Assembly: GCA_018304325.1 (NCBI GenBank)
Contig: JAGVWM010000008.1
Location: forward strand, 1 to 35,477
DNA length: 35,477 nt
Origin: Candidatus Pacearchaeota archaeon
GTDB lineage: Archaea; Nanobdellota; Nanobdellia; Pacearchaeales; GW2011-AR1
Reading direction: 5' to 3'
Shown here: piece after piece, positions 1 to 35,477 of the stretch
Numbering within the stretch: position 1 is the stretch's first letter
Layout of the letters: each line of letters starts with the position of its first letter
Position numbers and translations under genes: made by a program
Notes under the pieces: model-generated
Database searches by the model: none
Seen by the model: the letters and a program-made list of their open reading frames with translations, nothing else
What the model was told of the DNA's origin: nothing

Positions 1-9
1 CTTGTACAT
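1..9 (-). CDS. 5' end of a leftward gene (partial)
   Basis: An ATG on the minus strand at 9-7 opens a frame (M-Y-K) that leaves the window at once. It is preceded on that strand by a good Shine-Dalgarno sequence (GGAGG, plus-strand 15-19) with about 5 nt of spacing. The product cannot be named. The ribosome binding site implies a leadered transcript, unlike the leaderless genes elsewhere in the window. Confidence 0.5.
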
Positions 10-166
10 TTTATCCTCCGATAAATTTATTTACTTAGAAGCATAGCTATAGCTAACATTGAGTTTTCAATGAGCTACGCCAAGCTCATTGTTTATAATC
101 ATTCAAGAAATAAATAACTGCCGTAATTCATCCTTCAGCTAAAGCAATAGGATTTCTTACGGGAGC
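10..166. other. Hairpin-rich intergenic spacer
   Basis: No gene is visible here. There are several inverted repeats: CATTGA/TCAATG (57-62 with 67-72); a perfect 9-bp stem CAATGAGCT/AGCTCATTG (68-76 with 83-91, 6-nt loop) that shares bases with the first, so the two exclude each other; and CCGTAA/TTACGG (121-126 with 157-162) enclosing ATCC/GGAT (130-133 with 150-153). Read on the minus strand, the region would be the leader of the gene starting at 9. No known riboswitch class is recognised. Confidence 0.5.
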
Positions 167-316
167 TTTAAAAATTCCTAAATAATTCTATTTAAAATCT
201 TTAAGCCATGAGATTTAACTATATGCTAAAAAATCTCAATGTTTAAAAATTCCTAAATAATTCTATTTAAAATCTTTAAGCCATGAGATTTAACTATATG
301 CTAAAAAATCTCAATG
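167..316. repeat. Two exact tandem copies of a 75-bp unit
   Basis: Positions 167-241 and 242-316 are identical over 75 bp, and a partial third copy of the unit's start follows at 317-325. Each unit begins with the AT-rich box TTTAAAAAT and ends with an inverted repeat (TGAGATTT ... AAATCTCA). The third box, at 317, lies at promoter distance from the tRNA gene, so the duplication copies a core-promoter-like sequence. Confidence 0.9.
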
Positions 317-325
317 TTTAAAAAT
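317..325 (+). promoter_or_regulatory. TATA box of the tRNA-Ser gene
   Basis: TTTAAAAAT lies 23-31 bp upstream of the mature tRNA 5' end. The same box at the same spacing precedes the genes at 536 and 18868. The 18-bp stretch at 313-330 recurs exactly at 503-520, upstream of the next gene. Confidence 0.6.
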
Positions 326-347
326 AATAATTCTATCTAATAATTAA

Positions 348-428
348 GCCGACATCGCATAGTGGTATTGCATCTGGCTTGAGACCAGAGCCCTTCGGGG
401 CCCCCCGGTTCGATTCCGGGTGTCGGCG
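348..428 (+). tRNA. tRNA-Ser (anticodon UGA)
   Basis: The sequence folds as a class II tRNA. The acceptor stem is GCCGACA (348-354) with TGTCGGC (421-427) and discriminator G428. The anticodon stem TCTGG/CCAGA closes the loop CTTGAGA, giving anticodon TGA. The variable arm is a long GCCC-TTCG-GGGC type, as expected for serine, and the T arm is CCCGG-TTCGATT-CCGGG. No CCA is encoded and no intron is seen. The last 7 nt of the tRNA plus discriminator and one more base recur downstream at 468-476. Confidence 0.93.
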
Positions 429-476
429 TTAAAAACCACCTGCGAGTTTTTGATCCTGCAACCAATCTGTCGGCGT
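421..476. repeat. 9-bp direct repeat of the tRNA 3' end
   Basis: TGTCGGCGT occurs at 421-429 (tRNA 3' strand and discriminator) and again at 468-476. The 38 bp between them contain a short AAAAAC/GTTTTT inverted repeat. This resembles the trace of a small integration or duplication at the tRNA 3' end, but no integrase is nearby. Confidence 0.45.
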
Positions 477-506
477 ATTATTTTAGTATAAATTTTTACA
501 TAAATG

Positions 507-515
507 TTTAAAAAT
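507..515 (+). promoter_or_regulatory. TATA box for the gene at 536
   Basis: TTTAAAAAT lies 21-29 bp upstream of the ATG at 536, which predicts a leaderless transcript and supports that start. The flanking 18 bp (503-520) are identical to those upstream of the tRNA gene. Confidence 0.55.
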
Positions 516-535
516 AATAAATACATAATGATTTT

Positions 536-1072
536 ATGATATATGGACAAGCTTATACTCCTATCAAAAGCTTAGATCAAGTAGAAATTGAAATTACAAT
601 GAGTTCTGATGATGTTGAAAAAGGTAAAAGAGTAAAAATCAATTATGATCTTGGACTTATATATTACGGAAATCAATTTAGAACAATAGACAATTTAATG
701 CTTTGTCAAGGTCCACTTAGTATACAAAAAAATAGACCTATGCTTGTTGATAGAAGAGGTTCTTCTTCTGACCCAGAATTAGTAAGGGCTTATAAAAAAG
801 AAGGAGGTTTATTTAGAGAAGATCCTATAAAACCTGAAAATAAAGGATATCATTATCCTATTGATGAAAATGGTCTTATAGAAACTTATTTTGATGTTGC
901 TTATGAAGTTGAGGGATTTGATGGCACTAAAGGATCAATTGTTGGAGACCATTATTATCCTGGATTGAATGTTATTGGTGCAATATTAAAAGAACAATCT
1001 GAGTATGTTACAAGACTTGAAAACATTGCTGTTGGAAATTTTCCTGATCAAAAAATGAAAGTTGTTGTTTAA
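536..1072 (+). CDS. Uncharacterised 178-aa protein
   Basis: I do not recognise a family. The protein is soluble-looking, mixed alpha/beta, with no signal peptide, membrane segment or cysteine cluster. Its middle is rich in charged and aromatic residues (YHYP near residue 103, DHYYPG near 143). The start at 536 is supported by a TATA box at leaderless distance; an ATG at 528 hits a stop after three codons. The gene ends directly against the stop of the convergent AI-2E-family gene, with no spacer. It is likely monocistronic. Codon use and length suggest a genuine gene rather than a chance frame. Confidence 0.75.
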   Translation: MIYGQAYTPIKSLDQVEIEITMSSDDVEKGKRVKINYDLGLIYYGNQFRTIDNLMLCQGPLSIQKNRPMLVDRRGSSSDPELVRAYKKEGGLFREDPIKPENKGYHYPIDENGLIETYFDVAYEVEGFDGTKGSIVGDHYYPGLNVIGAILKEQSEYVTRLENIAVGNFPDQKMKVVV

Positions 1073-2107
1073 CTATTCTTTCTTTTGTCTTGAAGCATTA
1101 TATTCTAAATAAATTTCAAATAAAGTTACAAGATATGCAACAATTAATGGGCCAACAATAACTCCAAATATTCCGAATACAAGTAATCCGCCAATCATAC
1201 CTAGAAGCGTAAATGAAGTGGGAAGTTTTGATTGCCTTGAGACAAATAATGGGTGGGTTATATTATCGAAAAATGAAACAAAAAGTCCATTATACAAAAG
1301 GAGTAAAACAGCTGGCCAAGTTTGCCCTGATATAAATAATCCTGCAACAACTGGAATCCAGACAATCCATGGACCTACAATGGGAATTACTCCTGCAAGG
1401 ATTGCTATAAAAGTTAGAAGTGTTGAATTTGGAACTCCTGCTATATAAAAACTTATTCCGGATAATAATCCTGTCATAATTCCTATAATAATTCTACCAT
1501 AAACAACTGAGAAAGTAACCTCTTTTGACTTTTTTATGAATCTTGTTGTTAAACTTTTATTAAATGGTAAAGTATCTTCTAAAACTTTTATTAATTTACC
1601 ACCATCACGTAATCCATAAAAGAAAACTAGCGCAACAACTGCAAGTTTTAATAATAGTGATGGTAAATCAACTACAAAAGAAGTGAACTTCTGTAAAACT
1701 GTTTGGGTTGTCGTTGAAATAAATGTACTATAAGCCCCTGCAAAATTTGCGGTTATTTGATCGGAAGCAAATAAAATTGGGAAAATTCCTTTCAAAACAC
1801 TGGTTATATCTAAGCCTATAACTAAATTATAAGTATTAAATATCTGAGTAATTAATATAGGTACAACAAACCAAATAAACAAACTTAATAGTGCGACAAC
1901 AATAAGAGAAGTTATACAAGCTGAAACTGTTCCGCTTTTAACTACTTTAATTAATCTTTTATCTATTGGGTTAAAAATATAAGCTAAAATTAATCCGAGA
2001 ATTATAGCAAAAAATATTGGTTTTATTATTAAAAAAGTAAAAACAATTAACATTACTATAAAGGCAATTGCAATAAGCTGTTTAATTGACTCTTCATTAA
2101 GTGGCAT
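1073..2107 (-). CDS. AI-2E family transporter / permease (UPF0118)
   Basis: A polytopic membrane protein of 344 residues, the usual family length (about 340-370). Hydrophobic segments lie near residues 10-47, 60-85, 150-165, 205-225, 230-260 and 300-330, with a soluble amphipathic stretch between about 90 and 145. Family signatures include GVIPIVGPW (239-247), the GLRDG turn near 165 and the C-terminal GPLIVAYL near 319. Members include E. coli TqsA-type exporters and Na+/H+ antiporters, so the substrate cannot be read from sequence. A TATA box (TTTATATA on the minus strand, 2129-2136) sits 22-29 bp before the ATG. Its stop abuts the stop of the gene at 536-1072. Confidence 0.88.
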   Translation of the reverse strand: MPLNEESIKQLIAIAFIVMLIVFTFLIIKPIFFAIILGLILAYIFNPIDKRLIKVVKSGTVSACITSLIVVALLSLFIWFVVPILITQIFNTYNLVIGLDITSVLKGIFPILFASDQITANFAGAYSTFISTTTQTVLQKFTSFVVDLPSLLLKLAVVALVFFYGLRDGGKLIKVLEDTLPFNKSLTTRFIKKSKEVTFSVVYGRIIIGIMTGLLSGISFYIAGVPNSTLLTFIAILAGVIPIVGPWIVWIPVVAGLFISGQTWPAVLLLLYNGLFVSFFDNITHPLFVSRQSKLPTSFTLLGMIGGLLVFGIFGVIVGPLIVAYLVTLFEIYLEYNASRQKKE

Positions 2108-2128
2108 ATAATAACATATATTTTATAA

Positions 2129-2136
2129 TATATAAA
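2129..2136 (-). promoter_or_regulatory. TATA box for the AI-2E-family gene
   Basis: TTTATATA on the minus strand, 22-29 bp upstream of the start at 2107, predicts a leaderless message. Confidence 0.5.
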
Positions 2137-2180
2137 CATTTTCTGCCCTAGATTCTTTGTTAAATTCATTAATGAAAAAA

Positions 2181-2188
2181 TTTATAAG
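2181..2188 (+). promoter_or_regulatory. TATA box for the gene at 2210
   Basis: TTTATAAG lies 22-29 bp upstream of the ATG at 2210, the leaderless spacing seen at other first genes in this window. Confidence 0.55.
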
Positions 2189-2209
2189 CTAATCTTCAAG
2201 TTTAATATA

Positions 2210-2914
2210 ATGGACTCATTCATAAAAAAAATATTTAATGAAAAAAGTGATAATTTTGTTCATCTTCAATTTCAAAAGTTTAGCAAAGGATTTTATAAAA
2301 ACAAGGCTTTGATCAAAGCTTCAAAATCTAACAAAGGTTATTCTATAAATACAAGTTCAGAGTATGCAAATGAGCTTGTTAGAAATGTAGCTGAACTAAT
2401 CAATGAAAACCAAAAAGTAAATGTTACTGGAATAGTAGTTTCTACAAGAGACCTTACTAATGAATTAAATTTTAAAAATAAAAAACAATTTATGGGTGTT
2501 AAACAATATATCATTGATTCTGAAATGAATAAAAAAGAGATAATAGGTATTTGTGATAAATTTTCTACTTCATTTATAGGCCTTTCTTTTAGTTTTGGTG
2601 AAACAGAATTAAAAATAAAACCTAAGCCTCCAAAATCAGCTAAACCAAGCACTAAATCAGGTGAGCAGCCAAAGGTTGATTTCTGTAAATTAAAAACGAA
2701 TAATGAAAGCTTAGTAAGAAATTTAATTTTTGATATTCCAGATTTTAAAAAATTAGAAATTTCCCATGATTTTGAAATTACTGGATTGGAAATACCTAAA
2801 AATGAACCAGATCCTTTGAAAATGAGAGAAAATACAGTAAGATTAGGTAAAATAAAAAGAAGAATGGTTATAGATGGTAAAAATATTGAAAAGAGTGTTG
2901 AATTCTCGGCATAA
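2210..2914 (+). CDS. Uncharacterised 234-aa two-lobed protein
   Basis: No family is recognised. The protein has two globular lobes (about residues 1-136 and 156-234) joined by a proline/lysine/serine-rich linker (about 137-155). It is basic, and the C-terminal lobe ends in a KIKRRM basic patch, which would suit nucleic acid or ribosome binding, but that is inference. No signal peptide or membrane segment is seen. The gene has its own promoter and lies just upstream of the ribosomal protein operon in the same direction. The operon has its own TATA box beginning 16 bp after this stop, so cotranscription is not required. Confidence 0.75.
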   Translation: MDSFIKKIFNEKSDNFVHLQFQKFSKGFYKNKALIKASKSNKGYSINTSSEYANELVRNVAELINENQKVNVTGIVVSTRDLTNELNFKNKKQFMGVKQYIIDSEMNKKEIIGICDKFSTSFIGLSFSFGETELKIKPKPPKSAKPSTKSGEQPKVDFCKLKTNNESLVRNLIFDIPDFKKLEISHDFEITGLEIPKNEPDPLKMRENTVRLGKIKRRMVIDGKNIEKSVEFSA

Positions 2915-2929
2915 AATAAAAACAATAGC

Positions 2930-2937
2930 TTTATAAA
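2930..2937 (+). promoter_or_regulatory. TATA box of the ribosomal protein operon
   Basis: TTTATAAA is a near-consensus archaeal TATA box. Initiation would be expected about 25 bp downstream, near 2958-2962, giving an untranslated leader of roughly 45 nt before the L3 start at 3006. Confidence 0.65.
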
Positions 2938-2949
2938 TACGCTTTTTTT

Positions 2950-2963
2950 GGATTAATTAATCC
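2950..2963. promoter_or_regulatory. 14-bp perfect palindrome at the predicted operon start site
   Basis: GGATTAATTAATCC is a perfect palindrome placed over the expected transcription start of the ribosomal operon, 13 bp after the TATA box. That is the position used by archaeal repressors that block polymerase recruitment. It could also form the 5' end of the leader RNA. A function as operator is inference. Confidence 0.4.
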
Positions 2964-3005
2964 GTAAGAAGCCTAAAATGGTAATACTCCGCAAAAAAGT
3001 AGACT

Positions 3006-3959
3006 ATGGCAAAACTATCAAGACCGAGAAGAGGAAGTTTGCAGTTTTGGCCTCGTAAAAGAGCCCAAAAACTGATTCCTAGTGTCAACTGGAAAATTGT
3101 TTCTTCAAAAAATTCTGACAAACCAATATTAGGTTTTATTGGTTATAAAGTTGGCATGGCTAGTGCTTATGTCAAAGATAACACTTCTGATTCTATGACT
3201 AAAAATAAAAGAGTGACAATACCGATTACAATTGTTGAATGTCCTAAATTAAAAATACTTTCTGTGAGATTTTATAAAAACGGCCAGGTTATTGGAGATG
3301 TGCTTAATAAGAACTTGAATAAAGAGCTTATAAGGAAAATAAAAATGCCAAAGAACATAACAAAAAAAATTGATGATTACAAAGATTATGATAATGTGAG
3401 AATTGTGGCTTATACTGACTTAAAGAATTTTATGAAAAAAACTCCTGATTTAATAGAAATAAACCTTGGCGGTAGTTTAGATGATAAAATTAACTTTGTA
3501 AAAGAACATCTTGATAAAACTATAAGTGTCTCAGATTTTATCCAACAAAGCGGTTTAATAGATATTAAAGCTGTTACAAAGGGTAAAGGATTGCAGGGAC
3601 CTATTAAGAGATTTGGAGCAGGTTTAAGACAACATAAGGCTGAGAAAGGAGTGAGAAAGATAGGTTCAATTGGGCCTTGGCATCCAGCAAGAGTTACATT
3701 CAGAGTTCCTATGGCAGGACAAATGGGTTTCTTTACTAGAATTCAATATAATAATAAAGTTATTTTTGTGGGTAACACTTCTGAAAATAATATTAATCCT
3801 CCAGGTGGTTTCAGACATTTTGGTAATATAAATGGAGATTATATATTAATCACAGGAAGTGTACAAGGGCCGGCAAAAAGACAGCTTGTTATAACTCATC
3901 CTTTAAGATCAACTAAAAAACAATCTAAAAAAAATTATGAATTTATTGAATTAAGATGA
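3006..3959 (+). CDS. rpl3: 50S ribosomal protein L3 (uL3)
   Basis: uL3 binds 23S rRNA near the peptidyl transferase centre and starts large-subunit assembly. The 317-residue length is slightly short for archaeal L3 (about 330-350). The N-terminus MAKLSRPRRGSLQFWPRKRA is the classic archaeal/eukaryotic start. The signature block at residues 192-240 contains KGKGLQGPIKRFG, then IGSIGPWHPARV and MAGQMGFFTR, with the loop that reaches the catalytic centre. First gene of the operon. No clear Shine-Dalgarno precedes the ATG. A 26-codon open frame begins at 2978 and overlaps the L3 start out of frame. Confidence 0.97.
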   Translation: MAKLSRPRRGSLQFWPRKRAQKLIPSVNWKIVSSKNSDKPILGFIGYKVGMASAYVKDNTSDSMTKNKRVTIPITIVECPKLKILSVRFYKNGQVIGDVLNKNLNKELIRKIKMPKNITKKIDDYKDYDNVRIVAYTDLKNFMKKTPDLIEINLGGSLDDKINFVKEHLDKTISVSDFIQQSGLIDIKAVTKGKGLQGPIKRFGAGLRQHKAEKGVRKIGSIGPWHPARVTFRVPMAGQMGFFTRIQYNNKVIFVGNTSENNINPPGGFRHFGNINGDYILITGSVQGPAKRQLVITHPLRSTKKQSKKNYEFIELR

Positions 3960-4762
3960 AATCACAAATACTATCAATAGATGGTAAAAAATTAAAAGAA
4001 ATAGAATTACCTAAAATATTTTCAACTAAGATAAGAGAAGATATTATGAAAAAAACTTTTGAGTCTGAACAAATAACTCATCCTTATGGTCCTTCTTATA
4101 AAGCAGGAAGACAACATTCTGCATCTGGAATAATAAGACATATAAGGCATAAATGGAAATCAGGTTATGGGAGGGGAATGTCTAGAATTCCGAGAAAAAT
4201 TATGTGGCGTAGAGGTACACAATTTTATTGGATAGGTGCAGAGATATCTGGAACAAGAGGTGGTAGAAGAGCTCATGGTCCTAAACCTGAAGGAACAGTA
4301 AAAATTAAAAGGATTAATAAGAAAGAAAGAAAATTTGCTTTGCATTCTGCAATAGCATCAACAGTTTATCCAGAAAAAATAGTTGAAAGATATTATAGAA
4401 TTGATGAAATTAAGGGTGTTGAACTTCCAATAATTGTAGAATCAAAAATATCAGAATTAAAAACAAAAGAATTGATGAATTCTTTAGATAAAATATTAGG
4501 AAAATTAAAAATATTAAAAGAAAAAAATTCACGTTCGGGAAGAGGAAAACTTAGAAATAGAAAATCAAAGACTTCTAAAGGGATTATTATTATAACAGGT
4601 AATGATGAAAAAATAAAAACTAATATGGTAGATAATGTAAAAGTGAAAGAATTAATAGTGAGTGATTTGTACCCTATTGGTAGAATAACTGTTTATACAG
4701 AAAAAGCAATAAAAGATATTGAAAACTTAGAAAAAAATTCTAACGGAGTGATGAAAAGATGA
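3956..4762 (+). CDS. rpl4: 50S ribosomal protein L4 (uL4)
   Basis: uL4 is an early-assembly protein whose long loop lines the exit tunnel. The loop is visible at residues about 40-110: the GRQHSASGIIRHIRHKWKSG segment, then RIPRKIMWRRG and GGRRAHGPKPEG, all characteristic of archaeal L4/eukaryotic L1. The C-terminal domain (about 170-255) carries the alpha/beta fold with IIITG and the VSDLYPIGRITVYTEKAI ending. The ATG overlaps the L3 stop by 4 nt, indicating translational coupling. Length (268) is normal. Confidence 0.96.
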   Translation: MKSQILSIDGKKLKEIELPKIFSTKIREDIMKKTFESEQITHPYGPSYKAGRQHSASGIIRHIRHKWKSGYGRGMSRIPRKIMWRRGTQFYWIGAEISGTRGGRRAHGPKPEGTVKIKRINKKERKFALHSAIASTVYPEKIVERYYRIDEIKGVELPIIVESKISELKTKELMNSLDKILGKLKILKEKNSRSGRGKLRNRKSKTSKGIIIITGNDEKIKTNMVDNVKVKELIVSDLYPIGRITVYTEKAIKDIENLEKNSNGVMKR

Positions 4763-5001
4763 TTAAGAAACCAATAACTACAGAAAAAGCAATAAGACTT
4801 ATAGAAGCTGAAAACATAATATTATTTGAAGTTGATAGTAGAAAAAATAAAAAAGAGATAAAAGAGTCTGTAGAAAAAATGTTTAATGTTAAAGTTGAAA
4901 AAGTAAATACTTCTAATAGAGGAACAAAAAAAATAGCTTATGTTAAATTGAACAAAAAAAATCTTGCAATAGATGTTGCAACTAAATTAGGAATGATATA
5001 A
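4759..5001 (+). CDS. rpl23: 50S ribosomal protein L23 (uL23)
   Basis: uL23 sits at the tunnel exit and is a docking site for SRP and the Sec translocon. The 80-residue protein is the compact archaeal form (usually 80-86). Visible features are the N-terminal ITTEKAIRLIEAENIILFEVD, with the TEKA motif typical of the family, and the basic loop about residues 50-57 (NTSNRGTKKIAYVKL), followed by the closing strand. It overlaps the L4 stop by 4 nt. Assignment is supported by both motif and gene order. Confidence 0.95.
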   Translation: MIKKPITTEKAIRLIEAENIILFEVDSRKNKKEIKESVEKMFNVKVEKVNTSNRGTKKIAYVKLNKKNLAIDVATKLGMI

Positions 5002-5007
5002 AGAAAA

Positions 5008-5718
5008 ATGGGTAAACGAATAATTAGTCAGGCAAGAGGGCATGGAGGTCCAAGATATAGAGTTAGAAAGAAAGCTTTTCTTCATAAAATACAATATCCA
5101 ATGCTTAATGGGGAAGGAGAAGTATTAAAGTTTGTTCATTCTGGTGGGCATTCAGCACCATTGTTAAAAATAAGAATAAATAATGAGATATTCTTTAATC
5201 CATCTGCAGAAGGAATGTATGAAGGTCAAAAAGTTTCTATTGGAAAAGAAAATGGGGTTGGAAGTATTGTAAAATTAAAAGATGTTCCTACTAAAACAGA
5301 AGTTTATAATATTGAAATAAATCCTGGTGATGGTGGGAAATTAATTAGAACAGCAGGTTCTTTTGCAACAATTGTGAAAAAAACTAAAGATAAAGTAACT
5401 TTACTATTACCTTCAAAAAAAGAAAAAGATTTTAGTGGTGATTGTAGAGCTAGCATAGGTATAATTGCTGGAAGTGGAAGAATAGATAAACCTGTTATGA
5501 AGGCAGGAAGAATGTTTTATATTAAAAAAACAAAAAGTAAATTATGGCCAAGAACTTCTGCAGTAAAAATGAATGCTATAGACCATCCATTTGGATCCGG
5601 AAGAGGAAAGAATTTAACCCATGGAAACCTTGGAAAAATTCCGAAAAGAAATGCGCCTCCAGGAGCTAAGGTTGGTTCTATAAGGGCAAGAAGAACTGGA
5701 AAGAGGAAAGGAAAATAA
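5008..5718 (+). CDS. rpl2: 50S ribosomal protein L2 (uL2)
   Basis: uL2 is a core large-subunit protein required for subunit joining and peptidyl transfer. The 236-residue length matches archaeal L2. The N-terminus has SQARGHGGPRYRVR. The C-terminal block around residues 185-236 carries AVKMNAIDHPFGSGRGK and RNAPPGAKVGSIRARRTG. The Asp-His pair of DHPF corresponds to the conserved D228-H229 of E. coli L2, and Phe in place of the second histidine is the usual archaeal form. It starts 6 nt after the L23 stop. Confidence 0.97.
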   Translation: MGKRIISQARGHGGPRYRVRKKAFLHKIQYPMLNGEGEVLKFVHSGGHSAPLLKIRINNEIFFNPSAEGMYEGQKVSIGKENGVGSIVKLKDVPTKTEVYNIEINPGDGGKLIRTAGSFATIVKKTKDKVTLLLPSKKEKDFSGDCRASIGIIAGSGRIDKPVMKAGRMFYIKKTKSKLWPRTSAVKMNAIDHPFGSGRGKNLTHGNLGKIPKRNAPPGAKVGSIRARRTGKRKGK

Positions 5719-5719
5719 A

Positions 5720-6133
5720 ATGGTAGAAGAAAACGTTGAAATTCAGAGAAAAAAAGAATTTTTGTATAGAGGTAAAACTCTTGAAGAACTTAAGAAAATG
5801 GAGATAAGAGAATTTGCAAAACTTCTTCCATCTAGGGAAAGAAGAACAGTTTTAAGAAATAGTGATAGTATGGAAAAATTCCTTACTAAATGCAGAAAAA
5901 GAAATGATAAAAAGAAACCGATAAAAACACATGATAGAGAATTAGTCATTGTTCCAGAAATGGTAGGTTCAAGTATAGGAGTACATAATGGAAAAACATT
6001 CCTTAAAATTGATGTTATAACTGAGATGCTTGGGCACAGATTAGGAGAATTTGCATTAACAAGGACAATGGTTAAACATGGAGCTGCAGGTATAGGGGCA
6101 ACTAAATCAAGTGCTTCAAGGAGTGTAAAATAA
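5720..6133 (+). CDS. rps19: 30S ribosomal protein S19 (uS19)
   Basis: uS19 lies on the head of the small subunit and contacts the A-site tRNA and the L5 bridge. The 137-residue archaeal form has the N-terminal extension starting RKKEFLYRGKTLEELKKM, then the core with RDRELVIVPEMVG-like strand (THDRELVIVPEMVG here) and the C-terminal LGHRLGEFALTRTMVKHG signature. The start follows the L2 stop by one nucleotide (TAAaATG), the commonest junction in this operon. Confidence 0.96.
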   Translation: MVEENVEIQRKKEFLYRGKTLEELKKMEIREFAKLLPSRERRTVLRNSDSMEKFLTKCRKRNDKKKPIKTHDRELVIVPEMVGSSIGVHNGKTFLKIDVITEMLGHRLGEFALTRTMVKHGAAGIGATKSSASRSVK

Positions 6134-6754
6134 ATGGCAGATGAACAATTAAATCAGTCAAAAATACAGAAAACAAATATTATACGTGAAAATAGAAAAA
6201 TAGCTGAGGCTCCAGTTAAGAAAGAAGAAGATAAACCTTTAGAAAAGGTTTCCAAAGATGAAGAAAATAAAGGAGAAAAAGTTGAGGAGAAAAAGGAAGT
6301 AAAAAAAATTCAGGGTAAAGCTCCAAAAAGAACAGAATCAAGTGTTTATGGAAGAAGTTTAAGGATATCTTTAAAACAAAGTAAAGCAATTGGTAAATTT
6401 ATAAGAAATAAGAAAATTGAAGATGCGATTAAAGATTTAAATCAGGTTTTATTAAAGAAAAAAGCTGTTCCTATGTCTGGTGAAATAGCTCATAGAAAAG
6501 GAAAAATCATGTCTGGAAAATATCCAATTAATTCTTCTAAAGAGTTTATAAGGTTATTAAAGACTTTAAGTTCAAATAGTAATATGCATGGTATGGATGT
6601 TGACAAAACAATAATCTATGAAACTATTCCAAATAAAGCCCCTAATCAACTACATAGATTTGGATCAATGAAATTCAAGAGGACACATATTACAATAAAA
6701 GCTAAAGAAATGAACCTTTTAGAAAAAGGTTCCAAAATAAGGAGAAGGAAATAA
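6134..6754 (+). CDS. rpl22: 50S ribosomal protein L22 (uL22) with long N-terminal extension
   Basis: uL22 lines the exit tunnel. The conserved core begins near residue 70 (VYGRSLRISLKQSKAIGKFI) and continues through VPMSGEIAHRKGK to the hairpin tip and the HITIKAKEM strand. The first 70 residues are a highly charged, Lys/Glu-rich extension (for example EKVEEKKEVKKIQGK), absent from most archaeal L22 proteins of about 150 residues. Two copies of a palindromic element (6233-6251 and 6712-6732) lie inside this gene, one in the extension and one near the C-terminus. The start directly abuts the S19 stop. Confidence 0.93.
   Translation: MADEQLNQSKIQKTNIIRENRKIAEAPVKKEEDKPLEKVSKDEENKGEKVEEKKEVKKIQGKAPKRTESSVYGRSLRISLKQSKAIGKFIRNKKIEDAIKDLNQVLLKKKAVPMSGEIAHRKGKIMSGKYPINSSKEFIRLLKTLSSNSNMHGMDVDKTIIYETIPNKAPNQLHRFGSMKFKRTHITIKAKEMNLLEKGSKIRRRK
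6233..6251. repeat. Palindromic element copy 1 (inside rpl22)
   Basis: AAACCTTT-AGA-AAAGGTTT, a perfect 8-bp stem with a 3-nt loop followed by CCAAAG. It belongs to a family of four near-identical palindromes in this window (others at 6712, 10482 and 19408). Here it is read in frame as part of the charged L22 extension. Confidence 0.6.
6712..6732. repeat. Palindromic element copy 2 (3' end of rpl22)
   Basis: GAACCTTTT-AGA-AAAAGGTTC, a perfect 9-bp stem with 3-nt loop, followed by CAAAATAAGGAG. It ends 21 bp before the S3 start, so it could also influence S3 expression. Confidence 0.6.
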
Positions 6755-7368
6755 TGGAAGAACATAAGTTTGTTAGGTTTAAGAAAGATGAATTTGAGAT
6801 AAGAGAATTTGTAAAAGAATATTTGGGGAAGGGAAAAGTGAGTAAAGTTAATATTGAATATACTCCTGTTGGGGAAAAAATTGTTATTATGACTAGTCGA
6901 CCTGGATTAATTATTGGTAGAGGTGGTGAAAAAATAACTCAACTTACAGAGGTTCTTAAAAAGAAATTTAAGTTTGAAAATCCACATATTGAAATTGGAG
7001 AAATAACAAATCCATACTTAGACGCTCAAGGAGTTGCAGATGAAATTGCTCTTAGTATTGAAAATAAGGGTTCTCTTAAATTTAAAATTGTTGCATATAG
7101 AATGTTAAAACAGATAGTTGATGCTGGAGCTAAGGGAGTTGAAATTAAATTAGCTGGGAAATTGCCAAGTGCAAGAGCAAGAACTTGGAGATTTAAGAAA
7201 GGTTATTTGAAAAAAGTAGGGGATAGTTCAAAGGTTGTTGATAAAGCAGAAGCTATTGCAAGCACAAAAACAGGAGCTATAGGAATTAGTGTAAGTATAT
7301 TACATCCTGATGCAAAAATACATGATCAAATCTCAATAACAAGGAGGAGTGTAAATGAAAAGGTTTAA
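6754..7368 (+). CDS. rps3: 30S ribosomal protein S3 (uS3)
   Basis: uS3 forms part of the mRNA entry channel. The N-terminal type II KH domain shows its GxxG loop as IIGRGGEKI (residues 53-61), preceded by KIVIMTSRPG. The C-terminal domain contains GAKGVEIKLAGKLPSARART, the family signature. Length (204) is typical for archaeal S3. A Shine-Dalgarno (AAGGAGAAGG) lies just upstream inside rpl22, and the ATG overlaps the last base of the L22 stop. Confidence 0.96.
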   Translation: MEEHKFVRFKKDEFEIREFVKEYLGKGKVSKVNIEYTPVGEKIVIMTSRPGLIIGRGGEKITQLTEVLKKKFKFENPHIEIGEITNPYLDAQGVADEIALSIENKGSLKFKIVAYRMLKQIVDAGAKGVEIKLAGKLPSARARTWRFKKGYLKKVGDSSKVVDKAEAIASTKTGAIGISVSILHPDAKIHDQISITRRSVNEKV

Positions 7369-7564
7369 AGAACTGTCAAAACTTGGCAAAAATGATATTA
7401 TAAAAAAAATAAATGAAATGGAAATGGAAATGGTAAAAGCAAGGGTAACTGCTAGTAAAGGTGGAAAAGTAAAGATAAAAGAATTAAAAAAAACTTTGGC
7501 AAATTTGAAAATGCTCAACAAACAAAACAATGGAGATAGATCCAAAAACAGGGTTGCCAGTTGA
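7355..7564 (+). CDS. rpl29: 50S ribosomal protein L29 (uL29)
   Basis: uL29 is a small helical hairpin protein at the tunnel exit. The 69-residue sequence has the expected two helices: FKELSKLGKNDIIKKINEM and the KIKELKKTLANLKMLNKQ helix. A strong Shine-Dalgarno (AAGGAGGAG) precedes the ATG, which overlaps the S3 end by 14 nt. The last 12 codons overlap the start of the aIF1 gene in another frame (35 nt), so the tail after about residue 57 is shaped by that overlap. Confidence 0.9.
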   Translation: MKRFKELSKLGKNDIIKKINEMEMEMVKARVTASKGGKVKIKELKKTLANLKMLNKQNNGDRSKNRVAS

Positions 7565-7829
7565 GGCTATAGCGTGGGAAGATCTCTCACGAGGCGAACA
7601 GAGAATCCAAGTAACAACAGCCAAAAAAAAATTTGGTAAGTATGTTACAATTGTGTCAGGGTTTGACAAAGGAACTGACCTCAAGAAAATAGCCAAGGAG
7701 CTTAAAGAAGAACTTGGTTGTGGAGGGACAGTAAGAGACGACTCAATAGAGTTGCAAGGAGATCATAGAAGAAAAATCAAACCAATCCTTGCAAGACTTG
7801 GATTTTCAGAAAGTTCAATTAGCAACTAA
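7530..7829 (+). CDS. sui1: Translation initiation factor aIF1 (SUI1 family)
   Basis: aIF1 binds the 30S P site and proofreads start-codon selection. The 99 residues contain the SUI1 domain: RIQVTTAKKKFGKYVTIVSGFD, LKKIAKELKEELGCGGTV and IELQGDHRRKIKPIL, matching the family end to end. The N-terminus (IDPKTGLPVEAIAW) aligns with the archaeal N-terminal zinc-ribbon position but has no cysteines. The gene uses more GC-ending codons (CTC, GCC, GAC, ATC) than its neighbours. Position between L29 and S17 is the archaeal norm, although rnp1 (RNase P p29), usually next, is absent. Confidence 0.94.
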   Translation: MEIDPKTGLPVEAIAWEDLSRGEQRIQVTTAKKKFGKYVTIVSGFDKGTDLKKIAKELKEELGCGGTVRDDSIELQGDHRRKIKPILARLGFSESSISN

Positions 7830-7844
7830 AAACCCAAAAACAAA

Positions 7845-8192
7845 ATGGAAAAGAAAAACAAGAAGATAGACTTGAAAGTAAGAAACAGAGTAGTTGGAAC
7901 TAGAGGAAGAAAATTTGAGGGTTATGTAATAAGAAAGTTCGACAAAAGAGTTACTATTCAACTAGAAAGAATAAGATATATTAGAAAATATGAAAGGTAT
8001 GCGAAGTATCAAACTAAAGTCCATGCTTATCTTCCAGAAAGTATGAAAAATCAAATAAACCTTGGAGATTACATACAAGTTGCTGAATGCAGACCTTTAA
8101 GTAAAATTATTCACCATCTTGTTGTAAAAAAGATAAGGGATGTTGATGTTAAAATGAAGATAATGGAAAAATTTAAGGAGGAAACAAAATGA
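7845..8192 (+). CDS. rps17: 30S ribosomal protein S17 (uS17)
   Basis: uS17 is an OB-fold primary 16S rRNA binder. The 115-residue sequence has the family block GRKFEGYVIRKFDKRVTIQLER, then KYERYAKYQTKVHAYLPE and GDYIQVAECRPLSKIIHHLV. The ECRPLSK motif near residue 80 is diagnostic. This is S17 and not the RNase P subunit Rpp29, which also has a Sm-like beta barrel but lacks RPLSK. It starts 15 nt after aIF1 and overlaps rpl14 by 4 nt. Confidence 0.95.
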   Translation: MEKKNKKIDLKVRNRVVGTRGRKFEGYVIRKFDKRVTIQLERIRYIRKYERYAKYQTKVHAYLPESMKNQINLGDYIQVAECRPLSKIIHHLVVKKIRDVDVKMKIMEKFKEETK

Positions 8193-8590
8193 AAGCAATA
8201 AGTGCAAGAGCAACAAGAGGATTAAATATTGGAAGTGAAGTAGTAGCTGCTGATAATAGTGGAGCAAGAATAGTAAGAATAGTTTCTGTTAAAAGAGGAA
8301 AAACAGTTAAAAAAAGGCAGCAATATGCAAAAATATCTGACTGGGTCAAAGTTTCTGTTAGAAAAGGAAAACCGGAGATGAAAGGTGAAGTTTTTGATGC
8401 TGTTGTAGTTAGAATGAGAAAACCATGGAGGAGAAAAAATGGGGAAAGGATTGCCTTTAGTGATAATGCTGTTGCATTATTAAAAGATGAAAAGGGAAAC
8501 CCTAAGGGAACTCAAATTAAAGGTCCAATAGCCCGTGAAGTATTAGAAAGATGGGTTAGTGTAGCTAAAATTGCGAGGATAGTTGTTTAA
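8189..8590 (+). CDS. rpl14: 50S ribosomal protein L14 (uL14)
   Basis: uL14 is a beta-barrel protein at the subunit interface. The signature GSEVVAADNSGARIVRIVSV near residues 16-35 is clear, followed by VVVRMRKPWRRKNGERIAFSDNAVALL and the C-terminal KGPIAREVLERWVSVAKIAR. Length 133 is normal for archaea. A strong Shine-Dalgarno (AAGGAGG) precedes the ATG within the end of rps17, with a 4-nt overlap. Confidence 0.97.
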   Translation: MKAISARATRGLNIGSEVVAADNSGARIVRIVSVKRGKTVKKRQQYAKISDWVKVSVRKGKPEMKGEVFDAVVVRMRKPWRRKNGERIAFSDNAVALLKDEKGNPKGTQIKGPIAREVLERWVSVAKIARIVV

Positions 8591-8591
8591 A

Positions 8592-9008
8592 ATGAATAAA
8601 AAATTTTCACAACATTGGAAATCAAGTAAACAGAGAAGAAAACAAAGAAAATATTTAGCTAATGCTCCATTGCATACAAAAAATAAATTTGTTTCAAGTA
8701 ATTTAGCTAAAGGTTTAAGAAAAACTTATGGAATCAGGAGTTTAACTTTGAGGAAGGGTGATGAGGTTAAGATACTTAGAGGTAAATTCAATGGGAAAAA
8801 TGGGAAAATTAATAATGTTAGTTTAAAAAGGACGAGAGTAACAATAGAAGGGATACAAAATAAGAAAAAAGATGGTACTAAAATTAATGTTTATTTTCAC
8901 CCATCAAACTTACAAATAATAAGTATTGGTTCAGAAGATAAAAAAAGATTAAAAAGAATGAATAAAAAAAACAAAGAAGTAAAGACTAAAGTGGAGGAGA
9001 AAAAATAA
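8592..9008 (+). CDS. rpl24: 50S ribosomal protein L24 (uL24)
   Basis: uL24 is an assembly-initiating protein near the tunnel exit. The core KOW motif is LRKGDEVKILRGKFNGKNGKI, preceded by the archaeal basic N-terminus (SSKQRRKQRKYLANAPLH). The C-terminus is a lysine-rich tail. I chose the ATG at 8592 because it sits one nucleotide after the L14 stop (TAAaATG), the recurring junction here; an upstream ATG at 8583 would add three residues and overlap L14. Confidence 0.94.
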   Translation: MNKKFSQHWKSSKQRRKQRKYLANAPLHTKNKFVSSNLAKGLRKTYGIRSLTLRKGDEVKILRGKFNGKNGKINNVSLKRTRVTIEGIQNKKKDGTKINVYFHPSNLQIISIGSEDKKRLKRMNKKNKEVKTKVEEKK

Positions 9009-9009
9009 A

Positions 9010-9648
9010 ATGCACTTGAAAAGACCAAATACAAATAAAATGTGGCCAATATCTAGAAAAGGTACAAAATATTTAGTTGTACCAAGTCATTCAAAAAATA
9101 ATGGTATACCATTACTTGTAATATTAAGAGATGTTCTTAAAATTGTAAAAACAAGGAAAGAACTTGTAAAAATTCTGAGAGAAGGAAAAATCTTAGTTAA
9201 TGATGAAAAATTAAGAGATGAAAGTAGAACATTAGTAGTATTTGACTCTATAGGCATACCTTCATTAAATAAATATTACAAATTTAATTTCTCAGATACT
9301 GGAAAAGTTAGTTTTGATGAAATAAATGAAAAGGAATCTCACTCCAAAATATCTAAACTAAGTAATAAGAAAATTCTAAAAAAGGGGGTAACACAGTTAA
9401 ACTTCGGTGATGGTAGAAATATACTATCTAAAGAAAAAATATCTGTTGGAGACTCAGCTATTATTAATTTTAAAGAAAAGAAATTAGTTAAAATTCTACC
9501 TATATCTGAAAAATCTAAAGTTATGATTATAGGTGGTAAACATAGAGGGGAAAAGGGTGTTATAGAGTCTGTTGGAGAGAAAATTTTGATCAAATCTAAA
9601 GAATCTAAATTTGAAATAGGTAAAAATGAGATAATGATAATTGAATAA
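9010..9648 (+). CDS. rps4e: 30S ribosomal protein S4e (eS4)
   Basis: eS4 is an archaeal/eukaryotic small-subunit protein. Visible domains are the N-terminal HLKRPNTNKMWPISRKGTKY segment, the S4-like RNA-binding helix pair (KTRKELVKILREGKILVNDE, about residues 56-75) and a C-terminal KOW motif (IIGGKHRGEKGVIESVGEKI). At 212 residues it is shorter than most archaeal S4e (about 235-245), in line with a compact genome. A GGAGG site precedes it within rpl24, and the start is one nucleotide after the L24 stop. Confidence 0.94.
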   Translation: MHLKRPNTNKMWPISRKGTKYLVVPSHSKNNGIPLLVILRDVLKIVKTRKELVKILREGKILVNDEKLRDESRTLVVFDSIGIPSLNKYYKFNFSDTGKVSFDEINEKESHSKISKLSNKKILKKGVTQLNFGDGRNILSKEKISVGDSAIINFKEKKLVKILPISEKSKVMIIGGKHRGEKGVIESVGEKILIKSKESKFEIGKNEIMIIE

Positions 9649-9649
9649 A

Positions 9650-10252
9650 ATGGTACAAAATAAACATATGGAAAATGAACCCACTAAGGTTCGCAAGAAC
9701 TTGGTGCACAAAGAATCTTTTGATTCTTCTGGTTTGAAAAAGGTTTCCAAAATGCCGAATAAAATGCAAGAAGTTGAAATGGAAAAGTTAGTTTTATCTT
9801 TTGGAGGTGTGAAAGATGAACTTGAGAAAGGATACAAATTATTAGAAAAAATATCTAAAGAAAAACCTTCAAGAAGACTAACTTCAAAAAGAATACCAGG
9901 ATTTGGGATAAGACCTGAGATGGAAGTTGGTTGTATGGTAACACTTAGAGGAGAAAAAGCTAAAAATCTGCTTAAAAGGTTGCTTGCATCTGTTGATAAT
10001 AAAATGAAGAAAAAACAAATTGCAAAGAATCAATTTGGATTTGGAATAAAAGAGTACATAGAAATCCCTGGTGAAGAATATGATAGGGAAATTGGAATGA
10101 TAGGATTTAATGTAGTTCTAGTTTTTTCAAGAAAAGGAAAAAGAGTTAGTATTAAAAAGGTAAAACGTGGAAGATTACCTGAAAGACATCATGTAACTCA
10201 GGATGAAATAATTAAATATATGAAAGAAAATTTTAATGTGAGAGTAGAATGA
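9650..10252 (+). CDS. rpl5: 50S ribosomal protein L5 (uL5), with N-terminal extension
   Basis: uL5 binds 5S rRNA and contacts P-site tRNA. The conserved protein starts near the internal ATG at 9752 ([18 protein letters not shown]) and includes [32 protein letters not shown] and the [17 protein letters not shown] block. The 34 residues before that are not part of normal L5. The start at 9650 is chosen because it follows the S4e stop by one nucleotide like many genes here; the alternative at 9752 would leave a 103-nt hairpin-rich leader. Inside that stretch lie a perfect hairpin (9711-9728) and a half copy of the window's palindromic element just before 9752. Confidence 0.9.
9711..9728. other. 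Hairpin in the 5' part of rpl5
   Basis: AAGAATC-TTTT-GATTCTT is a perfect 7-bp stem with a 4-nt loop, preceded by GAACC/GGTTC (5 bp) around 9677-9692. Together with the half element AAAGGTTTCCAAA (9739-9751), which ends directly before the ATG at 9752, it could be a structured leader rather than coding sequence. Confidence 0.4.
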
Positions 10253-10479
10253 CAGCAAGTGATTGGAAAAAATTAATGAATCAATTAAAGAATAAACCAG
10301 CTGTTGCTAGAAAATTCATGAAGCATAATAAACCTAAAGATAGAAAATTTGGTATTGCTGCCCAAAAATGTGAGCGTTGTGGCCGTTATGGGGCAAGAGT
10401 TAGCCAGTATGGATTAAACTTTTGCAGACAATGCTTTAGAGAAGTAGCAGAAGAGATTGGATTTAAAAAATATTCATAA
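10249..10479 (+). CDS. rps14: 30S ribosomal protein S14 (uS14), zinc-binding
   Basis: uS14 sits in the small-subunit head. The zinc site is CERC...CRQC with cysteines at residues 41, 44, 59 and 62, and the family string [20 protein letters not shown] is intact. It has 76 residues rather than the 50-57 common in archaea, because of a 35-residue lysine-rich N-terminal segment. The ATG overlaps the L5 stop by 4 nt. A 38-nt gap carrying a promoter-like palindrome follows. Confidence 0.95.
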
Positions 10480-10481
10480 AT

Positions 10482-10500
10482 AAACCTTTATAAAAGGTTT
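10482..10500. repeat. Palindromic element copy 3 with TATA-like core (before rps8)
   Basis: AAACCTTT-ATA-AAAGGTTT, a perfect 8-bp stem. Its centre reads TTTATAAA (10487-10494), a good TATA box 24-31 bp upstream of the rps8 ATG. It may therefore serve as an internal promoter as well as a hairpin in read-through RNA. This is the widest gap between ribosomal genes in the operon. Confidence 0.6.
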
Positions 10501-10517
10501 TCAAACATAAAAACAAA

Positions 10518-10892
10518 ATGAGCCAAGATATAATATCAGACACATTGAACCAGATAATGAATGCGAAAAAAGCTGGAAAGAAAGAAGTAGTCATGACTAA
10601 ACATTCTAAACTACTTATGGAAGTATTAAATTTAGCTAAGGAAGAAGGATATATAGAAAATTATGATATTTCTGGGAATAAATTATCGATAGCTATAGGA
10701 AAAATAATAGAATGTAAAGCGATAAAACCGAGATTTAATGTTGATTCATATTCTATAAATAAATATATGAGGAGATATTTACCAGGAATTGGTTTAGGAA
10801 TTATAATTATTTCAACTAATAAAGGAGTTATTACACATAACAAAGCTCTAGAAGAAAAAATTGGGGGAAGTTTATTAGCTTATTTTTACTAA
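10518..10892 (+). CDS. rps8: 30S ribosomal protein S8 (uS8)
   Basis: uS8 is a primary binder of the central 16S domain. The 124-residue archaeal form shows DIISDTLNQIMNAKKAGKKE at the N-terminus, HSKLLMEVLNLAKEEGYI, and the C-terminal block YLPGIGLGIIIISTNKGVITHNKA with the family's STNKG-type turn. It is separated from S14 by 38 nt holding a palindrome with a TATA core, so it may start an internal transcript and be leaderless. Confidence 0.95.
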   Translation: MSQDIISDTLNQIMNAKKAGKKEVVMTKHSKLLMEVLNLAKEEGYIENYDISGNKLSIAIGKIIECKAIKPRFNVDSYSINKYMRRYLPGIGLGIIIISTNKGVITHNKALEEKIGGSLLAYFY

Positions 10893-10893
10893 A

Positions 10894-11442
10894 ATGAAAG
10901 AAGAAATTAAAGAAGCAATAGAAATCCCTGAAGGAATCGAATTTAAATTAGAGGGTAATAAAATAATAGCAAAGGCTGGGGATAAAACTATAATTAGAAA
11001 AATCGGCTTACAAAATTTTACCGTTAAAGTTGAAGGTAATAAAATAATTTTACATTCTAAAAAAGCTACAAGAAGTGAAAGTAAAATAATGTATACTACT
11101 AAAGCTCATATAAATAATATGATTAATGGTTTGGTTAATGATTTTGAGTATAAACTTGAAGTGGCATATTCACATTTTCCAGTTAGTATTGAGTTAGATA
11201 ATTCTAACCATAAACTCATAGTAAAAAACTTCTTAGGAGAGAGAAAAAATAGGGTGGCAAAGCTACTTCCTGAAGCAGATGTTTCAATTAAAGGGAATAT
11301 AATAACAATTAAGTCCCATAATAAAGAAACAGCTGGCCAGACTGCAGCTAATATTGAAAAAGCAACTCAAATAAAAAATAGAGATAGAAGAAAATTCCAA
11401 GATGGGATATATATTACTGAAAAACCTGGGAGGGAAATATAA
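10894..11442 (+). CDS. rpl6: 50S ribosomal protein L6 (uL6)
   Basis: uL6 stabilises the sarcin-ricin loop region. Two tandem alpha/beta domains are visible: residues about 8-80 (IPEGIEFKLEGNKIIAKAGD) and about 85-175 (YSHFPVSIELDNSNHKLIVKN, then GERKNRVAKLLPEADVSIKG). The C-terminal RRKFQDGIYITEK is the archaeal ending. Length 182 is typical. It begins one nucleotide after the S8 stop. Confidence 0.96.
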   Translation: MKEEIKEAIEIPEGIEFKLEGNKIIAKAGDKTIIRKIGLQNFTVKVEGNKIILHSKKATRSESKIMYTTKAHINNMINGLVNDFEYKLEVAYSHFPVSIELDNSNHKLIVKNFLGERKNRVAKLLPEADVSIKGNIITIKSHNKETAGQTAANIEKATQIKNRDRRKFQDGIYITEKPGREI

Positions 11443-11834
11443 TGCCAAATAAAAGATTCCTAAGAAGAAATACTAATGAATACATCAAACTAGGCAAAAA
11501 AAGCAAGAAAAACCAGAAGTGGAGAAGACCTAGAGGTAGAGATAATAAAATGAGACTTAAAACTAAAGGTCATCCTTTAGTTGTTAAAGTAGGATATAAA
11601 CAAAACAAAGCTAATAGAGGTAAAGTAAATGGGAAAGAGCTTAAAATAATTAGAAATATCAACGATCTAAAAGATGTAAAGGGTAAAACTTTACAATTAG
11701 GTAAACTTGGAATAAAGAAAAAAATAATGATTTCAAAAATATGTCAAGACAAAAATATTGAATTTATAAATTTTGATCCAAAGAAATTTATTTCTAGGAT
11801 GAAACAAGGGATTAAGACTGAGGTAAAAAAATGA
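11442..11834 (+). CDS. rpl32e: 50S ribosomal protein L32e (eL32)
   Basis: eL32 is an archaeal/eukaryotic large-subunit protein. The core motif KKNQKWRRPRGRDNKMRLK near residues 21-40 is diagnostic, followed by the conserved VKVGYKQNKANRG. The 130-residue length is the compact archaeal form. The ATG overlaps the L6 stop by one nucleotide, and the 3' end overlaps rpl19e by 4 nt, so all three are probably translationally coupled. Confidence 0.95.
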   Translation: MPNKRFLRRNTNEYIKLGKKSKKNQKWRRPRGRDNKMRLKTKGHPLVVKVGYKQNKANRGKVNGKELKIIRNINDLKDVKGKTLQLGKLGIKKKIMISKICQDKNIEFINFDPKKFISRMKQGIKTEVKK

Positions 11835-12226
11835 ACCTATTAAATAAGAAAAAATTGGCTGCAAAAACTCTTGGAGTTGGAATGGGAAGAGTAGAATTTA
11901 ATATTAATAGATTAGAAGAGATTAAAGAAGCTATTACAAGGCAAGATATCAAAGACCTTGTTAAAGGCGGAGCAATTAAAATAAAAGAGCCTAAAGGCAG
12001 AAAGAAAAATGTAAAAAGGAAACAAAGAAGAAGGGCAGGAAAAATAAAGCTTAAAGTAAATAGTAGAAAACAAGAATATGTAAAAATTACAAGAAAATTA
12101 AGAAGATATATTAAAAGTTTAAAAGATCAGGAAAAAATAACAAAAGAAAAACATATTGATTTAAGGAAACAAATAAGAAATAGAATTTACAAAAGTAAAA
12201 GGCACCTAATGGAGAGTTTGCAATAA
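11831..12226 (+). CDS. rpl19e: 50S ribosomal protein L19e (eL19)
   Basis: eL19 is a long-helical archaeal/eukaryotic protein that forms an inter-subunit bridge. Visible features are the N-terminal LLNKKKLAAKTLGVGMGRVEF, IKEAITRQDIKDLVKGGAIK, the basic KKNVKRKQRRRAGKIKLK stretch, and the C-terminal helix ending IYKSKRHLMESL. At 131 residues it is shorter than usual (about 145-150), with a trimmed C-terminus. It overlaps rpl32e by 4 nt. Confidence 0.95.
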   Translation: MNLLNKKKLAAKTLGVGMGRVEFNINRLEEIKEAITRQDIKDLVKGGAIKIKEPKGRKKNVKRKQRRRAGKIKLKVNSRKQEYVKITRKLRRYIKSLKDQEKITKEKHIDLRKQIRNRIYKSKRHLMESLQ

Positions 12227-12227
12227 A

Positions 12228-12719
12228 ATGAGAACAGTAAGAAAAAGAAGAAATGAGAATAAAACAGACTACAAATTAAGAATGGGTTTGCTTAAACAAG
12301 ATAAACCAAGAATTGTAATAAGAAAGACAAACAAATACTTAATTGCCCAGTATGTGCAGAGTAAGAATGCAAAAGACACAATATTAATAGGTGTAACCTC
12401 AAAAGAACTTGTTAAATATGGTTGGCCTAAAGAATCTATAGGATCATTAAAATCAATACCTGCATCTTATCTAACTGGATATATATTAGGTAAAAAAATA
12501 CTTGAAAAGTATAAAGATAATGAGAGTATTATAGACACTGGTTTACAGAGAAATATTCATGGGTCAAGAATATATGCTTTAGTAAAGGGTATTATTGATG
12601 CAGGAATTAATATTCCACACAATGAGAAAATATTTCCAAGTGAAGATAGGATAAGTGGTAAAAATACGAAGAAAGACTTTTCGGAAATGGTGAAAAAAGT
12701 AAAGGGTAATATAAAATGA
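12228..12719 (+). CDS. rpl18: 50S ribosomal protein L18 (uL18)
   Basis: uL18 binds 5S rRNA. The archaeal form is visible: RRRNENKTDYKLRMGLLKQD-like N-terminus (KRRNENKTDYKLRMGLLKQD), RIVIRKTNKYLIAQYVQ, GWPKESIGSLKSIPASYLTG and the RNIHGSRIYALVKGIIDAGI block. At 163 residues the C-terminal extension found in halophile L18 is reduced. It starts one nucleotide after rpl19e and overlaps rps5 by 4 nt. Confidence 0.95.
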   Translation: MRTVRKRRNENKTDYKLRMGLLKQDKPRIVIRKTNKYLIAQYVQSKNAKDTILIGVTSKELVKYGWPKESIGSLKSIPASYLTGYILGKKILEKYKDNESIIDTGLQRNIHGSRIYALVKGIIDAGINIPHNEKIFPSEDRISGKNTKKDFSEMVKKVKGNIK

Positions 12720-13459
12720 GTGAAAAAATAATAAAAAAATCTGAAGAAAGAGAAAAAATGGATGAATTAGTAGAGATAGCAGAAGAAATAGTAGAGAAAG
12801 AAGTAGTAGAAAAAAAAGCAAGAGGACATGAAAACTTAGACTCATGGGTTCCTCAAACAAAGCTTGGAAAAATGGTTAAAGGAGGTAAAATAAAAAATAT
12901 TGATGAAGTGCTTGATAATAAAATGAAAATACTTGAACCAGAAATTGTTGATTATTTATTAAGTGTTGATCATGACTTACTCTTTGTAGGCCAGTCTAAA
13001 GGAAAATTTGGTGGTGGTAAAAGAAGAGCTTGGAGACAATCTCAGAAAAAAACTAAAGAGGGTAATGTAATAACATTTTCAGCATTTGTAGTGGTTGGCG
13101 ACAAAAATGGTCATGTTGGAGTAGGTTTTGGAAAATCTAAGGAGACACTTCCAGCAAGAGAAAAAGCACTTAGAAAAGCTAAGCTAAACTTAATAAAAAT
13201 AAAAAGAGGAAGTGGTAGCTTTGAAGGATCTTCACATGAATTGCATAGTATTCCATTAAAGGTTGAAGGAAAATGTGGAAGTGTAAGCATTACACTTATA
13301 CCTGCTCCACAAGGAACTGGTCTTGTTATTGGTAATGAAGGAAAAAAAATACTGAAATTAGCAGGAATACAAGATATATACAGTAAATCATTTGGTCACA
13401 AAAGAACTACAATGAATTATGGTAAAGCAGTAATGGAGGCTTTGAAGAAATTAGCATGA
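12716..13459 (+). CDS. rps5: 30S ribosomal protein S5 (uS5), with acidic N-terminal extension
   Basis: uS5 shapes the decoding region and mRNA entry tunnel. The N-terminal double-stranded-RNA-binding-like domain is visible from about residue 100 (RRAWRQSQKKTKEGNVITFS, VGVGFGKSKETLPAREKALR) and the C-terminal domain has LIPAPQGTGLVIGNEGKKIL. The archaeal N-terminal segment WVPQTKLGKMVKGGKI is present. The first 40 residues are an added Glu/Lys-rich stretch (EELVEIAEEIVEKE type) that resembles the L22 extension. Length is 247 against about 210-235 in most archaea. Confidence 0.95.
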   Translation: MSEKIIKKSEEREKMDELVEIAEEIVEKEVVEKKARGHENLDSWVPQTKLGKMVKGGKIKNIDEVLDNKMKILEPEIVDYLLSVDHDLLFVGQSKGKFGGGKRRAWRQSQKKTKEGNVITFSAFVVVGDKNGHVGVGFGKSKETLPAREKALRKAKLNLIKIKRGSGSFEGSSHELHSIPLKVEGKCGSVSITLIPAPQGTGLVIGNEGKKILKLAGIQDIYSKSFGHKRTTMNYGKAVMEALKKLA

Positions 13460-13869
13460 TAGTAGTTATAAGAATATCTGGAATGGTAAATATAAACAAG
13501 CCTGTAGAGGAAACTTTATACAGACTTAGATTAAGAAGAAAATACTCATGTGTTATCGTCTCTGAAACTAAAGAAACAATTGGAATGTTAAAAAAAGTAA
13601 GAAATTTTATTTCTTATGAGAAAATAGATGAAAATACTTTAAAAGAACTAATAAATAAAAGAGGACAATCAGAAGATAAAAAAGAAAAAATAAATGTTGA
13701 AAAAGTTATTAAATATTTAAATGAAAATAAAACTCTTGATGGATCTGGCATAAAACCATTTTTTAGGTTACATCCTCCAAGAGGTGGAATAAACACTAAA
13801 CAGCATTTTCCAAAGGGAGTTTTAGGGGAGAATAAAGAAATAAATAAACTAATTTTGAGGATGTTATGA
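13456..13869 (+). CDS. rpl30: 50S ribosomal protein L30 (uL30)
   Basis: uL30 is a small large-subunit protein; archaeal versions are about 150 residues. The N-terminal ferredoxin-like half is IVVIRISGMVNINKPVEETL, then LRLRRKYSCVIV. The archaeal C-terminal part has FFRLHPPRGGINTKQHFPKG, a strong diagnostic. At 137 residues it is slightly trimmed. It overlaps both neighbours by 4 nt. In most archaea L15 would follow directly; here three small unknown genes intervene. Confidence 0.94.
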   Translation: MIVVIRISGMVNINKPVEETLYRLRLRRKYSCVIVSETKETIGMLKKVRNFISYEKIDENTLKELINKRGQSEDKKEKINVEKVIKYLNENKTLDGSGIKPFFRLHPPRGGINTKQHFPKGVLGENKEINKLILRML

Positions 13870-14177
13870 ATACTACAAGAACTAAATATGCAGTAAATAA
13901 AGACTTTAAAATATCTAAAGTAAATGAAGGGTGTATAATAGAAAATCAAGGGGTAGAAGAGTTAGTTATAAAAGTACAAGGTGATGAATTAGAAACCTTA
14001 TCAAGAGAAAAACTTAATAATAATTTCATAGATATGGTTATATCTATGAAAAAATATAATGCTCCAGTCTGTAATACTTTAAAATATTTAAAACCAAGCA
14101 GAATTATTAATTACTTTGCAAGAATAGATAATGAGTTTGACGATTATGACACGCTTTTAAGGGAGGCTGGATTATAA
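13866..14177 (+). CDS. Uncharacterised 103-aa protein in the ribosomal operon
   Basis: No family is recognised. It is a small soluble protein with a basic/mixed N-terminal half (about residues 1-50, predicted strands: KISKVNEGCIIENQGVEELV) and a helical C-terminal half containing KYLKPSRIINYFARIDNEFD. It overlaps rpl30 by 4 nt and touches the next gene by one nucleotide, so it is translated as part of the operon. Position among ribosomal protein genes suggests a lineage-specific ribosome, assembly or translocon-related role, but that is inference from context only. Confidence 0.75.
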   Translation: MNTTRTKYAVNKDFKISKVNEGCIIENQGVEELVIKVQGDELETLSREKLNNNFIDMVISMKKYNAPVCNTLKYLKPSRIINYFARIDNEFDDYDTLLREAGL

Positions 14178-14380
14178 TGGTAGCTAAATCTAGATTTGTG
14201 TGGGAATGTGAATGTGGAAAAACAATCTATGGAGAAAAATCTCCTGAAGAATGTAAAAAATGCGGTCGAATAGATAGTTTTGTACAACTTCCAGAAGAGA
14301 TAGTTGAAGAAAGAGAAAAAGACATGGTTTATGAAGAAGAGGAATTTGATGAAGATTTGGGGGATTATGAAGATGAATAA
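14177..14380 (+). CDS. Rubredoxin-like zinc-ribbon protein with acidic tail
   Basis: The 67-residue protein has four cysteines in a CxC...CxxC arrangement (residues 11, 13, 26 and 29; WECECGKTIYGEKSPEECKKCG), a zinc-ribbon/rubredoxin-like knuckle, followed by an acidic C-terminal tail from about residue 38 (EEEEFDEDLGDYEDE). Metal could be Zn or Fe; the first pair is CxC rather than the CxxC of rubredoxin, which favours Zn. A GGGAGG Shine-Dalgarno precedes it. The acidic tail might mimic nucleic acid or bind a basic ribosomal protein. No specific function is assigned. Confidence 0.75.
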   Translation: MVAKSRFVWECECGKTIYGEKSPEECKKCGRIDSFVQLPEEIVEEREKDMVYEEEEFDEDLGDYEDE

Positions 14381-14765
14381 TAATGGCAGAATAAAACCAG
14401 TTCATGGAAATGTTTATTATTTACATGCACAAAAATTTCATGGTATGTTTAGTAATCATGAATCATTTGATGGCTTATATATTGGCTTAAACCCTGTTGA
14501 AACTGAATGGTTTTCAAGAATAGAAAGACCTGAAGGGCATACTTTTGTAAGACAAAACAAAGAAGGAGAACTAGAAGTCTATTGTAATAGAAATAATAGG
14601 AGTTTAAGAATGACATATTGGTGTGATGGAGAAGATGATCCAGCTTACCCTGTAGGAATTGATATTGAAAGAGTAGATTACGAATTCAGCAAAGAAGAAA
14701 AAGAATACTTATTGGAAAGAATAAAATCAAAACAAAATAAGGAGAAATTAAAAAATGCTGTATAA
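14373..14765 (+). CDS. Uncharacterised 130-aa protein upstream of rpl15
   Basis: No family is recognised. The ATG at 14373 is preferred: it overlaps the preceding stop by 8 nt and opens on MNNNGRIKPVHG, whereas an upstream ATG at 14304 would overlap the zinc-ribbon gene by 77 nt. The protein is rich in aromatic and His residues (HGNVYYLHAQKFHGMF), has a central GLNPVETEWFSRIERPEGHT, and ends in a Lys/Glu helix. It looks like a compact beta-rich domain. It overlaps rpl15 by 11 nt, so it belongs to the operon. Confidence 0.72.
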   Translation: MNNNGRIKPVHGNVYYLHAQKFHGMFSNHESFDGLYIGLNPVETEWFSRIERPEGHTFVRQNKEGELEVYCNRNNRSLRMTYWCDGEDDPAYPVGIDIERVDYEFSKEEKEYLLERIKSKQNKEKLKNAV

Positions 14766-15183
14766 AAAAAGAAAAAAAGTTAGTAGAATGAGGGGGAGTC
14801 ATACTCATGGAAGAGGATTTATGAAAAAAGGTAGAGGTAGCGGTCAAAGAGGTGGGAAAGGAATGGCTGGTACTGGAAAAAGAGCTGATCAGAAAAAAAC
14901 TTTGATAATAAAGAAAGGAATGAATTATTTTGGTGGACATGGATTAAGACCTAAACCAAAAAATTATGAAATTATTAATGTTTCAGAAATAGAAAAAATG
15001 GCAAATGGTAAAAAAGAGGTTGATTTAAATAATTATAAAATTTTAGGTAATGGAGAGATAGCTGTAAGTATAAAAGTTAGCGCACTTAGTGCATCAAAAT
15101 CAGCCATTAATAAAATAAAAAAGGCTGGGGGAGAGGTAATACTAAAGAATGGTAATCAAACAACTAATAAAAAATCTTCCTGA
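14755..15183 (+). CDS. rpl15: 50S ribosomal protein L15 (uL15)
   Basis: uL15 is a large-subunit protein with an extended basic N-terminus. The N-terminal RMRGSHTHGRGFMKKGRGSG, then GGKGMAGTGKRADQK and FGGHGLRPKPKNYEIINVSE give a clear archaeal L15. The C-terminal domain has VSIKVSALSASKSAINKIKK and AGGEVIL. Length 142 is normal. A Shine-Dalgarno (AAGGAG) precedes the ATG. The 3' end overlaps secY by 35 nt. Confidence 0.95.
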   Translation: MLYKKRKKVSRMRGSHTHGRGFMKKGRGSGQRGGKGMAGTGKRADQKKTLIIKKGMNYFGGHGLRPKPKNYEIINVSEIEKMANGKKEVDLNNYKILGNGEIAVSIKVSALSASKSAINKIKKAGGEVILKNGNQTTNKKSS

Positions 15184-16510
15184 AGTTCAACCACCTGTTG
15201 AAAAAAAACTTGACTTCAAGGTAAAGGCAAAATGGACTTTAATTATTCTAGGAGCTTTTTTTATTTTAGCAAATATTCCATTATATGGATTATCAGGTAA
15301 TGCTTTATCAAGATTTGAGAATTTAGCAGTTTTGCTTGGAACTGATTTTGGTAGTGTTATTTCTTTAGGTATAGGACCAATTGTAACAGCTTCTATTATT
15401 TTACAGTTGTTAGTTGGAAGTAAAATCATTAATATTGATACTTCGACTGCAGAAGGGAAAAAATATTTTCAGGGTATTCAAAAATTAATGGTTATATTTT
15501 TTGTAATATTTGAAGCATGTGTTTTTGTTCTTATGAAAGGGTTAGAAGCTACACCTGGGTATGCTTGGGTAGTAATAATTCAGCTAGTTTTAGGAGGAAT
15601 TGCAATAATGTTAATGGATGAAGTTTCAAATAAATGGGGCTTTGGTTCAGGAGTTTCATTGTTTATTGCAGCAGGAGTTTCATGGAGATTGTTTACTAGT
15701 TTGTTCCAGTTTATAGGACCTGAAGGAAATTTAGCCTCTAGTGGACAGCTATTAGTACTAGTTAACTCTATAATAAATGGAAATACAATTGGGGCAACAA
15801 TTGCAGCATCTACAATTATTTCAACAATAGTTGTATTTTTAATAATTGTTTGGGCACAATCATTAAAAGTTGAAATTCCTTTATCTTTTGATAGATTAAG
15901 AGGATATGCTATTAAATGGCCTCTTGCATTTTTTTATACATCAGTTATGCCAGTTATTTTAGTTTCTGCTTTAGCTGCAAATATTCAGCTAGCAGCAGGA
16001 CTTTTAGAAAACTGGTTAGGTCATGCAACATTTTTAGGGGGATTCCAGGGAGGAGTTCCTGTTTCTGGTTTTTCACTATGGATAAATTCAAGTAATCTTT
16101 TACAGGCAATAATAACTAAAAGTTTCACGCTAATGATGATTTGGCAATCAATATTTCATATTTTGTTTTATGTAGTGTTTAGTGTTTTGTTTGCATTTTT
16201 TTGGGTAAAAACAAGTGGTATGGATGCACAAACTCAGGCAAAAAATATTATGAAATCAGGGCTAACAATACCTGGATTTAGGAAGGATGAAAGAATACTT
16301 GAAAGTGTTTTAGAAAGATATATTTTGCCTTTAACTATAATGGGTGGAATTGCAATAGGGCTACTAGCAGCAGTATCAGATCTTGCAGGGACACTAATAC
16401 AAGGAACATCATTCTTACTAGTAATTATGATTATGTATCAGTACTATCAACAAATAGCTCAACAACACTCAATGGACATGTCTCCTGCACTTAGAAAATT
16501 CATTAAGTAA
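15149..16510 (+). CDS. secY: Preprotein translocase subunit SecY
   Basis: SecY is the channel subunit of the Sec translocon (with SecE and Sec-beta) for protein export and membrane insertion. The 453 residues include ten hydrophobic segments. Visible landmarks are the plug-domain region GLSGNALSRFENLAVLLGTD after TM1, the GIGPIVTASIILQLLVG segment of TM2, the NKWGFGSGVSLFIAAGV segment, and IPGFRKDERILESVLERYI in the last cytosolic loop. Length is normal for archaea (430-490). The start overlaps rpl15 by 35 nt. Adk, which commonly follows archaeal secY, is missing; T-rich sequence and a DGR follow instead. Confidence 0.96.
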   Translation: MVIKQLIKNLPEVQPPVEKKLDFKVKAKWTLIILGAFFILANIPLYGLSGNALSRFENLAVLLGTDFGSVISLGIGPIVTASIILQLLVGSKIINIDTSTAEGKKYFQGIQKLMVIFFVIFEACVFVLMKGLEATPGYAWVVIIQLVLGGIAIMLMDEVSNKWGFGSGVSLFIAAGVSWRLFTSLFQFIGPEGNLASSGQLLVLVNSIINGNTIGATIAASTIISTIVVFLIIVWAQSLKVEIPLSFDRLRGYAIKWPLAFFYTSVMPVILVSALAANIQLAAGLLENWLGHATFLGGFQGGVPVSGFSLWINSSNLLQAIITKSFTLMMIWQSIFHILFYVVFSVLFAFFWVKTSGMDAQTQAKNIMKSGLTIPGFRKDERILESVLERYILPLTIMGGIAIGLLAAVSDLAGTLIQGTSFLLVIMIMYQYYQQIAQQHSMDMSPALRKFIK

Positions 16511-16670
16511 TAAAAGACACCAATGGTTTCTTTTATGAATCTTCCTTTCTACGCCAAGATTCTCTTTATGAACTCTCCTTTTAAGAGCAAGGATTTCTTT
16601 TATTAATTTTGTTTAAATTAAAGGTTATGTTATCAACAACTTTTCTTAACTATTCACTTCTTTAATAATC
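16511..16670 (+). terminator. T-rich end region of the ribosomal operon
   Basis: No gene. After the secY stop there are several T-rich runs (for example 16526-16535 and 16591-16611) and a 7-bp hairpin GAATCTT/AAGATTC (16537-16543 with 16556-16562). Archaeal transcription ends at U-rich tracts, so this is the probable terminator of the operon. It also serves as the convergent boundary with the leftward reverse transcriptase gene. Confidence 0.5.
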
Positions 16671-17632
16671 TTATTTCTTAAATTTATAACTATCTGCCCA
16701 TTTTGCATAAGCCTGCCAGCCTTGAAAGCTTTTGTCCAATTTATCTTTACTGATTAGCCCTTCATTAAATATTTTTATTTTCATTTTCATATTTCTAATG
16801 TTTCTTTTTCTTAAAAGTTTAAAATGGTAGAAATTTCTAAATCCTACAAAATCTATTCCTTGAGATAATTTAGTTATTTTAGATTTATTATGGTGTAATT
16901 TTAATTTTAACTCTTTCTGCAAAAATTCATCAATCTTAATTTTCCATTCTTCAAGTTGTTCTTTAGACTGATGTAAAATAATAAAATCATCTACATATCT
17001 AATATAATACTTAGCTTTTATTTTATGTTTAACAAAATAGTCTAGCTCATTAAGGTATATATTCGCAAAAAATTGCGAGGTTAAATTTCTCTAATCGCGT
17101 TATTATCAGTTATTTTTTTAATTAATATAATAGTTTGTTCATCACTAATCTCTTTTCTTAACAGTTTTATTAATATATCTCTATCAACTTCTTCAAAATA
17201 ATGTTTTATATCTGCTTTCAAACAATATGCTTCTGAATTAAGGTTATTTGTAACTTTTCTTTTGAATTTCTCTAGTCTTTTTAATGCAAATAAATTACCT
17301 TTTCCCTTCCTGTTTGCACATGAATCATAAATGAATGATTTATCAAAAATAGGATCTAAAACTCTGACTAAAGCATGATGAACAATTCTATCTCTAAAAT
17401 CTGATTTAGCAATTTTGCGAGTCTTTGGGTCTCTTAAAATAAATATTTTTAATTTTTTAGGAAAATAAGTTTCATTTTTTAATTCTTCATGCAATAAAAG
17501 TAAATTTCTGAGAGTATCTTTTTCAAACTCTTTAACATATAGTTTTTTTGTCTTTCCTTTTCTTGCTTTTCTCCAAGCTAAAAGTAGATTGCTCAAATTA
17601 TAAATTTCAGGATAAAGATTATTATATTCCAT
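16671..17632 (-). pseudogene. DGR-type reverse transcriptase, split by a one-base frameshift
   Basis: Two minus-strand frames form one reverse transcriptase. The first (17632 to 17081) has FRDRIVHHALVRVLDPIFDK, YDSCANRKGKG and motif A LKADIKHYFEEVD (Asp141). It stops at 17083. The next frame continues with motif B NLTSQFFANIYLNELD, then motif C YVDD (16986-16997) and thumb GIDFVGFRNF. Adding one base within AGAGAAAT (near 17086-17091) restores a 320-codon protein reading RGNLTSQ, matching the GxxxSQ form of motif B typical of DGR enzymes (other RTs have QGxxxSP). The full span plus one base is exactly divisible by three. Start at 17632, 20 bp downstream of the TR (on its strand). It copies TR RNA into mutagenised cDNA. 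Confidence 0.88.
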
Positions 17633-17642
17633 ATTAAATAAC

Positions 17643-17752
17643 TAGCCAGCTGGACCATTCTACCATTCGAGTTGGAATTAGACAAGTTCCTGTTGTTGGA
17701 GTTCAAGTTCGAGTTCCTGTTGATGTAAAGCCTCGAAAGGATGTAGCCAGCT
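17643..17752. repeat. 9-bp direct repeats bracketing the TR
   Basis: TAGCCAGCT occurs at 17643-17651 and 17744-17752, immediately outside the two ends of the TR. Neither copy is found around the VR, so they are not part of the TR/VR homology. They may mark the borders of the template RNA element or a past duplication. Confidence 0.5.
17653..17740 (-). repeat. DGR template repeat (TR)
   Basis: This 88-bp non-coding segment aligns without gaps to 18056-18143 in the target gene. There are 17 mismatches; 16 are at template adenines on the minus (coding-sense) strand (28 adenines in total) and only one (G17730 against A18133 on the plus strand) is not. Read in the target's frame the TR is full of AAC/AAT asparagine codons, the usual design that lets adenine mutagenesis reach many residues while avoiding stops. 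It lies between the target gene and the reverse transcriptase, 20 bp before the latter's start codon. Confidence 0.95.
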
Positions 17753-17762
17753 TATCAATTGG

Positions 17763-17825
17763 GAAATACTTAATAATTCAAGGTATTTCTTCACTGAAGT
17801 TCCTCGCAAGGAACTTCTGTATTTC
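17763..17825. ncRNA. Structured spacer between DGR target gene and TR
   Basis: A perfect 8-bp hairpin GAAGTTCC/GGAACTTC (17796-17803 with 17810-17817, 6-nt loop) lies between two copies of GTATTTC (17782-17788 and 17819-17825). Both can pair with GAAATAC at 17763-17769, giving two alternative folds. DGR template RNAs are known to need structured sequence flanking the TR, so this is likely part of the functional TR RNA. No protein-coding frame such as an Avd accessory protein is evident between 17633 and 17920. Confidence 0.5.
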
Positions 17826-17920
17826 ATAACTTAAAATAAATCTAAATAATGTGTTAATACACTGACGTGTGGCCCAGCCATTAAATGACTAGGAATATTA
17901 GAAAAAATAAGAAGTATTTA

Positions 17921-18724
17921 TTATTTTTTATCTTGCAAAATACCTATTGCAGTTGCATATCTAACATCAACTTCAGCTTTTAATCTTGTTCTTTCTTGAT
18001 TAAGGTTTGCTATGTAATCTTCTAAATTTGGCGCGACGCCTTCGGCGTCAACGACGACCACCCTACCATCCGAGTCGGAATCAGACAAGAGCCAGTTGTA
18101 GGAGAACAAGTACGAGTACCCGTAGATGAAAAACCTCGAAAGGCCGTCTTGTCTTGTATATAAAGTTTTAGATCCATTATCTTCAAATATTGGTATTCCT
18201 CTTTCATCTACTCTCGAAAATTTTTTTTGGTTATTTAAATGATCTAATTCAGGAGCTTTAAAATATTCAAAATTTTTCCCAGGAACTAAAATCAATCCAT
18301 ATTGAGAATTATCATCTTCTTTTAATTTTAACCCAGTTAAAACATAAGAATGTTCAAAGCTTCTATCAATAGATTTAGCAAGCTCTTTTGCTAATAAATC
18401 ATTTGGATTATGAGAATCTCCATTACTTCTTAAAACAACACTAGCAACATCTTCATAAGTTCCACTTAGAAAACCAGAATTTGCATACCAAATATTGTAC
18501 AATTGAGAAGTATTTGCAGTTCTTATTCCTAGATTATTTAATAAAATAACTTTAGGTAAATTTGATCCCTTTTGAGAAACAGCTAAGGTTTTTCTTGCCT
18601 TTTCTGAATTAAATTCTTTAACAGCTTCATCATATTTAGTTTGTTCTTCACTTGATAAAAATCTAGCTCTAGGCCTGCTTGCTTCTCTTATTTCTCTAGG
18701 TATTAATTGAACATAGTTTTCCAT
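17921..18724 (-). CDS. DGR target protein with C-type-lectin-like variable region
   Basis: A 267-residue protein whose residues 195-223 are encoded by the VR. This part reads GLSRFFIYGYSYLFSYNW then SDSDGRVVVVDAEG, matching the GLSR...DGRVVVV framework of C-type-lectin-fold DGR targets (Mtd/TvpA-like). The N-terminal 190 residues contain a helical opening (REIREASRPRARFLSSEEQ) and a domain with LYNIWYANSGFLSGTYEDVA. A 44-residue helical tail (NLEDYIANLNQERTRLKAEV) follows the VR, unusual because the VR normally ends the protein. No signal peptide or membrane segment is seen, so the protein may act inside the cell or leave by a non-Sec route. A TATA box lies 22-29 bp upstream. Confidence 0.9.
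   Translation of the reverse strand: MENYVQLIPREIREASRPRARFLSSEEQTKYDEAVKEFNSEKARKTLAVSQKGSNLPKVILLNNLGIRTANTSQLYNIWYANSGFLSGTYEDVASVVLRSNGDSHNPNDLLAKELAKSIDRSFEHSYVLTGLKLKEDDNSQYGLILVPGKNFEYFKAPELDHLNNQKKFSRVDERGIPIFEDNGSKTLYTRQDGLSRFFIYGYSYLFSYNWLLSDSDSDGRVVVVDAEGVAPNLEDYIANLNQERTRLKAEVDVRYATAIGILQDKK
18035..18049. promoter_or_regulatory. GC-rich hairpin beside the VR (IMH-like site)
   Basis: GACGCC-TTC-GGCGTC is a perfect 6-bp GC-rich stem lying 6 bp beyond the 3' end of the VR on the coding strand. DNA hairpins/cruciforms just downstream of the VR are known to promote target recognition in other DGRs, next to the initiation-of-mutagenic-homing sequence. It is absent from the TR side, which explains directional transfer. 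It is translated as part of VDAEGVA. Confidence 0.7.
18056..18143 (-). repeat. DGR variable repeat (VR) in the target gene
   Basis: Homologous to the TR at 17653-17740 with a constant offset of 403 bp. Relative to the template-encoded protein, 13 residues are replaced through adenine changes: Y199F, N201Y, R202G, N203Y, N205Y, N207F, N209Y, R211W, N212L, N215D, N217D, N219D and M222V. R221 is silent. L198F comes from the single non-adenine change. The aromatic enrichment resembles a ligand-binding surface selected from diversified variants. Confidence 0.95.
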
Positions 18725-18745
18725 GTTTTATGTAAAAATATTTAG

Positions 18746-18753
18746 TTTATAAA
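18746..18753 (-). promoter_or_regulatory. TATA box of the DGR target gene
   Basis: TTTATAAA on the minus strand, within the palindrome GTTTATAAAC (18745-18754), 22-29 bp upstream of the ATG at 18724. It predicts a leaderless transcript that could run through target, spacer, TR and reverse transcriptase. Confidence 0.6.
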
Positions 18754-18838
18754 CCTTTCTCTTACTATTAATTTATTAGTAGTAACAAGATTATAATTCT
18801 TATTTAATTTTAATTTCTCAATAAAATAATCAAGTAAA

Positions 18839-18847
18839 TTTAAAAAT
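18839..18847 (+). promoter_or_regulatory. TATA box of the EMC3-like gene
   Basis: TTTAAAAAT, the same box as at 317 and 507, lies 21-29 bp upstream of the ATG at 18868 and predicts a leaderless message. It shows this gene is not dependent on read-through from secY. Confidence 0.6.
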
Positions 18848-18867
18848 GGTGTTTAGTTCTTAATAAC

Positions 18868-19404
18868 ATGGACAAAAAAGGTAGTTTTTTAGGAATTGCA
18901 ATTGTTATGATTGCTTCTTTAGCAATTGCTTCATTATGGAATGTTGTACCTCAAATAAGTAGTGCAATACATTATATTTTAGATCCTATTCTTGGCAGTT
19001 TATTAAACTGGCATGTAACAATTGGAATGTTAGCAATAACACTGATAATTACATTAATGACAACTTTAATTCAAAAATATGGTACTGACCAAGAAACTAT
19101 GAGAAGTTTAAAGGCTGAACAAAAAAAGCTTTCTGAAGATATGAAACAATACAAAAATCAGCCAGATAAAATAATGGAACTCAATAAAAAGCAGTTTGAA
19201 TTTATGGGTGAAATGATGAAACATTCCATGAGACCTATAATCTATACAGGTATCCCTTTAGTTTTATTATTTAGATGGTTTGTAGACTATTTTGCTCAAA
19301 TACCTGATTTTAAATTTTTCGGATTTCTTACATGGCTATGGATGTATTTAATATTCTCAATAGTTTTTAGTACAGTATTAAGAAAAGTTTTAAAGGTTGT
19401 TTAG
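18868..19404 (+). CDS. EMC3/TMCO1/YidC-superfamily membrane insertase (DUF106)
   Basis: Archaeal DUF106 proteins are homologues of EMC3, TMCO1, Get1 and YidC and help insert membrane proteins. The 178 residues give hydrophobic segments near 7-27, 48-70, 122-140 and 150-172, with a cytosolic coiled coil (about 78-110: LKAEQKKLSEDMKQYKNQPD) after the second, as in the family. The motif FMGEMMKHSMRPIIYTGIPL links coiled coil and third segment. The family usually lies downstream of secY and adk; here a DGR separates it from secY. It has its own TATA box. Confidence 0.9.
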   Translation: MDKKGSFLGIAIVMIASLAIASLWNVVPQISSAIHYILDPILGSLLNWHVTIGMLAITLIITLMTTLIQKYGTDQETMRSLKAEQKKLSEDMKQYKNQPDKIMELNKKQFEFMGEMMKHSMRPIIYTGIPLVLLFRWFVDYFAQIPDFKFFGFLTWLWMYLIFSIVFSTVLRKVLKVV

Positions 19405-19407
19405 AAT

Positions 19408-19426
19408 AAACCTTTAAGAAAGGTTT
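19408..19426. repeat. Palindromic element copy 4 (before prefoldin alpha)
   Basis: AAACCTTT-AAG-AAAGGTTT, a perfect 8-bp stem starting 3 bp after the EMC3-like stop and followed by CCAAAAACAAAAA and the prefoldin ATG. Its centre (CTTTAAGAAA) is at TATA-box distance from the ATG at 19440. Confidence 0.6.
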
Positions 19427-19439
19427 CCAAAAACAAAAA

Positions 19440-19838
19440 ATGGTAAAAAATCAAACAAAAAATAAACAGGAAGAAATTTTGAAGTTGCAAATACTTGAAA
19501 ATCAAGTTAATCAGTATGAGGAGCAATTAAAAATTATCGAACAACAAATAGGAGAATTGGACTTAATCAAGAAAGACTTAGAATATTTAGAAAATACTAA
19601 AGAAAATGAAATTTTTAGTGAGTTTGGAAAAGGGATATACATTAAGTCAGTTGTGAAGAAAGAAATAATGGTTGATGTTGGTTCAAAAATCTTAGTTCCA
19701 AAAACTTTTGGCGAGATAAAAGAGGTCATTGAAAACCAGATAAGCAAATTTAATACTATAAAACCAGAAATATCCATGCATATAGATGCTATAAACAAAG
19801 AACTTGATAATATTATGAATGAAAATAATATTTACTAA
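19440..19838 (+). CDS. pfdA: Prefoldin subunit alpha
   Basis: Prefoldin is a jellyfish-shaped alpha2-beta4 chaperone that passes unfolded proteins to the thermosome. The 132-residue protein has two long coiled-coil helices (about 8-50 and 88-128) joined by a beta-hairpin region (FSEFGKGIYIKSVV, then KILVPKTFGEIKEVIENQI), the normal alpha-subunit layout. The VDVGSKILVPKTFGEI part is the family signature. Archaeal prefoldin alpha often lies near ribosomal and secretion genes. A palindromic element with a TATA-like centre lies directly upstream. Confidence 0.88.
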   Translation: MVKNQTKNKQEEILKLQILENQVNQYEEQLKIIEQQIGELDLIKKDLEYLENTKENEIFSEFGKGIYIKSVVKKEIMVDVGSKILVPKTFGEIKEVIENQISKFNTIKPEISMHIDAINKELDNIMNENNIY

Positions 19839-19876
19839 AAGTATAATATTAAAAAGATAAAATTCTTCCAATAGTT

Positions 19877-20743
19877 ATGTTAGAAATGCTTTTAAGTCCA
19901 GGAAGATCTGAGAGGAGGCCATGGGAACTTTTCTTTGTAGGTATTTTTTATGCAACACTTTCAGTTATTTTAGTTAATTGGATATTTGCAAGTGATCCTG
20001 TTTTATCTAAATATTCTGGTATGATAATTGTAACATTTGCTGTTATGTTTTCTATGCCTTATGTATATTATACTATTAGAATGGAGGAAAATAAAAGTGC
20101 TTCACTTAGAGGAATACGTCTTTTAACAGAGCATAGCAAGGCTATAAATGCCTTTTTATGGTTGTTTGTTGGTTTTATAATTGCTTTTTCATTTTGGTAT
20201 ATAGTTTTAGGTTCACCTGATAATTTTAGAGCTCAAATAGAAACTTATTGTTCAATAAACAGTCCTCAAAATTACCAGGGTTGTGTTAATGAGCATGGTA
20301 TTAAAGAAGGGGTAAGTGGAACAGGATTTGTAACAGGAGAAATAAGTGGTGGGAGGTTATTTGGTGGAATACTTACAAATAATCTTTATGTTTTAATTTT
20401 TGCAGTAGTTTTTTCAGTAATATTTGGGGCAGGAGGCATATTTATTCTTTCATGGAATGCTACAGTTATTGCTGCAGCAATGGTTATTTTTGCTAAATCT
20501 GATATTTATAGCTTACCATTAAGTTTAGGTAGGTATATGATTCATGGTATTCCAGAAATTGCAGCTTATTTTATAGGTACTTTAGCCGGAGGAATAATAG
20601 GGTTAGCCATAGTTAGAAAAGAGTTTAAAACATCTAGGTTTTGGGACATTATTTATGATTCAATTATCTTAATAGTTGTTGCCATATTAATTTTAGTAAT
20701 TGCAGGCTTAATAGAGGTATTCTTAACTCCAAAGCTTTTCTAG
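19877..20743 (+). CDS. SpoIIM-family membrane protein
   Basis: A 288-residue integral membrane protein with hydrophobic segments near residues 18-38, 44-63, 92-112, 175-205, 228-248 and 260-285. The C-terminal part contains FGAGGIFILSWNATVIAAAM and HGIPEIAAYFIGTLAGG, the core signature of the SpoIIM/DUF95 family, which is widespread in archaea that do not sporulate. An extracytoplasmic loop (about 115-165) carries two cysteines (near residues 132 and 144) that could form a disulfide. The family's role in archaea is unknown. The start is 38 nt after pfdA, with an ATTAAAAA box 22-29 bp upstream of the ATG. Confidence 0.85.
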   Translation: MLEMLLSPGRSERRPWELFFVGIFYATLSVILVNWIFASDPVLSKYSGMIIVTFAVMFSMPYVYYTIRMEENKSASLRGIRLLTEHSKAINAFLWLFVGFIIAFSFWYIVLGSPDNFRAQIETYCSINSPQNYQGCVNEHGIKEGVSGTGFVTGEISGGRLFGGILTNNLYVLIFAVVFSVIFGAGGIFILSWNATVIAAAMVIFAKSDIYSLPLSLGRYMIHGIPEIAAYFIGTLAGGIIGLAIVRKEFKTSRFWDIIYDSIILIVVAILILVIAGLIEVFLTPKLF

Positions 20744-20803
20744 TTTTTTAATGATATAATATAGACTAAAAACATTTTAATACTACATTTTCTAATCTCT
20801 AAG

Positions 20804-20950
20804 ATGGCAAAATTTAGGTGTAAAAGATGTAATTACTCTTTTTCAATGGAAGTAAAAGTGACTCCAAAAGTTTGTCCAAACTGTGGAAATACAAATTGTA
20901 TTGAAAGGGAAAAGAGTGCTTCAGAGTTACTTGACGAAATGCAAGAATAA
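20804..20950 (+). CDS. Small zinc-ribbon protein (48 aa)
   Basis: A very short gene: MAKFRCKRCNYSF, then VCPNCGNTNC and a helical, acidic C-terminus. Cysteines at residues 6, 9, 24 and 27 form two CxxC knuckles of a zinc ribbon, with an extra Cys32. Small zinc ribbons of this kind are common in archaea and may bind nucleic acid or a protein partner. It lies between SpoIIM and aglB, only 5 bp before the aglB ATG, so the two are probably cotranscribed. Function unknown. Confidence 0.8.
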   Translation: MAKFRCKRCNYSFSMEVKVTPKVCPNCGNTNCIEREKSASELLDEMQE

Positions 20951-20955
20951 TTCAC

Positions 20956-23841
20956 ATGGAAAATAACAAGGAAATAGCTGAACTAAGAAAAGAGAAAATA
21001 ATAGATTTTTCTAGGAAAAATAAATTCTTGTCTGTTTTGGTAATCCTTACAGCTATAGCATTAATTTTTAGTTTTTTAACTAAATTCTCTATAAATATTC
21101 CTATTTTATCAATTTTTTATTCTAGCATTGAAAGTCTAAATTGGTTTTTACTTAGCATTTCGCTTGCTATATCCTCACTTTTAATTTACTACCATAAAGA
21201 AAAATTTTTTGTTTACCCCATATTAGTTTGGCTTGTTTGGATATCTATGTATGTTCGTTCTCTCAACATTTCTAAATTAAAAGATGTATCAACTGGTAGC
21301 TGGACCCTTGGACCAGACTTAGACCCTTTTTTATTTCTAAGATGGGCAAAGGAGATAGTTACGAACGGTAGTTTACCTGTAGTAGACTACATGAGATATG
21401 CGCCATTAGGATATAATACTGCAAGAGAATTAAAATTAGTTCCTTATTTAATAGCATTTTTTCATGAGACACTTTTAAGGTTACCTGTTTCATTGATAAA
21501 ATTCCTACCAGGTAATCCTGATGAAATTACAGTTACTTATTCTGCAATAATAATGCCTGTCTTTATGTTTGGTCTTACAGTAATTGCATTTTTCTTATTA
21601 ACAAGAGAAATATTTAGTGAAAGATTTAAAGATAAAAAATACCCAAATCTAATAGCTTTAATAGCTTCATTTTTTCTTATTGTTTTACCACCATTACTTC
21701 CAAGAACTATTGCAGGTATACCTGAGAAAGAATCTGTAGCATTTTTCTTTCTATTTATGGCTTTTTATTTTTTCATAAAATCTTGGAAAAACAAAAAAAT
21801 AAACTACAGGATAATTTTTTCATTGCTTGCAGGAATTTCTACTGGTTGTATGGCTATAACTTGGGGAGGATACAATTATATATTCTTAATATTATTAATT
21901 TCTGTAGCAGTATCTTTCTTATTTGGGCAGGTTAAAAAAGAACATATAATTACTTTTGGGGTATGGTTATTATCATCTTTTGTCTTTATGGTACCTTTTT
22001 CAATGAGGTATGCTCCTATAAATTTACTAACAGCTATAACTACTGGTTCCTCTATTGCTTTGTTTTTAACAATGGTTATACATAAGCTAGTCTTTAGAAC
22101 AAAGTTTAAAGAAACATACAGAAGGAAGTTTAAAAAAATACCAGAAGAAGTTTTTTCATTAACTATTGTTATCTTGTTAGGTATAATCTTTTCTTTAATT
22201 ATTTACGGACCTTCTTGGATAATTGGGGAAATTAATAATGTTATTTCTAGTTTAGTAAAACCAGCTACTTCTAGGCTAATACAAACAGTTGCTGAAAACA
22301 GGCAACCTTTTTTTAATGAATGGGCATATGAATTTGGGCCTGTAATATTTAATCTTCCTATATTCTTCTGGTTATTTTTTGCAGGATCAATATATTTGTT
22401 TTATTATATACTAGATGAATTTGTTAAAAAAGATAAGATTATACTAACCTTATCGTATGCTGTATTTTTAATAGCAATAATATTTAGTAGATATTCTAGC
22501 AACAGCACGTTTAATGGGGTAAATTTTTCAAGCTTATTTTTATATGCTTTAGGGTTTATTGTTTTATTTTTAACTGTTTCATATTATTATTTTAAGTATT
22601 ACAATAATGGCAAAAAATCGGTAATAAAAGAAATAGACTTTAGTATGATTTTTGTATTGGCATTTTTCTTCTTTGCTATAATATCAGCAAGAGGAGCTGT
22701 AAGGCTTATAATGGTTTTAGTTCCAATTACATCTATGATAGTCTCTTTCTTTGTTATTTCTCTAGCTAAAAAGTCAACTAAAGATGATAAAAATAAAACT
22801 TACTTAAGCTTGTCTATAATTTTAATATTAATACTATCTTTTTCAGCATTGCAATTTTACCAAACAACAGCTTCACAGTCTGAAAATTATGCTCCTTCAT
22901 ACTATAACCAACAATGGCAAAAAGCTATGTTTTGGGTAAGAGAAAATACTCCTGAAAATGCAGTTTTTGGTCATTGGTGGGACTATGGGTATTGGATACA
23001 AAGTATAGGTGAAAGAGCTACAGTTTTAGATGGAGGTAATGCAATTTCTTATTGGAATCATTTAATGGGAAGATATGTTTTAACTAGCCCTAATGATAAA
23101 GAAACTTTAGAATTTTTGTATTCTCATAATGTAACGCACTATTTAATAGATTCTACAGAGATTGGAAAATATGGAGCTTATAGCTTAATAGGTTCAGACA
23201 CTAGTTTAGACAGACAAAGTTTCATATCAACTCTTTATATGGATGTTAAAAAAACGCAAGAAACAAAAGATGGATTAATTTACATATATCCTACAGGAAT
23301 ACCTCTTGATGAAGATGTAACTTTGGAAGATGGAACTTTATTAATAAAAGAAAATTCAATTATAGGGGCAGTTCTAGTTTATGAATTAAATCAAAGTATA
23401 AAACAACCAAAGGCATTAATCATAAATAATGGAAATCAGATAAGTGTTAACTTAAGGTATGTTTATTATAATAATAAATTAATTGATTTTGGTAGTGGAA
23501 TTAATGCAGGTTTGTTTTTAATGGATTCTTTAAGTCAAACAAATAATCAGATATCTGTAACTAAAATGGGTGCAGCATTTTACTTAAGTCCAAGAACTAT
23601 AGACTCTTTCTTAGCAAGAAAATACTTATTTGGGGAAGAAGGAAATTTCAAATTAGTTCATTCTGAACCATCTGTAGTTACAACTGCATTAAGATCACAA
23701 GGAATTGATGCAAGTGATTATATGTACTTCCAAGGAAACTTTTTTGGGCCTATAAAAATATGGGAAATAAATTATCCAAAAGATATAAAAGTTAATGGAG
23801 ATTATCTTAAGATAAATTATCCCGATGAACTAAAATTTTAG
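20956..23841 (+). CDS. aglB: AglB/STT3 oligosaccharyltransferase
   Basis: The catalytic enzyme of N-glycosylation: it moves a glycan from dolichyl (di)phosphate to Asn in Asn-X-Ser/Thr sequons outside the membrane. The 961 residues begin with about a dozen transmembrane segments (residues about 25-640), followed by a soluble C-terminal domain. The acidic DLD motif (residues 121-123) in the first external loop is a catalytic metal site, and WWDYG (674-678) is the universal STT3 signature. Length is typical. It heads the glycosylation island on the plus strand, 3 nt before the next gene. Confidence 0.96.
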   Translation: MENNKEIAELRKEKIIDFSRKNKFLSVLVILTAIALIFSFLTKFSINIPILSIFYSSIESLNWFLLSISLAISSLLIYYHKEKFFVYPILVWLVWISMYVRSLNISKLKDVSTGSWTLGPDLDPFLFLRWAKEIVTNGSLPVVDYMRYAPLGYNTARELKLVPYLIAFFHETLLRLPVSLIKFLPGNPDEITVTYSAIIMPVFMFGLTVIAFFLLTREIFSERFKDKKYPNLIALIASFFLIVLPPLLPRTIAGIPEKESVAFFFLFMAFYFFIKSWKNKKINYRIIFSLLAGISTGCMAITWGGYNYIFLILLISVAVSFLFGQVKKEHIITFGVWLLSSFVFMVPFSMRYAPINLLTAITTGSSIALFLTMVIHKLVFRTKFKETYRRKFKKIPEEVFSLTIVILLGIIFSLIIYGPSWIIGEINNVISSLVKPATSRLIQTVAENRQPFFNEWAYEFGPVIFNLPIFFWLFFAGSIYLFYYILDEFVKKDKIILTLSYAVFLIAIIFSRYSSNSTFNGVNFSSLFLYALGFIVLFLTVSYYYFKYYNNGKKSVIKEIDFSMIFVLAFFFFAIISARGAVRLIMVLVPITSMIVSFFVISLAKKSTKDDKNKTYLSLSIILILILSFSALQFYQTTASQSENYAPSYYNQQWQKAMFWVRENTPENAVFGHWWDYGYWIQSIGERATVLDGGNAISYWNHLMGRYVLTSPNDKETLEFLYSHNVTHYLIDSTEIGKYGAYSLIGSDTSLDRQSFISTLYMDVKKTQETKDGLIYIYPTGIPLDEDVTLEDGTLLIKENSIIGAVLVYELNQSIKQPKALIINNGNQISVNLRYVYYNNKLIDFGSGINAGLFLMDSLSQTNNQISVTKMGAAFYLSPRTIDSFLARKYLFGEEGNFKLVHSEPSVVTTALRSQGIDASDYMYFQGNFFGPIKIWEINYPKDIKVNGDYLKINYPDELKF

Positions 23842-23844
23842 AAA

Positions 23845-24861
23845 ATGACATTTGACTTAAGAATTGTAATACCTCTTGCTTTGAGTTTTTTTGTAGTTTT
23901 ATTAGTAATACCTGCATGGATTAAGAAAGCAAAAAGTATAGGTTTAATCTGGGAAGATATGAACAAATTTGGAAAAGCATATGCTGCTGGATCTGGGGGT
24001 TTAATTGTTTTATTAGGGTTTGTTATTGGAGTACTTTTTTATATTGCATATAGAGTTTTTTTACTTAATACAGAAAACCATTTCCTGGTTGAAATATTTG
24101 CTTTATTAACAGTTGTTTTAATGCTTGGAGGTATAGGCTTAATTGACGACCTTCTTGGATGGAGGCATGGAGGATTGAGGAGGAGGACTAGAATACTTCT
24201 TGTAGCAGTTTCATCTATTCCATTAATTGCAATAAATGCAGGTAAATCTGTTGTTGGATTGCCATTCATAGGTAATACTGACTTGGGAATTTTTTATCCG
24301 TTTTTGGTTATTCCAATAGGAATAATTGGTTCAGTTACTACATTTAATTTCCTTGCAGGATTTAATGGAGAAGAAACAGGGCAGGGAATAATTATTCTGA
24401 CAGCGTTAGCTATAGTCTCATATTTAACTGGAAGTCCTTGGTTAACGGTTGTTGCTTTATGTATGATTTTTGCTTTATGTGGGTTCTTATTTTTTAATTA
24501 TAATCCAGCGAAGATTTTTCCAGGAGATGCTTTGACATATTCTGTTGGAGGATTAATAGCAATAATGGCCATAATGGGCAACTTTGAAAAAATTGCAGTT
24601 TTTTTCTTCATCCCATATATAATTGAAACTGTATTAAAATTAAGAGGTAAACTCATAAAACAAAGTTTTGGTAAACCAGATAGTAAAGGTAATTTAAACC
24701 TAAAGTATGATAAAATATACAGTTTGAATCACGTAGCAATATGGCTATTAAATAAAACAAAATTAAAAGCTAATGAGGAAAAAGTTACTATTTTTATCTG
24801 GACATTTCAAATTATAATAATCTTAATTGGATTTTTTATATTCATAAGAGGTATATTCTAA
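23845..24861 (+). CDS. GlcNAc-1-phosphate transferase-like GT4 (MraY/AglH/Alg7-type)
   Basis: Members of this polytopic family transfer a sugar-1-phosphate from a UDP-sugar to polyprenyl/dolichyl phosphate, the first step of lipid-linked glycan assembly. The 338 residues have about ten hydrophobic segments. Family motifs are DDLLGW (101-106), the NFLAGFNGEETGQG segment and FPGDALTYSVGG, with the Asp residues expected to bind Mg2+. The match is closest to eukaryotic/archaeal DPAGT1/AglH-type enzymes rather than bacterial MraY. It lies directly after aglB, which fits N-glycan initiation. The donor sugar is not readable from sequence. Confidence 0.88.
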   Translation: MTFDLRIVIPLALSFFVVLLVIPAWIKKAKSIGLIWEDMNKFGKAYAAGSGGLIVLLGFVIGVLFYIAYRVFLLNTENHFLVEIFALLTVVLMLGGIGLIDDLLGWRHGGLRRRTRILLVAVSSIPLIAINAGKSVVGLPFIGNTDLGIFYPFLVIPIGIIGSVTTFNFLAGFNGEETGQGIIILTALAIVSYLTGSPWLTVVALCMIFALCGFLFFNYNPAKIFPGDALTYSVGGLIAIMAIMGNFEKIAVFFFIPYIIETVLKLRGKLIKQSFGKPDSKGNLNLKYDKIYSLNHVAIWLLNKTKLKANEEKVTIFIWTFQIIIILIGFFIFIRGIF

Positions 24862-24866
24862 AAGAT

Positions 24867-26051
24867 TTGATAAAAGGAAGTTTTATTCTCCTTATAGTTT
24901 TTAATTTGTATAGCTTTTTAAATTTTATATTCCAAGCATCAATGGCAAGGTTGCTATCAATTTCAGATTATGGTATTTTGGGTGCACTTTTTTATTTGGT
25001 TTATATATTAGGTATATTTGGAGAATCAATACAAAATATTTTTGCTAAGACGAGTGCCACTGAGAAAGATAATGGATACTTAAAAAATATCACTAAAAGA
25101 TTTTATAAAAAAATCGGTCCTTTAACAGGTATATTTTTTATATTTTATTTATTACTTGGATTACTTCTTTATTATTTAAAAGACATACCATATACTTTGA
25201 TTATAATTAATGGGTTATTTATATTTATATTACTTTTTCTTCCCATAACTAGAGGAATACTACAAGGAAAAAAGAAATTCTACTCTCTTGGTTTTAATCT
25301 AATAACAGAATCCTCTATAAAAGTCTTGCTTTCTATTATTTTGGTTCTTATTGGTTGGAGAGTTTATGGTGCGATTATTGGGGCTGTTCTTGGAACTTTT
25401 CTTGCTTTAATATTTTCTTTTGCGCAAATAAAAAATGTTGTTTGGTATGAAGAAAAAAAAGCAGAAGTAATTAAATTTAAAGAGGATTCAAAATCAGTAT
25501 TTTTAGTCACATTCCCTTTACTTGCTTTTTATACAATAGACATATTTATAGCCCAGTTGGTTTTTGATAAACAAATGGCTGGTTTTTATACAATTGCTGC
25601 AATATTATCTAAGGCAATATTTTGGGGGACTCAACCAATAAGCAAAGCTATGTTTCCAATAACTACTGAAAAAAGTCAAAACCAAGAAGACACAAGAAAT
25701 ATATATCTTAATGCATTTATTCTTCTATTTATAATAGCATTCATAGGGTTAATATTATTCTATTTCTTTCCAGATTTTATAATTGAAATTTTTTCTGGGA
25801 AAAATATACTGGAATCTTCAAGCATATTATTCTATCTTGGTCTTTCAACTGCAATATTATCATTCGCCAATCTAAATATTCTACATAAAGTATCTAAGAA
25901 AAATCCGAAAAATCCTTATGTTTTCTTTATTCTCCTTGCAATATCTATAATTTTATTATTTATTTTCCATAGCTCACTAAAAGAGTTTTCTCTCGCTTTC
26001 TTAGTTTCTTCCCTACTTTTCCTTATTGGGTCTATAATTTTGCATAAATAA
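24867..26051 (+). CDS. Oligosaccharide flippase (MOP superfamily, Wzx-like)
   Basis: A 394-residue polytopic protein (about 12 hydrophobic segments) of the polysaccharide-transporter branch of the MOP exporters. The N-terminus FQASMARLLSISDYGILGAL is the classic Wzx/RfbX signature (the S-x-x-DYG turn between TM1 and TM2). It would flip the lipid-linked glycan across the membrane. The best start is TTG at 24867, 5 nt after the preceding stop; no ATG is available before the conserved first helix. A closely packed aglB - GT4 - flippase unit suggests one operon. Confidence 0.86.
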   Translation: MIKGSFILLIVFNLYSFLNFIFQASMARLLSISDYGILGALFYLVYILGIFGESIQNIFAKTSATEKDNGYLKNITKRFYKKIGPLTGIFFIFYLLLGLLLYYLKDIPYTLIIINGLFIFILLFLPITRGILQGKKKFYSLGFNLITESSIKVLLSIILVLIGWRVYGAIIGAVLGTFLALIFSFAQIKNVVWYEEKKAEVIKFKEDSKSVFLVTFPLLAFYTIDIFIAQLVFDKQMAGFYTIAAILSKAIFWGTQPISKAMFPITTEKSQNQEDTRNIYLNAFILLFIIAFIGLILFYFFPDFIIEIFSGKNILESSSILFYLGLSTAILSFANLNILHKVSKKNPKNPYVFFILLAISIILLFIFHSSLKEFSLAFLVSSLLFLIGSIILHK

Positions 26052-26055
26052 TTAA

Positions 26056-26727
26056 TTATTTTATGGCAAGAACAGTGTAATTTATTGTAAAAACATCACT
26101 ATAAAAAATTTTATCAGATATTTTTCCAAAACAATTAAGAGTAAATATCACTGGTTTAGCAATAAATAAAGGCAATTTCTCAGACACCCCCCAAATTATA
26201 AGCTGGAATATTGAAAGAGCTGCTCCTCCACTTTCTTTTATCTCTACATATTTAAAATCTTTAAATAAATCTTCTAAAGCATATTTTGTAAACCTATAGT
26301 AATCATATGGTTCTCCATGAAGCGGAGCAGCCATGTGGGTAGTTAACAAACACCTTCCATTATTTTTTAATATCCTACATATTTCGTTCACAACAAATTC
26401 TGGGTCTTTAACATGTTCTAACACTTGTATACAAACCACACTATCAAAACTTTTATCTTTTATTGGTAATTTTTTTGTTATGTCTGCAACTATGTCTATA
26501 CCTTTATAGTCTCTATTATCTAATCTCAAATACTCACTTGTATTTTTGAAAAATTTTTTATATGGTGATTTCCCTGCACCCAAGTCCAGAACTTTACCTC
26601 TTATTTCTGGGGAATATTTCTTTATGTCTTTTAAAACTTCTGAGAAATGTAAATATATATCATCAGTAAGCTTTGGATTTGTCCATACTCTAATTGGTCT
26701 TTCGATTTTTCCAGTCCATTTTTCCAT
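26056..26727 (-). CDS. Class I SAM-dependent methyltransferase
   Basis: The Rossmann-fold methyltransferase signature is clear: motif I VLDLGAGKSPYKKFF (about residues 46-60), the acidic residue after strand 2 (LRLDNRDY), motif post-I/IV DSVVCIQVLEHVKDPE, and GRCLLTTHM. The second half, with PLHGEPYDYYRFTKYALEDL, resembles methyltransferases found in cell-surface polysaccharide clusters. The substrate is unknown; methylation of a sugar of the glycan is a reasonable inference. A TATA box (CTTATAAATA, minus strand, 26748-26757) lies just upstream. Confidence 0.85.
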   Translation of the reverse strand: MEKWTGKIERPIRVWTNPKLTDDIYLHFSEVLKDIKKYSPEIRGKVLDLGAGKSPYKKFFKNTSEYLRLDNRDYKGIDIVADITKKLPIKDKSFDSVVCIQVLEHVKDPEFVVNEICRILKNNGRCLLTTHMAAPLHGEPYDYYRFTKYALEDLFKDFKYVEIKESGGAALSIFQLIIWGVSEKLPLFIAKPVIFTLNCFGKISDKIFYSDVFTINYTVLAIK

Positions 26728-26747
26728 GTAATTTTTAAAAAAATAGT

Positions 26748-26763
26748 ATTTATAAGTACTTAT
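26748..26763 (-). promoter_or_regulatory. Promoter and 12-bp palindrome before the methyltransferase gene
   Basis: The minus-strand box CTTATAAATA (26748-26757) lies at leaderless distance from the start at 26727. It overlaps the perfect palindrome ATAAGTACTTAT (26752-26763), which abuts the stop of the upstream glycosyltransferase gene. The overlap with the TATA box would suit an operator, but that is inference. Confidence 0.45.
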
Positions 26764-27468
26764 TTAGTCTAAAAAACGATATTTTACCAATGTCCAAAGT
26801 GCAAAAAGACCGTCATCCCAATGAATTTTCTTTCCTTCTAAAAAACTCCTTGATTTGTAATTTATTGGTATTTCTATTATTTTATACCCCTTTTTTATTA
26901 TTTTAGCAGTTATTTCAGGTTCTATATCAAAACTATTTGATTTTAGGTTTAGATTTTTAATAACTTCTCTTTTCATCATTTTATAGCACGTTTCCATGTC
27001 AGTTATTTTATTATTGTATAATAATCCAGTTATAAAAGATAAAAATAAATTTCCATAGTAATGTGAGGTTATTTGAAATCCTTCTATCTTACCAAGCATC
27101 CTTGATCCATAAACAGCATCTGCTTTTTTGTCTTTTATAGGAATTATTAGCCTTTTGAAATCTTCAGGGTTATATTCTAAATCTGCATCTTGTATAACAA
27201 CATAATCTCCTGTTGCATGCAAAAATCCAGTTCTTAAAGCTGCTCCTTTTCCTTTGTTTATTTTATGCTCAAAATATTTTATATTTTTATATTTTCTAAT
27301 TAGATTTTTAATTATTTTATCAGAACTGTCTTTACTACAGTCATTAACAATTATAATTTCTTTTTCTATTCCAAGAATTCTTACTGCCTGAACTTTTTTT
27401 ATTATTTCAGTTATAGTTTTTTCTTCATTGTACACTGGAATAACTATAGATAACTTTTCTTTTTTCAT
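26764..27468 (-). CDS. GT2 glycosyltransferase, dolichyl-phosphate mannose/glucose synthase-like
   Basis: A GT-A fold enzyme of 234 residues. The N-terminus SIVIPVYNEEKTITEIIKKV, the nucleotide-binding EIIIVNDCSKD, the DAD motif (VVIQDADLEYNPED) and the GSRMLG and HWDDG segments match DPM1-type synthases, which make dolichyl-phosphate sugars from UDP/GDP-sugars. The absence of C-terminal membrane helices fits the soluble DPM1 type. It lies one nucleotide after the GT39-type gene on the same strand, so it likely supplies the polyprenyl-phosphate sugar donor used by that enzyme. Confidence 0.87.
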   Translation of the reverse strand: MKKEKLSIVIPVYNEEKTITEIIKKVQAVRILGIEKEIIIVNDCSKDSSDKIIKNLIRKYKNIKYFEHKINKGKGAALRTGFLHATGDYVVIQDADLEYNPEDFKRLIIPIKDKKADAVYGSRMLGKIEGFQITSHYYGNLFLSFITGLLYNNKITDMETCYKMMKREVIKNLNLKSNSFDIEPEITAKIIKKGYKIIEIPINYKSRSFLEGKKIHWDDGLFALWTLVKYRFLD

Positions 27469-27469
27469 T

Positions 27470-29254
27470 TTACCCTTCTTTATACAATGAATAAATTACT
27501 AAAAGAGCCAATAAACCAGATATAAATATTATTATGTATAAAATTGCATGCGCTGCTTGATCTATAAGTGTATCATAAAGAGTATGGGTCTGATAATTGT
27601 CAAATATTCTACTATTGGGCTGATAATTTACTGGATAAAAAAACCATTCTTTAAGTGAATCAGAGACCGGAATTATTCCTGATTTTAAATAAATTGTCTT
27701 TTTATATATTTTAAAATAAGGATTTCCATTAACACTATTAATTGTTTTAACATAACTATCCTGACTTCCAAATACGGTAACCAAGTCTTCCATTGACTTA
27801 TTAAAATCTTCAGTTACTTTTCCTCCTCCCCATCCGCAATCATCTGGAACACATTCAACAAAATAAATATCTATTGGAACTTCTTGACCTGGAATTTTAT
27901 CATTATTTCTTAAAACTTCTATAAAGGCATTACCTTCAAGATAATGCCTATCCCAAAACATAAATGCTATTCTCCCCCTATAAATCCTAGAGTCTACCAA
28001 AACAAAAGCATTTTTATCAATGTTAGTTTCTTTAAAATCAATCATTTGACCTAGCTCATTTTTAGTGCCTAAAAAACCATTTGAATCTCCATTAGATATT
28101 TTTACATAAGAAGTTATTAATATTAAAATAATTATCACATAAATGAAAATCCTTTGGTACTTTTTATTCTTAAGTAATAAAGACAAACTGTAAACTCCAT
28201 AACCTGATAATATTACTGCATAGTAACTTGTAAAAACAAAGTGATTTGGTAATAAAGACGTTCCTGCCAAAAACATAAATGGGAGTAAAAATGTTGCTAG
28301 TAATACAAGAATAAATTTATTTTTGTTTTTTACAACAAAAAATAAACCAATTAAAGCAAATATCAGTATAAAAAGAGACTCCTGGAAATACATAAATAAA
28401 AATCCCTCTACAAATCCCGGCCTATGTCTATTGTTATTATCTATCAAAAGTGTTTTGAAACTAAAACCTTCTATTGTCGGGGCGATTGATGCGTAAGTAT
28501 CGACTGAGATTCTTGTAAATCTAGAAAATTGCAAGTCTAAAATTCCTTTATCTTTATACAGCAAATAATTGAATGTTAAAACTGGTGTAAAAATTAAAAA
28601 TAACAGGATAATTACAAAAATATAATCTTTAATCTTTATTGATTTAGACTTATAAAAATGATAATAAATACTACACAAACCTAAAGGCACTAAAAATAAT
28701 AATCCTATTGGTTTTACCATAACTGCAATTCCTGCAGACACCCATATAAGGTAAAAGTAAATCTTATTTTCCTTCCTTGTTGATAAAATAAAGAAATATA
28801 ATGATAACAACACAAAAAAAACCATAGTTGTATCCATTCCAGCTTCCATCATGTCTAGCTGATATGAAGATATTGCTGAGACAAATGCGGCAATTAATCC
28901 TACTTTTTTATTAAACAATTCTTTACATATTAGGTATACCACAATTATGGCAAGTGTTCCAAAGAATATAGAAGCAAACCTAATACCAAAAACATTAACT
29001 CCAAAAGTCCTCATAAAAAAATCTGTTAACCAAAACCATACTGCTGATTCATCCATAATCTGTAATTTTCCAGAACTTATGAATCCTATAGCATGTGTAC
29101 CATGCACCATTTCATCTGCACTAAACTTAGTTCTTAAAGCTGTTAAAGACCTAAGTATAAACCCAAATAAAGCTATTAAAATTACATAAATGAAATTTCT
29201 ATCAAGATTAAATAATCTGTCTATTATCTTGTCAAGTGTATTTTTATCACCCAT
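27470..29254 (-). CDS. GT39/PMT-type polytopic glycosyltransferase
   Basis: A 594-residue membrane enzyme of the PMT/ArnT-like GT-C fold. The first external loop carries an acidic SADEMVHGTHA motif (D and E of the DE pair), followed by many hydrophobic segments up to about residue 385, a soluble external domain (about 390-540; VECVPDDCGWGGG with two Cys), and a final membrane helix near 565-588. Such enzymes use dolichyl/polyprenyl-phosphate sugars to glycosylate proteins or lipid-linked glycans at the outer membrane face. The DPM1-like gene follows directly. A TATA box (TTTAAATA, 29276-29283) supports the start. Confidence 0.83.
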   Translation of the reverse strand: MGDKNTLDKIIDRLFNLDRNFIYVILIALFGFILRSLTALRTKFSADEMVHGTHAIGFISSGKLQIMDESAVWFWLTDFFMRTFGVNVFGIRFASIFFGTLAIIVVYLICKELFNKKVGLIAAFVSAISSYQLDMMEAGMDTTMVFFVLLSLYFFILSTRKENKIYFYLIWVSAGIAVMVKPIGLLFLVPLGLCSIYYHFYKSKSIKIKDYIFVIILLFLIFTPVLTFNYLLYKDKGILDLQFSRFTRISVDTYASIAPTIEGFSFKTLLIDNNNRHRPGFVEGFLFMYFQESLFILIFALIGLFFVVKNKNKFILVLLATFLLPFMFLAGTSLLPNHFVFTSYYAVILSGYGVYSLSLLLKNKKYQRIFIYVIIILILITSYVKISNGDSNGFLGTKNELGQMIDFKETNIDKNAFVLVDSRIYRGRIAFMFWDRHYLEGNAFIEVLRNNDKIPGQEVPIDIYFVECVPDDCGWGGGKVTEDFNKSMEDLVTVFGSQDSYVKTINSVNGNPYFKIYKKTIYLKSGIIPVSDSLKEWFFYPVNYQPNSRIFDNYQTHTLYDTLIDQAAHAILYIIIFISGLLALLVIYSLYKEG

Positions 29255-29450
29255 ATATATTTTCGGTTATTTGAATATTTAAAGTCTATTACATAGACTT
29301 TGGTCCAAGAAAACAATCGATTTTTAATGCTTAAAATCAAAAAGTCTTTGAGTTAATTTTAGTAGACTTTTGGATGCTCAAGATACAACTCCATAATTTA
29401 TTATGGAGTTTTCTGCCAAGTATCTTGACATTATGTTTTTTATAGATATC
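29255..29450. promoter_or_regulatory. Divergent promoter region with three hairpins
   Basis: It lies between divergent glycosyltransferase genes. A minus-strand TATA box (TTTAAATA) lies at 29276-29283. Three inverted repeats follow: AAAGTCTA/TAGACTTT (29281-29288 with 29294-29301); AAAAGTCT/AGACTTTT (29340-29347 with 29364-29371); and a long one, TCAAGATAC/GTATCTTGA (29378-29386 with 29420-29428) enclosing a perfect 11-bp stem AACTCCATAAT/ATTATGGAGTT (29387-29397 with 29400-29410). The first two share AAAGTCT. The function is unknown. Confidence 0.55.
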
Positions 29451-29458
29451 TTTAAAAT
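29451..29458 (+). promoter_or_regulatory. TATA box for the GT2 gene at 29479
   Basis: TTTAAAAT lies 21-28 bp upstream of the ATG at 29479. It decides for that start over the in-frame ATG at 29461, which would sit almost on top of the box. Confidence 0.55.
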
Positions 29459-29478
29459 ATATGTTTTTTACTAGTTTT

Positions 29479-30261
29479 ATGCAAAAAGTGTCCATAATAA
29501 TCCCTGCCTATAATGAAGAGAAAAGAATAGGCAACACATTGGAAGAGTATTCAAACTACTTTAATTCATTAAATAAAAACAAGACTATTGATTATGAAAT
29601 TATTGTTGTGATAAATGGTACGACTGATAACACTGAAAAAGTTGTTATTGATTATGAAAAATTGAACAATAAAATAAAACATTTAAATTTCAAAAAGGGT
29701 GGTAAGGGCTTTGCGATAATTGAAGGGTTTAAGTATGCTTTAGAAAAAAATAAAGGATTAATTGGTTTTGTAGATGCTGATATGGCCACTCCTCCAGAAG
29801 AATTTCACAAATTAGTAAAGTCTATCAAAAACAATAATGGAGTAATTGCCAGTAGAGGATTAAAAGATTCTTATGTAAAAACTAGTTTTTCAAGAAAATT
29901 AACCAACAGAGGTTTTAATCTTGTTGTTAGGTCACTCTTATTCTTGCCTTTTTCAGACACCCAATGTGGAGCTAAGATTTTTGACCATAAGGCAATAGAT
30001 TTCTTAATAACAAATATGAGTTTTACTCAGTGGGCTTTTGATATAGAAATGTTATATTTATTAGTTAATAATAACTTTAAAATTAAAGAGGTTCCTACTA
30101 AATGGATTGATAAACAAGGTAGTAAAATCAATCTTACAAAAGTTCCAATAAAAATGTTTTTATCTGTTGTAAGACTAAGATTAACATATTCTCCTTTTAA
30201 ATTCATAGTTAGACTATATGATAAAATACCTGAAAAATTAAAATTTCACCACACTCTTTAA
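29479..30261 (+). CDS. GT2 family glycosyltransferase (Alg5/DPM1-like)
   Basis: A soluble GT-A enzyme starting QKVSIIIPAYNEEKRIGNTL. It has KTIDYEIIVVINGTTDNTE, KGGKGFAIIEGFKYAL, the DAD motif (VDADMATPPEE) and FSDTQCGAKIFDH, all typical of polyprenyl-phosphate sugar synthases such as Alg5 and archaeal AglD-like proteins. I place the start at 29479 because the conserved strand begins right after it and the TATA box is 21-28 bp upstream; an ATG at 29461 would add six residues. It heads a plus-strand unit with a methyltransferase and two more glycosyltransferases. Confidence 0.87.
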   Translation: MQKVSIIIPAYNEEKRIGNTLEEYSNYFNSLNKNKTIDYEIIVVINGTTDNTEKVVIDYEKLNNKIKHLNFKKGGKGFAIIEGFKYALEKNKGLIGFVDADMATPPEEFHKLVKSIKNNNGVIASRGLKDSYVKTSFSRKLTNRGFNLVVRSLLFLPFSDTQCGAKIFDHKAIDFLITNMSFTQWAFDIEMLYLLVNNNFKIKEVPTKWIDKQGSKINLTKVPIKMFLSVVRLRLTYSPFKFIVRLYDKIPEKLKFHHTL

Positions 30262-30262
30262 A

Positions 30263-30799
30263 ATGGAAAATAAATTACATTTAGGATGTGGTAATGACAT
30301 AAAAAGAGGTTATATTAATCTCGACATTAAAAAATTACCTGGTGTTGATGCTATTCATGATTTAGAAAAATATCCTTACCCATTTAAAGATAACAGTTTT
30401 GATATTGTTGAGATGCATCATGTTTTAGAACATTTGTCCAACCCACTGAAAGTTGTTGAGGAAATATGGAGGATTTCTAAACCTGGAGCATTAGTAATAA
30501 TCAGTGTTCCACATTGGAGCCATTTTACAGCATATTCAGATTTAACCCATAAAAATTATTTTAGTTCGTCACTTTTCATATACCATGAAGAAAATAATTC
30601 TGATTATTATTCTAACCAAGTTAGATTTAAGGTCATAGAAAAGAAACTTACCGCGACAAGAATAAATCAAACTTGGATTAATCCTATTCTTAATCCTATC
30701 TTGAATATTTCACCTTTATTTACTGAATTGTTTCTTTGCAAGGTTCTTCCAGTATCACAAATAGTATTTAAGCTTAAAGTTATTAAAAATACTAAATAA
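30263..30799 (+). CDS. Class I SAM-dependent methyltransferase
   Basis: A 178-residue Rossmann methyltransferase: motif I LHLGCGNDIKRGYINLDI at the very N-terminus, then YPFKDNSFDIVEMHHVLEHL and ISKPGALVIISVPHWSHFTA. The short form starting directly at motif I is common in surface-glycan clusters. Its target is not known; a glycan or a lipid-linked intermediate is likely from context. It begins one nucleotide after the upstream GT2 gene, so the two are in one operon. Confidence 0.84.
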   Translation: MENKLHLGCGNDIKRGYINLDIKKLPGVDAIHDLEKYPYPFKDNSFDIVEMHHVLEHLSNPLKVVEEIWRISKPGALVIISVPHWSHFTAYSDLTHKNYFSSSLFIYHEENNSDYYSNQVRFKVIEKKLTATRINQTWINPILNPILNISPLFTELFLCKVLPVSQIVFKLKVIKNTK

Positions 30800-30815
30800 A
30801 ATTAACAATTTAATA

Positions 30816-31745
30816 ATGGAGCAAATTAAAGTTTCTTTTGTTATACCGGCACATAATGAAGAAAAGATTATTGGAAAAACCTTAAGTAACTTGGAAAAAC
30901 TTCCGTATAATGAGTATGAAGTTTTGATTGGATTAGATGGTTGTACAGATAATACTGAGAAAATAGTTAAGTCTTTTTCATCAAAGTCAAAAAGATTTAA
31001 GTATTTTAATTTGAAAACCAGATCTGGTAAACCAGAAGTTGTTGATTATTTGATAAAAAGAGCTAAAGGAGATATAATTATAATAAATGATGCTGATTGG
31101 ATATTTAGATTTAATGATAAAAATAGTCTAAAAAAATTTTTGATGATTTTTAGGAATGAAAAAATAGGTGGCATTGCAGAGTCTTTTCCAGTTGAATGGG
31201 ATGAAAATAAATTAGAATTGGCTAACATTTGGTATAAAGTTGTAGCTTATGGAAACTATTTCTGGATAAAATCTCAAAAAGAAAATTTTACTGAAAAAAT
31301 AGGAGATTTATCTTATATAAAAGAGCCAGCAATGTTTTTAACAAACATATTCAGAAAAGAATTTTATGAAAAAAATTTATCTTTAGGTGATGATTTTGAG
31401 AGAACTAGAGATATTAAAAATAAGGGTTTTGAAATAGTCATTTCAAATGAAGAAAATATACCTAGAATGGTTGCTATTTATGATGAAATAAGGCTAAATG
31501 ACATTTTAAAACAAAAAATAAGAACAGGTGTTGCAAGAAATCAGTTAGAGAAAAAAGGTGAGAATATTAAAAAATACCAGTTTAGTTCTGGAACATATAT
31601 TATGTTTAATTCATGGAAAATGGGTTTTTCTAGTGGATTATATTCTAATCTTTGGTTATTAATCACCATTATTGGGGGAATAATTGCAAAATTAAAAAGA
31701 ACAGATACAAAACAAGGATGGTTGCTAAGAGCTAAAAGAAAGTAA
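30816..31745 (+). CDS. GT2 family glycosyltransferase
   Basis: A GT-A enzyme of 309 residues: VSFVIPAHNEEKIIGKTLSN, EVLIGLDGCTDNTEKIV, and the DAD motif in IIIINDADWIF. The C-terminal part holds the acceptor-side segment GDDFERTRDIKNKG, similar to the ED-type motif of processive or surface-polysaccharide GT2 enzymes, and a membrane-associated stretch near 270-290 (LWLLITIIGGIIAKL). Donor and acceptor are unknown. Position between a methyltransferase and a GT4 gene points to glycan assembly. Confidence 0.85.
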   Translation: MEQIKVSFVIPAHNEEKIIGKTLSNLEKLPYNEYEVLIGLDGCTDNTEKIVKSFSSKSKRFKYFNLKTRSGKPEVVDYLIKRAKGDIIIINDADWIFRFNDKNSLKKFLMIFRNEKIGGIAESFPVEWDENKLELANIWYKVVAYGNYFWIKSQKENFTEKIGDLSYIKEPAMFLTNIFRKEFYEKNLSLGDDFERTRDIKNKGFEIVISNEENIPRMVAIYDEIRLNDILKQKIRTGVARNQLEKKGENIKKYQFSSGTYIMFNSWKMGFSSGLYSNLWLLITIIGGIIAKLKRTDTKQGWLLRAKRK

Positions 31746-31746
31746 A

Positions 31747-32919
31747 ATGAAGAAAAAAATAATATTAGGGTATGATTTTTTGAAGGAACTTGGAGGATTA
31801 GAAAGAGTTATGTTTTTTCAAGCCAATTCATTATATAATTTATATAATGTAGAACTTATTTTTAGTTATATATCTGAAAAAAATTGTGATAAGATCCTTA
31901 AAGAACTAAGTTTAAACAAAATGATACCTATCAAACAAATATCTAAAACAAAATCTGAAATTTTGCAATATCTTACATCACTCTTATTCTCAAAAAGGCT
32001 TGTTAAAATCAAATCTGACCTTATTATAAGCCATAGTTTCATGTATTCCATCATGGCCATAAAAAATAAGGAAAAAAATAATACTCCTTATGTCGTAAAT
32101 TTATATCATCCTCCAAATTTTTTATATAATACAAGTTTAAAATGGGCCAACAATCTACCAAGAAAATTTGCTTATTTACTTGGTTTAATATTTGGTAATT
32201 ACTTGAGGAATATTGACAAAAAAGCTATTAGGAATGCTGATGCTGTTATAGCTATAAGTAAGTACACTGCTAAAAGAATAAAAGAAATATACGGAATAAA
32301 TCCAATAATAATTTATCCAATGCTAGCTAAAGACTTTAAAATTATTAAGGAAGCAGATGCAGTAAAAAATTTAGAAAGATTTAATCTGGAAAAACCATAT
32401 ATTTTGCTTCATGGAAGAATGATAAAAGACAAAAGGCCAGATATGGCAGTAAAAGCATTTAGTATAGTTCAAAAAAAATTAGATATTGATTTAGTTATCT
32501 CAGGCACTATAGAAGAGGAAGAGAATATAAAAAGCCTTATAAAAAACTTGGGCATAGAAAAAAAAGTGCATATTCTTGGTAGGGTTTCTAATGATGAACT
32601 TATTTCTTTGTATAATATGGCTAAATGTTTTCTAATGTCTGCTCCAAAAGAAGATTTTGGATTAACTCCTATAGAGGCAATGGCTTGTGGTTGTCCAGTT
32701 GTTGCTTGGAAAGATGGTGCAGGGCCTGAAGAAACAATACATGATAATAAAACAGGATATTTAGCAAAACCTTATTCTACTGATGACTTTGCTAACAAGA
32801 TAGTATTATGTTTAAAATCTAAACTAAACAAAAAAGAAATCTCAAAGTCAGTTAATAAATTTTCTGAAGTAAACATAAAAAAAGATTTTTTAAGAGTAAT
32901 AAATAAAATTAGTTTCTAA
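31747..32919 (+). CDS. GT4 family (GT-B) glycosyltransferase
   Basis: A 390-residue GT-B enzyme. The C-terminal Glycos_transf_1 domain shows YILLHGRMIKDKRPDMAVKA, DLVISGTIEEEENIKSLI, and the EX7E motif in PKEDFGLTPIEAMACGCPVV, which binds the nucleotide sugar. The N-terminal half has GYDFLKELGGLERVMFFQA, typical of the acceptor-binding domain. GT4 members include mannosyltransferases of N-glycan and polysaccharide assembly. It starts one nucleotide after the GT2 gene and its 3' end overlaps the convergent gene by 11 nt. Confidence 0.88.
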   Translation: MKKKIILGYDFLKELGGLERVMFFQANSLYNLYNVELIFSYISEKNCDKILKELSLNKMIPIKQISKTKSEILQYLTSLLFSKRLVKIKSDLIISHSFMYSIMAIKNKEKNNTPYVVNLYHPPNFLYNTSLKWANNLPRKFAYLLGLIFGNYLRNIDKKAIRNADAVIAISKYTAKRIKEIYGINPIIIYPMLAKDFKIIKEADAVKNLERFNLEKPYILLHGRMIKDKRPDMAVKAFSIVQKKLDIDLVISGTIEEEENIKSLIKNLGIEKKVHILGRVSNDELISLYNMAKCFLMSAPKEDFGLTPIEAMACGCPVVAWKDGAGPEETIHDNKTGYLAKPYSTDDFANKIVLCLKSKLNKKEISKSVNKFSEVNIKKDFLRVINKISF

Positions 32920-34588
32920 CTATTTTGTATATAAACACATCCTGTTTTACTCCAACAAGGTTGAAAGTTAAATCTCCATAAGACTTAGATTGTTTTACAT
33001 CCTGGATATTATTTAAGAAATCAACTTTTGTATCCATAAATGGAATTTCCCAAGAAGCAACAACTGTTTGCCCATTTACATTTGCATAAGCTACTTTTTT
33101 CATCCATTCTGGATGATTTGGCTCTGAAAATGAAACTAATAAATACTTAACATTAGTATCATTTCTAATTGCATCTAAAAATGGCTCAAATGGAATGTTA
33201 TACCTTTCCCAATAACCCCATTTATTTGGGTTTATAACATGCTTTTCTGAGTAGTATTCAGTTTGTGGTTCTGGTACACTTAATATTATGTCATTTTCAT
33301 TTGCATTATCTTTTAGGTAAAGACTTGCCTGTTTTATTCCTTCAAAAGAGGGTATTTTATTTTTTATAATTGAATTAGCAGATGAAATTTCATAATAAGC
33401 TCCAAAACCTACTAAAACTATAATTAAAACTGCTGCAATTTGCTTGCCATACTTAGATGAGTATTTTATTACATAGTCAGAAATAGTTGTTGTAGCTTTT
33501 GAAATACAAATCAAAGCTCCTAGTAAAAGAGGAAAATACCACCTAGGCTCTCCAAAATTAGCTTTATCTGGCTCTCTTAATACTAAAATAAAGAAAAGAA
33601 GTGTAATAATAATGCTTGTTATAACAAAAATATCTGATTTTAATTCAGTGTTTGATTCCTTTTTTATGTGCCCTAATGAAAAAATTGTTTTAAATAAAAT
33701 AACTATTAACCCTAACCAGAATAAATAAAGTAATATACTTGCCCATCCTAAACCTGCATTACTAAAGAATAAGTTAAAAATTTGGAGAGGGTAAAAATTG
33801 ATTGCTCTATCAAAATGTGCATACCCTCCTGCTACGCTTGCAATTCCTGCACTAAAAATAAATTTTTCTACTATAAAAATTAATAATACAGAAATAACAG
33901 CTGCTATCCAGTTGTATTTGTCCTTTACCAAACTTTTCCAATTTTTTGAAATTATCATTTGTAAAAATAAAAATGCACCGAATAAGAAATAACCTCTTCT
34001 CATTGAATAGGTAATAATTGATAATACTGCTGCTATAGGCACTGCCCAATTATGATTTATTAATCCAAAAATCTTTTCTTTTTTCTCATAACCTTTCCAA
34101 AATACATATATTGATAACATTCCAAATAATAATCCTGGAATCTCTACTTGAAATCTCATAGCTGTAAACAAAACAGTCCACTGAACTGCAAATAACAAAG
34201 AGGAAATCAGAGCAATTCTTTTATCCTTATACATTGATCTTGCAACTAGATAAACTAATACAATTACTAAAACATATGGAATAAATTCAACGAAGAATTT
34301 AGTGAGAGTTTCTGAAAATCTAAGCATAAAAAAAATTGCAACAACATATGAAAACAATGAATTATGATCTTTAGTTACTATCCAATCAACATTATACCCT
34401 GCAAGATTCTTAGCATATGCGAGATAGTCAGATTCATCCCACCATAATGGTTGGGTTTTAGTTAGTGAAAAATAGTAAGCTCCAATTAGAATAGTTAGTA
34501 TAATAATACCTAAAAAAACTAAATTATGTCTTTCTTTTAACCAACTTTTAATTATATCTTTCTTTGATTTTTCTTCCATAAATAACAT
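32909..34588 (-). CDS. GT39/ArnT-like polytopic glycosyltransferase
   Basis: A 559-residue membrane protein related to PMT/ArnT GT-C enzymes. The first external loop contains TQPLWWDESDYLAYAKNL, whose DE pair is the catalytic-base position, followed by about 11 hydrophobic segments and a soluble C-terminal domain (about 430-559). It would use a polyprenyl-phosphate sugar donor. A second ATG (34579) three codons in is equally possible as start. It follows the GT2 gene at the right edge on the same strand with a 27-nt gap, so the two form a likely operon. Confidence 0.82.
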   Translation of the reverse strand: MLFMEEKSKKDIIKSWLKERHNLVFLGIIILTILIGAYYFSLTKTQPLWWDESDYLAYAKNLAGYNVDWIVTKDHNSLFSYVVAIFFMLRFSETLTKFFVEFIPYVLVIVLVYLVARSMYKDKRIALISSLLFAVQWTVLFTAMRFQVEIPGLLFGMLSIYVFWKGYEKKEKIFGLINHNWAVPIAAVLSIITYSMRRGYFLFGAFLFLQMIISKNWKSLVKDKYNWIAAVISVLLIFIVEKFIFSAGIASVAGGYAHFDRAINFYPLQIFNLFFSNAGLGWASILLYLFWLGLIVILFKTIFSLGHIKKESNTELKSDIFVITSIIITLLFFILVLREPDKANFGEPRWYFPLLLGALICISKATTTISDYVIKYSSKYGKQIAAVLIIVLVGFGAYYEISSANSIIKNKIPSFEGIKQASLYLKDNANENDIILSVPEPQTEYYSEKHVINPNKWGYWERYNIPFEPFLDAIRNDTNVKYLLVSFSEPNHPEWMKKVAYANVNGQTVVASWEIPFMDTKVDFLNNIQDVKQSKSYGDLTFNLVGVKQDVFIYKIVRN

Positions 34589-34615
34589 AAAATAAACAGC
34601 CTTTTATTTATTTGC

Positions 34616-35477
34616 TTATTTTGTACTTTCAATCCTTACCCAAATGTCTTTGTGACTTTTCTTTCTTATATTTATATCAAGGTATATCATAATCCATAAG
34701 TAAACTCTAGCAAAAAACAATGTGAAAAGAAAATACATTTCTTTTATTGAATTAACATATTTAAACAATTTAAAAAAACTTGATGATTCCTGACTAAATG
34801 ATCTTATATTCGCTCCTAGAAGATTTTTTATTTGGTTATAACCGCCAACGCTTCTTCTCTTCTGTTTAATCCAGTCATTAAAATTATCTGGATATTTAAC
34901 AAAGACTTTTGATTCTGATGAATAATCTATGACATACTTTTTTTCATAAACTTTATGTGAAATATATCCATCTTCTGAAAGTATTTCTGGAGCCAATTTT
35001 GGAAAGAGGTCTTTTTTAATAGCAAATAAATAACCCGAACAAAATATTCTTTTACCTTTTTTCATTGAGTCTTTTCTCAAATCATCTGCTATAGAGCTTA
35101 AAATATAACCCCAGTATCCTAACATCTTATTTTTATCACTAATAGAAACAGGATGTCCAGAAACAGCTCCAATTTTTTTATCGCTAAATTTCTCTATCAA
35201 AGATTTAAGAGAGTTATCTGAAACATAGACATCACCATCTGTTAGAACTAAAATATTACCTTTAGCTTTTTTAACAGCTAAGTTTAAAGCTGCTGGTTTT
35301 CCATCTCCATGATCTTTTAACAAAACAATTTCTTTAAAATATTTTTTTAATTTTTTGGCTTCTAAAAGTGTTTCTTCATCTGGAGCAACTATAATTATTT
35401 CATTTGCTATTTTTTGTTTAGCCAGCCGAGTAATGGCTTTGCCTATAGTTTTTGGTTCTTTAAATGCAGTTATTATT
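34616..35477 (-). CDS. GT2 family glycosyltransferase (partial, N-terminus beyond right edge)
   Basis: The minus-strand frame is open from 34616 to the window edge. It begins inside the protein with IITAFKEPKTIGKAI, then KIANEIIIVAPDEETL, LLKDHGDGKPAALNLAVKKA, and the DGD form of the DxD motif (ILVLTDGDVYVSD). It continues with the acceptor segment SEDGYISHKV and a QKRRSVGGYNQI motif typical of processive GT2 enzymes, and ends in a hydrophobic helix (YFLFTLFFARVYLWIMIYL). Around 10 or so N-terminal residues are probably missing. Substrate unknown. Confidence 0.85.
   Translation of the reverse strand, partial: IITAFKEPKTIGKAITRLAKQKIANEIIIVAPDEETLLEAKKLKKYFKEIVLLKDHGDGKPAALNLAVKKAKGNILVLTDGDVYVSDNSLKSLIEKFSDKKIGAVSGHPVSISDKNKMLGYWGYILSSIADDLRKDSMKKGKRIFCSGYLFAIKKDLFPKLAPEILSEDGYISHKVYEKKYVIDYSSESKVFVKYPDNFNDWIKQKRRSVGGYNQIKNLLGANIRSFSQESSSFFKLFKYVNSIKEMYFLFTLFFARVYLWIMIYLDINIRKKSHKDIWVRIESTK

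Follow-up and report, generated by a model that had tools for sequence, protein, structure and literature searches.

The window (i.e., the whole stretch of 35,477 nt that was analyzed) is contig C35 of a 663-kb archaeal genome (39 contigs; 75% complete). It carries an antisense DGR cassette flanked by secY and an EMC3/TMCO1-like gene, with ribosomal protein genes, prefoldin, and an STT3-like gene as further neighbors. No prophage genes were found among the ten neighboring genes scanned around the DGR. Given this result and the secY and EMC3-like flanks, the cassette is chromosomal, and the target gene belongs to a chromosomal archaeal DGR. An adenine-specific TR/VR repeat, an adjacent DGR-type RT (out of frame), and an IMH/IMH* pair with a hairpin were all present at the locus.

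The target gene (positions 17921 to 18724 of the minus strand, on which all features below also lie; ATG at 18724, stop codon ending at 17921) encodes a protein of 267 amino acids. This protein consists of a core (residues 1 to 193), the VR (194 to 223), a spacer with the hairpin-coded residues (224 to 230), and a helical tail (231 to 267). The VR (18056 to 18143) is an 88-nt repeat of a noncoding TR (17653 to 17740) situated between the target and the RT. The sequence GGTAGGGTGGTC at the 3' end of the VR (18056 to 18067) and its TR counterpart GGTAGAATGGTC (17653 to 17664) differ by GGGT versus GAAT; because this contrast recurs in relatives with a TR, we identify the two as the IMH and IMH*, respectively. 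The IMH codes for the invariant GRVVVV stretch of the target. The open frames between the target and the RT included a 49-amino-acid frame overlapping the TR, and none other was Avd sized as judged by frame size. The RT itself is split. Its N-terminal part (183 amino acids; 17081 to 17632) ends after a frame break (17088 to 17101) located just before the GMPLGNLTSQ site, while its C-terminal part (NLTSQ ... YVDD; 16671 to 17087) is in another frame.

The TR and VR differ at 17 of 88 nt, and 16 of these mismatches are at TR adenines (binomial P = 1.3e-7). A genome-wide comparison showed no close copy of this repeat other than the TR and the VR. Adenine changes affect 12 target residues (198, 200, 201, 202, 204, 206, 208, 210, 211, 214, 216, and 218), at which F, Y, G, Y, Y, F, Y, W, L, D, D, and D, respectively, are now present. 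The sole non-adenine change in the VR is L197F, while M221V reflects the IMH*/IMH difference (GAAT in the TR, GGGT in the VR), which is shared with relatives. With ten AAY codons in the template and no variable codon convertible to a stop, about 1.7e13 proteins are possible. The preliminary description of this DNA had placed the VR internally (residues 195 to 223), with mostly Tyr, Phe, Trp, and Asp as the diversified residues and with neither an export signal nor a membrane anchor in the protein. Our analysis agrees on all three points: 44 residues separate the VR from the C terminus, the named residues predominate at positions 198 to 218, and no 19-residue stretch reached the hydrophobicity of a signal or membrane helix, either in the target (maximum, 0.59 on the Kyte-Doolittle scale) or in its family (maximum, 1.59).

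The target had no credible domain match in Pfam, PHROGs, or NCBIfam, and neither the protein nor its profile credibly matched any PDB chain, including AvpA (5IOO). A whole-protein AlphaFold model based on an alignment of the window protein and three relatives reached a pLDDT of 36, too poor to be read for the C-type-lectin face named in the preliminary description. Scans of genome and viral contig collections with single proteins or a small alignment detected no relatives, and the same kind of contig scan with another small alignment detected three. When 200 genomes of the order were searched at the protein level, 47 had relatives. By analogy with AvpA, the variable residues displayed by the core would form a ligand-binding face.

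Further DGR components are present in the same genome. Contig C13 (L037:1-170 and 414-530; G000:C13) has an intact RT beside a TR-like stretch of a second target class, and the VR of its target is cut by the contig end. On contig C2 (L035:4035-5265; G000:C2), a target whose tail is cut short runs directly into a truncated RT; this fusion appears to stem from a deletion that removed the TR and the RT N terminus. The window TR showed no convincing match to the other targets of the genome (the target on C34 was covered over part of the VR), and no TR was found for the C34 target in a scan of its full locus. Two contigs terminate within VRs (the end of L038 and the start of L037), as expected if VR diversity in the population broke the assembly. 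In four other loci (L044, L064, L093, and L102), two or three adjacent targets have VRs that match a single TR, and single DGRs thus serve several genes.

Hairpin and C-terminal tail of the target

A DNA hairpin, GACGCC-GAA-GGCGTC (18035 to 18049; residues D226 to V230), starts 6 nt beyond the VR and lies within the target frame. Its sequence was computed to fold as single-stranded DNA. Hairpins of this type mark targets in Bordetella phage work, as summarized in PMC4372165 and PMC5006420. Of 56 loci, 29 have at this site a stem of 5 bp or more closed by a three-base loop, compared with 4.2 ± 2.0 in shuffled sequence; the loop was GAA in 23 loci, nearly always in frame.

We aligned the hairpins of 17 tailed loci, excluding three tailed loci that lack this hairpin. 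Of the stem cells in this alignment, 90% were paired, and double-sided changes were present in five of the six stem pairs. None of 500 shuffles matched the hairpin in terms of either paired cells or covariation score (these counts are not probabilities, since the loci are related), and slid versions were likewise far off. The inner pair is either C-G or G-C, an alternation that converts Ala-Glu-Gly to Gly-Glu-Ala; since the stem covaries across relatives, the encoded peptide follows the DNA pairing. Variation at the second and third codon positions was 0.48 and 0.46 in the hairpin, 0.29 and 0.48 in the core, and 0.38 and 0.52 in the tail. The compensatory stem changes and a second codon position as variable as the third argue, at the level of sequence comparison, that selection keeps the DNA hairpin and not its peptide. 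The VR is internal because the frame runs through this target-recognition hairpin. Because the frame stays open through it, the hairpin codes for a short linker, of secondary importance, leading into a 37-residue amphipathic helix.

The frame can also close within the hairpin. The loop codon is a stop in L099:4120-4884, with TAA replacing GAA, and a TAA is likewise contained in the loop in L051:5054-5836. In these two loci, a one-base change in the loop decides between tail and no tail.

The C-terminal tail (residues 231 to 267; 17924 to 18034) has counterparts in many genera. Among the extracted loci, about two dozen have post-VR tails of 28 to 71 residues, whereas the others are shorter, with about half of the relatives terminating within 20 residues past the VR. 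On a tree of 49 target cores, the tail was gained or lost at least 10 times; the group containing the window target (10 rows; support, 99/96) comprises nine tailed members and one short member. Modeled alone with AF2, residues 222 to 267 formed one helix at 234 to 266 (pLDDT of 85 to 94 in its middle). Over 22 tails, the hydrophobic period was 3.65 (z = 14.8 relative to shuffles), and prolines were few. The tail is thus predicted to be one amphipathic helix, possibly built on an 11-residue repeat, and not a heptad coil. From the amphipathy of the helix alone, we infer that it may dock the target protein onto a partner or onto its own copies. Because the helix changed many times among the relatives, it would be an accessory module for attachment that lies outside the binding face.

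Oligomerization through a coiled coil, which would make the target multivalent, was the idea put forward in the preliminary description, and the continuity of the amphipathic helix is in its favor. The helical tail anticipated there is indeed predicted, but a period of 3.65 suits a plain amphipathic helix or a hendecad better than the heptad value of 3.5 of a classical coiled coil, and AvpA was reported to be monomeric, with a disordered extension (PMC5006420). We therefore regard multivalency through such a coil as possible but rather unlikely.

It is less plausible still that the tail is functionless filler, kept open by the presence of the recognition hairpin in the gene. Sequence change is faster in the tail than in the core (29% versus 50% identity within the clade of the window target), which would also fit weak constraint, and the many gains and losses on the tree point the same way. 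However, filler would hardly retain an amphipathic period far above that of shuffles together with a scarcity of prolines. In some relatives, moreover, the hairpin sits at or beyond the stop, and no filler is therefore needed to accommodate it. The second target class, from the same order, also has a tail of 57 residues that is 52 to 81% identical in nine other genomes (hairpin, AGCGCC-AGA-GGCGCT).

Several short genes are followed by remnants of a tail. The remnant in L042 is in frame behind one stop (profile E value, 2e-6), and that in L048 is in another frame (profile E value, 3e-9). Three more were read by eye: one in another frame (L063), one behind the stop in the hairpin loop (L099, TAA for GAA), and one cut by the deletion into the RT (L035). 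Truncation, not extension, is therefore the common accident, and the tail is inherited, as indicated by these remnants behind stops and frameshifts and by the homologous tails in many genera. The search for homologues with the same tail that the preliminary description had called for thus yielded them, in the same frame, and its alternative of a frame extended past the original stop does not stand, given that several short relatives are truncated tailed genes. That a frameshift or lost stop lengthened the frame is, despite the many relatives that end soon after the VR, extremely improbable in view of the same frame and shared helical pattern of the tails and the remnants, and it is already refuted for the almost uniformly tailed clade of the window target.

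Repeat tracts in related RTs

The window RT retains YVDD and also NLTSQ, which belongs to the GN.TSQ motif that replaces the group II motif in DGR-type RTs, and it is 61 to 75% identical to an intact RT with LGNLTSQ. At its break, 14 nt are present, compared with about 33 to 42 nt in intact relatives; it has neither a repeat tract nor the residues preceding NLTSQ. Given the loss of these residues, the window RT is probably dead. Because this RT is out of frame and its motif is partly missing, the VR would be frozen unless the intact RT on C13 serves it.

Among 102 distinct RT linkers, 52 have repeats directly before KGMPLGNLTSQ, a share (51%) that is no census because the set was drawn from the matches listed and broken genes were fetched on purpose. 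All were known from single assemblies, with one genome per species. The tracts are either G6 to G13 (once C11) or GA repeats of 4 to 27 units. Of the repeat-bearing RTs, 19 (37%) were in frame, close to one third (P = 0.66), and 13 and 20 were in the other two frames. In contrast, 48 of the 50 repeat-free RTs (96%) were in frame (Fisher P = 4e-11); the two exceptions were the window RT and one RT with an interrupted G tract. The out-of-frame RTs were otherwise intact, with no other stop in 31 of 33 and YxDD kept in 32 of 33. Elsewhere in the class, in RTs from other orders, the linker site contained G9, G9, G10, G12, G27, and (CT)11. Runs of at least nine G or C, of which 0.06 were expected in the 451 kb of fetched DNA (32.5% GC), were listed at least seven times, five of them in RTs. 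In five loci (L059, L091, L092, L093, and L102), an out-of-frame RT accompanies VRs full of adenine changes, and these cassettes were therefore active earlier.

Linker repeats (G6 to G27 or GA/CT) were observed in loci L049, L059, L091, L092, L093, L112, L115, L152, L154 to L184, L200, L210, L216 to L219, L221, and L224. A second poly-G site (G10 to G12) occurs near residue 244 (about 241 to 247) in L102:2548-2559, L185, and L187; there again, the frame is broken and CGA follows the tract.

The linker repeats look like slipped-strand phase variation of the mutagenic RT. A tract, mixed frames, and an otherwise intact gene, as in contingency genes, are features of the RT class and not of the window RT. 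Judging from the 102 relatives, RTs of this group would be switched by repeat slippage at the linker site. Slippage of poly-G or GA in an RT loop would toggle hypermutation, so that lineages alternate between diversifying and keeping their binding proteins, with the window cassette locked off; we lean toward this interpretation. A literature search found no report of a repeat-tract switch in an RT (many subscription papers were outside its reach), and an on/off switch at this site looks to be unreported.

Assembly errors or dead genes could produce broken linkers in place of a switch. The sequences come from assembled genomes of uncultivated organisms, with each species represented once; long G runs are difficult for assembly, and the window RT, which has lost the repeat and motif residues, is probably really dead. 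Such causes would nevertheless have to account for the presence of two unrelated kinds of repeat at the same site across several orders, for out-of-frame genes that almost all lack another stop and keep YxDD, and for repeat-free genes that are nearly all in frame. We thus consider this explanation unlikely. Programmed ribosomal or transcriptional frameshifting at the repeat, by which the RT would still be made, is compatible with breaks at a fixed place with a slippery sequence. Since all three frames occur among the repeat-bearing RTs, however, no single shift rescues every RT, and the half of the RTs that are free of repeats read straight through; frameshifting of this kind therefore seems improbable.

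Overall account and relation to known systems

Taken as a whole, the account that we judge likely is that of a chromosomal DGR target with an in-frame hairpin kept by selection, an optional docking helix, and a group of RTs switched by slippage. The target extends a known archaeal design, in which an in-frame recognition hairpin is followed by an optional helix, and its family is large enough for covariation to indicate that the DNA hairpin, not the peptide, is kept. If the repeat tracts do act as switches, they would explain how a cell can halt the rewriting of a binding protein that works well, and one hypermutable element would control another.

The tracts resemble the poly-G and other repeat-tract contingency loci of bacteria such as Campylobacter and Neisseria (PMC8355987 and PMC5084427) in that repeats within the reading frame occur with mixed frames. 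Unlike those bacterial loci, the tract sits in an archaeal DGR RT and is known here from single assemblies. The cassette shares a TR, a VR, an IMH, a downstream hairpin, and adenine mutagenesis with the Mtd DGR of Bordetella phage BPP-1, whereas the Mtd VR is C-terminal, its hairpin has a four-base GRNA loop, and its gene is a phage gene with no coding tail beyond the hairpin (summarized in part in PMC4372165).

The preliminary description also held that the VR is C-terminal in most DGR targets. This statement is valid generally (PMC8144416), but an internal VR is common among archaeal targets (PMC5006420), and the layout is not the exception that it was taken for, as AvpA and other nanoarchaeal targets have the same one. 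The usual argument for C-terminal VRs is that cis elements must escape coding constraint (PMC8144416), and a kept in-frame hairpin qualifies this argument.

The closest counterparts in layout are archaeal. AvpA has an internal VR, described by its authors as common among nanoarchaeal targets, a hairpin inside the coding sequence, and a 46-residue extension that was predicted to form two helices and was invisible in the crystal (PMC5006420). In the DUSEL4 Nanoarchaeota, every hairpin has a GRA loop and is located within the target gene, and the IMH*/IMH sequences are TGGAAT/TGGGGT (PMC4372165). The window target thus has in common with AvpA and the DUSEL4 targets an internal VR, a helical C-terminal extension, and a three-base-loop hairpin within the gene (PMC5006420 and PMC4372165); with the DUSEL4 systems it also shares a G-rich IMH, an IMH* with AA, and the presence of multiple DGRs and RT-less targets within one small archaeal genome (PMC4372165). 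The second target class, examined as a candidate AvpA relative, matched neither any PDB chain nor, by profile, the window family, and its resemblance to AvpA is one of motif. Unlike AvpA, the window family has no sequence match to any solved structure; the stretch after the VR is GRVVVV in the window target and an RFxGV strand in the AvpA type, and one tail helix is predicted instead of two. The demonstrated likeness to AvpA is one of layout. As the same layout has been published for AvpA, the window target joins a design already known from archaea.
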